Below are positions 1 to 64,000 of a stretch of 64,000 bases of DNA, one piece after another (the first letter of the stretch is position 1; each line of letters opens with the position of its first letter). Origin of the DNA: Clostridiaceae bacterium (GTDB taxonomy: Bacteria; Bacillota; Clostridia; Acetivibrionales; DUMB01); NCBI GenBank assembly GCA_012840085.1, contig DUMB01000044.1:1-64000 (forward strand), in the 5' to 3' direction. Both the position numbers and the translations under genes were made by a program. The notes below the pieces were generated by a model. That model was not told where the DNA came from. It made no database searches and worked only from the letters and a program-made list of their open reading frames with translations.

Positions 1-80
1 CGTAGTGTAAACTAAATTACACCTTTTATATTTTGAAATATGCTATTTATCGAGGGCTTCAAGGTTTTTTGAATAAAAAA

Positions 81-150
81 CAATGACACCCCCTTTTTTC
101 TGGTATAATTGAGTCGCCAAAAACAAATATCCAGAAAGGAAGTGTCATTG
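81..150 (+). promoter_or_regulatory. Promoter flanked by inverted repeat upstream of transposase
   Basis: A 9-bp perfect inverted repeat, CAATGACAC at 81-89 and GTGTCATTG at 142-150, brackets a good -10 hexamer TATAAT (104-109) and ends on the GTG start codon. The purine-rich ribosome site AAAGGA (135-140) lies inside it. The arrangement could be an operator or an mRNA hairpin that limits transposase translation; it may also be part of the left end of the element. The element boundary itself was not identified. Confidence 0.45.
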
Positions 151-1577
151 TGAACTCAATTATATCAGTTTTAGTAGCATATAATCAATTTTTAATTTTA
201 CAAATCCAGCAATTGTTAGTTTTTATCGCGAAGAATATACCTCTTAAGTCCTCAAAACCTGATTTATCAAGCCCTAAGTATAATAAGTTTACAGTCGATA
301 AACTGCCCGTTGTCAAAACCCTTGAAAAACTCAATTACAAGCATCTGCTAAATGACTACTTCATACAACACGACAAAGAGCTTAAACCTATAAAATCTCG
401 TGGAAAAAACCCTGTTCCTAAAGAAACTGTATGCCCCCGTTGCGGAGCTCCTCATCAATACATCTATGATAATACCGGTGGCCGTGGTCAATATCTTTGC
501 AAAGTGTGTTCTTTGCGTTTCAATAGAGGTAAATCCTTTAATACCTACTTAGCCTGCCCTTATTGTGGCCATGCTTTGTCATTTAAGAGAGAACGCAAGC
601 AATTCAAGGTATATTTCTGCCATAATGATAACTGCAAATTCTACAACAATTCCCTTAAGTCTCTTTCTCCAGAAGATACTGAGGAATACAGGCTTCACCC
701 CGAAAGATTCAAGCTACGTTATTATTACCGTGAATTCACCGTAGATTTCTTTAAAATGGATCTGGACTCCATGCCTAAGGGTTCTGTTAATTTTAATTTC
801 AGAACTTTTTCTCCTCATATCATGGGCCTTTGTCTCACTTATCATGTCAATCTCGGCTTATCTACCCGTGCCACTGCAAGGGCCCTTTGGGAAATACACC
901 AAGTCAGGATTTCCCATGTCATGGTAAGCATCTATGCTAAAACCGCTGCTGCTATTGTTAAGCCTTTTGTTGATAGCTACGATTACAAGCCCTCCAATTA
1001 CCTTGCTGCCGATGAAACCTATGTCAAAGTTAAAGGTGTAAGGCACTATGTTTGGTTCATCATGGATGCCCTCAAAAAGTCTATCCTGGGGTACCAGGTA
1101 TCTGGTACAAGAGATGTCGGGCCTTGTATTTTAGCTATGCGTATGGCTTTTTCAAAGTTCAAGAAATTCCCCGGCAAAGCTCTTAAATTCATTTCTGATG
1201 CCTACAGTGCGTATAATCTTGCACAGCAACAGTTCTTTCTTAACGACATGGAATTTGACCTCACTCAGGTAATCGGATTGACTAATGAAGATACCGTTTC
1301 TACCGAATACCGCTGGTTAAAGCAAATTATTGAACGGCTTAACAGAACCTTTAAATTCTCTTACCAGGTTACTAACGGCTATGGTAGCGGAGAAGGTTCA
1401 AACACTCATGTCGCCTTGTTTGTAGCCTATTACAATTTCCTTCGCCCTCATTCCTACACCTATTGGCAACCGTTGAACTCTACACCCGAGCTTGAATCTA
1501 TACCTAACATGCCTGCTAAATGGCAAAAGCTGATTGAGCTGTCTCAACAACTCATTCTATCCAAACAGGCCTTATAG
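150..1577 (+). CDS. IS transposase, zinc-ribbon plus IS6/IS240-like DDE domain
   Basis: A 475-residue transposase. The N-terminal half has paired cysteines of zinc-ribbon type (C95/C98 with C117/C120, and C136/C139 with C157/C162), which would serve DNA binding. The C-terminal half is an RNase H-fold DDE domain with candidate catalytic residues D288 (LAADETYVK), D350 (FISDAY) and E395 (KQIIERLN). The DET-Y-K-KG block resembles IS6/IS240-type enzymes, although the double zinc ribbon makes the protein much longer than a typical IS6 transposase, so the family call is tentative. The start is GTG at 150, behind AAAGGA. The frame is intact from start to stop, so the enzyme may be active. The gene is followed by a long palindrome (1598-1734). 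No clear terminal inverted repeats were found in the flanks. Confidence 0.85.
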   Translation: MNSIISVLVAYNQFLILQIQQLLVFIAKNIPLKSSKPDLSSPKYNKFTVDKLPVVKTLEKLNYKHLLNDYFIQHDKELKPIKSRGKNPVPKETVCPRCGAPHQYIYDNTGGRGQYLCKVCSLRFNRGKSFNTYLACPYCGHALSFKRERKQFKVYFCHNDNCKFYNNSLKSLSPEDTEEYRLHPERFKLRYYYREFTVDFFKMDLDSMPKGSVNFNFRTFSPHIMGLCLTYHVNLGLSTRATARALWEIHQVRISHVMVSIYAKTAAAIVKPFVDSYDYKPSNYLAADETYVKVKGVRHYVWFIMDALKKSILGYQVSGTRDVGPCILAMRMAFSKFKKFPGKALKFISDAYSAYNLAQQQFFLNDMEFDLTQVIGLTNEDTVSTEYRWLKQIIERLNRTFKFSYQVTNGYGSGEGSNTHVALFVAYYNFLRPHSYTYWQPLNSTPELESIPNMPAKWQKLIELSQQLILSKQAL

Positions 1578-1597
1578 CAGCTTTTATGCCGCGAAAG

Positions 1598-1734
1598 CCT
1601 CTTGACAATGAGTATACGGCATGTTAGGCTATTCTGCCAGGCATCAACCACCTTCAGAGCCCATCTGCCCTGTTCAGCATGGGTGATGGCCCTGATGCCT
1701 CAAGACATGCCTTAGGAGGCTCATTGTCAAGAGG
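1598..1734. repeat. 137-nt nested palindrome (extended hairpin) after transposase
   Basis: Nested complementary blocks fold this stretch on itself: 15 bp CCTCTTGACAATGAG (1598-1612) pairs with CTCATTGTCAAGAGG (1720-1734), then GGCATGT (1618-1624) with ACATGCC (1705-1711), then AGGCATCA with TGATGCCT, and AGCCCAT with ATGGGT near the tip. The stem has small bulges. It may be the right end of the IS, a terminator-like barrier, or a separate palindromic element. No gene is seen between 1578 and 1854. Confidence 0.7.
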
Positions 1735-1854
1735 ACCGTGGAATAAATGCGGAAATCTGGTATATTCTTCACTTTTCAATGTCCAATAAACCTAACTACT
1801 CCCATATTGCTTTTTTCATAAGTTATTTAACACTACCTTATTTGTTAAAAAGGG

Positions 1855-3165
1855 CTAATTGCCCGTTTTTACAGTTTCTTGAGCTTCCGTCAATGCCTGA
1901 TATGGTGAAATGAAATTCTCACGCAATACCTGATACAGGACGCTGTTGGATATAATATTCACTGCTTTATTGTAGTTCTCGCTGCATTTAGTAGTAATAT
2001 AACTGTCCTTGATATTCAGTAGTAATTTTAAATTGTTTGATTCAGCAGTAATATTGTTTTCATCATTAACATTTGCGCTGACACTTTTCCAGTAATCATT
2101 TATTATCGGATCTCCTGACAGTTCTTCCGCTACAAAAACTCCGGTATGATTTTGCAAGCGGCTGTCCCTCAGCAGGTTTTTCGCAATAATAGGATGCTGG
2201 CATTGTGAAGTAACAGCTGTGGCAACTCCGCTTATCCTTGGAGTCCTCTTAGCACCCTTGCTGAATTCAGGCAACGGCGCAATAATTAACTTGCCATATA
2301 AGTTAGGAATATATCTTTTTATATACTCTAAATACCAATAAGGGGCTATAATGGAAGCAATCACTTCGCTGTCTGCAAGATTATAAAACTCATAGGAATA
2401 AAAATCGCCTGTAGGTGCCAGTGTAGCAGTCTGTGAATCATATATCATGCTATGCAGCATTTCAAGAACTTCAACGTTTGCCGGCGCATTCAGCTGCAGA
2501 TTGTCCTGGGCATCGACATACCCGGAGTCATTTAGTGAAATTAATTGCTCAAATACCAAATCATCAGTGAAATCTATTGCTAACAAGTATTTGTTGGTTT
2601 TTGCCTTTATTTTTTTACCGGCAGCCAGATAGTCCTCTATAGTCTTTATGGCTTTATAATCAACTCCGGCTTCATTCAGTATGTCTTTGTTATAAAAAAC
2701 TACGCTGTTATTCAGGTAATAATCAATTGCATAATAAAACCCCTTATTCTGATATCTGCTATATGAAAGAATATCTATGTTTTGCTTTTTAGGATCAATA
2801 ATGCTGTTTAAGGGCATCAGATAATTGTATCTTGGGTCCATGTATCTCCCAAACTTTGAATATTCCATATCAACAATATCAGGTGCACCAATTCCAAGCT
2901 GCAGAGTCGACCATAGCTTATAATCTATTTCATCAAGTGAAAAAACACTTGTATCCAAACTAATATGCGGTTCATTACGGCTGTTCCATTCAGCTACACG
3001 TGCCTTCATAAAGTCAGCATACATGTCGTCAAATGTCCAATAAGTCAGTGTAATGCTGGAGTTTTGCGCTGGTGCAGGCAGCTCCCGCAAACCATTACTA
3101 TATAACAGTGTTCCCGCTATTGCCAAAATCAGTATTACATAGCTTAATTTAATCTTTTTTATCAT
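1855..3165 (-). CDS. Extracellular solute-binding protein (ABC sugar-type, family 1)
   Basis: A 436-residue type 1 periplasmic-binding-like protein. An N-terminal hydrophobic segment (about residues 5-23) is followed by the SSITLTYWTFDD start common to carbohydrate-binding proteins of family 1, and by the APDIVDMEYSKFGRYMD region typical of these folds. No lipobox cysteine follows the hydrophobic segment, so the protein is probably held by an uncleaved signal anchor, which is unusual for a Gram-positive binding protein. The start is ATG at 3165 behind AAGGAG. No permease or ATPase gene is next to it. It is divergent from the YesM-type kinase at 3380 across a 214-bp AT-rich gap. Such binding proteins often pair with YesM/YesN systems, so this one may present sugar to the kinase or serve a distant transporter. 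The sugar is unknown. Confidence 0.82.
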   Translation of the reverse strand: MIKKIKLSYVILILAIAGTLLYSNGLRELPAPAQNSSITLTYWTFDDMYADFMKARVAEWNSRNEPHISLDTSVFSLDEIDYKLWSTLQLGIGAPDIVDMEYSKFGRYMDPRYNYLMPLNSIIDPKKQNIDILSYSRYQNKGFYYAIDYYLNNSVVFYNKDILNEAGVDYKAIKTIEDYLAAGKKIKAKTNKYLLAIDFTDDLVFEQLISLNDSGYVDAQDNLQLNAPANVEVLEMLHSMIYDSQTATLAPTGDFYSYEFYNLADSEVIASIIAPYWYLEYIKRYIPNLYGKLIIAPLPEFSKGAKRTPRISGVATAVTSQCQHPIIAKNLLRDSRLQNHTGVFVAEELSGDPIINDYWKSVSANVNDENNITAESNNLKLLLNIKDSYITTKCSENYNKAVNIISNSVLYQVLRENFISPYQALTEAQETVKTGN

Positions 3166-3379
3166 GGTAATCTCCTTATCGTTGACAGGTTTTATTATAA
3201 GATATAAGCTTTTTCACAAAAACTATAATTTTTTTCAGTATACTATAATATTTGTACCTCTTTAAGTAATAATTAATTTCCAATTTACAATAAATAATTT
3301 TTATTATATTATGAAAATAATTTAAAATGTGCATTAAGCAGCTGGCCTCTCTAAACTGCTGAGAGCCTGCTTTCGTGAA

Positions 3380-5209
3380 ATGGGGACGGGTATTTTGGAG
3401 AGTAATTCAAATAAACTAATTTCTGCAATACGCAAGATTTCAGTAAAAAAGCGCTTAATATATTCATTTTATTTAATCTCAATACTTCCTCTGTTTATTG
3501 TAGCGATATTATTTTACAGGATATCAGCCAATTCAATAAAAGATAAAATATCCGAGTCCACTCAACAAAGCTTGCTCATGGCAAAGGTGAATATCAATTC
3601 TACTATAGAACGCTTGGAAAGCAACAGTATAGAAATTTCCTTTAATCCCCTTACTCAAAAGGTACTTTCCGGCTATAAGGAACTTACAGATTTTGAGTTA
3701 TTTACCCTTGAACAGCAATTACAGCGTGATACCGCACAGCATCTCACACTTGCGTACTATGTAACAAATGTACTTATATTAACAAAAGACCTGGATATCA
3801 TTAATGCCTTTGGCGGAAGGAACAGACCTATAGACCTGGATAAAGAATATTTAGAAAACTTAGTCAGAAAAATTCACAAAGCCGGTGGAAAATCAGTCTT
3901 TACTGTAGTAAACCGTGATAAAAACAATCCTGCCAGCAAAGGAATATTAATGTCCCGTTATATTAATAACATCGAAACCGGTGAACGAATCGGATATATA
4001 CTTATCTGTGTTGACGAAACTTACATTCAGGGTATATGCAAAGCAGCTACCATTGGGCAAAGCTCATACACAATAATCCTAGATAATAACAATACAATTA
4101 TTACAAGCAAATCTCCCGAATATCCATCAGGCAGCATATTTAAGGATAAAAAGCTTCAGGACAATCTATTTTTGGGCGTTTATGAAGATGTATCGTTTAA
4201 TTATGTTATTAACGGTGCCAAATATTTGTTTAGTTACCGTGAAATCCTTTATGATCAATGGCAGATTATCTCCGCAATACCTTATTCATATCTGAATAAT
4301 GAAACCAATATGTTATCTGTTGCCATTATAATTACAATACTGTTTTGCATGTTAGGTGTAGTTTTTCTGACAGATATAATTTCCCAAAGTATAGATGAGC
4401 CGCTTAAAACCACCCTGGCTTTAATAGATAGGGTTAATAATGGCAATTTGACAGTGAGTGACCCGGATTATTCTCAGGATGAAATCGCTATAGTAAACGC
4501 AAGCTTTAATAATATGATTAAAAAGTTGAAAATTTCCTTGGAAAAGATAAAGGCTACTGAAAAGCAAAAACTAAATCTGGAATTTAAAGCTTTGATGGCA
4601 CAAATAAATCCACATTTTTTGGCAAACACGCTAAACAGCGTAAAATGGATGGCACAAATGCAAAATGCAGACAATATCGAGAATCTGGTCACTGCACTTA
4701 TCAGTATTTTGCAAGACACTATGGGTAAAGTGGAATACTCTACTCTTGCAGGCGAAATCAACAGTCTTCGTGCCTATATAACCATACAGGAATACCGCTA
4801 TTTGGATAAATTTGTTGTAAGCTATGACATAGCTCCGGAGAGCAAAGAATTCTTAGTGCCCAAGTTCATCTTACAGCCTATAGTAGAAAATGCTATAATA
4901 CATGGTGTGTCTCATAAAAAAGGACAAGGGCATATCATGATAAAAAGTTATATATCCAATGGGGAGCTATTTATAAAAGTTATTGATAACGGAATCGGTG
5001 TGGCAGCCGACCAACTGGAAAATATCTTAACGGCTGCTCCTGAAAGAAAACTAAAATTTACAAACATCGGCCTGCACAATGTCAATGAACGCATTAAGTT
5101 AAAATTCGGGGAACAATATGGTATAAATATTATGAGTGAACTAAATGCCGGTACTACTGTAACAATTAATTTACCTATTATTCATAAGTGGTGTGATGAA
5201 AATGTATAA
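3380..5209 (+). CDS. YesM-type sensor histidine kinase (Cache, HAMP, LytS-type kinase)
   Basis: A membrane sensor kinase of 609 residues. Transmembrane helix 1 lies near residues 28-48, an extracellular Cache-like domain follows to about 305, and helix 2 is near 310-332 (NMLSVAIIITILFCMLGVVF). A HAMP linker comes next, then a LytS/YesM His_kinase domain with phosphoacceptor histidine in QINPHFLANTLNS and an ATPase with QPIVENAIIHG (N box) and DNGIGV (G box). ATG at 3380 has a weak ribosome site; TTG at 3395 behind GGGGACGGG is an alternative start. The gene overlaps the response regulator by about 14 bp, so the two are translationally coupled. The divergent neighbour is a solute-binding protein, which suggests carbohydrate sensing. 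Confidence 0.9.
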   Translation: MGTGILESNSNKLISAIRKISVKKRLIYSFYLISILPLFIVAILFYRISANSIKDKISESTQQSLLMAKVNINSTIERLESNSIEISFNPLTQKVLSGYKELTDFELFTLEQQLQRDTAQHLTLAYYVTNVLILTKDLDIINAFGGRNRPIDLDKEYLENLVRKIHKAGGKSVFTVVNRDKNNPASKGILMSRYINNIETGERIGYILICVDETYIQGICKAATIGQSSYTIILDNNNTIITSKSPEYPSGSIFKDKKLQDNLFLGVYEDVSFNYVINGAKYLFSYREILYDQWQIISAIPYSYLNNETNMLSVAIIITILFCMLGVVFLTDIISQSIDEPLKTTLALIDRVNNGNLTVSDPDYSQDEIAIVNASFNNMIKKLKISLEKIKATEKQKLNLEFKALMAQINPHFLANTLNSVKWMAQMQNADNIENLVTALISILQDTMGKVEYSTLAGEINSLRAYITIQEYRYLDKFVVSYDIAPESKEFLVPKFILQPIVENAIIHGVSHKKGQGHIMIKSYISNGELFIKVIDNGIGVAADQLENILTAAPERKLKFTNIGLHNVNERIKLKFGEQYGINIMSELNAGTTVTINLPIIHKWCDENV

Positions 5210-6822
5210 CATATTAATAGTTGATGACGATATTTCCTTTCGCACATATTTGCGCAACTTTATTGACTGGGAAAAAGAAGGCTGCAAAATTTGCCACGAA
5301 GCTGACAATGGACAATTGGCACTTGATTATTTGAAAAACAATAAAGTGGATATTGTATTTACTGATATGAGCATGCCAATACTCAATGGTGTGGGCTTAA
5401 TAGAGCAGGCCGGTTTGATTGACAGCAATATAGTATTTATCGTCCTGAGCGGATTTGATGATTTTGATTATGTTAAACATAGTCTGAAAAACGGTGCCCT
5501 TGATTATATCCTAAAACACCGCCTTACCGAAGACGGTATTATTGATATTCTATCAAAGGCAAAGTCCAGGCTGCAAAACATATATAATAACAATGACAGC
5601 TCTGAGCTGATTAAAATGTACCAGAAGGATATCTCCTCTGAAATCGTTAAAAGATTGATATTGGAGGGATGTAAGGATAAATCGGAAGCAATAAGAATTT
5701 TAAGCAACAGTTCAGTTAATCTTGATATACACAAAATACAGCTTATGGTAGTCGAAATAGATGAATATGATTCAATATTAAATAAGATTGGTAATTATAA
5801 GCAATTAAAAAGGTTTACGGATACATTTGTGAGTATTTGCCAATCAATTCTTGATGACATTGTATCCGGTATGGCAATTCATATGGAAGGCAGTCGTTTT
5901 GTGCTTATATTTTCCAACAATGATACATTCAGTGATTCATATATTTTGGAACGTAACAATCAGATAATAAACAGAGTCAGAAATTCTGTCAAACGTTTGT
6001 TAAATATAACCTGCTGCATTTCTGTAAGCAATGTTTGTGATGATATCTCCCTTTTGGATACTTATTATACCCAGGCAATAAACAAGATGTCCCTCAGGTT
6101 TTATTGCGGAAACAACCAGGTGTTTTTTGATGAACCACGCACAAAAATAAAATCTGGCAACAACTATATGCCTTTTGTAAATGTGTCCGACATACGCCCG
6201 GACTTTTCCAACTATGCATATGATGAAATTATGAAAAAAATAAATATGATATACGATGAGTGTTTTACAAATCAGGTTGAGCCCGATGTAGTAGAGGCAA
6301 TTTCTTTAGAACTCACAAGCATGGCTGTTGCCGTCGCCCGCAATAAAATGATTGATATAAGCAAACTATACATCGACGGAAAAATTCCGCACAGTTATAT
6401 AAAATCACAAAAAACTTTTGTTCAGCTGAAAGAGGGTATCATACAGTTATATAATAAATTATTTGATGAACTGCAGGCGGTACGTTTTTCTGACGAATAC
6501 TCTGAAGTACCGCGCAAAGCAATATTATATATCGCCGCGAACTACAGCAACGACATTTCTCTGGATACTGTTGCCGATCATATTGGAGTAAACAGTTCAT
6601 ACCTCAGCAGAGTTTTCAAAAAGGAAACCGGCAAAGGTTTTATTGAATATCTGAATTGTTATAGAATTTGAAATTGCCAAGCAGTTAATATTGAAAGATG
6701 AGAAATTAAAGGATATCGTAAGCAAAACCGGTTTCTCCAGCTACAATTATTTCTTTAAAGTTTTTAAAGAATCCACAGGCTGCACACCTCAGGAATTCAA
6801 AAAGCACGAATCAGGCATATGA
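5196..6822 (+). pseudogene. YesN/AraC-type response regulator, frameshifted in the HTH
   Basis: The receiver domain is intact (ILIVDDDIS, phosphoacceptor Asp in DIVFTDMSMPI), followed by a long central region and the first AraC helix-turn-helix (YSNDISLDTVADHIGVNSSY). The reading frame stops at 6671 within NCYRI. Removing one T from the ATTTGA at about 6666-6671 restores EIAKQLILKDEKLKDIVSK through GFSSYNYFFKVFKESTG to a stop at 6822, which is the missing second HTH. The gene is therefore full-length but split by a one-base insertion. The start is taken as ATG 5196 (or 5202), overlapping the kinase. If the indel is real, DNA binding is crippled and the system is uncoupled; if it is a sequencing error, the pair is functional. 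Confidence 0.85.
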
Positions 6823-6835
6823 AAGGTCGAAATAA

Positions 6836-6869
6836 TGTATACAATGTAAAAATAGTATAATTGTATACA
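6836..6869. promoter_or_regulatory. Inverted repeat TGTATACAAT / ATTGTATACA
   Basis: A perfect 10-bp inverted repeat (6836-6845 and 6860-6869) with a 14-nt spacer containing TAGTATAA. It lies just past the end of the response-regulator gene and before the small membrane protein at 6998. It could be an operator or a weak terminator; there is no T tract. Confidence 0.4.
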
Positions 6870-6997
6870 CCACAAATCCTTATTAGTATATAAGTAGGCG
6901 TTGTTAATGCATAAGCAGGGCGTTATTGGTGTATAAACAAGCGCCTGGTATGCTTCTTTATATTTTCCTTTTCATATTCAAAAGAAGGAGTGTCTCT

Positions 6998-7291
6998 ATG
7001 CCGGGAATTAAATCAAAAGACGGTGAAATCCAGCTTTCTGCAAGAAAGATTATTGCAATGTCTTTAATAGTTGCTTTCTTCTCAATAGTTGCAAATATTT
7101 GGGAAAGAAAACAAAGAATTAAATTTCATAAACATATAAAATACAAAACATTTTCAAAAGAACGCTTGCAAAAATGTTTAGATGACTTTGAATATATGAT
7201 TTCATGCGAGGATCCCTACATAGAAAACTTCAACAAAAAAAAATCCGGAGTTTTCAAAGCTGCATCATTTGTGGGTATTAAACTCCCATGA
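6998..7291 (+). CDS. Small protein with one membrane segment, unknown function
   Basis: About 97 residues, starting at ATG 6998 behind a strong AAGGAG (6985-6990). A hydrophobic stretch near residues 18-34 (IIAMSLIVAFFSIVANI) is followed by a basic, charged cytoplasmic-type tail. No family is recognised. It lies 47 bp upstream of the ferredoxin-type protein and has the same orientation, so the two are probably co-transcribed; a membrane-tethering role for that partner is only a guess. Confidence 0.6.
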   Translation: MPGIKSKDGEIQLSARKIIAMSLIVAFFSIVANIWERKQRIKFHKHIKYKTFSKERLQKCLDDFEYMISCEDPYIENFNKKKSGVFKAASFVGIKLP

Positions 7292-7338
7292 ATATTGGAC
7301 AGGTAAATTCAAGGCTGAGTTAGAGAGGAGAAAATAAC

Positions 7339-8208
7339 ATGAAGTATAGGGATTTGCTGGATAAGATTGACACCAAATTAGTAAACTATTTTGGTAATTA
7401 CTGCGAGGTACGCTCTCTTGACTTTTTTATTGCCTGGGGAGCAGCTACTGAATACCCTGTGATTGGAAAGCTTCTCAAGAAACTATATAACTATTTTTGC
7501 AAATATTATGCGGGTTTTATTGTTCCGCAAGACGGTTCGCTTTCCCGCGGGGTAAAAATCATGCCCTATGAAAGTATACTGGAATTGATCAAAAGGGCCA
7601 AAGTCGGCAGAATCTGGCCTTGCTCATGTAAATCCTTCAGAGCAACTGGAAGAGATAACATACCACGTGCAACATGTATGTTTATTTCAGAAGTCACTGC
7701 TCTTGATGATATTACTACCAAATACTCTAATTCTGATTGGCTGCCTGCGGAGGAAATAATTAAATGCCTGGAAGAATGTGAAGATGCAGGTCTCGTTCAT
7801 CAAATAATGTGTGTTTCCTATCCCTTGGGACGAAAAATGTATGTCATTTGCAACTGCGATTCTCACGCCTGCGTGCCGATGTATCTGAAAGTACGCTATG
7901 ATATTCCGTTTGTAAGGAGTTCCGGATTTACCTGCGTTGAGGAGGACTTGTCCAAATGTACACTTTGCCTTAATTGCGTTAAACGCTGTCCATTTAAAGC
8001 TATTACAGCGAAAAACGGAGTAATTGCTACAAATCCGGAAAAATGTTTGGGCTGTGGTGTATGCGTCTCAAAATGCGAAGCTAAAATCAGAAAAATGATC
8101 AGATCTCCACGCGAAAGTTTCCATGACTATACTATGCGAGAGATTAAAAATAACCCGGAAAGGGCTATGACCGTTGCTGATAAGGGTGAGTACCCAACTG
8201 CATATTAG
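7339..8208 (+). CDS. 4Fe-4S ferredoxin-domain protein with extra cysteine motifs
   Basis: 289 residues, ribosome site GAGAGGAG before ATG 7339. The C-terminal part has a dicluster ferredoxin fold: C207xxC210xxC213xxxC217P and C236xxC239xxC242xxxC246. Upstream are two more cysteine groups, PC95SC97 with C113, and C171NC173 with C178, which could ligate a further cluster or metal. The N-terminal third is not recognisable. It is probably a cytoplasmic electron carrier or a subunit of a redox enzyme; no partner oxidoreductase is next to it. The only likely operon partner is the small membrane protein upstream. Confidence 0.75.
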   Translation: MKYRDLLDKIDTKLVNYFGNYCEVRSLDFFIAWGAATEYPVIGKLLKKLYNYFCKYYAGFIVPQDGSLSRGVKIMPYESILELIKRAKVGRIWPCSCKSFRATGRDNIPRATCMFISEVTALDDITTKYSNSDWLPAEEIIKCLEECEDAGLVHQIMCVSYPLGRKMYVICNCDSHACVPMYLKVRYDIPFVRSSGFTCVEEDLSKCTLCLNCVKRCPFKAITAKNGVIATNPEKCLGCGVCVSKCEAKIRKMIRSPRESFHDYTMREIKNNPERAMTVADKGEYPTAY

Positions 8209-8355
8209 CCGGCCAGCTTGCTTATAAAGATGTTTTCCTCATTTTCACTTTGTTCTGCAAGTGCAGCAGCCACGGCATAATAACCGTCTTGCCTGAAATA
8301 CAGAAATAATTTTTTGCCGTTTCTGCTGCGATAGCAATATCTTTAGAATATATGG

Positions 8356-8695
8356 CTATAATTGGGCTGCTTCTTCTACACTTTTATTCCCGCTTCTTAA
8401 TGCTTCCAACTCTTCATTAATTATTTTTCTAATTTCTCCATCCATATAGCTGCATACCCCAATATTTTGAACCATAGCGTCCGGCTGCCGGAGTACTGAC
8501 TTAACAGACGCCTCTGTGTTCATGGCCTCATCCCGCATCTTGAGCAATAATGTCATAATCCATTAGGTATATAGTGAGAAAATTTTCCTTGCTATTGGAA
8601 TTGCCCGCTGTTCATGAAATCAATACCAATGTCTGAAGACATACCAAAAACAGCACCAGAATTTTTCTGAAAGCATTTATTTTGAAAGTATTCAT
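8356..8695 (-). pseudogene. Decayed solute-binding lipoprotein with large internal deletion
   Basis: Reading down from ATG 8695-8693, the frame gives a clear lipoprotein signal (MNTFKINAFRKILVLFLV then CLQTLVLIS), and TGA stands exactly where the lipobox cysteine should be, followed by TAGNSNSKENF. After about 30 more codons the frame shifts into a typical C-terminus of an ABC substrate-binding protein (YMDGEIRKIINEELEALRSG, then NKSVEEAAQL, stop at 8356). About 1 kb of the middle of the gene is missing. Minus-strand reading fragments continue to about 8208 (for example YYAVAAALAEQSENEENIF) but match nothing I recognise. The gene is dead. Confidence 0.7.
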
Positions 8696-8920
8696 GTTAA
8701 ATTCCCTTTACATATGCATATTGCTCATTTACGGTTACTTGCCAATAATGTTTATAATATCCGCATTATCTATTTTAAGGTACTCAATATGTACAGTAAA
8801 CTATAAAACCGAAACATTATTATATAACCGGGTACGAACGGGGACAGTTCCTGACTTTCCCGATGTACTGTCTCAGAATTTTATTATATTTTATTGGCAT
8901 AATAAAAAAAGGGTGATGCA

Positions 8921-9427
8921 ATGTTATTTATTATTCTGTTATCTTTATTAATAATGTATATTTTCCGGTTTACCTTGAAAACAGCTGCAAATATTGTATA
9001 CAGCATTAAAATAAATAATCTTCTGGAAAGTATAAATGACAAAGATGATCTCAGCCAAATAGGTTTCGGGGATTTTGTATACCTCATGATGGAAGTATTC
9101 AGAAGAAAAGGCTATAAAGTCAAAATGACCGATAAGTGCGGCGAAGAAAATAATGGTCTTATACTGAACAATTTACAGTATGTTGAAGTAATAAAATTTC
9201 CGTTGAATAAAAGGATTGAAGTGGAAACTGCAATGAAACTGGCAAGATGCATGCAGTTAAATTCAATTTATAGAGGAATGATTGTGACTCTGGGAGACTT
9301 TAAGCAAAATACCAGATCCTTCTGCCATAAATACGTTATTGAATGTATAAACGGCGATAAAGTTCTTGAAATGTGCAAAGAAGTGCAGAAACGAAGGCCG
9401 GTGCTGGAAACCAACCAGCCTTTCTAA
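8921..9427 (+). CDS. Membrane-anchored Mrr-like restriction-endonuclease-fold protein, degenerate
   Basis: 168 residues; start ATG 8921 after AAAGGGTGATGCA. An N-terminal transmembrane helix (residues 1-18) and short linker are followed by an Mrr_cat-like domain: GFGDFVYLMMEVFRRKGYKV matches the family's first helix and strand. The usual catalytic G-D/E-x-G-x-D and Q-x-K positions appear as CGEENNGLIL and VEVIKF, so the acidic residue and glutamine are altered. The protein may be catalytically weak or inactive, or it may serve as a binding module. It stands alone and convergent to the AIM24 gene. Function unknown. Confidence 0.6.
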   Translation: MLFIILLSLLIMYIFRFTLKTAANIVYSIKINNLLESINDKDDLSQIGFGDFVYLMMEVFRRKGYKVKMTDKCGEENNGLILNNLQYVEVIKFPLNKRIEVETAMKLARCMQLNSIYRGMIVTLGDFKQNTRSFCHKYVIECINGDKVLEMCKEVQKRRPVLETNQPF

Positions 9428-9454
9428 CACTTATAATTAATATTTATATTTTAT

Positions 9455-10135
9455 TTAGTCCCGATTGGCAGGCAGGAATGGAATTATCCTTTGGACAAAG
9501 CTTGGCATTGTCATGGTCTGAAGCCATATTCGCCCAGGCCCTGTCAGTTTTGAAAGGAACAATCCCTCACCGCCGAAAAGAATGTTTTTAAAGCCTTTAA
9601 CAGTCTCTACTTCATATCTCACGCTGGCTTCAAAAGCAGCAACATTGCCTGTGTCGACTTTGATAACTTCTCCCGGTGCAAGCACCTTTTCATAACACGT
9701 ACCGTCAATTTCAAAAAATGCATAACCTGTGCCGGTCAACTTTTGCAGAATAAAACCCTCGCCGCCGAAAAGGGCGGAACCAAGATTTTTGTTGGCATAC
9801 ATACTAAGCTCTACTGTTGGTTGTGCACATAAAAATGCATTTTTCTGAGCAATAACGCTTCCCTTGCTGATATCAACAGCAACTATAGAACCAGGGAAGG
9901 AAGATGCCAATGTAATTTCAGCGCCATCTTCCTGTGCTGTATATGTTGCCATAAAGAGCGACTCACCCGATAGCATTCTGCTGAGTCCTTTGAATAAGCC
10001 ACCTCTCATATTCGTTTCCATCGAGATATTGTCTGTCATCCAGGTCATACCACCTGACTGGGTATAAATACTTTCACCTCTGTTAAGAGTAATGGTAACA
10101 GCCGGTAGATTCCCTCCAAAAATAATATATCTCAT
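9455..10135 (-). CDS. AIM24 / TIGR00266 family protein
   Basis: 226 residues that form the double beta-roll of the AIM24 (DUF124, TIGR00266) family. Repeated glycine-rich strands such as GESIYTQSGGMTWMTDNI, GGLFKGLSRMLSGES, LFGGEGFILQKLTG and LFGGEGLFLSKLTGPGRIWL are characteristic. There is no signal peptide, so it is cytoplasmic or peripherally bound. Its cellular function is unsettled. The gene is complete and sits upstream of (and in line with, on the minus strand) nothing obvious; the TM2-domain gene at 10238 is transcribed toward it and may be in the same unit. Confidence 0.9.
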   Translation of the reverse strand: MRYIIFGGNLPAVTITLNRGESIYTQSGGMTWMTDNISMETNMRGGLFKGLSRMLSGESLFMATYTAQEDGAEITLASSFPGSIVAVDISKGSVIAQKNAFLCAQPTVELSMYANKNLGSALFGGEGFILQKLTGTGYAFFEIDGTCYEKVLAPGEVIKVDTGNVAAFEASVRYEVETVKGFKNILFGGEGLFLSKLTGPGRIWLQTMTMPSFVQRIIPFLPANRD

Positions 10136-10167
10136 GGCTTAACCCCCAATTAAGAGACATATTTTGC

Positions 10168-10204
10168 TTGCTATTAATATGCAGGAATTGCTATTAATAT
10201 GCAA
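10168..10204. repeat. Short tandem repeat TTGCTATTAATATGCA x2
   Basis: Two exact 16-bp copies (10168-10183 and 10189-10204), 21 bp apart, lie between the TM2 and AIM24 genes. The stretch TATGCAGG also recurs in inverted form downstream (CCTGCATAT). It may be a binding site for a regulator of the AIM24 gene. Function unknown. Confidence 0.5.
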
Positions 10205-10237
10205 TATACGCCTGCATATTGGCTTTAATTTTTCCTA

Positions 10238-10429
10238 TCATTGAAGTCTGTTGCCGTATTTGTCCATCATTCTATCTGAAGCGATTAATATAATATCTAT
10301 AATCCACCATAGACCGAGTCCTCCAGCTGTAATAATTTTCAAAATTCCTGAACCTATTTTCCCAAGGTAAATTCTATCAAGTCCAGGTAATAAAATTGCT
10401 AAAATAAGTGCTGTTGTTCTACTCTTCAT
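10238..10429 (-). CDS. TM2 domain-containing small membrane protein
   Basis: 63 residues composed almost entirely of a TM2 domain: KSRTTALILAILLPGLDRIY, then LGKIGSGILKIITAGGLGLW, then WIIDIILI, with the usual two helices joined by the YLGK-x-G turn and a short charged tail. Ribosome site GGGGGAATGT lies before ATG 10429. The protein is membrane-integral, role unknown. Upstream (10430-10709) there is only AT-rich DNA with three or four imperfect 20-bp repeats built on GTAAAATTC (about 10487-10550). Confidence 0.85.
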   Translation of the reverse strand: MKSRTTALILAILLPGLDRIYLGKIGSGILKIITAGGLGLWWIIDIILIASDRMMDKYGNRLQ

Positions 10430-10709
10430 TATACATTCCCCCTATTATGTAAAATAAATTAATATGCATCTTAGTAAATATGGTGGTGTTAGTAAAATTC
10501 TTTTGTATTTGTAAAATTCCTTAATGTTTGTAAAATTTTTAATTTTAATAAAATACTTTAAAGTTAATAAACTTAATATTATAGCACAGTATGAAAAAAA
10601 TTACCGCTAAAATGGGTGGGAGAATGCTTTTCTTTGAAGATTCCTTGTTCGATTAAAGTTGTAGTTTTTTTATAGAATAGGCATAGGAAATGGTACTATA
10701 ATGTCTATT

Positions 10710-10911
10710 TTATTTTTCCCCTAATATTTTCATTTCCCTTGCTCTGGCTACAACCTGCACTCTCCTGCTCACTCCCAATTTTTCATAAATATTTTTTATA
10801 TAACCCTTTACGGTATTTACCGTTATATTCAAACAATCAGCAATTTCTTTATTGGACATTCCTTCTGCAATAAGATTGAGAACCTCTGTTTCCCGTTCAG
10901 TAAGAGGATCA
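10710..10911 (-). pseudogene. LuxR-type HTH tail, out of frame with the kinase gene
   Basis: Immediately past the stop of the large kinase, the next minus-strand frame encodes a complete LuxR/GerE domain: LIDPLTERETEVLNLIAEGM, SNKEIADCLNITVNTVKGYI, KNIYEKLGVSRRVQVVARAR, ending at a stop at 10710-10712. Dropping one A from the run of seven A (plus-strand T run near 10912-10920) joins it as DKKESYQYLIDPLTERE. It is thus the DNA-binding output of the same protein, either lost by mutation, reached by slippage on the A run, or separated by a sequencing error. Confidence 0.85.
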
Positions 10912-13900
10912 ATAAGATATTGGTATGATTCTTTTTTTATCTATAATACTGTCATTCTTTTCCAGATACGTTTGCAATCTTTTTACATAAGCTATCTGGC
11001 TGGATAAAAGTCTGAGTGATTCAAGCCGGTCAGGCGAAAACACTCCGGGTATGAAACTGTTTTCGAAATACAGTATGCCAAACGGTACCCCCCGGAATAA
11101 TAAAGGCAAACATGCTATAGATTTTGGATCCGATTCTGCTATATAAGGGTCACCGGCAAAAATCCCCGCCTTATCATCACAGCTTAATACCACTGTTTCA
11201 AGAGTTCGTGCAACATACCTTACTACTGCTTTCGAAAGCTTATAATCCTCCTCCAGCGGAATAGTTTTAATAACAGTTTCACTCAGGTTGCTGTCCTTTA
11301 CAGCTTCGATAAACAATTCTCCATCTTTTTCAAAAAGTAAATATCCCCTGTCTGCACCTATGCTTTGAGCAGCTATATCCAAAAAATTCTTTAATAAATT
11401 ATTAATATCCGTTTCCCTGAAAATATTTTCAACAATTTTATTTATAAAATATGTATCCAGGTTGTCTTTTATATCGCTATCGCTAGGTGTAGGAATGCTT
11501 GATATTTTTTTAATAAATTCTGTATTATTGTTTATGCTTTGCCTTTCAAAAACTATTCCTTCCAGAAACTTAGGATAGCGTTCCTGAAGTTCTTTAACCT
11601 TTACATAAGCCCCCCATTTAAAATATCCATTACATGCATCCTGCATGTACATCTCTGCTACTTTCTCTATGCCTTGCGACAGATAGAACCTTGCTGCCAG
11701 CTCATTTGCAAGGGCTTCGTATTGTATGTACCCGTTTTCCCGGGCAGATTGAATGGCGCTGTCATAAAGTGACATGGCTTTTCCCTTGCTATCCTGTATG
11801 CGGGCAACTTCAGCAGCAACCAGCAGATATTTGTGTTCAAAGTTCTTTTGGCATGTTTCCGACCATCTCTTCATCCGTTTCTGGTTTTTTCTCAGTACTT
11901 TCACATAACGCTCTTTTTCCCTGACGGGAAGTTCTTTATAAGCAGCAGTTATAACAAGGGAATAATAAAAAACATATTCAACACTGATCAGAAAGCCAAT
12001 AATGGCCCCCTTCAGTGGTTCCACTTTTTGTGCAGCAGCCAGTGCATCCCGGTAGTTACCTATCATATAGCACAAATACATTTCATAAATATAATAAGTT
12101 GCCAGGGGAGATTGGTCCCTTTGTATCAACTGCGGCAACTCATTCTTCTGAAACTCAGCTACACCTGATGCCAGTGAATCAGTCTTTTCCCCCACAAGTA
12201 CAGATACCAGTTTCTCATAAACCGCAACATTGTTGGCAAGGGTTTCATGCTTTAGCCTTTCTGCAATCTCACGTTTATTCATGACCTCTTTTGAAACTTT
12301 CTCCAAAGGAACACCCATTAGATAAGGAATTTCGAGGAGAAGACAATGAGCATATCCAATAATAAGAACATCTCCTGCTTCTATCCCACTAATGACAGCC
12401 TTTTTGAGATATTCCAGCCCCACTGCAGCATCCTGTGTCCAGTGAGAGATAAGTACTCCAATAACAAAGTATATTATGCACTTGGATGAACTCCTGTCGT
12501 ACTTTTCCGCCAGACTGATACATACCTTTCTATATTCATCACCTGCATTATAGTCGCCAAGAACACTCCCAGCGGTAATACTATGCCCTAAGTACCCAAT
12601 GGAGGTCATCTCAGTATTTCCATGTCTGACGGCAAAATTCCCGGTTTTCAGTATGATAAAGCTGAAGAAATCCGGATAGCTGGTCATCGTTACAGCAGTA
12701 AGACGGGTTAAAAGTTCCGCAATTTTTCTTTGCTTTGGGTTCGTCATCTCAGGCAAATGTACAAGATCTTCGATTTTTTTATTCCGCATATACCACTTAT
12801 AAAACAACATCTCTTTTAAATAGTCAACCTTTGTAGGATAAAGCGGAAGCCTGACCCCTAATTTCTCAAGAGCATAGATGCCTGTATGAACGGCTTCGGC
12901 GTACTTTCCAACTTCTGCATATAGCATAACTTTCAAGCCGTATACACTTGCACTCTCCAATTCATCCTTAGTTTTCTCGATAACAGTGTCAAATAATTCT
13001 TCAGCTACCTTCACATTGGCAGATAAATATTCCATCTGAGCCAGCTCCAAACTCAGATCAAAACTGAGTTTATAAGCTTGCTCCCATGCATCGTCCGGCA
13101 GCAGTTCCTGCCCCGTCCTGAAATATTGCAGAGCCGATGCATATGCTGCTGATGCTTTCGCTTTCCGTCCGGCTAATAAATTATATTTTGCCAGCTTCAT
13201 CCTTTCTTCAAAATCAACAATCAATTCCAGGCTTCGATTAAAATGGTCCATAATGGACAATATTTTCTCTTCCAGATTGTCGCTGTCAGTATCTTTTAAA
13301 AGCAACTGGCCGATGGAAAGATGCTTCTTCTTTTTCTCATCTTCAGGGATGAGGGAATAGACAGCCTGCTGTACCCTGTCATGCAGAAATTCAAATACTG
13401 AATGCTCTATCTCCCGATATTCTGGAGCTGGCATCAGATTTTGATTTTCTGCTGTCAGAACAAGTCCTTCAAGGACTGAAGGCATTAGGCAGTCTACCAT
13501 CTCCTTCGACGACTTGCCGCATACGGAAGCCAGTGTTTCCATATCAAACTTGTTTCCGATACAGGCTGCCAGTTTCAGAATCTCAAGGGTATCCTCCGGA
13601 AGCCTTTGCAGCTTTCTCATGAGAAGTTCCAGTACATCCTCTCCCGGCTGAAGCTTCCGAATAGTTTCAAGATCCCACTTCCAGCATCCTTCCCCCCTGT
13701 CAAAGTACAGAAGTGCTTCGTCATGTATCAGCCTAAGCAATTGCACCAGGAAAAAAGGATTACCTCCGGATTTACGGTACAGCATATCTGATAAGGAGAC
13801 TACTTTGTTCAATTCAGTATGTAATGTACCGGCAACCAGATCCTGAACCTGACTTCTGTCCAGGGGCAAGAGTGAAATGCATTGCCTGTCATGCCGTCCC

Positions 13901-15429
13901 TTTTGAACTTCCTCCAGCATTTCCTTCAACGGATGATCTTCATCCACTTCATTATCACGGAAAGCCCCAATAAAAAGCAGTGAACGAAGATTTGCATCAC
14001 AGGTTAGATACTTGAGCAGATGTACACAAGCAGGATCCATCCACTGAAGGTCGTCGAGGAACAAAACCAGCGGATGCCCTTTCCAGGCAAATACCTTTAC
14101 AAAATCCCTGAAAACTATCATGAACCTGTTTTCTGCTTCTTTTGGAGACAATACATCTACAGGATTCTGCTTACCAATAATATACTCCAGTTCCGGAATG
14201 ATGTTGGTAACCACTGCACCATTCCTGCCAAGTGCATGCATGATTCTTTTTTTCCACTTATTCAATTCTTCCTGGTCTTCAGTCATTAACTGCTTTACAA
14301 GGTTTCCAAAAGCTGTTGCCATGGGGGCATAAGGTATATTGTGCATAAGTTGGTCACATTTGCCCATAACAAAATAGCCTTTCTCGTAATCAAAGGATTT
14401 AAGGCTTTCACTTACCAGCATTGTTTTGCCTATACCCGGATATCCGCTCACCAGCACTATTTGGGTGCTTCCTTCACAAGCACGTTCAAAAGCATCTTTC
14501 AGAACTGCTCTTTCCTTTTCTCTTCCATATAGATTATGCGGAATTTGAAAACGGGCTGATGCATCTGCTTGTCCAATAGAGAAGAATTCAATTCTGCCTG
14601 TTTGCATCAAAAGCCTCTTACATTCCTTAAGATCCCACAAAATCCCGTATGCACTCTGATACCTTTCATGAGCAGCCTTCTCCAATAGTTTCATAATGAT
14701 GTCACATATAATGTCAGGAATATCAGGGTTAAGTTTATTCGGCGGCTGCGGTTGCTGAGTTATATGGGCATTTATCCACTCAGCAGGATTTTCGGCTTGT
14801 AAAGGTAGATGACCGGTAATTATCTCATAGAATACTACTCCCAGTGAATAAAGGTCACTGCGTTGGTCAGTTTCAATATTCAGCCGTCCTGTCTGCTCAG
14901 GTGACATATACTCCGGAGTTCCCACCAAACCGTTTGTAACAAGGACTTTATTCTTATTCTCTCCCGAGCAGGATAAAGCACTGCTGAAATCAATTATATA
15001 TACTTTACCCGTACCGGAGTTAACAAGAATATTTTCCGGCTTTAGATCCCTGTGAATTATACCTTTTTGGTGGAGTTGGCTTAAAGTCCCTGTGAGCTGA
15101 ATGGAAATTTCAAGAAACTCCTTCAGATTTACCGGATTGTTTTGAATGTATTCCCTCAAAGAGATAGCTCCAACGTCCTTCATTATCAGGGCAAAATGTG
15201 AGACTGTCTGCTCCAGTTTTATAGGGCTGATAATACCTTCGATGTTAAGATCACGAGTTATCTCGTACTGATGCAGGAACCTTGAAATTCCAAGAGGATC
15301 GGCTGCTTCTTTTTCAAATGCCTTTATAATAACAGGCATTCTGTCCCTGGCTGTAAATCCTCTGTATACCTTTATTCTGTTATTCTCGTGAATTTGCTCA
15401 CAAATTACATAACCCGGCAATATAAACAT
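10909..15429 (-). CDS. Ser/Thr protein kinase - AAA ATPase - GAF regulator (LuxR tail frameshifted)
   Basis: 1506 residues. Residues 1-270 are a Hanks-type kinase: K36 in PVIIK, HRDLKPEN at 126-133, and DFS at 147-149 where DFG is usual. Around 310-560 is an AAA_16 ATPase (Walker A GYPGIGKT, Walker B LVLFLDDLQWM). A long helical TPR-like region follows, and a GAF domain lies near 1340-1480 (INNLLKNFLDIAAQSIGADR). With the LuxR domain in the next frame (10710-10911) this is the architecture of PknK-like signalling ATPases, which respond to a ligand and act on transcription. The start is ATG 15429 after a G-rich site. No target gene is obvious; it is followed only by the TM2 gene. Loss of DFG glycine may alter kinase activity. 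Confidence 0.9.
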   Translation of the reverse strand: MFILPGYVICEQIHENNRIKVYRGFTARDRMPVIIKAFEKEAADPLGISRFLHQYEITRDLNIEGIISPIKLEQTVSHFALIMKDVGAISLREYIQNNPVNLKEFLEISIQLTGTLSQLHQKGIIHRDLKPENILVNSGTGKVYIIDFSSALSCSGENKNKVLVTNGLVGTPEYMSPEQTGRLNIETDQRSDLYSLGVVFYEIITGHLPLQAENPAEWINAHITQQPQPPNKLNPDIPDIICDIIMKLLEKAAHERYQSAYGILWDLKECKRLLMQTGRIEFFSIGQADASARFQIPHNLYGREKERAVLKDAFERACEGSTQIVLVSGYPGIGKTMLVSESLKSFDYEKGYFVMGKCDQLMHNIPYAPMATAFGNLVKQLMTEDQEELNKWKKRIMHALGRNGAVVTNIIPELEYIIGKQNPVDVLSPKEAENRFMIVFRDFVKVFAWKGHPLVLFLDDLQWMDPACVHLLKYLTCDANLRSLLFIGAFRDNEVDEDHPLKEMLEEVQKGRHDRQCISLLPLDRSQVQDLVAGTLHTELNKVVSLSDMLYRKSGGNPFFLVQLLRLIHDEALLYFDRGEGCWKWDLETIRKLQPGEDVLELLMRKLQRLPEDTLEILKLAACIGNKFDMETLASVCGKSSKEMVDCLMPSVLEGLVLTAENQNLMPAPEYREIEHSVFEFLHDRVQQAVYSLIPEDEKKKKHLSIGQLLLKDTDSDNLEEKILSIMDHFNRSLELIVDFEERMKLAKYNLLAGRKAKASAAYASALQYFRTGQELLPDDAWEQAYKLSFDLSLELAQMEYLSANVKVAEELFDTVIEKTKDELESASVYGLKVMLYAEVGKYAEAVHTGIYALEKLGVRLPLYPTKVDYLKEMLFYKWYMRNKKIEDLVHLPEMTNPKQRKIAELLTRLTAVTMTSYPDFFSFIILKTGNFAVRHGNTEMTSIGYLGHSITAGSVLGDYNAGDEYRKVCISLAEKYDRSSSKCIIYFVIGVLISHWTQDAAVGLEYLKKAVISGIEAGDVLIIGYAHCLLLEIPYLMGVPLEKVSKEVMNKREIAERLKHETLANNVAVYEKLVSVLVGEKTDSLASGVAEFQKNELPQLIQRDQSPLATYYIYEMYLCYMIGNYRDALAAAQKVEPLKGAIIGFLISVEYVFYYSLVITAAYKELPVREKERYVKVLRKNQKRMKRWSETCQKNFEHKYLLVAAEVARIQDSKGKAMSLYDSAIQSARENGYIQYEALANELAARFYLSQGIEKVAEMYMQDACNGYFKWGAYVKVKELQERYPKFLEGIVFERQSINNNTEFIKKISSIPTPSDSDIKDNLDTYFINKIVENIFRETDINNLLKNFLDIAAQSIGADRGYLLFEKDGELFIEAVKDSNLSETVIKTIPLEEDYKLSKAVVRYVARTLETVVLSCDDKAGIFAGDPYIAESDPKSIACLPLLFRGVPFGILYFENSFIPGVFSPDRLESLRLLSSQIAYVKRLQTYLEKNDSIIDKKRIIPISY

Positions 15430-15583
15430 CTGCCAATAAAGCCCCCACTTAATATCGCATATTTAAATCCAGTTAACATTTAATTTATTATGTTGTTATT
15501 ATAATATCACTGGTTTTGCTTAAAGTGAAGACTTTTCCCATCAATGCCATAAAGTTTAATTTGACAAAAAAATGAAGTTTATT

Positions 15584-15629
15584 CAAAAAAATAGCAACTG
15601 GCAGATAATCGGATATGATTATCTGCCAG
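15584..15629 (-). terminator. Rho-independent terminator of the cohesin-SLH gene
   Basis: A 13-bp perfect stem CTGGCAGATAATC / GATTATCTGCCAG (15598-15629) with a 6-nt loop is followed on the minus strand by TTGCTATTTTTTT. It terminates the gene ending at 15767. The rest of 15430-15766 is AT-rich, with no gene seen. Confidence 0.85.
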
Positions 15630-15766
15630 TAAAATTTAGCTGCTCCATTTTACTTTGCTCCACCCGGACAATTTTGTCTCCTGGCCTCCTTTAGCGATTT
15701 TGACGTAGAGCCATAATGTTATAGTATATGGGAAATAAACCGTCTAAATATGGGAAATAAAAACGG

Positions 15767-17392
15767 TTAAAATTCTTGTCCGAAGGTTTCCATGTAATTC
15801 ATTAAGACTGTCGCTACTTCCGCCCTTGTGGCCTTCCCCAACGGGCTTAAGGTGCCTTCTCCCGTGCCCCTTATCAGCCCTTTTGCTACTGCCCACTTCA
15901 TAGCTTCCACTGCATAACCTGATATCTCCGGTGCGTCTGTATACTTCAGTTCATACCCGCTTTCATCCGTTGTCAGCCCCTTGCCTTCCGCATAACGGTG
16001 CAGCATTACCACCATTTGTTCCCGTGTAACAAAATCATCCGGCCCAAAAAGCCCGTTTCCATAGCCCTTGACTATATTATTTTCATGTGCCCAGGTAATC
16101 GCATCTGTATACCACATACCCTCTCTCACATCTGTGAATACATCAGATGCATTGACTTCCGGCTCGCCTTCCAATCTATACAAAACAGTAGCCAGCATAG
16201 CACGGGTCATATTTAGCCTTGGTGAAAACTCTGTTTCTGACGTACCTTTAAACAGCCCGTGATTATAGGCATATCTTACACTTTTGTAGAACCAATCCTC
16301 ACGGGCGACATCCGTAAACGGCGGTATTTTGCAAAAGGTTACTACTACCATGGTGTCGCGCTCAACTCTTGGTATGGTGAAGTATTCCATGCCGTCGAAC
16401 CTTTCACCGTTCACATATACATATTCCGTTTCATATCCTTCATCAGGCAGCATCCTGATGGTGCATGACGTATTGCTACGGCATCTTTGTTCGGCGAAAT
16501 CAGGATGGATTCTGCCGTTTCCTCCATGAACCGATGCCTTTACTGCATAGTATTCCACTTCTGTACCTCCACCACCTTCACCGGCCGGGACTCCACCGGG
16601 TCTGTGGGGGCCATAGATTTTGGCGCTTTCAAATGCTTTTACCGCTGCGGCCAGTTCCATGACTGCAGCTTCTATCTCTTCCATTGTGACATTAATTTTA
16701 TCAAATATGGCCTTTGCCTGGTCTATTGCTGCTTTAAAGGCCTGCTCCGTATCAGTCGTAATCCAGAAGTTGGGATAATATATTCTGGAATTCGGCTCAT
16801 CCGTTACAATACAGTCAGCGAGCATTTGTTCCGCCGCAGCAATATCATTCTCCAACAGTTCTTTGGTCACGTCCTTTACTCCTGTACCTACAACCAGGCT
16901 TACCATTTCAGAGGTATCTACGTACCGGTGGGAGGCATCATAGTTTGTTACAATTACATTGTCACAATATAGGTTAACGGTTCCGTTACTCTTTGCCGTA
17001 AACACAATCTTACAGAAATTGGCAAACATGAAATCACTCTGTCCCCGGTCGGACATATCCAGGAAGGCAAATGTTATTTGCCTTCCCTGTTCCTTTACCT
17101 GTATACCGTTTTTGGCGCTGAAAGACTGGCTTCTGATGACATAAGGGTCAAAATGAAGCCTTCCCTGCAGCCCGTAAACCGGTGCCCTGCCTGTTCCCGT
17201 ATAGGTAAAGCTGAGGTACACATATATCGTATCTCCAACCTGGAATGTATTTGATTCGACACCGTCTTTGTTCAACACCTTAATATCCAGTTTATAGCTA
17301 AGGTCAGGTGCATCGCTTACCGCCATGACCGTCAATGGCGCACTCGCAAGCAGCATGGTTAATATTACAATACTACATATGATTTTTTTCAT
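15767..17392 (-). CDS. Surface protein: cohesin-like domain, FIVAR-like helices, three SLH domains
   Basis: About 541 residues; start ATG 17392 behind GAGGGG. A signal peptide (residues 1-25, ending AVS) leads to a cohesin/carbohydrate-binding-like beta sandwich (about 30-165: FQVGDTIYVYLSFTYTG, LQGRLHFDPYVI, FCKIVFTAKSNGTVNL). A helical FIVAR-like repeat (TKELLENDIAAAEQMLADC, AIDQAKAIFDKINVTMEEIE) and a short beta repeat follow. Three C-terminal SLH motifs (FTDVAREDWFYKSVRYAYNH; FTDVREGMWYTDAITWAHEN; YTDAPEISGYAVEAMKWAVA) would bind cell-wall polymer. It lies directly downstream of a giant protein that ends in a dockerin, so it probably displays that partner on the cell surface; the match is inferred from domain logic only. 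A terminator follows. Confidence 0.85.
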   Translation of the reverse strand: MKKIICSIVILTMLLASAPLTVMAVSDAPDLSYKLDIKVLNKDGVESNTFQVGDTIYVYLSFTYTGTGRAPVYGLQGRLHFDPYVIRSQSFSAKNGIQVKEQGRQITFAFLDMSDRGQSDFMFANFCKIVFTAKSNGTVNLYCDNVIVTNYDASHRYVDTSEMVSLVVGTGVKDVTKELLENDIAAAEQMLADCIVTDEPNSRIYYPNFWITTDTEQAFKAAIDQAKAIFDKINVTMEEIEAAVMELAAAVKAFESAKIYGPHRPGGVPAGEGGGGTEVEYYAVKASVHGGNGRIHPDFAEQRCRSNTSCTIRMLPDEGYETEYVYVNGERFDGMEYFTIPRVERDTMVVVTFCKIPPFTDVAREDWFYKSVRYAYNHGLFKGTSETEFSPRLNMTRAMLATVLYRLEGEPEVNASDVFTDVREGMWYTDAITWAHENNIVKGYGNGLFGPDDFVTREQMVVMLHRYAEGKGLTTDESGYELKYTDAPEISGYAVEAMKWAVAKGLIRGTGEGTLSPLGKATRAEVATVLMNYMETFGQEF

Positions 17393-17401
17393 TGTAATCC
17401 C

Positions 17402-17549
17402 CCTCATCTCAGCAGTTCCCGAAGCAACAGCTGCACTTCCTTATCCAGGCAGTTACCCAGGGAACAGCTGTATATCCTCATCTGAGCAGTTCCCAAAGGA
17501 ACAGCTGTACATCCTCATCTCAGCAGTTCCCAAAGGGACAGCTGTGCAT
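17402..17549. repeat. Four tandem 37-bp copies at the end of the dockerin gene
   Basis: Units start at 17402, 17439, 17476 and 17513, each 37 bp long. The two right-hand copies (17476-17512 and 17513-17549) are nearly identical (CCTCATCTcAGCAGTTCCCA...); the left ones have diverged. The right-most unit encodes the last residues of the dockerin (AQLSLWELLR). Since 37 is not a multiple of 3, each copy shifts frame and the extra copies form a non-coding spacer, whose last copy abuts the ribosome site of the cohesin-SLH gene. Confidence 0.85.
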
Positions 17550-20500
17550 CCGTTATGTCTACAACACCGTCTCCGTCCTTATCGGACCTCAGCCAGCCTT
17601 CCCTGTCGTCCAGCCAAACATATCCTCCGCTCAGTATACCATTGATGGTGCTCAATACGTCTGCTTTTTCCACTACATTGTTCCCATCGGTATCTCCGCG
17701 TAAAAGTACAGGTGATTTTTTATCCGGATCAAATTCAATTTTGTCTATTATCTGTTCGCCGGTCAGCCTGTAGCGGAACACTCCCATATATGCTTTCCTT
17801 GCTTCATCGTACAGTAGTGTTACCAGCTGTCCTTCCGCCTCTACAGTTGCCAGTCCGCGGTTCTTTTCAGTAAACAATATTAACAGTGTAAGGCCTTGTG
17901 TCTGGCGAATCTCATATCTATAGCCCACATCGCGTACCCTTATCTTTATCACATCGGCCAGTTCATTGTAGACTTTTCTGCCATCCTCGCCTTCTATTGC
18001 TGCCACACGGTAGCTTACCTTTATTGCCGTCTCTCCTGGTGCAAGGGCCTCTATCGTACCGTCCTGGGAAAGCTTGATGATGTTCTGCTCATAGAGAACC
18101 TCCCACACGATATCCTCCGGCTTGAGAAGAACCTCTCCTTTGGCAGTCACACCCTTTACTGTGAGGATGGTCTTGTTACCTATGTTCATCTCTATATAGT
18201 CAGGCTGCTGTCCCGAACCTTCCAGTTCTGATATCAGTTTTACACTTTCAAATACGGCAAGTGAACGGTTCACAAGGTGTATCTTCAGCTCGGCCACATT
18301 GCCCGCTGAATCTTCCGCCCTTAACAACAGGGTCTGTACTGCTTCACTACTGTCCGTTTCACCCACGATTATGAATGTCCCGTCAGGGAAGACGGTGATA
18401 CCGTCCTTTTTACCGTCAAGGGTCAGAACTGCCGATTTCTCTGTCAGTCCATTAATCACAAAGGAACCGTCCTCGTTCACAAATACTGTCTGGCTGCTGA
18501 CGGTGGTTTCCTCGCCATCTTCTCCCATGCTGGCTGAAGCGCTCTGCCCCAATGCAAGCACAGGTGCCACCGTATCTACGGTGAACCCGTATACCGCACC
18601 GGCTTCACTGCCTGTCAATGTATCATTCTGCTCATTAACCGCTTCAAAGTCCACAATATGCATACCGTCCTCAAAGCTTTGCTGTATGCTCCACTCGGTC
18701 TTGAACTCATCCTCGCCCTGCTGACGGACTGCGTCAATGATAAACGACAACTTCACAGGCATGTCAAATGTATAGGTTGCCTCATATAAAGCATTGTTTG
18801 TGATTATTTCCTCACCCTGGTCAGGTAGATTGGCCGTCACACTGATGAGAGAAGGTTTTCTTGTTTCGGGCATTACAAAGCCTTCAGAAACCGTACTTTC
18901 CGTACTGTAATAGTATAATATTTCCTTATCTTTCGTAACTGTCTCTTTCAAAGCTGTAACTTTTGCATAATAGGTCTTTCCAGGTACCAATGCAGGCAGG
19001 TTGCTTCCGGGCTGCACCGGTCTAAGTACGATTTTCTGATTCACTGCATATTTTCCGAAGCCGTTTGGAACTTCCTGTCCCTCTTCATCGATGAGAGTTA
19101 CCATATAGTAATTGAACGGTGACTGTTCATTTTCTTCGACTTCCACCTTTACCGCACCGTTGCCGGCATAGCTCAAAACTACTGATCCGGGTTTGCCGGG
19201 CAGCAGCGGATTTACAAATTCAAAGCTTTCTTCACTCATTACTTTGCTCATTCCGCCACGGTGGTCGTTTAACATTGCAACTACATAATACGACCCTTCT
19301 TCAAAGGTTTCAGGCAGCGTAAAGATATGCTCACCGGACGAAATGCGGTCCAGGCCGATATTTCCTATGCTGATTAATACGCTGGCATCTTCTTTGGCAT
19401 TATTCTTTTCAAGCTTGCTCATTATTTCAGCATCCTTTGTAACATATACATTAAGGGCACCCGTCGCATCACTTTCAGAATCCGTTGTCCATGAAACCTT
19501 GATATCCCTGCTTTGGGGTGAAGTCCGTGAAAAAGACACACTTGTGATTTCAGGTAAATTATCCACTCCGTTTACTACAAAATCGTCAATTGTTACATTT
19601 TCAGCAGTAATTGTCAATGTCCAGTTACCTTTAATCAGTTGAGCGGGGTCGGTTATACTAATATAGAGGTAATGCTTGTCGTTTCTTGTTTGAATTAAAT
19701 AATTCCCTCCGCCTTTTCCATCGCTCTCAGCCATGGGTATTCTATTACCATTAGGATTTTCCAGTATAATCTCGTTTGCAGTTGGTTTTCTTATTCCCTT
19801 AAGCGGGACTTCAATCAATAAAGCATCTTCTTTGGATGGATCAAAGTATTTGGTAATTCCGTTGCCTGCACGGGTTTTCATAACAGGCACTGAATTCAGC
19901 CTTCTAAGATTGGTTCCGTAGGCCACCGTGGACTCAACATAATTACCGTTCTTGTTCCGGTAGCCGGAGGGCACATACGTTACAGCCCTTCCTATGGAAG
20001 ATAAATCTATTCCCTGTCCGAATTTATATTCTCCATCCCAGTAATAGATGAATCCAAATTTAATACCGATTATAGTTACATTGGCTCCGATAAAATCTGA
20101 AGAAATTGCCGCTTCAACTCCTGCCAGTTGCATGCCGCCAATAAGGGGTATTTCTTCAGGAACATACAAGACGGCGTATACATACCCGTAGAAATAAGAC
20201 TCGGAAATCTTTATCGTAAAACCGCCCTGCAGCAAGCCCTCACATATACTGATATTTCCGTATACATTGATGTAGAACGGGGTTATCCAGCGTGCTGACA
20301 TACCGCAGTTGATTTTCATAATTTTCCCTTCATCGTCTTCCATAAGCTTGAATTCGCCATCAAGTTTTAGGCCTGAAAGATCAATTTCCAGCTTAAAATC
20401 GCCGGTTAATGTTTCTATAAGTAAAAGCTGTGTTCTCAGATGAAGAGTCAAAGGAGGAAGTTCCCCTATTGTATTGTCGCTGAATGTATCAGCCAGATTG

Positions 20501-22695
20501 GAAATACCACCGCCTAAGCCTGTCATGAATACAAAGGGCGGAACAATGGGAACTTGCATAGCCTCGCCGGCCATGTAAAACATCAACTCATCAGGAAGAA
20601 TGCAAGGCACGGATTTAACCGGAACCTGCTTGAATGCAATGCTTCCCTCACATTCCAGTATTTCCAGCTCGACACCGAATTCTATCTTGTAATAGTGTTC
20701 TATAGTATTAATGGTTACTTCAGCTTCAACTCCAAAGGCGTTTTTCACTAATGAACCCAAAACGTCCTCCGGCAACTTTACTGAAATTGTTACGTTAATA
20801 CCCAAAAAGCCTATACCGTCTTTGTGCTGTCCAAAACGTACATCGTCAATAGCTGCGGTTAATTCTCCTTCCTCATCATCATCTTCATCATCATCATTAT
20901 CGCTATTATCGCTGCCGCCGCTACCGCCATTGCTGCCGCTGCTACCGTTGTCACTGCCGCCACTGCCTCCGCTGCTGCCTCCGCTGCTGCCTCCGCTGCC
21001 GCCACCGGAGTCTGACCCGCCATCGTCTTTTTTATCCGGTGCACTGATGGGCAGTGTGATTTTCCCGCCAAAACTGATTCCGTACATGCCATCATCTTCA
21101 GTCATTACACCATATTTCAAATCTATCAGAAACCCACCCAGATACTGTATCATAGATCCTGCTCCGACCAAAGAAAGCACAAAGGCTTCGGCATTGCCCT
21201 CCTCCACCTCGTCCTGATCCAAAGTGAGCTTTTTACCGTTTTTGCCTTCAAACTTCCATGCATTATGCCAAACGTTAATGGAATTGATTACTTTTAATGT
21301 GCCGTCACCTTCCAATACGGCACCCTCATCCTTGTCACATGTCAGCTTAAGGGGCTCCTCTCCAAGATAAGTCAAAATATTATTTATAGTGATGTCTCCG
21401 TCCGCCTTGCTGGCCTGATAGAAGAAATTACCTTCTCCGTCCTGCAATTTATATAGCTTACCGCGTACTATAAGCAGAATTTCCGAACTGTCTTTATCAA
21501 ATTTGATTCCTTTATGCGCAAGACCGTCTTTAATTTTATCCCCTGCAATAAAATTGTTTAATTCGGTTTCGTTTGCAAAGCTGACAAAATCATAGATCTG
21601 ACTGTTATCTGACGGATTATCGAACCGAACCATCACTACAATACCGTAGCTTGCACAGCGGTCCTTTGGATCGTTTGAAACATTCAGCTGCTTCGACGCG
21701 GTAATTTTATTCCCGAAAGATGCTATGAGCTGATGATCCGTAAATTCAAACACTATATCATGCTTTCCAACCGGTATGGTCTCGTTCGTGGAAAATGACA
21801 TGGTCTTTCCTTCGTCAATAAAACTTATCCGCTTCTTTTCAATAAGGATTTTCTCCCTGGTGGATGAAGAAACCAGATACAGGCTCCAACCGTCGCTTGC
21901 TGCAAGAGCATCACTGAGCACTTTCATATTTCCGGATACGGTAATATTTTTATCGCCTTCATAGTAAACTGAATCCGGATTTATCTGCTTCATTACAATA
22001 TTCGGCAGCATGCCTCCTACTGCAGGCAGCAGTACGTTACAGCTTGCACTGTATTCCACAAACTGATGGGTGGATTCGTCCACAACCTCTGTAGCACTTA
22101 CTGAAGCTACAATTCGTTTGGACGTTATCTGCGGCTGCTTTTCCGCTATGATTACTATATCGGGAATGTCAAAAACAGTTCCTGCGTTCAGTCCGCCCTC
22201 TATTCTAACCCTGTATTCCCGTGTTCCTGTTGCCTCAAATTTAAGCCCTTCATCAACAGTAATGGTAACCAGCGGCTCTATAAGCATTCGTGCATTGTCA
22301 ACACTGTTATCCAGCGTTACCGTCAGGTCGAACTTTCCGTCATCCTTATATACTTTCTTGCTGCTGTCCAGTTCAACACTTCCGGCGTTCAGGCTGATGC
22401 CCAGCCGTTGCTCCTTCATCTCATGGGCAAAGTTTCCGATACCATAGAGCATTTCGGCCACTCTGCTTTTCCCGGCTTTAAGCGGCCTTTCACTCCAGTA
22501 AAAAGCTGTCGCCGTATCAGGAACAAGGTGCTCATTTGAATAATTGGAGAAATCACAACTGGGGTTTGGTACATAATCATAGCGGGTATTGGCAAGGTTT
22601 ACCCAGTGCCCTACTATTACCTTTTTGCTCAATTCGGGAATCGTTGTTACAGCTGTCGCGGGTATAATAGTAGAGAGTGCCTTTAAAAGTTTCAC
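17515..22695 (-). CDS. Giant exoprotein, C-terminal part with type I dockerin
   Basis: 1726 codons open in this frame, the C-terminal two-thirds of one gene that begins at 24729. It carries repeated beta-sandwich regions, an S/G-rich and then acidic linker (residues near 550-610), fibronectin-III-like and Big_2-like segments, and ends in a dockerin: two calcium-loop motifs DTDGNNVVEKADV and DKDGDGVVDITDAQ. The in-frame start given is not a real start: the upstream frame ending at 22577 continues into this one if one base is lost from CAAAAAGG near 22622 (giving IEQKVIVGHWVNL). It would be secreted and docked to the SLH-cohesin protein encoded next. There is no recognisable catalytic domain, so it may be structural or adhesive. 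Confidence 0.8.
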   Translation of the reverse strand: MKLLKALSTIIPATAVTTIPELSKKVIVGHWVNLANTRYDYVPNPSCDFSNYSNEHLVPDTATAFYWSERPLKAGKSRVAEMLYGIGNFAHEMKEQRLGISLNAGSVELDSSKKVYKDDGKFDLTVTLDNSVDNARMLIEPLVTITVDEGLKFEATGTREYRVRIEGGLNAGTVFDIPDIVIIAEKQPQITSKRIVASVSATEVVDESTHQFVEYSASCNVLLPAVGGMLPNIVMKQINPDSVYYEGDKNITVSGNMKVLSDALAASDGWSLYLVSSSTREKILIEKKRISFIDEGKTMSFSTNETIPVGKHDIVFEFTDHQLIASFGNKITASKQLNVSNDPKDRCASYGIVVMVRFDNPSDNSQIYDFVSFANETELNNFIAGDKIKDGLAHKGIKFDKDSSEILLIVRGKLYKLQDGEGNFFYQASKADGDITINNILTYLGEEPLKLTCDKDEGAVLEGDGTLKVINSINVWHNAWKFEGKNGKKLTLDQDEVEEGNAEAFVLSLVGAGSMIQYLGGFLIDLKYGVMTEDDGMYGISFGGKITLPISAPDKKDDGGSDSGGGSGGSSGGSSGGSGGSDNGSSGSNGGSGGSDNSDNDDDEDDDEEGELTAAIDDVRFGQHKDGIGFLGINVTISVKLPEDVLGSLVKNAFGVEAEVTINTIEHYYKIEFGVELEILECEGSIAFKQVPVKSVPCILPDELMFYMAGEAMQVPIVPPFVFMTGLGGGISNLADTFSDNTIGELPPLTLHLRTQLLLIETLTGDFKLEIDLSGLKLDGEFKLMEDDEGKIMKINCGMSARWITPFYINVYGNISICEGLLQGGFTIKISESYFYGYVYAVLYVPEEIPLIGGMQLAGVEAAISSDFIGANVTIIGIKFGFIYYWDGEYKFGQGIDLSSIGRAVTYVPSGYRNKNGNYVESTVAYGTNLRRLNSVPVMKTRAGNGITKYFDPSKEDALLIEVPLKGIRKPTANEIILENPNGNRIPMAESDGKGGGNYLIQTRNDKHYLYISITDPAQLIKGNWTLTITAENVTIDDFVVNGVDNLPEITSVSFSRTSPQSRDIKVSWTTDSESDATGALNVYVTKDAEIMSKLEKNNAKEDASVLISIGNIGLDRISSGEHIFTLPETFEEGSYYVVAMLNDHRGGMSKVMSEESFEFVNPLLPGKPGSVVLSYAGNGAVKVEVEENEQSPFNYYMVTLIDEEGQEVPNGFGKYAVNQKIVLRPVQPGSNLPALVPGKTYYAKVTALKETVTKDKEILYYYSTESTVSEGFVMPETRKPSLISVTANLPDQGEEIITNNALYEATYTFDMPVKLSFIIDAVRQQGEDEFKTEWSIQQSFEDGMHIVDFEAVNEQNDTLTGSEAGAVYGFTVDTVAPVLALGQSASASMGEDGEETTVSSQTVFVNEDGSFVINGLTEKSAVLTLDGKKDGITVFPDGTFIIVGETDSSEAVQTLLLRAEDSAGNVAELKIHLVNRSLAVFESVKLISELEGSGQQPDYIEMNIGNKTILTVKGVTAKGEVLLKPEDIVWEVLYEQNIIKLSQDGTIEALAPGETAIKVSYRVAAIEGEDGRKVYNELADVIKIRVRDVGYRYEIRQTQGLTLLILFTEKNRGLATVEAEGQLVTLLYDEARKAYMGVFRYRLTGEQIIDKIEFDPDKKSPVLLRGDTDGNNVVEKADVLSTINGILSGGYVWLDDREGWLRSDKDGDGVVDITDAQLSLWELLR

Positions 22696-24124
22696 CCCGC
22701 GGGACTCTCAAAACTGCTGTGGTAGTCTCGGTTCCACCTTCAACAAATGCCCATTTGCCTGTTACTACGTCTATTTCGCCCGTCACCGGTTCAATGTTTT
22801 GACTTGCAGGATCAGGAACCTCCTGCCCCTCTTCTACAAAGCAGTAGTAGGTCCTTGCCCACGAACCGAACTGCCTGTTCTCTTGCAAATCCTCTATATC
22901 AAATCTATAATCGTTCCTCTTGATGCCGTCCGGCGCCTGGTTCTGAACTATCTCAGTCAGTTGCACACGCGGAGCCTTGCGGTCTAAATATATATTCTCT
23001 ATTTCAAAATAGTCATTTCCGTACAAGCCGTTATTGGCATCATCATAGCCATATATACGCAATTTGAACTGGCCTTCGACAGGATCTGCCGTCTTTAGCG
23101 TGATCATTGCGTCCTGAATGACCGATGTGCTGACAGGTGCCTGCACCTGCGTCTGTTTACCGGTGCCCAGATATCCGGTAATGGGAACAGGAGAGCTGCC
23201 ATAGACTCCACCGCTTTTCTGGTATAATTCATACCTTAAATAACGCTCATTTTGTGAAGTATGTGGAGCATTCTTATCCGGATACAAAATTTCACTGCTC
23301 ACAAAGTAAAAATTGTGTTCATTGCGAATGGAGTTCTGTATGGGAATGTCTGTTCCGTTGACATTTGTGAGCCTTATGGTGGGAGCCTTTGTATCAACCT
23401 TAAATTTGGGGAAATAAAAATATATGGAAGTTGATCCGTCCTGCAAAACATACGTTTTGCCGTTGTGTACCGAGGAAACACCATCCAGCTGAAGCCGTAT
23501 ACCGTCATTCGGACTGCCCTGTTTATCCGGTGGTACATCACAAATAAAATTAATTTTGCCGTCGGCTCCTCTTACTATATCCATAGATAAATCCAGATCA
23601 TAGAGTTTGTTTGAAGGGTTTGTGTTATTGCCTAAATACAGGGCAGCAGAAGTGCACCTGAAATTATTCGCTATGCTCCGTTTTTCAGTCTCGCTTATGA
23701 CGCCGCAATGAATGGAAGTCGGGCTAATGTTTATTCCGACTGTGTGCTTTTGATTGTTTAAATAATAGAAATCTGTCCGTGGGGAGTAGTAGGAAGCAGG
23801 GTTTACTATTTCTGCATCCCCCAGTTCAAAAACACTGCGGTAAAAGGTGAAGGTTTTTTGTTTTACCAGATATTCTGTTCCTCCAATATTTTTATAGACC
23901 ATGCCCGTACTCTCTTCACTGGTCGAACGCTTGAGGAATCTCGGCTCTGTAACTAATGTCACAGATCCTATTCCCTTTTCGGTCATTTTGTCATATAGTT
24001 TTTTTTCATTTATTTTAATGGTTGCATTTGACAAAGCAGCTGGTGGTGTAAACTCCAGCCAATCTGTACCTACCCTGTCGTCTGACAGGTAATATGACAT
24101 AGTGGGCGGATCGTCACACAGCAT
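22577..24124 (-). CDS. Giant exoprotein, middle part (separate frame)
   Basis: 515 codons from an internal ATG; the open frame actually extends up to about 24284. The content is Ig-like and beta-rich (for example APRVQLTEIVQNQAPDGIKR; FVEEGQEVPDPASQ), with no catalytic motif seen. It joins the N-terminal piece if one A is added to the run of seven A at about 24280-24286, giving GNEKKYFSVSTERKITSF and on through YDNWGGTFYVDKNSPDTFQQ. At its 3' end it runs past the frame of the dockerin part and stops at 22577. It is therefore not an independent gene. Confidence 0.75.
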   Translation of the reverse strand: MLCDDPPTMSYYLSDDRVGTDWLEFTPPAALSNATIKINEKKLYDKMTEKGIGSVTLVTEPRFLKRSTSEESTGMVYKNIGGTEYLVKQKTFTFYRSVFELGDAEIVNPASYYSPRTDFYYLNNQKHTVGINISPTSIHCGVISETEKRSIANNFRCTSAALYLGNNTNPSNKLYDLDLSMDIVRGADGKINFICDVPPDKQGSPNDGIRLQLDGVSSVHNGKTYVLQDGSTSIYFYFPKFKVDTKAPTIRLTNVNGTDIPIQNSIRNEHNFYFVSSEILYPDKNAPHTSQNERYLRYELYQKSGGVYGSSPVPITGYLGTGKQTQVQAPVSTSVIQDAMITLKTADPVEGQFKLRIYGYDDANNGLYGNDYFEIENIYLDRKAPRVQLTEIVQNQAPDGIKRNDYRFDIEDLQENRQFGSWARTYYCFVEEGQEVPDPASQNIEPVTGEIDVVTGKWAFVEGGTETTTAVLRVPRGETFKGTLYYYTRDSCNNDSRIEQKGNSRALGKPCQYPL

Positions 24125-24204
24125 ACAAATATAATCACCGTATTGGTCGACTATATGTCTGTTCCAGTAATTATATTGTTGAAAAGTATCCGGTGAGTTT
24201 TTAT

Positions 24205-24729
24205 CTACATAGAAAGTTCCGCCCCAGTTGTCATATGTTGAGAAGCTCGTAATTTTTCTTTCTGTTGATACAGAAAAGTATTTTTTTCGTTGCCAAAATC
24301 ATGATCTATATAGTAATAAACTTTAAAAGGATAACCTGTGCAGGGATTACTATAACTAAAAAGATTCGGATAGTATATGTAGACATAATCACAATACCAA
24401 TCGTTGTTGCCATCTTTTTCAAGAAAAAAATCAGAAATCATCCACGGGTCCTTTACTGAATCAGTAAAAAAATACTCCCTGTATTGATTCCGTTCGTGGT
24501 CATTACCATCAAGATCCAGAAGCTTTCTAATTTCTGTCCCGTCACGGAAACGAAATCCTGCATATACATCATCATCGGTACCTGCCAGGTACACATCTTT
24601 TGTTTTAACCCCAAATCCGAAATAATAATTTCCCTCCGCACGCACTTTTGTAACCGGCATTAATGACAGTAGCAAAACGGCAGTCAGAAACAAGCAAAAA
24701 ATTTTCCTTTTTACATATTGTCTCCTCAT
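24205..24729 (-). CDS. Giant exoprotein, N-terminal part with signal peptide
   Basis: Start ATG 24729 behind GGGGGAGG. A Sec signal peptide (RRQYVKRKIFCLFLTAVLLL, then SLMPVTKVRA-EG) is followed by about 145 residues of aromatic-rich secreted protein (YYFGFGVKTKDVYLAGTDDD) of no known family. The frame fails after GNEKN at the A7 run near 24284 and runs to a spurious stop at 24205. With the two downstream frames the full protein would be about 2,380 residues. It follows the C11 peptidase pseudogene on the same strand, with a 117-bp gap. Confidence 0.75.
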   Translation of the reverse strand: MRRQYVKRKIFCLFLTAVLLLSLMPVTKVRAEGNYYFGFGVKTKDVYLAGTDDDVYAGFRFRDGTEIRKLLDLDGNDHERNQYREYFFTDSVKDPWMISDFFLEKDGNNDWYCDYVYIYYPNLFSYSNPCTGYPFKVYYYIDHDFGNEKNTFLYQQKEKLRASQHMTTGAELSM

Positions 24730-24845
24730 TTTACCTCCCCCTTTATTTCCACTTATATTTTCATTTCTCAAAACAATTGCATTTTTAAAATTTACCCTTA
24801 ATTAGTAAAACCCCCATGTTGTTAGCAGTATCTTGTTTTAGCAGT

Positions 24846-26687
24846 TTAAAGAGACTTTTGATTATACAATCCAAAATGAAAGTCCCAAATTTTAGTTGAG
24901 AGTACATCACCTATATGGGTTAAAGTTTTATCGTTATGTTTTATGTTTATAAGATGTCTCTGAAAATCACATACAGGGAGGTTTGGCTGAGCCCGTTTTT
25001 TTAGTTCATCCATCATAGAAAAACAATCCTTCGGCTTATAGACAGGAACACATATACCAATACCACAATACCTGCCGCCTCCGGAGGAATTTCGGACCTC
25101 GCTTGCCAGAGCCTGTACTACTACTGTAATCTCAGAAACGCCTTTCATGAACCTGAGCAAATCAAATTAATCAAAGACACCTTCAATTTTTGCCCTGCAG
25201 TTCAGAATTCCGTGCCGACTGGGTCAAAAGTCTCCGTCAAAAAGCCATATAATCCGCAAGTTGTCTGTGTACGTCTTAAGTCCCTCATTGCTGAGGATGT
25301 TGGAATATTTGCTTCTATACCTGCATGAAAAATAGGAAAATAGCTTCTCCCAGCCTTTGCATGCTAATGGCCGGATTACGCTTCAATGCTCCGGTCCATG
25401 CCATGCAAGACAAGCCGCAGACAGGCGCTGCTTCTTCAGACAGGCGCTGCTTCTTTAGACAGGCGTTGCTTCTTCGGAAGCAATCAGGTATTTAGTATGG
25501 TGTCTTAGGGCATAAGCTGTTTCCACCGTACCCATCAGGCAGGCATCAAAAGCAATAATGTCAAAAAAAACTCCTGCATTTGCAATAGCTGCACTTATAT
25601 CGGATACCGGCATGGTTTTGTTCTCGTTCAGTTCGTCTGCACCGAAGCCCCCCTTTATTCCGTAACCATGATCCCATAATACAAGAATATACCGCTGTGA
25701 AGGGGCTTCTTTAACCCCCCATTTTATAAAATCTGTCAATGTTTGAGGATCAGATGCCTTTGTTGTGGTATTGTAATCTATCCTGCGCAGTCCCTTTCCT
25801 GTCACACGAAATCTCTCAGCTTTTTTGTTTGTCATCCAGTCATTATGGTATTTTATTGTGCCGCCTGTTTGCAGCAAGACATGACAGTTGTCGTTTGGTG
25901 CGGCCAGCAATATTTCATTTAAATCATTTGTAAGCCTTTCTTGCTTTGATTCCAGATCAGACCCGACAGCATAAATCAATACTGTGGTTGATTCATATTT
26001 TTCCCTCTGCTCCCAGCACCGTTGTGCATCGTTGAGCTGCTGCTGTGTAAACACCCCCTGCTCAACAAGAATCTTGCCCAATGTATTTGCACTGTCTTTC
26101 TTACGGGTACTCAGTGCAAAGCAGGCTATCTCTGCCATTTTCCCTCTGTCAAACTTTTCTTTTCCGGTCAATTCCTCACCAAGAACTATTGAAGCAAACT
26201 TGACAGAATTCTGAAAGGTAAAATCACCATTGCTTTCGTTATACCCCAGCACCCTCAGCAGCATAGTGCAATACTCCCGCAGCGAAGCTTGCTTGCTGCC
26301 GCCGAAGCTGTTGTCAGATATTCCCTTTACAATAGAATGATTGTATCCATAAGAAACGTACGGCTCATCCCATTTTGTATCAATAAAAGGGTGTGAATAG
26401 GTGCTTTCAAGAGCTTCCTGCTCTTTTCCCAGCAAGCGGATAATCATCACTAAGACTTCCGACCGTGTCGGCGCCCTATGAAGCTCAAGACCTTTTTCAT
26501 TCCCCCGCAATACACCTAAAGTATTTAAAGCTTCGGCATAAGGTAAGCTTTCATGCTCTGAAGGCGAATTTTCAAGTTCAGACGCAGACACCGGCGTCGC
26601 AGTGCCTGAACAAGTTATGTATATTATACATATCAGCAGCCATATCAGCAGCTTATTTGTAAGATTTATTATTTCTTCCAAACTCAT
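24846..26687 (-). pseudogene. SLH-anchored clostripain-family (C11) cysteine peptidase, broken
   Basis: The first 410 codons (26687-25455) encode a signal anchor, about two SLH motifs (YAEALNTLGVLRGNEKGLEL; FIDTKWDEPYVSYGYNHSIV) and a C11 peptidase with catalytic His in LVLWDHGYGI and Cys in IIAFDACLMGTVETAYAL. The frame then ends at EEATPV because a 19-bp unit is triplicated (25419-25475). Downstream, other frames continue the family's C-terminus: GLSCMAWTGALKRNPAIS near 25390, and the open stretch 25160-24846 (FMKGVSEITVVVQALASEVR). Further stops interrupt 25160-25400. The truncated product would keep the catalytic dyad but lack the end of the fold. Start ATG 26687, ribosome site AAGGTG. 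Confidence 0.8.
25419..25475. repeat. Three tandem 19-bp copies inside the C11 peptidase gene
   Basis: Copies at 25419-25437, 25438-25456 and 25457-25475 read AGACAGGCGcTGCTTCTTc with one or two differences. Each repeats the codons for EEA(A/T)PV. The 38-bp gain puts a stop in frame and cuts off the peptidase C-terminus. Confidence 0.9.
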
Positions 26688-27405
26688 TTTTTCACCTTAA
26701 ATAAATTTTAGCTGTCTGAATCTATATAACCAAATTTAGCAGTATTGCTCATAATCTATATATAAAAATCTCTCATATTAGGTTTACTTTGTCTATCTTA
26801 TCTATCGTTGCCTATCTTTATCAATCCTTGCCGTAACCTGCCTTGCCGTAACCTGGCCTTCATATGCAGCAACATCTCTGTTCCAGTCATTGTCTAATCT
26901 TGTCCGGGAATATCGTTATAGGACAAAGTTAGCTTTTGCTTGTCTGGTTTATGTATCCGGTATTCCAGAACCTGGCGCCAACTTTTCATTCTGCGGCATT
27001 GCCTGCCGCATTTGTTACATTTCAACCCCCAATATCTTCAACATGAAAATCCTCTGCATTGTCTCCAGGCCTTTCCGTCAAATTGAAAACAATGGTTAAG
27101 TAAAAATATTTGGCTAACGAAAAACCTGTTATATTTCTGTTATGATATCAGCAAATTAAAAAAAGCACACCACCCGGAAGTGGGGTATGTGAATTTCTAC
27201 GAATCATCTACTCCGGTTGGATGGTTTGTTCATTTTTTGTTCACATTCAGTTCATATTAGGAAGTTATAATTACTGTGGATAAAATTCCAATTGCATAAA
27301 TTGATAAAGGCATCGCTGTTAAATAGTGCCAAATTATTACACAATATTTAACTATACAGTATAACTAACTATACAGTATAACGTTAACGGCAGAGGTAAA
27401 AATAG
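26688..27405. other. 718-bp intergenic region with paired operator-like repeats
   Basis: No gene is seen. Two exact 15-bp copies of ACTATACAGTATAAC lie at 27351-27365 and 27368-27382, 17 bp apart and just before the alarmone synthetase gene; each contains the palindrome TATACAGTATA. They could be repressor sites over the promoter. A short G+C hairpin-like stretch (CCACCCGGAAGTGG) is near 27171. The remainder is AT-rich divergent promoter DNA. Confidence 0.5.
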
Positions 27406-28086
27406 ATGAAAAAAAAGAGAATAAAAAATAATGTTCATCTGGTGAGCAATATTAACATTATTGATACTTATGAATACCGGTTGGAAATGTCGGAAAAACT
27501 GCAGGATTTCTTTGAATTGAGACAACTATATAACGCGGCAATACGGGAAGTGCGTTCTAAACTTGAAACACTTGATGAGGAGTTTCATGTACGTTATAAT
27601 CACAATCCGATTCATCATATTGAATGCCGGTTGAAGACTCCGCAAAGCATTTTTGAAAAATTAAAACGCAAAGGCCACGAAATCAGTGTTGAATCTATTA
27701 GAAAAAATTTGACAGACGTGGCCGGAATTCGTGTTATTTGCAACTATATTGAGGATATTTATACAATAGCAGAATTGCTGCTTCGGCAGGATGATATCAC
27801 CTTAATCAGAAAGAGGGACTATATAGCCAATCCTAAAGAAAATGGATACCGCAGCCTGCATCTTGTAATCCAGATACCAATCTTTTTGTCCGACAGAAAG
27901 GAGCTTGTTCCTGTGGAAGTACAAATACGCACCATTGCCATGGATTGCTGGGCAAGCCTTGAACATCAGTTGATGTATAAGTCAGCCAAGGCGTTGCCCG
28001 GTTACCTTCGTGCACAATTGAAAGAATGTGCTGAAGCAATGAATAATATTGACTTAAAAATGCAAAGTATTTTTAAGCAGTTATAG
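27406..28086 (+). CDS. Small alarmone (p)ppGpp synthetase, RelQ/YjbM type
   Basis: 226 residues, close to the length of single-domain RelA/SpoT-family synthetases. Conserved synthetase motifs are seen in order: DVAGIRVICNYIEDIYTIAE, NPKENGYRSLHLVI, VPVEVQIRTIAMDCWASLEH. No HD hydrolase, TGS or ACT domain is present. It transfers pyrophosphate from ATP to GDP or GTP to make (p)ppGpp, in the cytoplasm, and is normally controlled by transcription and oligomeric state. The start is ATG 27406 after GAGGTAAAAATAG. The tandem TATACAGTATA sites upstream suggest transcriptional control. It is monocistronic and convergent to the CobW operon. Confidence 0.9.
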   Translation: MKKKRIKNNVHLVSNINIIDTYEYRLEMSEKLQDFFELRQLYNAAIREVRSKLETLDEEFHVRYNHNPIHHIECRLKTPQSIFEKLKRKGHEISVESIRKNLTDVAGIRVICNYIEDIYTIAELLLRQDDITLIRKRDYIANPKENGYRSLHLVIQIPIFLSDRKELVPVEVQIRTIAMDCWASLEHQLMYKSAKALPGYLRAQLKECAEAMNNIDLKMQSIFKQL

Positions 28087-28193
28087 AGTGGCTTTTATGC
28101 CCTAGTATCCCGTAACAAAATATTGGCAATAAGTTTAGAATACCCAAAGCTTTACTTTGCATTCTTTCAACATATTCACAAATTCCATTGACA

Positions 28194-28222
28194 TAAAAAA
28201 CTCCGGTCACAAAACCGAAGTG
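28194..28222 (-). terminator. Terminator downstream of the CobW operon
   Basis: On the minus strand ACTTCGGT - TTTGTG - ACCGGAGT is followed by TTTTTTA. It lies about 200 nt past the CobW stop and serves the minus-strand operon. Nothing else is seen between 28087 and 28422. Confidence 0.7.
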
Positions 28223-28422
28223 TCTGACGAGCTTGTCAAAATTTACAACTGCACCAATTTGTATAATACATTTATGCAATACATGATGTATTTAATTATA
28301 AAATGTTGTATTATTTCAATAATTTTCTTGTTAATTTCTGATTATATCACCTTGCCGGTTATTAATCCTCCAAAACCGCTGTCCAAATATAAAAATCTAC
28401 TTCAGGCCATCCTGCATTTACT

Positions 28423-29517
28423 TTAGCCCATCCTGTATTTCGGCATAGGCCTTCCCGGTTTGAAGCATTCCGTCTTCAAATGCACCGTTTCAGTATTTGT
28501 TTCATTACAAACACCGGCAAGGACAGTCTCAACCAGTGGTCTAAGAGTCTCAGGATCTGTATTCACCCTTGCATTAATAATCAGATTAAACTGTTCCGTA
28601 TCTTTCTCCATAGTTCTGTTAAAATCAATTTCATCATATATGCTGGTTATGCTCGCTTTCACCCAATCATCCTGAGCAATGCCGTAAATTTTCAGATGAG
28701 CAATTTCACGGTTCATTTCTTTAAGCTTTATGCTTATTTCATTCATAAGCTTTTCTACAAAGCTGTTAACATTTATGGGTTTCTCCGCTTTAAGCAGTGC
28801 CGCACTGTTCAGCCATCCAAGGTATTCCTCTGCCAGCGCATAAGCATCATAGTCAATATCAAGTGAACTGCCCGGCATTGCTTCCCTTCCCATAACAACC
28901 TGTACCCACTCATCTATTCCGGTACCGTTTTTAGCGGATACAACCAATACGTCCGTACCTTTGAATTCTTCTTTCAAAAATGCAGTTATGGCCTGAATCT
29001 CTTCAGATTTAAGGGTATCAGCTTTGTTAAGGATAATTATGTCAGCCTCTTCCATCTGTTTTCTGAAAAGGTAATTGATCTCATTAGGGAATGGAGATCC
29101 TTCTTTCTCCATCATTAACCTTTTTACCCTTTTTGGATCTGCAACAATGGATAAAGGCCTCAAAACAAACTGATTTACATAATTATGCATAAGGGGCTTA
29201 TACAGTGTAGCTATAAGGTCGGTGCAGCTTCCCACCGGCTCTGCAAGAATTACATCAGGCATTTCGCTTTCTGCCAGTTCGTTTACCTTGGCTGTAAACT
29301 CATCAAAATTGCAGCAGAAACATCCTCCTGTGACTTCAAGAACAGGCAGGCCTTCCTTTGCAAGAAAGTTTGTATCCACCAGGTCACTGCCCTGATCATT
29401 GGTCACAATGCCAATTTTTTTACCGCTGCCCAGCAGGTGCTTTGCTATGCTTAAAATAGATGTAGTCTTTCCTGCGCCAAGGAACCCCCCGACTATAACA
29501 AGATTAGTTCTGGACAT
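28423..29517 (-). CDS. CobW/COG0523-family GTPase (metallochaperone-like)
   Basis: 364 residues. Walker A GGFLGAGKT (10-18), the family's metal-binding CxCC motif as GCFCC (C66, C68, C69), AEPVGSCTD, and the guanine motif NKAD in IIILNKADTL. These mark the COG0523 G3E GTPases that load metals or act in cofactor delivery. The C-terminal third does not look like a standard CobW_C domain. It overlaps the thioredoxin-like gene by about 14 bp, so it is the last gene of a three-gene operon with a UroD-thioredoxin fusion. The context suggests delivery of zinc or a cobalamin-related function to the methyltransferase-like partner. Confidence 0.88.
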   Translation of the reverse strand: MSRTNLVIVGGFLGAGKTTSILSIAKHLLGSGKKIGIVTNDQGSDLVDTNFLAKEGLPVLEVTGGCFCCNFDEFTAKVNELAESEMPDVILAEPVGSCTDLIATLYKPLMHNYVNQFVLRPLSIVADPKRVKRLMMEKEGSPFPNEINYLFRKQMEEADIIILNKADTLKSEEIQAITAFLKEEFKGTDVLVVSAKNGTGIDEWVQVVMGREAMPGSSLDIDYDAYALAEEYLGWLNSAALLKAEKPINVNSFVEKLMNEISIKLKEMNREIAHLKIYGIAQDDWVKASITSIYDEIDFNRTMEKDTEQFNLIINARVNTDPETLRPLVETVLAGVCNETNTETVHLKTECFKPGRPMPKYRMG

Positions 29518-29800
29518 GTTCTCCTCCCTCCATCTGTATAATAGAGATAAGCTGCCGTTTTGTAATCAGCGAGCCTGCTGTTATCTGTTCGTTATTAATG
29601 AGAACGGCTGGAAATTTTTCTACTTCCAGCCCCTCAACTTCTGCAGCCTTCTTTATATGATCAAGTTCGATCAGCTTAACCTCAACATTGCTATATTCTT
29701 TTTGAATTTTTTCAAGCGTTTCCTTAATAAGTCCATAAATTATATTGCATGCTGTACAGGGGTCTTTAAGAGAGACCAATGTTATTGTTATTTTTCCCAT
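29504..29800 (-). CDS. Thioredoxin-like small protein (CxxC = CTAC)
   Basis: 98 residues from ATG 29800 (ribosome site GGAAGGG). A beta-alpha-beta start (KITITLVSLKDPCTACNIIY) with a CTAC active-site motif, a cis-proline-like FPAVLINN, and a final helix make a minimal thioredoxin fold. No signal peptide, so cytoplasmic. It overlaps the downstream CobW gene and follows the UroD-thioredoxin fusion by 68 bp. Probably a thiol redox partner or copper/zinc-handling protein for these neighbours. Confidence 0.8.
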   Translation of the reverse strand: MGKITITLVSLKDPCTACNIIYGLIKETLEKIQKEYSNVEVKLIELDHIKKAAEVEGLEVEKFPAVLINNEQITAGSLITKRQLISIIQMEGGEHVQN

Positions 29801-29868
29801 TTTGCCCTTCCTTCGCCCCTTAACCAAGGATTAACTATCATTGCCCGGCTTTTCTTCATTTAATTCCA

Positions 29869-31230
29869 TTATTGTTTTGCTGCTTTTAAGTCAACCGCTT
29901 CCTTAATGCTCTTTTTAAGGTGCTCAACATCAGGAATTATGCTGACATACTTAATCTGTCCATCAATACAAATTGTCGGCAAATTCTTTACTCCCAGCTT
30001 AAGCATGTAGACAACTGATTCCTTAAACTTAATCTTATGCTCCCTATATACTACTTTGTCTCCGAAATCAGCACAAGCCGCTACAACCGCTTCCATCATA
30101 TACTGGCATGGAGCACAGGACTCGGAATCGAGAGTTATTACATCTATTATAACCTGCTTTTCGTTCTGGTAATCAGGCAGTTCTACATCAATTCCTTCAA
30201 GGACGTTTGAACTCTTCATAAATTCAGCAACTTCGCCATGTACATAGCTGGCTATTGCCTTTACGTTCTCAGGAGGAGTTGCAAAAGGCATGTCACATCC
30301 GGGTGAAAGTATATAACCCTTTTTGCCTCCTATAGACATACAGTTTTCAGCATTTGCAATATTGTCAGCCGGTGTACCGAAAAGCATGGTAACTGTCAGC
30401 TGTATATTTCCACCGAATGAAACGCCATATTTGCTGCAAACTTCTTTTACATATTCAAGAGGAATGTTTTCATCAATAGATATATTATCAGGTCCGCATT
30501 TGCACATTTCCTCAATATTATTTTTCGCATTGCCGCATACAAAGAATGAGCATCCTTTGCCTCTGGACCTGACATATTCAAATACAGGCTTTGCATAAGG
30601 AGATACAAATTCTGCAAAATTATCCGGAGATATCTGTGAAGTCATGGGATCCACAACAGCTATGATATCCACGCCGGCATCGATATACATTCTGGATGTG
30701 TTAATGCATACTTCTTTGCAGAAGTTCATCAGTTTGTGAACATTCTCGGGTTCATCTATCATTTCATAGAATATATCCGTTCCCATAAGATGAAGAGCCA
30801 AAGTGAAGGGACCGGTAATCAATCCATACAATGCGATTTTGTCTCCAAGAGCTTTACATATCCTGCTGGCTGCATCAAGTACCAGCGGGAATCTTCCGTC
30901 ATTTTCTCCGGGTATTTTTAAGTCTTCAAGTTTTTTGCCCTCTTCAAGAGGATGAGTTGCAACGGATGGCGGGTTAGTGTCCGAATATTTGAGTTCACAA
31001 CCCATAGCTTCAGCTTCAACCTGCAAATCAAATAATACAGGCAATCCGTCAGGCCTGTATAACTCATATGCCTTTGTAACTCCCGCAACTATATTGTCAC
31101 TGCTCTTGAAATATTCCTCTGCAGTTACACCTATAAGGCTTGCAGCGTGACATCCAACGAAAGGTACCCATGGTATACGCTCTACTTCTTTGTTATGAAG
31201 TGCATCAAGAACCAATTGCTTTGAATTCAT
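29869..31230 (-). CDS. UroD-family methyltransferase-like protein fused to a thioredoxin domain
   Basis: About 453 residues from ATG 31230 (ribosome site GAGGGGG). Residues 1-345 are a uroporphyrinogen-decarboxylase/MtaA-type barrel, the fold of corrinoid:coenzyme M methyltransferases. The zinc-ligand region reads FFVCGNAKNN (the usual HxCG has lost its histidine) and SPGCDMPFATPPENV keeps the second cysteine. Residues about 365-453 add a thioredoxin-like domain with CAPC. It is the first gene of an operon with a second thioredoxin-like protein and a CobW GTPase. No corrinoid protein or first methyltransferase is encoded nearby. A redox-controlled methyl transfer or a cofactor-related thiol reaction is possible; the substrate is unknown. 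Confidence 0.85.
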   Translation of the reverse strand: MNSKQLVLDALHNKEVERIPWVPFVGCHAASLIGVTAEEYFKSSDNIVAGVTKAYELYRPDGLPVLFDLQVEAEAMGCELKYSDTNPPSVATHPLEEGKKLEDLKIPGENDGRFPLVLDAASRICKALGDKIALYGLITGPFTLALHLMGTDIFYEMIDEPENVHKLMNFCKEVCINTSRMYIDAGVDIIAVVDPMTSQISPDNFAEFVSPYAKPVFEYVRSRGKGCSFFVCGNAKNNIEEMCKCGPDNISIDENIPLEYVKEVCSKYGVSFGGNIQLTVTMLFGTPADNIANAENCMSIGGKKGYILSPGCDMPFATPPENVKAIASYVHGEVAEFMKSSNVLEGIDVELPDYQNEKQVIIDVITLDSESCAPCQYMMEAVVAACADFGDKVVYREHKIKFKESVVYMLKLGVKNLPTICIDGQIKYVSIIPDVEHLKKSIKEAVDLKAAKQ

Positions 31231-31498
31231 AATTTTCCCCCTCATCAAGACTTTAGTTCATTATCCTTTTACTATATTCTTTTGCTATCCCGTGCCGTCT
31301 TGCGGGATTATTCCAGAAAAAGACGCAGCATTATAGTTATATGTAAACCATATCTTATTTCAATAACATATTACTTATTTTTGAGGGGAAATTATATTAA
31401 ATGGTTATGAAATATTGTATTTTTTTATGATTTTGTACTTTTTTTATGGTATTATTTTTTATGACACTGTTTGTTGAAGAGAAAGTATTAAATTTCAC

Positions 31499-31551
31499 AT
31501 TTGCCTCAAAACTTGCTGAGATTTGCCAGCCTGGTATGTTTTGAGGCAAAT
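31499..31551. repeat. 14-bp inverted repeat between CNNM gene and UroD operon
   Basis: ATTTGCCTCAAAAC (31499-31512) and GTTTTGAGGCAAAT (31538-31551) are perfectly complementary with a 25-nt loop that itself pairs (GCTG/CAGC). There is no T tract, so terminator function for the CNNM gene is uncertain. The rest of 31231-31565 is AT-rich promoter DNA for the UroD operon, with no riboswitch recognised. Confidence 0.6.
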
Positions 31552-31565
31552 AATGATATTTTGTA

Positions 31566-32909
31566 TTATTCGTTATCTGTTCTTCCTGGAGATTTGTCAT
31601 CCGATAAGTATACAACCGCACTTTCCAACCTTCGGTCTTTAATCTTTGTAACTTTTATAGTCAATCCATATTCTTCAAGCTCCGGTGTACTGCCATCACT
31701 GGGGATGTTCCCCAAAAGGCCGAAAACCAAGCCGCCAAAAGTATCGTATTCCTCATCAGGAAGTAATACACCAAGCTGCTTTGACACCTCGTCAAGCGGC
31801 GCAGTACCCTGTATTCGCCAGGTCTTCGAATCTATACGCTCTATCTGTGGCAATTCTTCCAGCATGGAAATGTCATCTTCAAGATCGCCTACCAGTTCTT
31901 CCAGCAAATCATTCATGGTAATAATGCCGCTCATGCCGCCATATTCATCTACAACAACGGCAAAATGATTTCTTGATTTCTTCATGTTGCGGAACAAGAC
32001 ATCGGCCCGGACAGATTCGGGAACAAAATAGGCAGGTTGGACGGCGTTCTTCATCACTTCTTCGCGGGTTTTGTCTTTAAGTCTGAAGTAGTCCTTTGCA
32101 TATAAAACTCCGACGATATTGTCAGGACTATCTGAGCATATAGGATAAATGGAGTGTCTGCTTTCAATAATGGTCTGTTCCCATTGCTCATCACTTTCTT
32201 CAAGCCATAGGAGAGAAACCTCTGTACGATGAGTCATTATTTCTCCTGCAGAAATATCATCAAATTCAAATATGTTCTGAATCATATTTTGCTCCTCTGG
32301 TTGTATTGTTCCCTTTTGTTTGCCCGCATCTAATATCATAAGAATTTCTTCTTCCGCATTTTCTTCATTCTCGCTGTTGGGATCAACGCCTAACAGCCGT
32401 AAAAGCCCGTTGGTTGATACAGTGAAAAGCCAAACAGCCGGTGTGAATATTCTTGAAACTACATAAATAAGCCCCGACATACCAAGGGCGATCTGTTCAG
32501 CTTTTTTCATGGCAAGGCGTTTAGGAATAAGCTCGCCAAGAAGTACGGTGAAATATGTTAGCAAAACCGTAATTATAGTTACAGACAAGATGTTGATTAT
32601 AGATAAAGGAATATTAATACTCATGCCCGCTAACCATGCTGCCAACCGGTCAGAAAAGTTTTCAGTAGCGACAGCACTGCTTAAAAGATTGACCAAAGTA
32701 ATGCCAACCTGAATGGTTGCAAGAAAACTTGCGGGCTGCTGGGTGAGCCTAGTAAGACGTAAGGCACGCTTATCACCGGAAGCAGAGAGTTTTGCCAGTT
32801 TGTTATCGTTCATTGAAATAACAGCAATTTCCGCACATGCGAAAACAGCATTAAGACATATAAATACAAGTTGAAGTAAAAGTAACCATAACAAAGGATT
32901 ATCGTCCAA
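31566..32909 (-). CDS. CNNM/CorC (hemolysin-family) membrane protein
   Basis: 447 residues. An N-terminal DUF21 membrane domain of about four helices (LLLLQLVFICLNAVFACAEI; ILSVTIITVLLTYFTVLLGE), a CBS pair (about 205-330: GEIMTHRTEVSLLWLEESDE; VVVDEYGGMSGIITMNDLLE) and a C-terminal CorC_HlyC domain (IDSKTWRIQGTAPLDEVSKQ). Members are linked to magnesium/cobalt efflux; the old 'hemolysin' name is historical. The start is TTG at 32909 behind GGGAGG. It appears monocistronic. Between it and the sigma-factor gene (32910-33280) there is only AT-rich divergent promoter DNA. Confidence 0.92.
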   Translation of the reverse strand: MDDNPLLWLLLLQLVFICLNAVFACAEIAVISMNDNKLAKLSASGDKRALRLTRLTQQPASFLATIQVGITLVNLLSSAVATENFSDRLAAWLAGMSINIPLSIINILSVTIITVLLTYFTVLLGELIPKRLAMKKAEQIALGMSGLIYVVSRIFTPAVWLFTVSTNGLLRLLGVDPNSENEENAEEEILMILDAGKQKGTIQPEEQNMIQNIFEFDDISAGEIMTHRTEVSLLWLEESDEQWEQTIIESRHSIYPICSDSPDNIVGVLYAKDYFRLKDKTREEVMKNAVQPAYFVPESVRADVLFRNMKKSRNHFAVVVDEYGGMSGIITMNDLLEELVGDLEDDISMLEELPQIERIDSKTWRIQGTAPLDEVSKQLGVLLPDEEYDTFGGLVFGLLGNIPSDGSTPELEEYGLTIKVTKIKDRRLESAVVYLSDDKSPGRTDNE

Positions 32910-33280
32910 ATTTTATAACCTCCCAAAGTATGTTCAATATGTATCAAAGTGTTTATAAAGGCTTTGCCATGATAAAAACACCGGATATATCAGATGTATT
33001 ATTACTTTGTGCTTACATCAATAAAAATACACATAACAAAAAGAACAATACATAAATATTTGTCAACTTTGAACAACGGCATCATCAATTAAGAATTGAA
33101 AAATCACAATAGCTTTGCATTGTAAATTTAATATTTATTTTGCATTCCAGGTATAAAATTTTTATAATACACATACGCCTATGAGGTATAAATCAGTTAT
33201 AATTAAAATATGGAGATATCTATAAAATGTAAGCAGTCAAGATATGTATAAGTATTCAGAACTGATGAGGGGAAAATAAC

Positions 33281-33787
33281 TTGGAGCCATTGAAGAATAA
33301 AAATTTAGACGAACTGATAGCAGAATATGTATTAAGATATAAGGAAAACTATTACAGGCTGGCATATAGTTATGTAAAAAATGCCGATGATGCTATGGAT
33401 ATTGTCCGGAAATCCGTATACAAGGCAATTTCATCTGCAGGTTCATTAAAAAACCCTGATTACATAAAAACATGGCTTTACAGAATTGTAATTAATACTT
33501 CATTGGATTTTCTCCGAAAGCAACGGAAGAGTGTTGCTTTTGACAAAGAGGCTTTAGAAAGTTTCGACTTTAAAACAGTTGACGATTACGGGTACTTTGA
33601 CTTACAAAAGGCACTGGACAGCTTACCGGAAGAATATCGTACCATAGTTATATTAAGATACTTTGAAGACCTGAATATAGAGGAAATTGCAGAAATCCTC
33701 AATGAAAATATTAATACAATAAAGATTCAATTGTACAAGTCCCTCGAAAAGCTGGGCATAAATTTAAGTTTTTATGAGGAGGTGTAG
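33281..33787 (+). CDS. ECF RNA polymerase sigma factor (SigV-like)
   Basis: 169 residues: region 2 (YYRLAYSYVKNADDAMDIV and IKTWLYRIVINTSLDFLRK) and region 4 (LDSLPEEYRTIVILRYFEDL, NIEEIAEILNENINTIKIQL) are both complete. The start is TTG at 33281, behind GAGGGG; a non-ATG start may limit its level. It ends only 1 bp before its anti-sigma gene, so the two are coupled. SigV-type factors answer cell-envelope stress such as lysozyme and are held by RsiV-type membrane anti-sigmas. Confidence 0.9.
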   Translation: MEPLKNKNLDELIAEYVLRYKENYYRLAYSYVKNADDAMDIVRKSVYKAISSAGSLKNPDYIKTWLYRIVINTSLDFLRKQRKSVAFDKEALESFDFKTVDDYGYFDLQKALDSLPEEYRTIVILRYFEDLNIEEIAEILNENINTIKIQLYKSLEKLGINLSFYEEV

Positions 33788-33788
33788 T

Positions 33789-34691
33789 ATGGAAGATATA
33801 GACCTGCAAGTCATTAAAAAGCAGTATTTAGACACACCCATTCCGGAAGAATTAGGTTCCATAATAGAGAAAGCGCTGAAAGACGGAATTGCATATAGAA
33901 CAAAAAAGGAAAAAATATATAAGAGAATAAATATTGCAGCAATTTCAATTGCTGTTTTCCTGGCTTTGCTTACAATTGGAATCAATACCAGTCCAGCCTT
34001 TGCATCCCTATTGTCAAAAGTTCCAATTGTACAAGATGTATCAAAAGTACTGAACTTTAGGATATATATTCTAAATAAAGACAGATTCAAAGCAGATATA
34101 AAAATTCCTCGCAAAGAAGGCTTTAGAAATAAGGAATTGGAAAATAGCCTGAATGAAAAATATCTTGAAGAAAATAAAAAGTTGTATAAAGAGTTCATGG
34201 CTGAAATAGAAAAAATAAAAGAAATCGATGGCCCCAATCTTGGTGTTGTAAGCGGGTATGTTGTGAAGACTGATACAGATAGAATATTGTCCATAGGCCG
34301 TTACGTTTTGAATGTTGCAGGTTCTGCTACAACAAAATTCAAATACGATACCATCGATAAAAAGGAAGAGATTTTAATAACTCTTCCAAGTCTGTTTAAA
34401 GACGACAGTTATATAGATGTTATAAGTGAAAATATAAAAAGCCAGATGATAGAAAGGATGAAATCTGATGAAAATTTAATTTACTGGGTAAATATGGACG
34501 GCAATGAAGAGTATACTGATGTTTTTGAAAAAATATCAGCTAATCAGAATTTTTACATCAACGAAAAAGGAAAGCTGGTAATTTCCTTTGACGAATATGA
34601 GGTTGCGCCGGGATTAATGGGAATTCAGGAGTTTGTGATTCCAACTGAAGCAATATCTGACATCCTGGTTAGCAATGTGTATATAAAGTAA
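33789..34691 (+). CDS. RsiV-like anti-sigma factor (DUF3298/DUF4179 type)
   Basis: About 300 residues from ATG 33789, ribosome site GAGGAGG. An N-terminal cytoplasmic segment, one transmembrane helix (INIAAISIAVFLALLTIGIN) near residues 46-66, then an extracellular region with an RsiV/DUF3298-like C-terminus (FYINEKGKLVISFDEYEVAP through GIQEFVIPTEAI). In RsiV of other Firmicutes this domain binds lysozyme, which triggers signal-peptidase cleavage and frees the sigma factor. Here the link to lysozyme is inferred from family only. No downstream target gene (for example an O-acetyltransferase) is next to it. Confidence 0.85.
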   Translation: MEDIDLQVIKKQYLDTPIPEELGSIIEKALKDGIAYRTKKEKIYKRINIAAISIAVFLALLTIGINTSPAFASLLSKVPIVQDVSKVLNFRIYILNKDRFKADIKIPRKEGFRNKELENSLNEKYLEENKKLYKEFMAEIEKIKEIDGPNLGVVSGYVVKTDTDRILSIGRYVLNVAGSATTKFKYDTIDKKEEILITLPSLFKDDSYIDVISENIKSQMIERMKSDENLIYWVNMDGNEEYTDVFEKISANQNFYINEKGKLVISFDEYEVAPGLMGIQEFVIPTEAISDILVSNVYIK

Positions 34692-34738
34692 GTCTCCTTT
34701 AACACAAGCGAATTGATTTGCCCCGTAACAAGCTTATT

Positions 34739-34789
34739 AGCTCTTGAGCCCGGAACTCCTGCTATCGAAATGCTTGCATAACAAGTTAA
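34739..34789 (-). repeat. Dispersed repeat, copy A
   Basis: On the minus strand this ~51-bp segment (TTAACTTGTTATGCAAGCAT followed by TTCGATAGCAGGAGTTCCGG and GCTCAAGAGCT) matches 57481-57531 at about 80% by eye. Both copies lie just after a gene end. It may be a palindromic intergenic element. Confidence 0.6.
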
Positions 34790-34853
34790 GTTATTGTAAA
34801 ATGGCAAAGATGCTTTAAGTTTCATATATGCAGCTGTTTAGGAGGATATTGAT

Positions 34854-35405
34854 ATGATATTGGAAACAAAACGGTTAATACTGCGTCCATGGCAGGAGTC
34901 AGATGCAGAAGACCTATATAGATATGCAAGCAATCCGGAGATTGGTCCAATAGCAGGCTGGCCTGTTCACACCAGCGTTGAAAACAGCCTTGAAATAATC
35001 AGAAGTGTTTTATCAAAGCCGCATACCTATGCAGTAGTACTGAAAAGTGAAGGTCACGCTGTTGGCAGCATAGGTTTAATGATTGGTGAAGCCAGTCACA
35101 TTGGTTTGTCTGATAACGAAGCTGAAATAGGATACTGGATTGGAGTGCCATTCTGGGGACAGGGGCTTATTCCTGAGGCGGTACGGGAAATTATCCGTTA
35201 TGCTTTTGAAGACTTGAACCTTAAAAAGCTGTGGTGCGGATGCTTTGACGGTAATATCAAATCAAAGCGGGTTATGGAAAAATGCGGATTTATGTATCAT
35301 CATACAAGAAAAGACGTCCCCTGGCCGTTAACGGGCGATGTGAGAACAATTCATATTACCTGCCTGTCAAAGGAAGAATGGAGTGAAAATGCAAGCAAAG
35401 AATAG
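34854..35405 (+). CDS. GNAT acetyltransferase, RimJ/RimL type
   Basis: 183 residues. The start [20 protein letters not shown], the acetyl-CoA site [20 protein letters not shown], and [16 protein letters not shown] are diagnostic of Acetyltransf_3 (RimJ/L-like) enzymes. It transfers acetyl from acetyl-CoA to an amine, possibly a protein N-terminus or small molecule; substrate unknown. Ribosome site GGAGG before ATG 34854. It is convergent with the AgrC-type kinase gene and apparently monocistronic. Confidence 0.92.
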
Positions 35406-35460
35406 CATGAAAACACAAGAAGTTCACCCGGCATTTGCGGTGGCAGGAAAACAGCAGCTT

Positions 35461-36756
35461 TTATATAGTAGCCTGGAATATAAACCATCCGTCCTTGACC
35501 GAAAACTGGTATATACCGCCATGCTTTTCCACGATATGAGCCATGCTTTTTGTGCCAAAACCATGCCCTCTTTCTTTTGATACAGGAAGACCCTTAATGA
35601 ATTCCGGATTTGTATTATAACTGTTGCGAATGTCGATGCACAATTTATTATTCTTTGAATACACACGCAGCTTGATATGGCGTTCATTAATGTTGTCTAT
35701 GCTCTTCGATGCATGTATGGCGTTTTCCAAAGCGTTTGAGAATAGTGAACATAGCTCTGTATCGCTGAATGGAAGCGAATCAGGCACCTTTGCATCTACT
35801 GTCAACAAGACTTCTGATTGTTTTGCTTTGGAGGCAAAAGAGGACAAAACAAGATTTATTGTTTCGTTTTCGCAAAAGCGTACGGGCGTAATGGCGTCCA
35901 TGTCAGACTGAGCCGTTTGCAAATACTCTTTCAGTTCCCCGATCTGCTCATTGGAGGCCAGCGCATATAAAAGTGAAAAATGGTGCCGCATGTCATGCCT
36001 GTAAGCCTGGGCATTCTGCTGCATCTTCCGCAGAGAGACCAGTTCTATTTGCGCCTGCTTAAATTGCGTATCCAGCATATCACGCTCTCTCTCTACTCTG
36101 GCTTGCTTCTGCATTTCCGTATAGTAAAAAATGACAAAAACAAAATAAAAGGCAGATATGACGAAAGGCATGAACTGTACAGCTGCCCGCGTTCCCCTGT
36201 ACAAAAAATCTGTATAAACAGTGGTGGCATAGTCCATCAAATAATAAAAAGCCGGAACTGCACCAAATATCAGACAGTATTTAGTTGAGCATTCCATCAA
36301 ATGCTGAATCGATTTCGCCACATATTTTTTCAGAATAAAGTACATAAAAACTACCGTTACGATATAACCCAAATGGTTTATGGTTGCTTTGTCAAAGACA
36401 TTCCCTCCTACGCCGCTTAAGACCTCTCCTGCCATACTGCCAATCCAGCGGGGCGGCTGACAGCACAGAAATGCAGCGAGCATACTGATTACCGAAATAA
36501 GCCAGGAACGCTTCAGATGCATAGCAATAAAAGCGGTTATCGGAATATGAGTGAGTAACGGATATATTTTCCACGTAATGTCCATACCGTAACGAAACAA
36601 GCATGCTATTTGAATGATAAATATAACAACAGTGTAACATCCCAGCACCATGCAGTTTTTTCGTGTAAAAGGCATTCCGGCGAACATGGCCGCAACCACT
36701 ATGCCGAATAGCAAAGCAGCAAAATAACGGGAAAATTCGATAACAACTGATATCAT
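35461..36756 (-). CDS. AgrC-like sensor histidine kinase (GHKL ATPase)
   Basis: About 431 residues from ATG 36756 behind AGGGGG. The N-terminal half is a polytopic membrane sensor of about six helices; a coiled dimerisation helix carries the phosphoacceptor (RHDMRHHFSLLYAL); and the C-terminus is a GHKL ATPase (ELCSLFSNALENAIHASK; G box KERGHGFGTKSMAHIVEKHG). This is the AgrC/VirS-type family used in peptide sensing and in bacteriocin systems. It follows a LytTR regulator by 16 bp. No AgrB- or AgrD-like peptide gene was found nearby, so its ligand may come from elsewhere or may not be a peptide. Confidence 0.9.
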   Translation of the reverse strand: MISVVIEFSRYFAALLFGIVVAAMFAGMPFTRKNCMVLGCYTVVIFIIQIACLFRYGMDITWKIYPLLTHIPITAFIAMHLKRSWLISVISMLAAFLCCQPPRWIGSMAGEVLSGVGGNVFDKATINHLGYIVTVVFMYFILKKYVAKSIQHLMECSTKYCLIFGAVPAFYYLMDYATTVYTDFLYRGTRAAVQFMPFVISAFYFVFVIFYYTEMQKQARVERERDMLDTQFKQAQIELVSLRKMQQNAQAYRHDMRHHFSLLYALASNEQIGELKEYLQTAQSDMDAITPVRFCENETINLVLSSFASKAKQSEVLLTVDAKVPDSLPFSDTELCSLFSNALENAIHASKSIDNINERHIKLRVYSKNNKLCIDIRNSYNTNPEFIKGLPVSKERGHGFGTKSMAHIVEKHGGIYQFSVKDGWFIFQATI

Positions 36757-36772
36757 TTTTACGACACCCCCT

Positions 36773-37498
36773 TTATTCCTCTTCCATCTGATAAGCCAGG
36801 TACTGTTGCTTGATCTCCCGCACCTTGCCCTGTGCAACAGGAACAGATGAAAGGGTCTGTAAAGTCACCTGACGTTCCTCAATGGTGTCCACATACTGCA
36901 TATTCACAATATAGGAACGGTGGGTTTTAACAAAACACCCATATTTTAATAGATTATCGCAGACGGAGGAAAAGGGTTCCGTACATTTGATTACCTTGCC
37001 GGAAAGCAAGTGATACAATACATTTCTGCCGTTGACTTCTGCATAAACCAAATTGGAGATTAGTATTTTCTGAATGCCATCATTGCTCTTTACAATAATT
37101 GCATCCTCATCTTTTTTTATCTTTATACTCTCCAAAATCTCGTCAAAGGTAAAGAAAAATTTCTCCTTCGATATAGGCTTTAATACATAGTTAATGGCTT
37201 TCACAGAATAGCTTTCCAGAGCAAATTCCGTTGAAGATGTAAAGAACAAAATCGGTGCGATTTTGTCATATGTACGAATCTCCTTTGCGACATCAATACC
37301 TGAAAAGCCTGGCATTATGATGTCCAGACAGTATATATCAAACCGTTTCCCTTTTTCCAATGCTGAAATCAGATCAAATCCGTTTGGAAAGACAGCGTAT
37401 TCACAATTCAGATGTCTTGAAGAACGGTATTGATTTAAGAGATGCACCATATTGGACAACTCATTTATATTATCATCACAGATGGCAATCTGTAGCAT
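36773..37498 (-). CDS. LytTR response regulator (AgrA/VirR type)
   Basis: About 241 residues from ATG 37498 (AGGGGG site). Receiver domain: acidic pair ICDDN, phosphoacceptor in DIYCLDIIMPGFSG, Lys in VLKPIS. C-terminal LytTR DNA-binding domain: NLVYAEVNGRNVLYHLLSGK, FVKTHRSYIVNMQYVDTIEE. Pairs with the AgrC-like kinase downstream. LytTR proteins bind 9-bp direct repeats about 21 bp apart; two such repeats (38081-38113 and 39945-39977) lie just across the divergent gap, upstream of the LemA genes, which makes them likely targets. Confidence 0.9.
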   Translation of the reverse strand: MLQIAICDDNINELSNMVHLLNQYRSSRHLNCEYAVFPNGFDLISALEKGKRFDIYCLDIIMPGFSGIDVAKEIRTYDKIAPILFFTSSTEFALESYSVKAINYVLKPISKEKFFFTFDEILESIKIKKDEDAIIVKSNDGIQKILISNLVYAEVNGRNVLYHLLSGKVIKCTEPFSSVCDNLLKYGCFVKTHRSYIVNMQYVDTIEERQVTLQTLSSVPVAQGKVREIKQQYLAYQMEEE

Positions 37499-38080
37499 CA
37501 GCGCTCCCCCTATTACTTCTCTCCCTAAGCTAAGTTTAACATAAAAATTAGAATTCAGCACCGTATTATGCAAAAAATTATGACTAATGTCGAAAAATCT
37601 ATCCAGGCCGCTTCTGATGCCCTAAAGAAAAAAGGATTTTTTTCGATAATTATTTTGACAAAGCGGGACACAGAGGAACTTCATTCTCCCATCCCCATGA
37701 ACATGGGAAATAAACTTGCAAAGCGGCCAGGGAGCCCACCTGCGCTTATCAATAAGTTCAGGACAATACCTGTGGTGTATCGAAAAGTACGGTGATTTTT
37801 GTACTTTTTGTGAGTTCAATTCTCAGGATCCGATAGTTAATTCACCGGATAATGGTACAGAAATTGTTGTATCGTCTTATCCGGACACTATACCGGAGAA
37901 TGCAAAAATAACATTTATTAGGGCAAATTAACCTGCCATTGCAACGGAAATTTGATTTTCCAACTTAAAAGGCAAGTTTTGCTGAAACACATAAAAACCG
38001 CCTGCAGAAAACTTAGCGGGCGGTTTTTATTTTATACCCGTCAATTTAATTTGGTGCAAATAAGTTCTTAGCAACAAAAA
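37499..38080. other. Intergenic region with a possible relic ORF and a terminator
   Basis: The plus strand has an open frame 37716-37931 ending in VNSPDNGTEIVVSSYPDTIP and ENAKITFIRAN, which reads like the tail of an exoprotein but has no start context; it may be a relic. A terminator-like hairpin, AAAAACCGCC and GGGCGGTTTTT, lies at 37993-38028 and ends in a T-rich tail on both strands. No small precursor-peptide gene of AgrD type was recognised. Confidence 0.4.
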
Positions 38081-38113
38081 ACATATTTCATGTCGAAAAA
38101 ATCATGTTTCATG
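38081..38113 (+). promoter_or_regulatory. Putative LytTR binding site, copy 1
   Basis: ACATATTTCATG at 38081-38092 and TCATGTTTCATG at 38102-38113 are imperfect direct repeats exactly 21 bp apart, the two-turn spacing of AgrA/VirR-type sites. It is about 92 bp upstream of LemA copy 1. A near-identical block precedes LemA copy 2. Confidence 0.6.
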
Positions 38114-38204
38114 CATAGGACGGTTTTCAAAGAAAGTTTTTTGATAGATTTGATGTGCTGTAGTATGTCTGCGAATAAAGGAAATGAACGGGGAGGATTA
38201 TTTT

Positions 38205-38750
38205 ATGCTGCAAACTGTCATCGCAATTATTGCTCTAATTGCCCTATGGATAATCTCAACGCAGCGCAAATTGGTGGTGCTAAACGAAAATGTCTGCAAT
38301 GCCATGAATCAGATCGGGGTGCAGCTGTCAGGCCGCTTTGATACTCTGATGGCTCTTTTGGATTTGATGAAAGGCTATTCCAGGTATGAAATCGAGGCAC
38401 TCATTGAAAAAGTCAGAACAAGAAGAAGTATAATTACGGCAAAATCCACGCCGGATGATGTAGCGCTCCAGGAGAGGATTATTTCCGAGGCCTTGACCAG
38501 AATTTCCATTATAGCCGGGCAATACCCTGAAATAAAAGCAAACCCCGATTATGTCAAAATCATGGACGCACTGGAAACTTTCGAAAACATGTTGCGCACA
38601 AGCTTTTTGATCTACAATGACAATGTGACTAAACTTGGTCGTGAGATTCAAATGTTCCCGGTTTCTATAGTTGCAGTAATGCTGGGCTTCCGGCAAAGAG
38701 GCTATCTGGAGGAGAAAGCATCAAAGGTGGGAATGTCAGATATAAACTGA
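38205..38750 (+). CDS. LemA family protein, copy 1
   Basis: 181 residues from ATG 38205 (ribosome site GGGGAGG). An N-terminal membrane helix (VIAIIALIALWIISTQ) leads into LemA-family helices (LVVLNENVCNAMNQIGVQLS; RFDTLMALLDLMKGYSRYE; FPVSIVAVMLGFRQRGYLEE). LemA proteins are membrane-anchored helical bundles of poorly known function, often near peptidases of the HtpX type. It is about 75% identical by eye to the copy at 40306, with the largest differences in the middle. It is probably controlled by the LytTR site upstream. Confidence 0.85.
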   Translation: MLQTVIAIIALIALWIISTQRKLVVLNENVCNAMNQIGVQLSGRFDTLMALLDLMKGYSRYEIEALIEKVRTRRSIITAKSTPDDVALQERIISEALTRISIIAGQYPEIKANPDYVKIMDALETFENMLRTSFLIYNDNVTKLGREIQMFPVSIVAVMLGFRQRGYLEEKASKVGMSDIN

Positions 38751-38918
38751 GGAACTCAAAATATCTGAAATAAAATTTTTAGTATTAAACCATTAGTAAA
38801 ATAATTTGACACAATGTTTGATGAAAACGGCCTGAGTCTGCTATAGGCAGCTTTAACACAGCAACAATGTTGTGGCAGGCAAAAAATATGGAACTTGCCT
38901 TTGGGAAGCTATTGCCTC

Positions 38919-38981
38919 TATCCTTAGGAAAATAAAATGTATCTATGGGAGAAGCGAAAATAAATATATCTTTAGGAGAAG
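38919..38981 (+). repeat. Repeated leader units before the subtilase gene
   Basis: Three imperfect copies of TATCtwtrGGAgAAGC begin near 38919, 38940 and 38967, spaced 21 and 27 bp. The last one supplies the ribosome site of the subtilase. A local duplication that also duplicates the Shine-Dalgarno. Confidence 0.5.
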
Positions 38982-38984
38982 CAA

Positions 38985-39890
38985 ATGAAAAAAAATATAT
39001 GTATTCTATTGGTGATTATCACAATTTTTAGTGGTTGTACAGCAGCAAAACCACATACAAATATTTTACAAGAGCCGAATTCTTCGCAAGAGCCGGATAC
39101 AAATATCTCATCAAAGGAGGACGGTGTCGTCATTGCCCTTCTGGACACAGGTATTTCCACTCTTGCCATTGACGAAAGCTGCCTTCTGCCTGGTTATAAT
39201 TACGTGGAAAACTCGGACAGCACCGAGGATAAAATAAATCACGGCACTGCAGCAGCAAGCGTAATTGTAGGCTCTGTCCCTGCAAGAATAGAAGGCCTTG
39301 CCCCAAACGCATATCTGGTGCCACTGGTCGTCAGAACCAAAACCGAAAGCGGCGGACAAAAAAGCATTACCGCCCAAACTTTGGCACAGGTGATTATTGA
39401 CTGCGTAGACAAATATAATGCCGATATTATCAACATAAGCCTTGGCATTAAAAAAGATATAAAAGAAGTGAAAAAAGCCATTGACTATGCCGAAAAAAAG
39501 GACGTTTTGGTGGTTTCTGCCGTTGGAAACGATGGAGAAGATGAAGATTGCTATTATCCTGCCGCCTATGCAACGGTGCTTGCGGTAGGCTCCCACGACA
39601 AAGACGGCAAAATATCAAGCTTTTCCCAAAAAAACGGTACAGTGGATATCCTGGCCCCCGGGGAGGATATCTGGCTTGCTTCCAAAAACGGCAAGACCTT
39701 CGGAACCCGGGGCACCTCCTTTGCAACCGCCTATGTCGCTGCTGTGGCGGCAAATCTGCTTGTTGAAAATCCCGGCCTTTCACCAAAAGAAATAAGGGAA
39801 ATTCTCTGCCAGTCCGCCACAGATATCGGCGAAGAAGGCTTTGACAAAGACAGTGGCTGGGGAATCCTCAATATTCCCTCAAACTTTTAA
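38985..39890 (+). CDS. Subtilisin-like (S8) serine peptidase lipoprotein
   Basis: 301 residues from ATG 38985 (ribosome site AGGAGAAGC). Lipoprotein signal with lipobox FSGC (Cys 18). The mature part is a compact subtilase with Asp in VIALLDTGIS, His in NHGTAAASVI and Ser in GTSFATAYVAA; the oxyanion region is VSAVGNDGED. No prodomain is apparent, unusual for an exported subtilase. It is tethered to the outer membrane face and would cut surface proteins or signal peptides. It lies between two LemA paralogues in the region likely controlled by the AgrC/AgrA-like pair, so a role in peptide processing or surface remodelling is possible. Confidence 0.92.
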   Translation: MKKNICILLVIITIFSGCTAAKPHTNILQEPNSSQEPDTNISSKEDGVVIALLDTGISTLAIDESCLLPGYNYVENSDSTEDKINHGTAAASVIVGSVPARIEGLAPNAYLVPLVVRTKTESGGQKSITAQTLAQVIIDCVDKYNADIINISLGIKKDIKEVKKAIDYAEKKDVLVVSAVGNDGEDEDCYYPAAYATVLAVGSHDKDGKISSFSQKNGTVDILAPGEDIWLASKNGKTFGTRGTSFATAYVAAVAANLLVENPGLSPKEIREILCQSATDIGEEGFDKDSGWGILNIPSNF

Positions 39891-39944
39891 GTTAAGGAAT
39901 TTTTTCATATGATCATACAAAAAAAATCATCTCTCAAGCGAGAA

Positions 39945-39977
39945 ACATATTTCATGTCGAAAAAAACATGTTTCATG
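39945..39977 (+). promoter_or_regulatory. Putative LytTR binding site, copy 2
   Basis: ACATATTTCATG at 39945-39956 and ACATGTTTCATG at 39966-39977 are direct repeats 21 bp apart, as in copy 1, with the same flanks (TGTCGAAAAA between, GCATAG after). It is about 330 bp upstream of LemA copy 2. A separate perfect palindrome AAGTACTAGTACTT follows at 40038-40051. The rest of 39891-40305 holds no gene. Confidence 0.6.
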
Positions 39978-40305
39978 CATAGAATGATTTTTTAGTGAAA
40001 TTCTTTGATAGATTTATATGGAAAAATTTCGAAATAAAAGTACTAGTACTTAATTATTACACTGAGCCTTGCAGCGCGTAGCCGTGGGAACTTAAGTTGC
40101 TTCCTCGCAAAGCAGTTCAGGTAGTCAGGCAATGCAGACGCAGCTTTGGAAACAAAGTTCTTTTCAGATCTTTTGTTATATCTCCATTAGCTTTCTCAGT
40201 GTTTTATTAGTGTAATAGAAAAAGAGCAGACAAAATTACAGTCTGCAGGCGGAATTATGCAAATGAACTCTGCAAACTGTGTGAATGAACAAGGAGGATT
40301 ATTTT

Positions 40306-40860
40306 ATGCTGCCAACTCTCATTGCAATTATCGCAATCCTTGCGCTAATTGTTTTATGGATAATCTCAACGCAGCGCAAATTGGTGGTGCTTAACGAAAA
40401 TGTCTGCAATGCCATGAGTCAAATCGGAGTGCAGCTGTCAGGCCGCTTCGACGCTCTAATGATTCTTTTGGATTTGACAAAAAGTTATGCCAGGCATGAA
40501 AGCGATACATTGATCGAAACAATCAATTCAAGAAGAAGTGTTATTACGTCAAAATCCACACCGGATGATGTAGTGTACCAGGAAAGGATTATTTCAGATG
40601 CTTTGAACGTAGTCGCTGTGGTAGCAGAACTATATCCTGAATTAAAGACAAACCCGGATTATATCAAAGCCATGGATGCATTAGAAACCTTCGAAAACAT
40701 GCTGCGCACAAGCCGTCTGATATATAACGACAGTGTGACTAAACTGGACCGTGAAATTAGAATGTTCCCTGTCTCTATAGTTGCTGTGATGCTGGGCTTC
40801 CGGCAAAGAGGCTATCTGGAAGGGAAGGCTTCCAAGGTGGGAATGCGAAGTATGAATTAA
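40306..40860 (+). CDS. LemA family protein, copy 2
   Basis: 184 residues from ATG 40306 (ribosome site AAGGAGG). N-terminal membrane helix (LIAIIAILALIVLWIISTQ) and the same LemA core as copy 1 (LVVLNENVCNAMSQIGVQLS; GRFDALMILLDLTKSYARHE; FPVSIVAVMLGFRQRGYLEG). The first and last thirds are nearly identical to copy 1, while the middle has diverged (SVITSKSTPDDVVYQERIIS). It lies between the subtilase and the SLH giant gene. The tandem arrangement with matching leaders points to a local duplication of the whole leader plus gene. Confidence 0.88.
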   Translation: MLPTLIAIIAILALIVLWIISTQRKLVVLNENVCNAMSQIGVQLSGRFDALMILLDLTKSYARHESDTLIETINSRRSVITSKSTPDDVVYQERIISDALNVVAVVAELYPELKTNPDYIKAMDALETFENMLRTSRLIYNDSVTKLDREIRMFPVSIVAVMLGFRQRGYLEGKASKVGMRSMN

Positions 40861-40986
40861 ACTGCTCTATATATAAATCAATCAATGGAAATCAAAAGCC
40901 GGTTATTAATGCTTTAGATCAACAGAGCAGTATTGGCACAACAAATAGAAAATAACCTGCTGCCAGCCCAAACCATGTGCAGCAGT
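40861..40986. other. Hairpins between LemA copy 2 and the SLH gene
   Basis: ACTGCTCT (40861-40868) pairs with AGAGCAGT (40924-40931), and CTGCTGC pairs with GCAGCAG within 40954-40986. Neither has a clear T tract. They may separate LemA expression from that of the SLH gene at 41055. Confidence 0.4.
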
Positions 40987-41054
40987 TTATATAAATTTAT
41001 ATATAAAGGGCCTGATGCCCAAATAAATAATAATCAAATGATTAGGAGGGTTTT

Positions 41055-41972
41055 ATGAGAAGACGAATACTAAGCTTACTATTAGTGGTTTGTGTGCTGG
41101 TATCCATGTTACCATTGCAGGCGCTTGCAACAGACACTCAGCAGACACTGTTGAGCAGTGAGCCGGCGGAAGAACTTCCTTTTTCCGATGTGGATAAAGG
41201 AAGCTGGTATTATGATGCAGTAGATTATGCATACAAACACGGCCTTTTCAACGGAACAAGCGGGAATACTTTCTCACCAAACGATGCCATGACAAGAGCA
41301 ATGTTTGTGACAGTCATTGGCAGAATGGTAGGTGTGGATGTTTCCGAATACGAAAACAAAAGCACTTTCCCCGATGTTAAGGCAGATGCCTACTATGCCC
41401 CATATGTAGCATGGGCGGTAGAGCACGGAATTACAAAAGGCAATGGTGATGGACTTTTTGCTCCTGACGAGCCTGTAAATCGTGAACAGATGGCAACCTT
41501 CATTGCTCGTCTGTTTGATGCCTTTGGTTATACATATCCTCAGGAGAATGCGAAAGGCTCTCCAATTGACTTAGACAGTATTTCGGGTTATGCCAGGGAA
41601 TACGTTCTTAAGCTCTGGGCATGTGGCATGCTCAAAGGTGACAGTGCAGGCAATTTTAATCCCAAAAACAACGCCACCCGTGCAGAGTGTGCCACTTTTC
41701 TCATGCGTATAGATGAGCATTTGGTTAATATAGGCGTAAAGGAATATCCCTCAGATGAAGAGCCGGAGAAAGAGCCGGAAGAAGAGGAAGAACCGGTGAT
41801 TATTCCCTCCATCGGTGGAAACAATAACTATACTGTCACATTCCAGGATGGTGACCGTGTTATTGACAGAATTACTGTTGCAAAAACAAGCCGCTCAGCA
41901 CTGTTCCTTCAGCATACAAAACAGCTAAGGAAAATGCAATCTTTGTGGGCTGGTATACTGACAAAGAGTTGA
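41055..41972 (+). CDS. SLH giant surface protein, N-terminal part (frameshifted)
   Basis: Start ATG 41055 behind AGGAGGG. A signal peptide (RRRILSLLLVVCVLVSMLPL, ending QALA) is followed by three SLH motifs (FSDVDKGSWYYDAVDYAYKH; FPDVKADAYYAPYVAWAVEH; PIDLDSISGYAREYVLKLWA), an acidic Glu/Pro linker, and the start of a Listeria-Bacteroides (InlB B-type) repeat. The frame breaks at the A5 run 41882-41886: with one more A it reads ITVAKNKPLSTVPSAYKTAK and continues into the next frame. The SLH domains anchor the protein to wall polymers. Confidence 0.85.
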   Translation: MRRRILSLLLVVCVLVSMLPLQALATDTQQTLLSSEPAEELPFSDVDKGSWYYDAVDYAYKHGLFNGTSGNTFSPNDAMTRAMFVTVIGRMVGVDVSEYENKSTFPDVKADAYYAPYVAWAVEHGITKGNGDGLFAPDEPVNREQMATFIARLFDAFGYTYPQENAKGSPIDLDSISGYAREYVLKLWACGMLKGDSAGNFNPKNNATRAECATFLMRIDEHLVNIGVKEYPSDEEPEKEPEEEEEPVIIPSIGGNNNYTVTFQDGDRVIDRITVAKTSRSALFLQHTKQLRKMQSLWAGILTKS

Positions 41973-44900
41973 CCACCCCATTTTATAAGGACAACCCTGT
42001 CACAAGCGACATGACAGTTTATGCAAAGTACACCGATTTGCTGGGTGAAACTTTAAACCTTACTTCCTTTGCCCTGCTGGATCAAAGCCCTGACCTGAGC
42101 TTTGAGATAGTCAAGACGGCTGATGCTACAGTTGCACCGTCTGAGGCTTTCACCCTTATTCCTAAGGATGGATCTGACCTCATTCCTCTTAAATGGACAG
42201 TTAACGGTGATATTTACACTGTTACAGCTGACGGCGGTTTCAACAAAGGCTGTTCTTATGAGCTTAATCTGGCTGACGGCTACAACTTTAAGGACAAGCC
42301 TGACACTATTCGTACCGCTACATTTACCATTAAAATGGAAGAAACTGAGAATCTCCAAATGAGTGATGATATTATATATATCCAGGATACAGATGAAATA
42401 TCCTATGAAATTAGTGGTAAAACTTATGAGGTGCTCACTCCAAGCCTTGTACCGGAAAGCGGTGGTGAATTTAACTATGCGGATGCAGGCAACTTACAGG
42501 TAGATGACATTATTTGTTTCTACATAACAACAAGCCCTGAGATTAGAGATTATACAACCAGCAGCTACAGCAATGACCCTGAGGTCTATGTCAAGGTGGA
42601 GGCTGTTGATGGCACAACAGTTACTTTTGGTGCAATTGATGCAGAGGATATGGATGCTCTTTATAAGATACCGGACAACTTCCCTATTCTCGTTGATGAA
42701 CTTCCGGCTGGCGATGAAGGTACGGTAAATATCAGTGCTTTAGACCTTGCAACATATAAACTTATTATGGGTGAAGCAGAAGGAACAGTTGAAAATGCAA
42801 AAGAACGCGTTAATGTCGGTGACTTTATTTCATTATATGTTTCTACAGATAGCATTACCGGCGAGAGTGCGGTATACTTTGGTGAGGTTACTGCCTATGA
42901 CAAATCAACCGGCACAATCACCTATAAGAAATCCTCTGCACAAGCCATTAAAGAATCCATGGACCTCTATGTCACTCCTGACATAAGCGGAGATGATTTA
43001 ATCACACCTGAAGAAAAAGAAGAAATAGAAGAACAAATCTATGAACAGGTACAGGCAAGCAATTTTGCCACCGAGGCAGCATTTATGCTTGCAGATTTGG
43101 CTACTAAAACTGACGGTTTCCGCAACATGGACAGCGTTCAGGTTTTCTTTAAAGATGAGAAGGGAAATCCCCTCCCTGAAGAAGAAATTGCGCTGCTTAA
43201 TTTAGGTGGTTCCTTTGAGCTCACTGACGACGTTGAATTAACCGTTGAACTTATAACCCGCGGAGACCAGCTCCACTTTAAAGACGGTGTGCAGCTTGCT
43301 ATTGGTATTGACGCTTCCTTTGAGGTAGAAACCGAAGATGATGGAAAAATCGTTATCGACCTTTCGGCTACTTTTGTTGAAGAAGTTTCTTTAGGCTTTA
43401 ATGTCAAAGGAGACCTTGTGTATAAAGAAATTCTTGGCTTTATTCCTATTCCCATAGGCGTTTCCGTAAATGCCGGTTTAGACGTTAAAAACTACATAGC
43501 AGTATCATTCAATATAAACATCTACACTGTAGAAAAAGAAGATGAAGAAACCTGGGACAAGGTAAAGAAGCTGCTCAATGATACCAAGGTTGGCGAAATA
43601 CTTGACAAAATTGAAGAAATACAGAATAAAATCGACCAGGCAAAAGGTACAGCCGAGCAACTAATAGGATATGCAAAAGAAATAGATGAGCTCTGGAAGT
43701 TAGTGCCTGAAGATGCAACCAACAAAGAAGAGTGGGCAGAGCTTGGAAAAGCTTTAGGCAAAACCAACATAACCAAAGACCTTATGGACATGATGAATCT
43801 TGCAACTGATACCAGTTTAGGAGCAGAGGCCTATGCAGAGTCTGTAAATGACCTGATGCAAAAATACAGCGAAATGCTCCAGACAGAAACCGACTGGGTT
43901 AAAATTGTAGATAAGGAAATGTTCAAAAATGAAATTTGCGTATTCGGTGTTGCCATTAAAACAAGCGTAAGCTTTGTTGTACGTTTGGATGTCAACATCG
44001 CTATGGGCTCATTCCTTGAATATGAAGTGGGCAAGCGCTATAACTTCTGGTTCAAGATTGGATTGTTTAAACCTAAAGCAGGCACCGAAACCATGGATTT
44101 GCTTGACGAACGCTTTGCCTTCCAGTTCTATGTAATGGGCAAGCTGGGCGCAAAAATGGGCATTGCCGCATCTATTGAAGCCGGCATAGGTTCAGCAGAA
44201 ATAGCATCTGTAGGAATTACCGCCGAACTTGGACCTTATATTAAACTATACGGTTTCTTCATTTACGAATATGAAAAAATGAGGCCGGCAAATACCAGCA
44301 AGTGGGAATACCAGGAGCGTATGGCCGGTGCACTCTACTTTGAATTTGGCTTATACATTATTGTGTCCTTTGACGCGGAAGCTTTAGGACTGTTTGAATA
44401 TAGCTATGATTTCCTGGATGAAGAATACCCGCTGGCTCACGCAGGTGAAAAGCGATACCAGTATGCCTTTGCATATGAACCGCAACCGGATGAAAAGGTC
44501 CGCATTGTGGATGAAGACGGCAACAGCACCAACGGCATCACAATGAAGATACCTGACAGTATTCTTGCGCTTTCTTATGTAGACTTAGATACAGGAATTT
44601 TAGGCAGCGAGGCTTACTCTCCTGATAATTACAATATAACATTCTCCAACCCTAATTTCTCCATGGACGAGAATGGTATAATCAGTGTTAACGTACCTGA
44701 AGGCGTACAGTATATAGAATGTGACGCTACAATAACTTATCTCCACAAAAAGCTTGCATTCAGCAAATATGACATGAGCGTGACTGTTCCATTAGTATGG
44801 ACCAATCTTAGCAGTAAAGAACTTGTGGAATACTTCACTGCAAGTGTAAGAGTGGGTAATGATGAAGACGGTTACCAGACCATTTGGAGCAAGCGCGTCA

Positions 44901-47788
44901 AGAAAAACGAAGAATTTGACTTGCCATCAATTGATACAGTTAAAAAACTTATCAATTACTCAAATTATGACTATGAAGGCACAAATATGAAGTACGAAAG
45001 TATTTCAGATTACAGTGTTCCAAGTACAAAGAATCTTAGAATTTACACTGATGCGACCTATAATATTGAAGTGACATACAAAGATTACAGTGTTACTGTA
45101 ACAGGTATAGAGCAGGCAGACGGCACAAAGATAAACAAAACTTATACAACCAGGTATGGTAAGGCCTTTGACTTCTCAGACCTTGCTAATACAGGCACGA
45201 ATGTACAAGGTACAACCCCTGAGAACACGGCATTTACCAAGTTTGCTACACTGACTGCTGAAAAACCACAGGAAGATATAGGAAAAGGAGAGCTCCCGAC
45301 CTATGACCTTACAGCGCCTGTTGAAGGTAAACTTGCCATTGCAATTGCTCAAAACAAGGTAAATCCGGTGGCAATCTATGTTGATGATTCTATCACAGTA
45401 ACCTTCCAATTCGACGGAATTTCTCACCCGGACGTGATTCAAAAGATTAAGAAGGGTACGGAGCCTGACATTGCCCGGATTGATGAAATCGTATCTGAAC
45501 AGGGCATGGCAATTAAAGCAACTTCTCCTGCTCTTGGCAGGTTGTTCGCAAACACAAGATATACAGTTAATTGCGGAGAACTGACTGGTCCGGCAGCTAC
45601 CATATCCTTCGAGGAAAACGGCGGCAGCGAAGTTGCAGATATCACAAAGATAGTGGGCAGCATAATCGGCACCCTTCCAACACCAACGAGAGCAGGATAC
45701 AACTTTGATGGCTGGTACACTGACCCAGGCCTTACCACAGCTTTTGCTGAAAGGAAAATGCCATCTGAGAGCATCACCCTCTATGCAAGATGGACTGCAG
45801 CAAGCTATACTGTAACATTGAATGCAAATGGCGGTTCCTTTGGCGGAGACGAAAACACAAGGACCATAAATGTTATCTACGGCAGCAGCTATGGAACACT
45901 TCCAACACCGGCACGCAGCGGCAAGAGCTTTGCCGGCTGGTATACCGCAACTGAGGGCGGAACAGAGGTTAAAGCTGATACTATTGTCCAAATCCCAGGC
46001 AATCATACGCTCTATGCCCGTTGGGTGGATTTAAAAGTAATAGACAAGAGTGCAATTATCTTCGCACCTGTAACAGCAACCTACCAAAGAGGTGTAGGGG
46101 TTCCTGCAGAGTATGCATTAAGCGAAGATTACGCACACTTAGGTTTAGACGGCTTTACCTTTGAATATCGTCTGCAGAGCGATCCGGATGCAGAAATAGA
46201 TGTTCCTGTCGTGGCAGGCACCTATGATATGGTTGTCAAGAGAGCGGCAGACAACACCTATGCTCAATTTGAGTACAGATACACAGCCGTTGTACGGATT
46301 AATAAGGCAACAAGAACCCTTGACACCGTAAAGCTTGATGTAAAAAGAGCAGGTTACACCTTCCTGGATTTGAAACCTAACAGTGATGTAATGAATGAAT
46401 TAGACATAAGTCCTAAGGCTAAGTTTACCTATAATGCTATCAGAACAGACGGCAAATTACTCTACCCTGCCGACAGTGGCAGCAGTAAACCCGGTTCAAG
46501 CTACGTTGGCGGACTTAAGCCTGCGACTGACTACTATGTCACTATTACAGTAACAGATGATCCTAACTATGAGGATGCAAGCTCTGAGAAAGGTTATACT
46601 GTCAGAACTTTAGACGCTCCCACTGAATCATGGCTTAATCATACCGAGTCATTGGATACAAGTTCTTCAGTAGTATACATCAGCACTCCGGGTCAGCTTG
46701 CGATGCTTGCAAAAGAGATAAATAGCGGTAATCTTGACGGCAAGGGTTTAACGTTTGTATTGACAAATGATATTGACCTGACTGGTTACAGGTGGGAACC
46801 AATTGGGCATGAAGAAAATGCTTATGATGTTTATTACTTCAAGGGTATATTTGACGGCGCAGGTCATACTATTAGAGGGCTATATGTAAAAAATCAAGTA
46901 GATTATGAACAGTATCAAGGATTATTTGCTTTATTGCATGATGCAACTGTTAGAAATCTAATAATTGAAGAGTCATATATTGGAGGAAATGGAGGAGAAG
47001 TAGGTGGTATAGCCGGCAATGTTATTGGAGCTACTTTAATCGAAAACTGTATCACTAATATAACTATCGACTGTTCGAATTCGGTAAACGGCGGTATAGT
47101 CGGCTACTTGGACAGCAGTACAGCAATCATTAAGAACTGCGTAAACTATGGCAATATTGCTGGTTATGGCTATGTAGGCGGTATTGCCGGTAGTATTTGG
47201 GCTGGCACCGTTATTAACTGCGCAAACTATGGTAAGATCAGCGGCCAATTAGATGTTGGCGGCATCGCCGGTCGTTCGTCAAACGGTACTATCATAAACA
47301 GCGTTAACTTCGGTGATGTCGAATCTGTATATATAGGTGGAACACCAAAAAATACAGGTGGCATAGTCGGAGAAAATGAACGTAAAGGTGCCTATGTTTA
47401 CAACTGCTATACTACAGGTACTGTAAAAGGCTCGGGGACATATGTAGGTGCAGTAGTGGGCAGAAATACCGGTGACGATGGAAAGGTAAATCAATGTTAT
47501 TACCTGGCAGGTTCTGCAACTTGTGACGGAAATAGCCGTAACGGCCTCGGCACCGAGAAAGGTTCTGTTACCGATGGAGATAAGGGCTACCAGGTTGCGT
47601 CATTTACTTCTGCTACATCTGCTTTAAGCAGAGATTGCAATTACGGAAGAGCAAATCTTATGACTGCTCTTAATAACTATGTAGATGCTTATAGAAAAGG
47701 AAATTCCGGTTCCGGCATTGCAGACTGGGTTGAAGGTGAAAACGGATATCCTGTTCCAAAAGGACTTCCAACTTATACTCAAAAGTAA
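41945..47788 (+). CDS. SLH giant surface protein, main body with InlB-type and GLUG repeats
   Basis: 1947 codons; the listed start is internal, since the frame really continues from the SLH part (joined near 41884). It contains long beta-rich regions, a coiled-coil stretch (VKKLLNDTKVGEILDKIEEI, residues about 535-640), InlB B-type repeats (FDGWYTDPGLTTAFAERKMP; FAGWYTATEGGTEVKAD) and C-terminal GLUG-like repeats (NGGIVGYLDSSTAIIKNCVN; VGGIAGSIWAGTVINCANYG; VGGIAGRSSNGTIINSVNFG). No catalytic domain is seen. It is probably an adhesin or surface scaffold. The reunited protein would be about 2,240 residues. Confidence 0.82.
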   Translation: MGWYTDKELTTPFYKDNPVTSDMTVYAKYTDLLGETLNLTSFALLDQSPDLSFEIVKTADATVAPSEAFTLIPKDGSDLIPLKWTVNGDIYTVTADGGFNKGCSYELNLADGYNFKDKPDTIRTATFTIKMEETENLQMSDDIIYIQDTDEISYEISGKTYEVLTPSLVPESGGEFNYADAGNLQVDDIICFYITTSPEIRDYTTSSYSNDPEVYVKVEAVDGTTVTFGAIDAEDMDALYKIPDNFPILVDELPAGDEGTVNISALDLATYKLIMGEAEGTVENAKERVNVGDFISLYVSTDSITGESAVYFGEVTAYDKSTGTITYKKSSAQAIKESMDLYVTPDISGDDLITPEEKEEIEEQIYEQVQASNFATEAAFMLADLATKTDGFRNMDSVQVFFKDEKGNPLPEEEIALLNLGGSFELTDDVELTVELITRGDQLHFKDGVQLAIGIDASFEVETEDDGKIVIDLSATFVEEVSLGFNVKGDLVYKEILGFIPIPIGVSVNAGLDVKNYIAVSFNINIYTVEKEDEETWDKVKKLLNDTKVGEILDKIEEIQNKIDQAKGTAEQLIGYAKEIDELWKLVPEDATNKEEWAELGKALGKTNITKDLMDMMNLATDTSLGAEAYAESVNDLMQKYSEMLQTETDWVKIVDKEMFKNEICVFGVAIKTSVSFVVRLDVNIAMGSFLEYEVGKRYNFWFKIGLFKPKAGTETMDLLDERFAFQFYVMGKLGAKMGIAASIEAGIGSAEIASVGITAELGPYIKLYGFFIYEYEKMRPANTSKWEYQERMAGALYFEFGLYIIVSFDAEALGLFEYSYDFLDEEYPLAHAGEKRYQYAFAYEPQPDEKVRIVDEDGNSTNGITMKIPDSILALSYVDLDTGILGSEAYSPDNYNITFSNPNFSMDENGIISVNVPEGVQYIECDATITYLHKKLAFSKYDMSVTVPLVWTNLSSKELVEYFTASVRVGNDEDGYQTIWSKRVKKNEEFDLPSIDTVKKLINYSNYDYEGTNMKYESISDYSVPSTKNLRIYTDATYNIEVTYKDYSVTVTGIEQADGTKINKTYTTRYGKAFDFSDLANTGTNVQGTTPENTAFTKFATLTAEKPQEDIGKGELPTYDLTAPVEGKLAIAIAQNKVNPVAIYVDDSITVTFQFDGISHPDVIQKIKKGTEPDIARIDEIVSEQGMAIKATSPALGRLFANTRYTVNCGELTGPAATISFEENGGSEVADITKIVGSIIGTLPTPTRAGYNFDGWYTDPGLTTAFAERKMPSESITLYARWTAASYTVTLNANGGSFGGDENTRTINVIYGSSYGTLPTPARSGKSFAGWYTATEGGTEVKADTIVQIPGNHTLYARWVDLKVIDKSAIIFAPVTATYQRGVGVPAEYALSEDYAHLGLDGFTFEYRLQSDPDAEIDVPVVAGTYDMVVKRAADNTYAQFEYRYTAVVRINKATRTLDTVKLDVKRAGYTFLDLKPNSDVMNELDISPKAKFTYNAIRTDGKLLYPADSGSSKPGSSYVGGLKPATDYYVTITVTDDPNYEDASSEKGYTVRTLDAPTESWLNHTESLDTSSSVVYISTPGQLAMLAKEINSGNLDGKGLTFVLTNDIDLTGYRWEPIGHEENAYDVYYFKGIFDGAGHTIRGLYVKNQVDYEQYQGLFALLHDATVRNLIIEESYIGGNGGEVGGIAGNVIGATLIENCITNITIDCSNSVNGGIVGYLDSSTAIIKNCVNYGNIAGYGYVGGIAGSIWAGTVINCANYGKISGQLDVGGIAGRSSNGTIINSVNFGDVESVYIGGTPKNTGGIVGENERKGAYVYNCYTTGTVKGSGTYVGAVVGRNTGDDGKVNQCYYLAGSATCDGNSRNGLGTEKGSVTDGDKGYQVASFTSATSALSRDCNYGRANLMTALNNYVDAYRKGNSGSGIADWVEGENGYPVPKGLPTYTQK

Positions 47789-47841
47789 GAATTAAATAAA
47801 CTTGTTGTGCCAGGAAATGAGACAGCGCAGCAGGTTAAAAG

Positions 47842-47865
47842 AGGGCTTCCCCTTTGGGAAGCCCT
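47842..47865 (+). terminator. Terminator of the SLH giant gene
   Basis: AGGGCTTCCC and GGGAAGCCCT make a 10-bp perfect stem with a 4-nt loop, followed by ATCTATTTATTT. It lies 54 bp after the stop. Confidence 0.75.
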
Positions 47866-47885
47866 TATCTATTTATTTACAGTCA

Positions 47886-47940
47886 TGACAGGGTGTCATG
47901 ACAGGGGACGGTTCCGTGTCTTGTTCGGAACGGTTTTAAC
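47886..47940. repeat. Degenerate copy of the GGGGACGGTTCTGTGTC repeat
   Basis: CAGGGGACGGTTCCGTGTCT and a following GTTCGGAACGG part-copy, related to the intact palindrome at 50191-50249. It lies in a 353-bp gap without a gene (47789-48141). Confidence 0.6.
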
Positions 47941-48141
47941 TGACTTGGCCGGATCTGGATCAATGAGACAGAATGATACCGGGCCCGTTCCATGGCTTGA
48001 TGAAAAAGGCGTAGAAATGACAATATAAGCCTACCCTGTCATCCATATCCTGTATTCCTTAACAGAGTACAATTTTGTAGCACTTTATTATGTTTTTGTC
48101 ATATTGTAACTGATAAATTGAATTGGTAAGATTAAAACCAG

Positions 48142-48390
48142 GTGATAAATATTTTAATTGGAGAATATAAGACAATAAAAAAAGTACTTGCATTATTGTT
48201 TATCTGTATTATGTGCGTATCTGTTATCACGGCTTGTTCACCAAAAAATACTGAACTAAAGTCTGAACCTAAGACAGATGCACTAGACTCAGGTACAAAA
48301 GATTCAGAAACAAAACCAGCAGATCAGCTGCATGCGAGGCAGAATTCAAAAATAAATGGAAAAGTTTTGTTACTGAAAACTAATGCATAG
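48142..48390 (+). pseudogene. Truncated solute-binding lipoprotein (N-terminal relic)
   Basis: A lipoprotein signal (KKVLALLFICIMCVSVITAC, lipobox ITAC) followed by a Lys/Asp/Ser-rich linker of about 45 residues, then a stop at 48390. The normal start is missing: the codon before KKVLAL is ATA where ATG would be expected 7 nt after GGAG, and the GTG at 48142 lies ahead of that ribosome site. The mature domain is absent. It is the first piece of a decayed binding-protein/ABC/YesM/YesN locus. Confidence 0.65.
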
Positions 48391-48512
48391 TAATTTTAAA
48401 TAGTATACACTTTAAAAATTTTATGAGATGACCAGAGGAATTAAAAACTTTTGTCATCGCTTTTTCTTAAAATAAGTGATTTTCACAAAATAAAGAATTG
48501 GGGATTGGGATT

Positions 48513-48605
48513 ATGAGCCAAACAGTAAAAATAGAATCTGTAGTTAGTAAAAGAATATGGTGATTTCAGGGCTATTGACAATGTCAGCCTTGAGATAAAA
48601 CCGGG
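48513..48605 (+). pseudogene. ABC transporter ATPase, N-terminal fragment
   Basis: MSQTVKIESVV then, one frame over, KEYGDFRAIDNVSLEIKPG: the first 30 residues of an ABC ATPase up to the bend before Walker A. It is then fused to unrelated coding sequence, so a deletion has removed the rest. Confidence 0.6.
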
Positions 48606-49332
48606 CTGTCTACTTCTCAAGTCATGGAAAGCATTGACTACATGCTTCAAGGCTGTATCAACGCTGTAGAAGAGTTGGCAGTCGATTCCGGGTTTTAGAA
48701 GTAAATGCGTTGGCACTTCAAATGAATCCCCATTTTTATATAATACCCTGGATTTGATAAAATGGAACGCAAAGCTCGGAAAAAACAAGGAGGTATCCGA
48801 AATTGCAGTACAGTTCTGTAAACTGCTGAGACAGATAATCGATAATAAAAGCGAATTTGTTACGGTAGGCTATGAACTGGGTCTGATATCTGCTTATGTA
48901 AATATCCAGAAGAAGAGATACGAACAGCTTGAAGTCAGACTTGAACTGGATGAAGAGATTAACAACAAGTATATCCCCAAGCTGATACTTCAACCACTGG
49001 TTGAAAACGCAATAGTCCATGGCATGGAGAATAAAATTGGTAGCGGCAAAATCAGCATTTCAGCACGCCAAAAAGACGGGTATCTCATTTTTACCGTTGT
49101 TGATGACGGTTGTGGTATGACATCCGAGCAACTTAATTTAGTAAGGAACTTAAAATATGAAAGGAAATTAAAATCTGACGGTATGTACCGTATTGGTCTG
49201 AGCAACATCGAGAGTCGCGCTAAAATGTACGGTGATGAATCTTGTGATCTAAATATAAACAGTGTTGAAGGTGTAGGAACTACAATTATATTACGGCTAA
49301 AAGAAATAACGGGGGTTGAAACAGATGATTAA
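48606..49332 (+). pseudogene. YesM-type histidine kinase relic
   Basis: A short piece resembling the start of a Cache domain (TSQVMESIDYMLQGCINAVE) is followed after a deletion by the kinase core. VLEVNALALQMNPHF is in one frame and LYNTLDLIKWNAKLG in the next, because one T is missing from the run in CATTTTTAT near 48735. The ATPase is present (QPLVENAIVHG, VVDDGCGM) and the gene ends at 49332, overlapping the regulator. The open segment is 48754-49332. The N-terminal membrane and most of the sensor are gone. Confidence 0.75.
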
Positions 49333-50139
49333 ATTAGTCATTGTGGAATATGAAAAAATGCTGCGGCAGGAATTATGCCTGGCAACTCCGTGGAATGAAC
49401 TCGACTGTGAGGCGGCTGGAGAAGCTTCCAACGTTATCGAAGGGGAAGTCTGCATCTTAAAACTACAACCTGACATTGTAATTACAGATATTCACATGTC
49501 TCAAATATCCGTACTTGAAATGATTGAACGCGTTAAAGACAAGGTAAACTGCCAGCACATCATTATCTCGGGCTATGACGAATTTGAGTATGCAAAGCGG
49601 GCAGTACATTTGTGAGTTAAAGATTATCTTCTTAAACCTATTGACGACGATAAACTTATGGAAACTTTAGGCCAAGTTGTAAAGGCAGTGCAGGAACAGC
49701 GGGAAAACGAAAAAGTAATGAGTATGGTAGAACGGTGGGAAATACCGTCAGGAAACGGAAGCAGCATATGGGCAAATAAAGGGGATGTTCTTGACAACTA
49801 CCTGGAAAAAGCTATCTCCATTATACGCGAACAGTATATGAACAATCTTAGCCTTAAATCAGTGGCCGATCAGCTTTATATAAGTGAAAGCTATCTTGCA
49901 AAATTATTTAAGAACAGAATGAACTATACTTTTTTAGAGTTACTCACCTTATACCGTATGAAAGAAGCAGTAAGATTGCTTGAACAAAGCGATTAAAAAT
50001 ATATCAGATTGCTTTGAGAACCGGATACAAGGATACCAGATACTTCAGCAATGTCTTTCGGAAAATTGTCGGTGTAAAGCCCGCCGAATACAGAAACGGT
50101 TACCGCTTGACCCCCGGAAATATCCTGAACCAGTTGTAA
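49325..50139 (+). pseudogene. YesN/AraC-type response regulator relic
   Basis: Receiver start is degenerate (VIVEYEKM where VDDE is usual); the phosphoacceptor region is DIVITDIHMSQIS. An in-frame TGA at 49613-49615 replaces a glycine codon (AVHL-stop-VKDYLLKPID). The same frame continues through an AraC HTH (NLSLKSVADQLYISESYLAK) to 49996, then one indel near 49995 shifts it into [20 protein letters not shown], ending at 50139. Nonsense plus frameshift plus active-site change mean it is dead. Confidence 0.85.
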
Positions 50140-50190
50140 ATTATTGCTTAGATTGTAAAACAGGGTTATTATTAAGATAGGTTAAGTTAA

Positions 50191-50270
50191 GACAGGGGAC
50201 GGTTCTGTGTCCCTGTCTTATGGCAGGGGACACAGAACCGTCCCCTGTCATGCACAGAACCGTCCCCTGT
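50191..50270. repeat. Palindromic repeat GACAGGGGACGGTTCTGTGT, with half copy
   Basis: A 23-bp near-perfect inverted repeat (50191-50213 with 50226-50249) around a 12-nt loop, followed by one more half unit at 50253-50270 (CACAGAACCGTCCCCTGT). The element resembles the GGGACGGTTCTGTGTCCC family that is dispersed in several Clostridia. It sits immediately upstream of the inositol-phosphatase gene. Degenerate relatives are at 47886 and, weakly, at 8826 (GAACGGGGACAGTTCC). Confidence 0.75.
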
Positions 50271-50303
50271 TATGCTCACATGTATAGAAAGGAGAAACTA
50301 AAT

Positions 50304-51080
50304 ATGCTCACAAAAATTATAGACATTGTAAGAGACGCAGGAAAACTAATTATAAATGCAGATGATATGCAAATTACATCAAAAGAGGGCGCATTTAATT
50401 ATGTGACCAAATATGATGTGATGGTACAGCAATTTCTTTTTAAAAAGCTTAAAGAAATACTGCCTGAGGCGAAATTCATAGGCGAAGAAGGCAATACCGG
50501 GCCTATGAAAGCCGGGGATGGCTATTTATTTATTATTGATCCCATCGATGGTACAACCAATTTTATTTGTGATTATAGATTAAGCGTTATCTCTGTCGCT
50601 CTCGCCCATGACGGTGAACTGGTTTTAGGCGTTGTCTACAACCCGTATATGGATGAAATGTTTTACGCCGAAAAAGGAAAAGGCGCTTATCTTAACGGCA
50701 GGAAACTTCAAATAAGAGACAGATCGCTTAGTGAAGGAATTTTATCTTTTAGTTCATGCCCATATAACAAAGAACTTCGGGAACCGGTTCTCAGACTGGT
50801 AAGAGAACTGTCCTACCACTCTATGGACATAAGGGAAATAGGCACTGCAGCTCTTTCCATCTGCTATGTTGCAGCTAACAGAAATGTAATGTACCTTGCC
50901 CTTACGTTATCTCCTTGGGATTACGCAGCAGGGACAGTAATTGTACGGGAAGCCGGTGGAGAAGTGCTGACGGTACAAGGTGTAGATATTGACATAAACA
51001 AAAAAAACTCGCTGGTTGCATCAACCAAAACCGCCATGAAAGAATTTTTTGAAATAGCCAAAGAACAGCTTCAAAAATAG
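50304..51080 (+). CDS. Inositol monophosphatase family protein
   Basis: 258 residues from ATG 50304 (ribosome site AAAGGAG). Metal/catalytic motifs are complete: GEEG, DPIDGTTNF at the core, and LSPWDYAAGTVIVREAGG. These define the magnesium-dependent, lithium-sensitive phosphatase family that acts on inositol phosphate, fructose-1,6-bisphosphate or PAP-like substrates; which one is not clear. Cytoplasmic. It is monocistronic and preceded by the palindromic repeat, which may affect its expression. Confidence 0.93.
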   Translation: MLTKIIDIVRDAGKLIINADDMQITSKEGAFNYVTKYDVMVQQFLFKKLKEILPEAKFIGEEGNTGPMKAGDGYLFIIDPIDGTTNFICDYRLSVISVALAHDGELVLGVVYNPYMDEMFYAEKGKGAYLNGRKLQIRDRSLSEGILSFSSCPYNKELREPVLRLVRELSYHSMDIREIGTAALSICYVAANRNVMYLALTLSPWDYAAGTVIVREAGGEVLTVQGVDIDINKKNSLVASTKTAMKEFFEIAKEQLQK

Positions 51081-51204
51081 ATTGCCATGCATTTTATTAT
51101 ATGATATGCTAAAATAAGTAATATATTAAATTTTGTTAACAATGGCGTTAATATAGGGAAATCCTGTATTGGCGCTTTTTTATTTTCAAAGGAGTGATGC
51201 AGGC

Positions 51205-52728
51205 ATGAGTAATAAAAGAATTTTAATCACTGTTGCAATATGCTATATCCTGGGATTTGTAATATTCTTAATGCCCTTTCCTGCAAAACTGATTAACACA
51301 ATTATTTACCTGCCGGTTTGTCTGGCAGCAGCTGCCTGTCTGGTAAGGAGCAGTTCCAAAACTAATGCTCAGAAAGATGTAACAATCAATGACCTGAAAA
51401 GAGAACTGGCCAAACTGAAGCTGGAGCTGCATGTAACATCAAATAAAATCTGGGCGGTTTCGGAGCAGTTGCAAATAAATCTGGATGAGAATAACGGGTT
51501 TGCACAGCAGGTATATGCTCAAGCAGAAGAAATGGCTGATTTAAATACCATGCTTAATGAAAAGATGCATGAAACGGTAATGGAAGTCAGAGAAATGATC
51601 CGGCTGCTGGAGGAATCACGAAGTACCACTCTTGAACTTGAGTCCTTGGGAAAAAATTCGGAAACAATTCTGGAAACCAGCAAGTCGGAAATACTTGAAA
51701 TTGCCAGCATAATTCGTGAAATAGAGGCAACTTTCAGAATAACTGCCGATTACATGGATAAACTGTCAGATGCATCGAAAGATATAGTGAGGATTCTGGA
51801 GACAGTCAACCATATCGCCAGGCAAACCCGGCTGCTGTCCCTGAATGCAACAATCGAGTCGGCCAGGGCCGGGGAAAATGGAAAGGGATTTGCTGTTGTG
51901 GCAAGAGAAGTACAAAAGCTTGCAACGGAAAGCGAAAATTCGGTAAAGGAAGTAAAACATCTTATATCAGCAATAAACGAAGAAATTTCAGGTGTTTACA
52001 GAACTGTCAGCGAAAATGGGATTAAGGTTGAAAAGGGAGTTAAAAGTGCAATTAATATTGAAAATAAACTTGCCAGAATTCATGAATCTTTTCATGGTGT
52101 GTTGGACATGGCACAAAAAATCATCTTTTTATCTGAGACTGAGGCCAGAGGTGCAAGCAATGTAGTGAACAAAATATGTGAAGTTGAAAATTTGACAGGT
52201 GTAGCCGAGAAAAGTGTGGAAAGCGTAAAGGCGGCAGTTTATAAGCAGATGCAAGGCATCATGGAGGTAGCTGAGATGGGCAGCCGCTTAAATGATGCAT
52301 CAAAAGGTTTAATGGAATTACAGGATAATTCAGGATTGGATAACCTGATTTCTGAAAACTCCGAATACTCCAATAAAATAAATGATGCTTTTAAGCTGAT
52401 AAGGGAACTGGCTGCACTCCCCCAGATTAAAAAAATGGATAAGGAAAGCCACAGGAAAAAACTTACCGGACTCATACAGAATAATGACTTTATAGAAGCT
52501 GCCTGGAGTAATGACGCCAAGGGCAGGTTTTTATGCTCCATACCTGAAGCAGGAATAGCCAATGCAAAAATCAGAGACTGGTTCCAAAAAAGCATTCAAG
52601 GCGAAGAATTCTGTTCAAAGGTTTATATCTCCGCAATAACAAAAAGTCCCTGCCTTACCCTGTCAGTGCCGATAACTGACGAAGACGGGGTTATCGCAGG
52701 AGTGCTGGGCATAGACCTTAAGCTGTGA
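51205..52728 (+). CDS. Methyl-accepting chemotaxis protein with C-terminal sensor domain
   Basis: About 507 residues from ATG 51205 (AAAGGAG). Two short N-terminal membrane helices ([39 protein letters not shown]) with almost no outside loop, no HAMP, then a cytoplasmic coiled-coil signalling domain with the conserved tip ([38 protein letters not shown]). The last about 100 residues (about 405-507) are a PDC/Cache-like domain ([40 protein letters not shown]), so the sensor is intracellular and at the C-terminus. Such receptors detect cytoplasmic signals. No che genes are nearby. Confidence 0.9.
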
Positions 52729-52822
52729 TTTACAAAGGAGCAGCTCATGCATGAAGATACATAATTTTGCTGTAGCCGCAAGAAGCAATGAAACAGTTCA
52801 AAAAAGCACTGGTGCGGTCCAC

Positions 52823-52848
52823 ATCTGCTTCCCACCATAAGCAGATGA
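52823..52848. repeat. 9-bp inverted repeat CATCTGCTT / AAGCAGATG
   Basis: Perfect stem with an 8-nt loop, 95 bp past the chemoreceptor stop. It has no T tract, so it is not a clear terminator. Confidence 0.5.
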
Positions 52849-52897
52849 GCCGTATCCTTGCTTCCTCCTAAGCCACAGAAAAGGCAATCGCTTTCAT

Positions 52898-53068
52898 CTA
52901 CTTCACCACATGAAACAATCTCAGCATTGTTACAATTGATTGTTCTCTGGTAAAGTTGCCATGTGGAGAAAATCTGTTGTTACCGACGCCACCCATCAGC
53001 CCCTTCTTTCCGGTTAAAAAATTAACTGCCATTGCCCTGCTTTCAATGATTCTTTTATTACAACCTTA
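52898..53068 (-). pseudogene. SLH domain relic
   Basis: The minus strand reads RAMAVNFLTGKKGLMGGVGN, NRFSPHGNFTREQSIVTMLR, LFHVVK and then a stop at 52898. This is the end of a typical third SLH motif (NRF-P...-TREQ---ML). Upstream, the frame breaks after about 50 codons. There is no start. It is a remnant of an SLH protein gene; the rest of 52729-53296 shows no gene. Confidence 0.65.
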
Positions 53069-53296
53069 CAGTAATTCTTTTGCTACAAACTTCGGGATTA
53101 ATTCCGGGAAGCGGCAACCCGGCGGTTAATAAAGAACAATAAATAAAGCGAGTGTAGCGGCTTAACAGTAGCTGTACTTATTATATATGTCGAATATTGC
53201 GATGAAAATTCTGTCAAAATTGCAGGATTTCCAGGTATTACTAGATAATATATTTATATATCGAAATTTGTCTGTTTTGAAGGTGGGGTTTTAAGT

Positions 53297-55147
53297 ATGA
53301 AACTTAAGAAACTAATTCTGGAGAACTTCAGAGGCTTTAATAAAGCTGAGATTGATTTCGATGACAACATGAATGTTATAATCGGAAAGAATGATATAGG
53401 TAAATCTACAATACTTGAAGCACTAGAATTGTTTATCAATGGAGAGAACAAAGATTGTCAGATAAAAATAGATTCTGCCGACTGCAATATCTCGGCAGTA
53501 GATAAAAAAATTACCATTGGAGCATGTTTTAAAATAAGAGAAGATGAGCCAATCGTAATTGATAGTACAAACCCGACTAAACTATCAGAAGAGTATCTTT
53601 TAAATAGCGATGGTCTGTTAGAAATTCATAGAGTTTATGATTGTTCGAAACAGAAAATTAATAGAACTGATATCAAAACATACATAAAAGCTGCTTATCC
53701 TTCAACTTTTGAAAAGCCATTAGTAACAATGAAAATAACAGAGTTAAGAAAGAAACTGGACGAATTAAAAGATAATATTGATGATTATAATTCAGTTGAT
53801 AAAACTAAGAGTGCTGAAATCCGGAAAGCCATATATAAGGTATCAAACATTGAAGATAAGGTTGTTACCTATATTGATATTAATTCAAGTGATGATACAA
53901 AGAACGTATGGGAAAGTATTAAGAAAAATTTACCACTTTATTTTTTATTCCAATCTGATAGACCTAATACAGATGGAGATTCAGAAGTTCAGAATCCACT
54001 TAAGATAGCTACTAAAAATGCACTAACAAAAGTCCAGGAATATCTTGATAAAGTAAAAAGTGAAGTAGAAAAAGAAGTAATGAAGATAGGACAGGAAACA
54101 ATTGAGAAATTGAAGGATTTTAATACAGATATTGCAACTAACTTAAAAACTAACCTTGATTTAAAGGGGTGGGATAGCGTTTTTTCATTTTCGCTTATTG
54201 GAGATGACAATATACCACTCAACAAAAGGGGTAGCGGTGTTAGAAGACTGATTCTTCTGAGTTATTTCAGAGCAGAAGCAGAGAGGATTATTAAGGAATC
54301 ATCTACTAACGAGGTTATTTATGCTATTGAAGAGCCAGAAACTTCTCAACATCCAGACTATCAGAAAATGCTAATTCAAACGTTATTAGAAATATCTAAT
54401 GATGAAAAACATCAAATAATTATTACAACACATACACCAGAAATTGCTAAGATGGTTAGCAGAGAGCAGTTAATTTTTATTAGGAGAAATGACAAGAATG
54501 AGCCTACTATTGAGAAAGATGAAAACGCAAAAATAAAAGGTATCGTTGATACCCTTGGTGTTTTACCTACAGCTATTTCTAAGTTAGTAATATGTGTTGA
54601 AGGCGAAAATGATGTTAACTTTCTATTGAACATTAACCAAAGTATTGAAGAATTTAAAAATATTATAGATTTGAAAAAAGAAAAAATTTCTATCATTCCA
54701 ATGCAAGGTAGTAATTTGATAACATGGGTTAATAAAGACTATCTTAAAGATTCAAACGTTATAGAATTTCACTTATATGACAATGATAAAAAAGAATATT
54801 GCGAATTAATAAAAAATATATGTGCTGCAAATGATGGAAGACGATATGGCTTTAATACAAAAATGTTGGAGATGGAAAACTATATTCACCCGAGCCTAAT
54901 AAAAGAAGAATTTGGTATAGAATTTAGTGAGGACTTATATGCATGGGGAAGCGTTGATGTACCTCAGTTTTTGAAAGATAAAGTAAAGCCTGAGATTGCT
55001 GATGCATCAGAACGTGAAAAATGTATTAAGCAGATATTAAACTGTAGAGTAGCTAAAAAAATTACAAAAGAACACTTAAGAGAAATTGGTGTGTTTGATG
55101 AAGTTGAAGGCTGGTTTCGTGAAATAAAAAGACTATATGAAGCATAA
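53297..55147 (+). CDS. OLD-family ATP-dependent nuclease (AAA plus Toprim)
   Basis: 616 residues. ABC/RecF-type ATPase: Walker A GKNDIGKS (30-37), a long helical insert, the signature LNKRGSGVRRLILL, Walker B VIYAIEEPETSQHP (about 341), and H-loop IITTHTPEIA. A C-terminal Toprim domain follows: VCVEGENDV (about 435) with acidic YDND (about 495). This is the OLD architecture. Known relatives are the P2 OLD exonuclease and, in defence systems, GajA. No partner gene (for example a GajB helicase or a retron) is adjacent; it is a lone gene. It is more AT-rich than its neighbours and lies beside tRNA-Ser, which suggests horizontal acquisition. Ribosome site AAGGTGGGG. Cytoplasmic. Confidence 0.88.
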   Translation: MKLKKLILENFRGFNKAEIDFDDNMNVIIGKNDIGKSTILEALELFINGENKDCQIKIDSADCNISAVDKKITIGACFKIREDEPIVIDSTNPTKLSEEYLLNSDGLLEIHRVYDCSKQKINRTDIKTYIKAAYPSTFEKPLVTMKITELRKKLDELKDNIDDYNSVDKTKSAEIRKAIYKVSNIEDKVVTYIDINSSDDTKNVWESIKKNLPLYFLFQSDRPNTDGDSEVQNPLKIATKNALTKVQEYLDKVKSEVEKEVMKIGQETIEKLKDFNTDIATNLKTNLDLKGWDSVFSFSLIGDDNIPLNKRGSGVRRLILLSYFRAEAERIIKESSTNEVIYAIEEPETSQHPDYQKMLIQTLLEISNDEKHQIIITTHTPEIAKMVSREQLIFIRRNDKNEPTIEKDENAKIKGIVDTLGVLPTAISKLVICVEGENDVNFLLNINQSIEEFKNIIDLKKEKISIIPMQGSNLITWVNKDYLKDSNVIEFHLYDNDKKEYCELIKNICAANDGRRYGFNTKMLEMENYIHPSLIKEEFGIEFSEDLYAWGSVDVPQFLKDKVKPEIADASEREKCIKQILNCRVAKKITKEHLREIGVFDEVEGWFREIKRLYEA

Positions 55148-55200
55148 AAAAACCACTGTTAGAACCATATTGGAACCACGACGTCAATTTGAGTATAACA

Positions 55201-55230
55201 AAGGGCTACAGGTAAAAACTTGTAGCCCTT
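55201..55230. terminator. Hairpin between the OLD gene and tRNA-Ser
   Basis: AAGGGCTACA (55201-55210) and TGTAGCCCTT (55221-55230) form a 10-bp stem with a loop GGTAAAAACT. It probably ends the OLD transcript, or the tRNA transcript from the other side; the T tract is short. Confidence 0.6.
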
Positions 55231-55235
55231 GACTT

Positions 55236-55326
55236 TGGCGGAGAGTCAGGGATTCGAACCCTGGATACCCTTACAGGTATACATGATTTCCAGTCATGCG
55301 CCCTCGTCCAACTAGGCGAACTCTCC
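55236..55326 (-). tRNA. tRNA-Ser (GGA anticodon)
   Basis: The minus strand gives a class II tRNA of 91 nt with GGAGAGTT at the 5' end and AACTCTCC-paired acceptor, the CCA encoded at its 3' end (55236-55238). Anticodon arm CATGA-CTGGAAA-TCATG gives anticodon GGA. A long variable arm (TATACCTGTAAGGGTATC) and T-loop GGTTCGAATCC are present. The 3' end faces the OLD nuclease gene, as expected for an integration site, but no duplicated att copy or integrase was found. Confidence 0.95.
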
Positions 55327-55496
55327 ATGAATAATTTTTAATTTTTTTGGCCGCTCATGCATCTGCAACTCTATTTTCATATTACGTCTATTTACACAAG
55401 CCGCCTTATTATTCTACAATAGTTATGAGCTGTTGTCAATGAAAAGAAAAATCCAGTTTGTGTAATTTTAATTATGAGAAAGGAAATGATATTATA

Positions 55497-57461
55497 ATGC
55501 ATCTATCTCCCAGACAAATTCATCTTGATTTTCATACATCTGAGTACATACCGGACGTAGGGTTAAATTTCAATCCGAAAGATTTTGCAAGAACATTTAA
55601 GGAAGCGAGTGTCACTTCTGTAACGGTATTTGCCAGAGGGCACCATGGTTGGCTCTACTATCCGTCAAAGCGCTTTCCGGAGCTTGTGCATCCCAATTTG
55701 AAAAGAAGAAATCTTTTATTGGAGCAGGTCCGCGCTCTTCATGAAGAAGGTTTGCGTGCACCGGTGTATATTACCGTGCAATGGGATTATCAATCTGCAA
55801 CCACCCATCCCGAATGGCTGATTCGCAAAAAAGATGGCTCTCATGAGGGTGAATCGTTTACAGAACCGGGTTTTCATCAGTCATTGTGTGTAAATACAGG
55901 ATATTATGATTTCCTGAAAGCACAAACTGCTGAGATTTGCGAGTTGTTAGGAAATGAACTGGATGGAATCTTTTTTGATATAGTAGGTATACGCCCCTGC
56001 TGGTGTGCTGCCTGCCTCGCCGAAATGAAGAAGGAAGGTATTGATATTGCAGACGAACAAGCTGTAAGAGCCTTTGCCAAGAAAGTGATTGACCGCTTTA
56101 AAAAGAACATGACTGAGGTCGTGCGCAGCTACAGCAGCAATTGCACAATTTTTTACAACATGGGGCATATTGGCCCTTGTACAAAGGCAAGCAGCAACTA
56201 TTACACTCATTTCGAGCTGGAAAGCCTGCCTTCAGGTTCATGGGGATATCTGCATTTTCCTGTGACAGCCCGTTACGCAAGAAAACTGAAAACTGATTGT
56301 CTTGGCATGACAGGCAAGTTTCATACTGAGTGGGGGGATTTCCATTCACTGAAAAATGTTGCGGCACTGGAGTTTGAATGTTTCCGCATACTAAGCTATG
56401 GCTTTGCATGTTCAATAGGTGACCAGCTGGAACCTTGCGGCATGCTTAATCCTGCAACTTACCGCTTGGTTGGCAAGGTTTACAGCCAGTTTAAGGAAAG
56501 AGAAAGCTGGGCAAGGCCATCGAAACCGGTGGTTGAAGCTGCGCTTGTGACATCTGAAAATTCCCTGTATGAGCACCAGATCCCCGATAGTGTATTTGGA
56601 GCATCTCAAATGCTTGAAGAACTTGCTATTCAGTTTGATATCATTGATGAGGAAATGGACCTTGATGGATACCGCCTGGTCATTTTACCTGATGATTTCA
56701 TTGCATCTGAAACTTTCCAGGGCAAACTGAATGAATTCGTAATGAAGGGTGGCAAGGTCATTTCCTGCGCCAGAGGAGGGCTTAATAACACCGGCAACTA
56801 TCCTGACTGTTTTGGTGTGAGACATATTGGCAAGGCAGAAAAATATCCCGACTTTGTGGTACCGGAAGGTGAAATGGCTTATGGCCTTGAGGAAGGCAAT
56901 GAGTATGTAATCTACCAAAGAGGTGAAGCTATTCAGGCAACTGCTGCAAAGACTATTTTGAAGGCACGTGCGCCATATTTCAACCGTGAGGGCGATCATT
57001 TCTGTTCCCACAGGTATACGCCTTCGGCAAAAGGCGAATGTTACCCTGCCGCATTTATGAACAATGGCGTAATTGTATTCAGTCACCCATTGTTCACACA
57101 ATACCGCGAAAATGCGCCCCGCTGGTGTAAACAGCTGGTTTCCAATGCAATAGACCTGTTACTGGCAAAAAGGCTTGTTCGGCACAACGGTCCTTCCACC
57201 ATGACGGTCAGCCTGCTGGAACAGCCTGAACAAAGGCGTTTTACAGCGCACCTTCTTTCGTATATACCTGTAAGAAAATCCGCAACTATTGATATTATAG
57301 AAGAACGTACCGTACTGCATAATGTATTGATGGAATTTAATCTCCCACGCGAAATAAAAAGCGTAAGGCTGGTACCGGAAAATATTCCCCTCGAAATCAG
57401 AGATGGAAAAATACTAGTTCCTAAAGTAGACGGATATGCTATAGTGGAACTGTCATATTAA
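55497..57461 (+). CDS. GHL6/alpha-amylase-like glycoside hydrolase with Glyco_hydro_42M-like domain
   Basis: 654 residues from ATG 55497 (ribosome site AAAGGA). N-terminal TIM-barrel typical of the GHL6 family of putative glycosidases (IHLDFHTSEYIPDVGLNFNP; VYITVQWDYQSATTHPEWLI; LDGIFFDIVGIRPCWCAACL). Around residues 370-570 is a beta-galactosidase trimerisation-type domain (LVILPDDFIASETFQGKLNE; GGKVISCARGG), and the C-terminus is beta-rich. There is no signal peptide, so it acts on intracellular oligosaccharides or on imported sugars. The nearby ribose-type ABC transporter operon and YesM/YesN pair fit a carbohydrate-utilisation setting, but they are on the opposite strand. Substrate unknown. 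Confidence 0.8.
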   Translation: MHLSPRQIHLDFHTSEYIPDVGLNFNPKDFARTFKEASVTSVTVFARGHHGWLYYPSKRFPELVHPNLKRRNLLLEQVRALHEEGLRAPVYITVQWDYQSATTHPEWLIRKKDGSHEGESFTEPGFHQSLCVNTGYYDFLKAQTAEICELLGNELDGIFFDIVGIRPCWCAACLAEMKKEGIDIADEQAVRAFAKKVIDRFKKNMTEVVRSYSSNCTIFYNMGHIGPCTKASSNYYTHFELESLPSGSWGYLHFPVTARYARKLKTDCLGMTGKFHTEWGDFHSLKNVAALEFECFRILSYGFACSIGDQLEPCGMLNPATYRLVGKVYSQFKERESWARPSKPVVEAALVTSENSLYEHQIPDSVFGASQMLEELAIQFDIIDEEMDLDGYRLVILPDDFIASETFQGKLNEFVMKGGKVISCARGGLNNTGNYPDCFGVRHIGKAEKYPDFVVPEGEMAYGLEEGNEYVIYQRGEAIQATAAKTILKARAPYFNREGDHFCSHRYTPSAKGECYPAAFMNNGVIVFSHPLFTQYRENAPRWCKQLVSNAIDLLLAKRLVRHNGPSTMTVSLLEQPEQRRFTAHLLSYIPVRKSATIDIIEERTVLHNVLMEFNLPREIKSVRLVPENIPLEIRDGKILVPKVDGYAIVELSY

Positions 57462-57468
57462 CTCTAGC

Positions 57469-57592
57469 TTAACTTGTAGCTTAACTTGTTGTGCCGGCAT
57501 TCCGACAGCAGGAGTTTCGAGCTTAAGAGCTGTTAAAACTTACTCTAAAGCTCCATATAATGTTATCTTCATTTCATAGCGCTACAAGTTAA
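57469..57592. repeat. Palindromic intergenic element, copy B
   Basis: Starts with TTAACTTGTAGC (57469-57480) and ends with GCTACAAGTTAA (57581-57592), a perfect 12-bp inverted repeat about 124 bp across. The inner segment 57481-57531 matches copy A (34739-34789, minus). It looks like a small non-autonomous element in a 258-bp gap. Confidence 0.65.
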
Positions 57593-57719
57593 CTTGACTG
57601 CCATATTGCAGCTTTCGGAGGTTCACTCCGCAAGTACCATGTTTCGGCTGCCGGGAAAGAATCCTGTAAGTTTCATATTTCAACCTTCAATATTTTAAAC
57701 TTCAGGAATAAATCTTGAG

Positions 57720-59204
57720 CTAAGGCTGGCTTTTCTCCAGCGTCATCCGTACCTCTGTGCCAACAGCCACCTGGCTGTCGATTTCAACAACATTCTTCCC
57801 ATACTTGATTTCCAGCCTTCTTATAACATTGGAAAGCCCTATCCCCGTCCTGCAGTCATCCTTTGTCGTATCATCCTTGCAATTTATAATACTTTGCAGC
57901 TTTTCCTGGGTAATACCCAATCCGTTGTCTTTTACGACAATTATTATGTTTTCTCCCTTATCGTGAATTCTTAATTCCAACTTTCCGCCTTCTTCTTTGG
58001 ATTCCAGCCCGTGAACAATTGCATTTTCCACAATAGGCTGCAGTATCATGCTGGGTATTTTGTAATCCAAAGCGCTCTGGTCAATATCCAAAATATATTC
58101 AATCCTGTTCCCGAAACGAATTCTCTGAATGTACAGGTAGTTTTTCACAATTTCTACTTCTTCCCTTAATGTTATGTTCTCATTGAGCTTGCTCAGGTTA
58201 TATCTCAAAATGTATGCCATGCTCTCCAGCATCTTTTTAGTCTGGACAGCCTCTTCAATATCAGCCAGTGCCGCAATGGAATTCATGGTGTTGAAAAGAA
58301 AATGAGGATTAATTTGTGATTGCAGGAACTTCAGCTCTGACTGTTTCAACAGATTTGAAATCTCCAGATTTTTTATTTCCTGCTCTTTTAGTTTTCTTTC
58401 AATACTCGCCTTTTCCTCAATTCTGTTAATCAGGCTTTTTATCTCGGTAATCATAAAATTAAAAGACTCAATTAACACATTGATTTCATCATTTGTCTTA
58501 TAGCTGATAGGCTTTACTTCCAGATCTCCCTTGGCAAACCTCTTTAATCTCAACACCAGCTGGTGGATAGGCGTTGAAATCTTTCTGGTGAACCTGACTA
58601 CAAATACAATACACAGCAAAGTAATACATGCTGTTAAAATATAAATAGTATTCTCCTGTCTTCTGATAAGTGTCTGAAAACTCGAATAATGAGATTGTAC
58701 ACTCAGCAACTCGTTTAACAACAAGCCTTTTACTTCATCCTGTATATAACCTTTCAGCCTCGAAAGTTCCGCAACAAGATGATTTATATAGATTTGTTCC
58801 ATTTGAACATTATAATTCCTTATTATATTTTCGCCCTTTTCATCAAAAGTTTCCACCATTTTCCCGATGTCTTTGTATTTATAGCGAACTTCCCCCGTAC
58901 TGCCGTCTTTAAGTTGCTGGATATGGTTTTGCAGTTCTATTATTTTCTGGTGGTAGCCGTTGACATATTCCGTAGAACCGCTGTGGGCATAGTTTTCCAC
59001 GTCCTGATAAGCTTCGTCTATTCTTATGGAAATATAATGTATCTCAACAAGTTTTTTGAGCATGGTATGAAAGTTGATGTAAAACAGCTTAAATCCATAC
59101 ATCGAATACATGTTAAGTGAAAGCATTAAGAAAATAACAACCAGAAAATACATAATAAGCTTTTTCATCAATGTGGAATTTTTTCTTTCGATGCCATTTC
59201 CCAT
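57720..59204 (-). CDS. YesM-type sensor histidine kinase
   Basis: 494 residues from ATG 59204 (ribosome site AGGTG). Transmembrane helices near residues 13-33 and 190-210 flank a helical extracellular sensor (four-helix type, IHYISIRIDEAYQDVENYAH). HAMP (KISTPIHQLVLRLKRFAKGD) and the kinase core follow, with phosphoacceptor in LQSQINPHFLFNTMNSIAAL, ATPase QPIVENAIVHG and VKDNGLGI. It follows its response-regulator gene by 86 bp in the same direction. The nearby ABC-UroD operon is a plausible target. Confidence 0.92.
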   Translation of the reverse strand: MGNGIERKNSTLMKKLIMYFLVVIFLMLSLNMYSMYGFKLFYINFHTMLKKLVEIHYISIRIDEAYQDVENYAHSGSTEYVNGYHQKIIELQNHIQQLKDGSTGEVRYKYKDIGKMVETFDEKGENIIRNYNVQMEQIYINHLVAELSRLKGYIQDEVKGLLLNELLSVQSHYSSFQTLIRRQENTIYILTACITLLCIVFVVRFTRKISTPIHQLVLRLKRFAKGDLEVKPISYKTNDEINVLIESFNFMITEIKSLINRIEEKASIERKLKEQEIKNLEISNLLKQSELKFLQSQINPHFLFNTMNSIAALADIEEAVQTKKMLESMAYILRYNLSKLNENITLREEVEIVKNYLYIQRIRFGNRIEYILDIDQSALDYKIPSMILQPIVENAIVHGLESKEEGGKLELRIHDKGENIIIVVKDNGLGITQEKLQSIINCKDDTTKDDCRTGIGLSNVIRRLEIKYGKNVVEIDSQVAVGTEVRMTLEKSQP

Positions 59205-59290
59205 TTGCTTTCACCTGTCTTTTTTGTATTCTGTCAACTTTTTTAGATTTCATTATCCTTTTTAGATTTTATAGTCCTTTTCATATTTTA

Positions 59291-60895
59291 TTATCTTTTT
59301 TGGATTCTGTACTGTTTCGGCGTTAGACCTGTATTTTTCTTGAAAATCCTGCAAAAATAATTTGCATCCTCGTATCCTACCATGTTACTGATTTGTTTTA
59401 TGTTCTTGTTTCCATGTTTAAGCAGCTCTTTTGCATAAGATATTCTCTTTTCAATAATATAATCAATAAAGTTGGTTCCAAACTCGTCCTTAAAGATTTT
59501 GCTCAGGTATTGGGGGCTTATACCCACCTTTTCAGCAACCGATTCAAGAGTTATATCCTTGCAAAAGGGATTTTTGATGCAATTATGAATTTGATTTATC
59601 AAATTCGTGTTTTTATACTGTTTTAACGATCCTACCTGCTCAATAATGCTGTGTACACTGTTCTTGCACCATATTTTTATTTCCTCGAAATCGCGCAGGT
59701 TGCTGAGTTCTGTCAGTATACCCGAGTTTTTGAACAGGTTTATGTCAATTCCTATTTGGTACACTGTCCGCTTTAGCATTGCGACAAGCTGGCTTACGTA
59801 TTCCTTGGCGGTTTCGGGATTGCAGCAATTATTAAATATCCGGGAAATCATGTCATTGGCAATGTCCATTGCTTTTTCAACATTTCCAAGCCTTATATTC
59901 TCTAAAAGCTCACTTTCTAATTGCACAGGATATTCGTAGAGGTGATTGTCTGCTTCTTCCTGAATACAATGGTAATGTATGATGTCACTGCTCTGCATGG
60001 CTTTTCTTAGCGCGTTGTTTGCTTCTTCATAAGAATAATGGAAATTTTTTATTTCAGAATAACAGTTGCCTATGCCAACAGCAACATCCAGCCTGGTTAT
60101 TATTTTTATTCTTCTTTTTATCTCCTGTGCTATTTCCAGAGACTCTTTTATCAAATTATTATTTAATTCCGCTTTTTCTACAGGGAAAAATACAACAATG
60201 ACATTACCTACAGTGTTTCCGAATATGCACCTTTTCATCTTGGGAAGAAATTTCACTGCCACATCATACACTTTATCCCTGTAAATCGTGTTCCTGATGG
60301 GATCATTAATATGTCTTGAGTCATTCTGGCCGGGTGAAATAAGCATAAAATAGCCCGCTTCAATTTTATCCTGCAAAAAATTGATATAGCCTTTGACCTC
60401 ATCGACATCGGCGGTTCCTGTGATGAAAGCTGAAACCAGTTCCTTTTGAATAAAAGGCTTGATCACGCTTATCTTATCTTTTATCTCCGACTCTGCTTTC
60501 AATTTTATTTTTTCCCTGTCTTCGGAAATTTCCTGCAAGACCTTGTTGATTTTTTCTATAACTTCTTCCTTTTTCACGGGCTTTACCAGATACCCTTTAA
60601 CTCCAATATCAAGTGCCTGCTGAACATAATTAAAGTTGTCATATGCGGTTAAAATTAATATCTTTCTGTCAGAAAACTCGCTGAGTATTTCCCTGGAAGC
60701 GTCTATGCCATTAATACCGGGCATTTTGATATCCATTATAATGATGTCAGGCTGCAATTTGCGGTTAAGTTCTATTGCCTGCCGTCCGCTCTCAGCTTCA
60801 CCTACTACTTCGATATTGTTAAAATTTTTTGAAATGAGAGTGTGAAAAGCATATCGGGCCAGAGCTTCATCATCAGCAATAAGCAGCTTGTACAT
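59291..60895 (-). CDS. YesN/AraC-type response regulator
   Basis: 534 residues from ATG 60895 behind GGAGAG. Receiver: ADDEA, DIIIMDIKMPGING and the lysine in YLVKPVK. A long central region is followed by two AraC-type HTH motifs (DITLESVAEKVGISPQYLSK; NIKQISNMVGYEDANYFCRI), so this copy is intact, unlike the ones at 5.2 and 49.3 kb. It is expected to activate transport or sugar-use genes. Its immediate upstream neighbour on the same strand is the kinase-like protein at 60965. Confidence 0.92.
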   Translation of the reverse strand: MYKLLIADDEALARYAFHTLISKNFNNIEVVGEAESGRQAIELNRKLQPDIIIMDIKMPGINGIDASREILSEFSDRKILILTAYDNFNYVQQALDIGVKGYLVKPVKKEEVIEKINKVLQEISEDREKIKLKAESEIKDKISVIKPFIQKELVSAFITGTADVDEVKGYINFLQDKIEAGYFMLISPGQNDSRHINDPIRNTIYRDKVYDVAVKFLPKMKRCIFGNTVGNVIVVFFPVEKAELNNNLIKESLEIAQEIKRRIKIITRLDVAVGIGNCYSEIKNFHYSYEEANNALRKAMQSSDIIHYHCIQEEADNHLYEYPVQLESELLENIRLGNVEKAMDIANDMISRIFNNCCNPETAKEYVSQLVAMLKRTVYQIGIDINLFKNSGILTELSNLRDFEEIKIWCKNSVHSIIEQVGSLKQYKNTNLINQIHNCIKNPFCKDITLESVAEKVGISPQYLSKIFKDEFGTNFIDYIIEKRISYAKELLKHGNKNIKQISNMVGYEDANYFCRIFKKNTGLTPKQYRIQKR

Positions 60896-60964
60896 TTGTC
60901 CTCTCCTTTCCTAAGCTATAGGTTTCAAAGCCAGGAATATTTTTTGTTCCGGTTAAGCATTAGT

Positions 60965-61399
60965 TCATAAATGCTTGGTAAATGTCTCTCTATGATCCTC
61001 TGACTCCAGTATAATTTTCAAACAGTTATCTTTACTCATGTCAAATTCCAGAGTAATGCCAACAGGTTTGTCGAACTGCTCCAGAGCTTTGTATAGTATG
61101 GTATCAAAAAAATCTATGACAGACAGATGTTTTATAAAGATACCTTTATTTTGCTGTTCATTTACCACATGCACATTGAAACGGTCACCGTGCTGCACTT
61201 TTATTATTGTAATGTATTTGTTCAGAATTTCGAGTTCGTAAAAGAGTGTAACTGTTTGAATATCACTTACCAAATATCGAAAAACTTCATTGAAGTTTTC
61301 CAGCAACATCAGCGTTCCATGGGCTTCTTCTACATATGCCATCTGGCTTGCATTAACCAGAATATTGCATATAAACTCATTTAACCTTTTCTGTTCCAT
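60965..61399 (-). CDS. Truncated LytS/YesM kinase-like protein without catalytic motifs
   Basis: About 144 residues from ATG 61399 (ribosome site GGGGACAGG). The middle (VEEAHGTLMLLENFNEVFRYLV) followed by TVTLFYELEILNKYITIIKV and QHGDRFNVHV matches the dimerisation and linker part of YesM-type kinases. The phosphoacceptor histidine in a QINPHF motif and the ATP-binding N and G boxes are absent; the rest corresponds to the ATPase shell (DILYKALEQFDKPVGIT...). It lies 69 bp upstream of a real YesN/YesM pair and may be a partner or decoy of that pair. Its role is unknown. Confidence 0.6.
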   Translation of the reverse strand: MEQKRLNEFICNILVNASQMAYVEEAHGTLMLLENFNEVFRYLVSDIQTVTLFYELEILNKYITIIKVQHGDRFNVHVVNEQQNKGIFIKHLSVIDFFDTILYKALEQFDKPVGITLEFDMSKDNCLKIILESEDHRETFTKHL

Positions 61400-61463
61400 A
61401 CCCTGTCCCCACTTCGTGCTTTCATGTTTTATTATACAATAATCATATGGTGCTTTGAAGCTG

Positions 61464-61507
61464 TAAAAAAGTAAAACCCCTTGGTAATAACTCGTAAAAG
61501 GGGTTTT
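61464..61507 (-). terminator. Terminator of the UroD-ABC operon
   Basis: AAAACCCCTT (61473-61482) and AAGGGGTTTT (61498-61507) form a 10-bp stem; on the minus strand it is followed by ACTTTTTTACAG. It lies 23 nt past the UroD stop, so the kinase-like gene at 60965 is a separate unit. Confidence 0.85.
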
Positions 61508-61529
61508 ATTATACATGGATTACCTATGA

Positions 61530-62699
61530 CTACTTGTATATTCCATATTCCTGCAATGTTTCCCACATAGCCATGAAGTTTTCCGGAGGCACGTCGCTCT
61601 GGACGTTGTGAATTGCTGCAAATACGAAACCTCCACCGGGAGCCAGATCTTCTATACGCCTTTTTACTTCTTCCCTTACCTCTTCCGGTGTACCAAAAGG
61701 CAATACGCGCTGTGTATCAACTCCACCGCCCCAGAAAGTAATGTCCTTTCCGAATTCCCTTTTCAGCACTTTTGTATCCATGTCTTTGGCATTTACCTGA
61801 ACAGGATTCAAAATATCTACGCCTTCTTCGATCAAATAAGGAATCATAGGTATAACAGCACCACATGTATGATAGAAAATATACACTTTGTTCTTTGCCT
61901 TTTTCTTTATAAATTCAAACAGTTTTTTATGATATGGATGCACTATCTTTTTGTAAAGATCTACTGAACATAGCAAACTGTTTTGTGTAGCCAGGTCGTC
62001 AGCCTCGGACACGATCAGTACATTTTCACCCACTGTCTCCAGAGCCTTCTCCCAGTATTGCATCTTAAGTTCAGTGATTTTGTCCATGAGTGCATGGGCA
62101 AATTTCTCATTTAGTACCATATCGCAGAAGAATTTTTCGAAACCGCACATCCATAAAGCAGTTTCCCATATACCCGCATACTGCCTTCCCAGGATATAAG
62201 CCTTTTTCTCTTCATATACGTATTTGTCTGCTCTCTCTTTGAGCGTGGCAAATCTTGCAGGGTCAACCGGATCGGGCCATGGGAATTTTTCGATATCCTC
62301 TATGGTTTCTGCGTCTGCCAGAGGGCGTTCCATCATATCAAAATAGTGTCCCTTCTCCACAGGCATTTTCCAGCCTATTCCCCACTCATCTGTCATTTTA
62401 TAATAATCGCCGTCGCGTTCTATGTCTTTTGCCAATCCCTTTTTGGAAGGAGGACTGGGGTCAACGCATCTTACGTCTATCTTCAGCCTTTCAATCATAT
62501 CATCATCAATTCTTGCCAACTGCTGCATTACATCATAGATTTCCACTTCTTTCCCGGGCATTCCAAGGTACTTTCGCAGGTTGGTATAGCAATGCCTGTT
62601 CATACCTGTCAAAACGCTGCCGCCAAGATCAAAAGGAACACGGTCCGGCTCTCTATGCTCAAGTGCCGCCTTTACCCTTTCATAGCTTGTGTATTGCAT
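61530..62699 (-). CDS. Uroporphyrinogen decarboxylase-family protein
   Basis: 389 residues from ATG 62699 behind AAGGGGG. UroD-fold features are complete: EHREPDRVPFDLGG at the start, an HTCG metal/active-site stretch in IFYHTCGAVIPMIPYLIEEG, and the typical end GGGFVFAAIHNVQSDVPPEN. It differs from the thioredoxin-fused UroD at 29.9 kb, which has lost the histidine. Members of this wide family include corrinoid methyltransferases and other enzymes unrelated to heme. It overlaps the permease gene by 28 bp, so it is co-translated with a ribose-type ABC transporter; the enzyme probably works on the compound imported, perhaps a methylated sugar or glycoside. Confidence 0.9.
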   Translation of the reverse strand: MQYTSYERVKAALEHREPDRVPFDLGGSVLTGMNRHCYTNLRKYLGMPGKEVEIYDVMQQLARIDDDMIERLKIDVRCVDPSPPSKKGLAKDIERDGDYYKMTDEWGIGWKMPVEKGHYFDMMERPLADAETIEDIEKFPWPDPVDPARFATLKERADKYVYEEKKAYILGRQYAGIWETALWMCGFEKFFCDMVLNEKFAHALMDKITELKMQYWEKALETVGENVLIVSEADDLATQNSLLCSVDLYKKIVHPYHKKLFEFIKKKAKNKVYIFYHTCGAVIPMIPYLIEEGVDILNPVQVNAKDMDTKVLKREFGKDITFWGGGVDTQRVLPFGTPEEVREEVKRRIEDLAPGGGFVFAAIHNVQSDVPPENFMAMWETLQEYGIYK

Positions 62700-63676
62700 T
62701 TATTCACGCCCCCTTTTTTGCCCTTTTTAATTCTTTCTTTTCTGATTTTACCCATTCTGTCTACCAGCACTGCAATCAAAAGTGTTGCTCCTATCACAAA
62801 AGTCTGCCAGTATACATCAACGCCCAGAAGAGTAAGTGCGTTTGTAATCAGAGCCATAAGGACTGATCCCATGAATGCACCAATTACCGTACCTTCACCG
62901 CCTTGTAAGCTGGCACCTCCTATAATAACTGCAGTGATAACCTTTAATTCAAGCCCCGTTCCGGCCGTAACAGAAGCTGCGCCAAGTCTTGAAGTCATGA
63001 CAATGCCTGCGAAGGCTGCCAATAAAGCTGTAATGACATAATTGAGTATTTTTATTTTATCAACTGCAATACCGGAAAGGAATGCTGCCTTTTCATTTCC
63101 GCCTATATAATAGTTCTGTCTGAAGAACCGGGCTTTTCGAAGCAATATGTCACCTACAATAACCAGTATTATAGCATACCAGATAGGCGTCTGAACTCCC
63201 AGGAAAACTTTTTGTCCTATGGCTTTGAAACTCGACGGCAGGCCTGCTATATTCTGTCCTTTGGTGATAATCAAGGTTAACCCTCTGAACAAACTCATGC
63301 TTGCAAGAGTAGTGACAAAAGGATTGATACCAACCTTGGCTATAATAAATCCGTTAAACAGCCCTATGAGCGCACCGATGGCCAACCCTATCAAAACAGC
63401 AACAATTACAGGTATTCCAATATCCATGCACATAGCTGCTGCCGCTCCGGTAAAAGCCACAACAGACCCTACCGACATATCGAAACCGCCGCTTACCATA
63501 AGGTTTGTCATTCCAACTGCGATAATTGTCTCAATTGAAAGTCCCAGCAAAAGTGCAAGAATATTCGCACTGTTTAAAAAATACGGAGATGCAAAACTCA
63601 TTATGACAATTACACCCAGTACAATTGCAAAAATCATGAATTCTCTTAATCGAGTGATTTTTCTAATAAAGCCCAT
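62672..63676 (-). CDS. ABC transporter permease, RbsC-like
   Basis: About 334 residues. Multi-spanning permease of the BPD_transp_2 type (FMIFAIVLGVIVIMSFASPY; NSANILALLLGLSIETIIAV; GMTNLMVSGGFDMSVGSVVA), a ribose/xylose-transporter pattern. The chosen start is ATG 63676, about 10 nt after AAGGAG; a GTG at 63685 also exists, but too close to that site. It overlaps the ATPase stop at 63678 and the UroD start. Transports a monosaccharide or similar compound. Confidence 0.92.
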   Translation of the reverse strand: MGFIRKITRLREFMIFAIVLGVIVIMSFASPYFLNSANILALLLGLSIETIIAVGMTNLMVSGGFDMSVGSVVAFTGAAAAMCMDIGIPVIVAVLIGLAIGALIGLFNGFIIAKVGINPFVTTLASMSLFRGLTLIITKGQNIAGLPSSFKAIGQKVFLGVQTPIWYAIILVIVGDILLRKARFFRQNYYIGGNEKAAFLSGIAVDKIKILNYVITALLAAFAGIVMTSRLGAASVTAGTGLELKVITAVIIGGASLQGGEGTVIGAFMGSVLMALITNALTLLGVDVYWQTFVIGATLLIAVLVDRMGKIRKERIKKGKKGGVNKCNTQAMKG

Positions 63677-63677
63677 C

Positions 63678-64000
63678 TCATACACACTCCTTCTGATTTG
63701 TCTGAACGCCGGCCGCTATAGCGATAACTTTTTCCTCATTTGCTTCTTCTTTGCTTAGCTCGCCTGCAACTTTTCCTTCCTTCATAACAATAATTCTGTC
63801 GCTTACTCCCAGTATTTCAGGAAGGTCTGAGGAAATCATTATAATTCCTACGCCTTTTTTGGCCAATTCCCGCAATAGTACATAGATTTCACTTTTCGCT
63901 CCGACATCAACTCCTCTTGTAGGCTCGTCAACTATCAAAAGCTTCGGCTTAATTCCAAACCAGGTGGCAAGTAGAACTTTCTGCTGGTTTCCGCCCGACA
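63678..64000 (-). CDS. ABC transporter ATPase, RbsA-like, partial (3' end)
   Basis: Only the C-terminal ~107 residues are inside the window; the gene runs past its right edge. Signature [20 protein letters not shown], Walker [21 protein letters not shown] and H-loop [10 protein letters not shown] are visible, as in the second ATPase domain of RbsA/XylG-type sugar importers. It overlaps the permease gene. The substrate-binding protein would lie further out. Confidence 0.93.

Follow-up and report, generated by a model that had tools for sequence, protein, structure and literature searches.

A conserved bacterial operon pairing an MtaA-like protein that carries a thioredoxin domain with a small thioredoxin and a CobW-family GTPase

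Introduction

Among MtaA-like proteins, His-Cys-Cys sites have been argued to favor sulfur or selenium substrates, and a methyl-selenium role is supported for an Mlp2 of the type 1 mlp clusters (Kountz and Balskus, PMC10418091). Members of COG0523 subfamily 13 lie beside corrinoid methyltransferases, including the Zn-dependent MtaA and MtaB, and have been proposed to act as metal chaperones (Haas et al. 2009, PMC2770081).

The operon described here was found in a 64,000-nucleotide stretch of clostridial DNA (the window). It combines three genes, for a UroD-fold protein with a C-terminal thioredoxin domain (UroD-Trx), a small thioredoxin-fold protein and a COG0523 GTPase. The first-pass annotation knew of no described system with this set, and a literature search, whose coverage lacked most subscription papers, likewise found neither a UroD-thioredoxin fusion nor the three-gene set. 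The placement of COG0523 beside corrinoid methyltransferases is already known (Haas 2009, PMC2770081). What appears new, judged from sequence, is that a probable corrinoid methyltransferase of the MtaA-like kind carries thioredoxin domains and differs from MtaA in its metal site. The reading that we favor, with somewhat better than even confidence, is that the operon forms a corrinoid-dependent S-methyltransferase module made up of an MtaA-type (MT2-like) enzyme, a built-in thioredoxin and a zinc-supplying GTPase.

The Three-Gene Operon

The three genes are a real, widely conserved bacterial operon on the reverse strand of the window. The first (29869..31230; ATG at 31230, stop at 29869-29871) encodes the 453-residue predicted UroD-fold methyltransferase (PF01208, 1.3e-72) with its C-terminal thioredoxin domain, in which the redox motif CAPC is encoded at 30106..30117. 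After a gap of 68 bp (29801-29868) comes the gene for the 98-residue thioredoxin-fold protein (29504..29800, ATG at 29800; Thioredoxin_3, 5.6e-07), with CTAC at 29747-29758. It overlaps by 14 bp the gene for the 364-residue COG0523/CobW-family GTPase (28423..29517, ATG at 29517; cobW, PF02492, 2.5e-28, 99.3 bits). The Walker A segment of the GTPase is at about 29461-29487 and its metal motif GCFCC at about 29311-29325; the closest solved relative is YjiA, where GCICC aligns with GCFCC. Purine-rich stretches resembling ribosome-binding sites precede all three starts; for UroD-Trx the stretch read from the sequence is GAGGGGG (31233..31245, reverse strand). The first-pass annotation had described a tight operon with a 68-bp gap and then an overlap, and had listed the motifs CAPC, CTAC, GCFCC and FFVCG; all of the reading frames are at the positions given there and every motif is found in the window proteins.

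That annotation had also assigned thioredoxin domains to the first two proteins, and both assignments stand. In the small protein Thioredoxin_3 is matched directly, although a profile of this protein finds no solved relative by sequence. In the fusion the same model covers residues 369-442 below threshold (21.1 bits, cut-off 24.8); the domain is nevertheless taken as thioredoxin because of its modelled secondary structure and the conserved CAPC or CAAC.

The operon stands alone, since the nearest gene on its 5' side, of the CNNM/CorC type, is 335 bp away and the 3' neighbor, of the RelA/SpoT type, is on the opposite strand. Control by a riboswitch is rejected because no Rfam match occurs near the operon. 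A promoter scan gave 7 hits where 11.3 were expected.

Elsewhere in the window, a clostripain-family peptidase frame (25455-26687) covers only positions 2-171 of the 359 in the Pfam model and looks truncated. Consecutive or overlapping frames of 1726, 515 and 188 aa at 17515-24771 have little Pfam signal; they may be pieces of a single large surface protein whose gene is interrupted by frameshifts.

The UroD Barrel and Its Family

The AF2 model of UroD-Trx (pLDDT 91.4) has its best PDB match in methanogen MtaA (4ay8/4ay7; TM 0.90-0.91 on the target, rmsd 2.1-2.2), so that the barrel is methyltransferase-like, as had been noted at first reading. With the model for methylcobalamin:CoM methyltransferase, UroD-Trx scores 190 bits and the next of 8 paralogues in the genome 116; by this sequence score no other UroD tested there is as close to MtaA. 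It falls short of the NCBIfam cut-offs for MtaA/CmuA (TIGR01463, 184.5 against 235.4 bits; NF004889, 190 against 244; NF040654, 161.5 against 400). The identity of HemE, uroporphyrinogen decarboxylase, was considered and rejected (TIGR01464, 92.5 bits, cut-off 302.95). Another UroD-family protein in the window (61530-62699) has YHTCG and no PGC; its gene neighbors encode a sugar-type permease and two-component proteins.

A GTDB genome scan with the fusion returned 126 relatives. The best 80 of these, at 50-93% identity, are from Clostridia, Planctomycetota, Bacteroidota, KSB1, Chlamydiota and others. The fusion is conserved at full length in 44 aligned sequences (51-93% identity), which together with the GTPase linkage described below shows that the arrangement is no chance event. 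A wide gap in score separates core members (>420 bits) from other UroD proteins (<140 bits), and the thioredoxin domain is present in nearly all untruncated core members. A second clade (clade 2; 40-47% identity, same class) has one thioredoxin and mostly has CobW directly after. Three clade-2 paralogues occur in a single genome (L111, L112 and L113), one with a corrinoid protein gene directly after it. Culturable carriers of a homologue include Robinsoniella peoriensis and Petroclostridium sp. X23. In the latter (L039:7001-8335) a stretch of about 25 codons close to the N-terminus contains several stops, after which the frame is open; the gene looks frameshifted or decayed, unless the sequence itself is in error.

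Most of the non-clostridial members are longer (about 540 aa) and end in a second thioredoxin domain, often without CxxC. When this domain is compared with the separate small thioredoxin, hhalign gives a probability of 80% (E 1.4e-05); judged by that profile match, the second gene of the operon is probably the same component as the extra C-terminal domain. The redox motif of the first fused domain reads CAPC or CAAC almost throughout the family. The exception is a homologue (L055:6463-7821) with STMC for CAPC, in which the first Cys is naturally missing.

The thioredoxin domains bear on a reading in terms of selenium, by which the operon would demethylate methyl-selenol or dimethyl-selenide. 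Demethylation of that kind has been described for related MtaA-like proteins (PMC10418091), and the thioredoxin domain is weakly like the HUIPC (seleno)protein family. The likeness amounts to 33 bits where the HUIPC model NF047660 requires 105, no Sec codon occurs among the thioredoxin motifs read, and the genome has no selD above the cut-off (best 82.7, cut-off 125), all of which makes this reading very improbable. That the proteins are themselves selenoproteins was also tried and rejected, the thioredoxin and CobW domains matching selenoprotein families weakly and no selD passing its cut-off.

The Predicted Metal Site

In MtaA the zinc ligands are arranged as His-x-Cys and a further Cys. A phmmer alignment to 4ay7 places Phe230-Val-Cys232 of UroD-Trx (30535..30543, reverse strand) on the His-x-Cys pair and Cys312 of the PGCD motif (30295..30297, reverse strand) on the third ligand. 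At the MtaA positions, then, Phe stands for His and both zinc-site Cys are kept; all three positions are conserved across the core family, and Cys232 and Cys312 are invariant.

A candidate for the missing ligand lies on barrel strand 1, which closes with Cys27-His28 of the motif WVPFVGCH (31147..31152, reverse strand). The His of the general motif WVPFxGxH occurs in 102 of the 102 members with a readable motif, and a further locus read separately (L164) has WVPFIGCH. The Cys27 position is occupied by Val, Ile or Ala in clade 2. No GCH was found near the N-terminus of the 23 other UroD proteins of the sampled loci. Strand 1 adjoins strand 8, which carries Cys312, and in the alignment His28 falls on the RQAGRY loop that uroporphyrinogen decarboxylase has at strand 1. 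In that enzyme the RQAGRY loop lines the active site. From these alignments a His-Cys-Cys zinc site has probably been rebuilt, with His28 in place of the usual His. The initial reading that the usual zinc His is lost is correct as worded, the Phe being family-wide, but the invariant His of strand 1 is the probable substitute for it. If true, the shift of the His offers a clear case of a zinc thiolate site in which a ligand has changed place.

Gene Neighborhood

For 78 loci there was enough flanking sequence to examine the neighborhood. A CobW-family gene is present within 600 bp and on the same strand in 57 of these 78 informative loci (73%), and the conserved linkage to a COG0523 GTPase that had been claimed is borne out. 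A second thioredoxin occurs in 45 of the 78, as a separate protein in 15 and fused in 30. The first-pass annotation would have called the operon ordinary had most homologues lacked both partners; the counts tell against this for the GTPase, and only in part for the second thioredoxin. UroD-CobW pairing is not confined to the thioredoxin fusion, as is seen from a second pair in the same genome (contig C104; L109:285-2326), where the CobW gene overlaps a UroD gene with a canonical HNC...GC site.

The neighbors of UroD-Trx are the company typical of corrinoid methyltransferase systems. A corrinoid protein is encoded within 7 kb in 30 of the 78 loci; its gene ends 10 bp or less from UroD-Trx in L079, L084 and L094 and lies within about 50 bp in L055, L083, L089 and L153. 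Other neighbors include RACo-type activases, PocR/AraC regulators, DUF1638 and DUF2284. MtaB is part of the gene run in L022 and L023, and MttB-family methyltransferases adjoin UroD-Trx in L148, L158 and L161. In several relatives (L165:8000-12200, L045, L047) the corrinoid gene shares a run with the gene for glutamyl-tRNA reductase or for GSA aminotransferase, enzymes of tetrapyrrole/B12 synthesis.

Company this varied (MtaB, MttB and others) would also suit a general accessory. UroD-Trx could then be a UroD-fold chaperone, its thioredoxin keeping Cys ligands reduced while the GTPase inserts metal into a client, either a corrinoid protein or a zinc methyltransferase. Such a maintenance factor is improbable, given that none of the three putative catalytic ligands varies and that the fold is nearest to an enzyme, not a chaperone.

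The neighborhoods of a few loci raise the main rival to the reading of UroD-Trx as an MT2-like enzyme. In L092 and L094, from Bacteroidota and KSB1, one run encodes a corrinoid protein, a UroD-Trx-Trx protein, a stand-alone homocysteine methyltransferase (PF02574) and a protein like the activation domain of MetH, and the folate module is absent from both runs. These genes amount to a split MetH without its folate module, for which UroD-Trx could be the donor side. Transfer would then run in reverse: UroD-Trx would act as an MT1, taking the methyl group from an S-methyl compound (methanethiol, a methylthio metabolite, or a mixed methyl disulfide opened by thioredoxin) and handing it to the corrinoid protein, from which it would pass to homocysteine in methionine salvage. 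Kountz and Balskus have proposed such salvage for related MtaA-like clusters (PMC10418091). Where MtaB or MttB is the neighbor (L022, L148, L158, L161), however, an MT2 would be of more use than another MT1, and homocysteine methyltransferase occurs in only about 6 loci. This alternative fits the Bacteroidota and KSB1 clusters best; for the operon it is unlikely, if a serious contender.

Probable Corrinoid Partner and Methyl Donor

That no corrinoid protein is encoded at the operon had been taken at first reading as the sign of a different reaction. This view is not supported: a probable partner is encoded on another contig, and its orthologues adjoin UroD-Trx in relatives. The assembly is 97% complete and in 108 contigs, so that a gene could be missing from it. 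Two proteins with B12-binding_2 are present, MetH and one stand-alone corrinoid protein (contig C67; L108:8802-9503), which is encoded beside RACo and PocR near the contig end. The stand-alone protein shares 69% identity with the corrinoid protein encoded next to UroD-Trx in L016, and 77% with its counterpart next to the same set of three genes in another genome (L165). The putative cognate corrinoid protein and RACo activase, adjacent to UroD-Trx in relatives, are supplied in trans here, and we infer that the C67 pair works with UroD-Trx.

Co-occurrence was examined in 243 genomes of the class, with the corrinoid family defined at E 1e-65. The family is present in 25 of the 28 genomes with UroD-Trx and in 43 of the 215 without (p 6e-13, a statistic that ignores kinship); of the 68 genomes with the corrinoid family, 43 are without UroD-Trx. 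MtaB is present in 12 of the 28 and in 5 of the 215 (p 2e-9, again ignoring kinship), and the link persists within corrinoid-positive genomes (p 0.001). Counted by family, UroD-Trx is found in 8 of 11 MtaB families.

In the genome studied here MtaB is encoded on the window's contig (C32:79393-80763), some 48 kb from the operon, and no corrinoid gene adjoins it. MttB was not found in this genome. Its Pterin_bind proteins are only a FolP-like one and MetH, so that no dedicated folate-type MT2 competes. MtaB is absent from 16 of the 28 UroD-Trx genomes of the class sample and from all 17 non-clostridial genomes tested; methanol is therefore not the general donor, and the donor varies.

Proposed Function

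For the favored S-methyltransferase module the analysis shows the gene content, predicted fold, conservation, genomic linkage and co-occurrence; we infer zinc and its ligand set, the direction of transfer, the thiol acceptor and the roles of the thioredoxins and the GTPase. The UroD half would be a divergent MtaA-type enzyme with zinc held by His28, Cys232 and Cys312. The zinc would activate a thiol, and methyl would be exchanged between this thiol and the C67 corrinoid protein, as the precedent of MtaA suggests. RACo would hold the corrinoid protein in its Co(I) state. In the source organism the methyl group would most likely come from methanol by way of MtaB.

The thioredoxin domains may serve to hold the acceptor thiol in its reduced form, or may themselves provide it. 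In the mechanism proposed, the fused domain, served by the second thioredoxin, would keep either the acceptor thiol or the Cys of the zinc site reduced; the first-pass annotation had suggested that thiol redox state gates the reaction. A more specific version would couple methyl transfer chemically to thioredoxin, the fused domain delivering or itself being the accepting (or giving) thiol, at a zinc site with its His on strand 1 of the barrel instead of strand 6; it is put forward tentatively, as less probable than not by a good distance. The COG0523 GTPase would load the zinc; such delivery of a metal, also suggested at first reading, matches the proposal for COG0523 subfamily 13 (PMC2770081).

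The widespread family of thioredoxin-fused MtaA-like proteins, which has a conserved GTPase at its side and a corrinoid partner that can be traced, is a specific target for following the fate of methanol and other methyl groups in anaerobes not expected to have coenzyme M. With its single client, the operon also offers a test of the long-standing idea that corrinoid methyltransferases receive their metal from COG0523 GTPases.

Comparison with Known Systems

The halomethane methyltransferases CmuA and CdmB are corrinoid methyltransferases of the UroD superfamily (PMC13222342), to which UroD-Trx also belongs. CmuA is methyltransferase and corrinoid protein in one, whereas CdmB is without zinc, and thioredoxin is unmentioned for either (PMC13222342). 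COG0523 subfamily 13 offers the likeness of a CobW-family GTPase beside genes for corrinoid-dependent methyltransferases; thioredoxin is unmentioned in that paper as well (PMC2770081).

The type 1 mlp clusters of anaerobes bring together an MtaA-like protein, a corrinoid protein and a RACo/Ram activase, and S- or Se-methyl chemistry has been proposed for them (PMC10418091). In contrast to UroD-Trx, the Mlps keep His-Cys-Cys at the usual places, and neither a thioredoxin fusion nor CobW occurs in the searched text of that paper (PMC10418091). By definition a type 1 cluster holds at least two Mlps plus a corrinoid protein and Ram, all inside 2 kb and in one direction; the operon has one Mlp-like gene at the site, and corrinoid protein and RACo are on another contig.

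Compared with the soluble coenzyme M methyltransferases MtaA, MtbA and MtsA, UroD-Trx has Phe for the His of HxC, an invariant strand-1 His and one or more fused thioredoxin domains. It scores below the NCBIfam cut-offs for these enzymes, and its hosts are mostly not expected to use coenzyme M. With the same three enzymes it shares the fold (TM 0.90), the two Cys of the zinc site, a corrinoid partner and the presence of MtaB in the genome.
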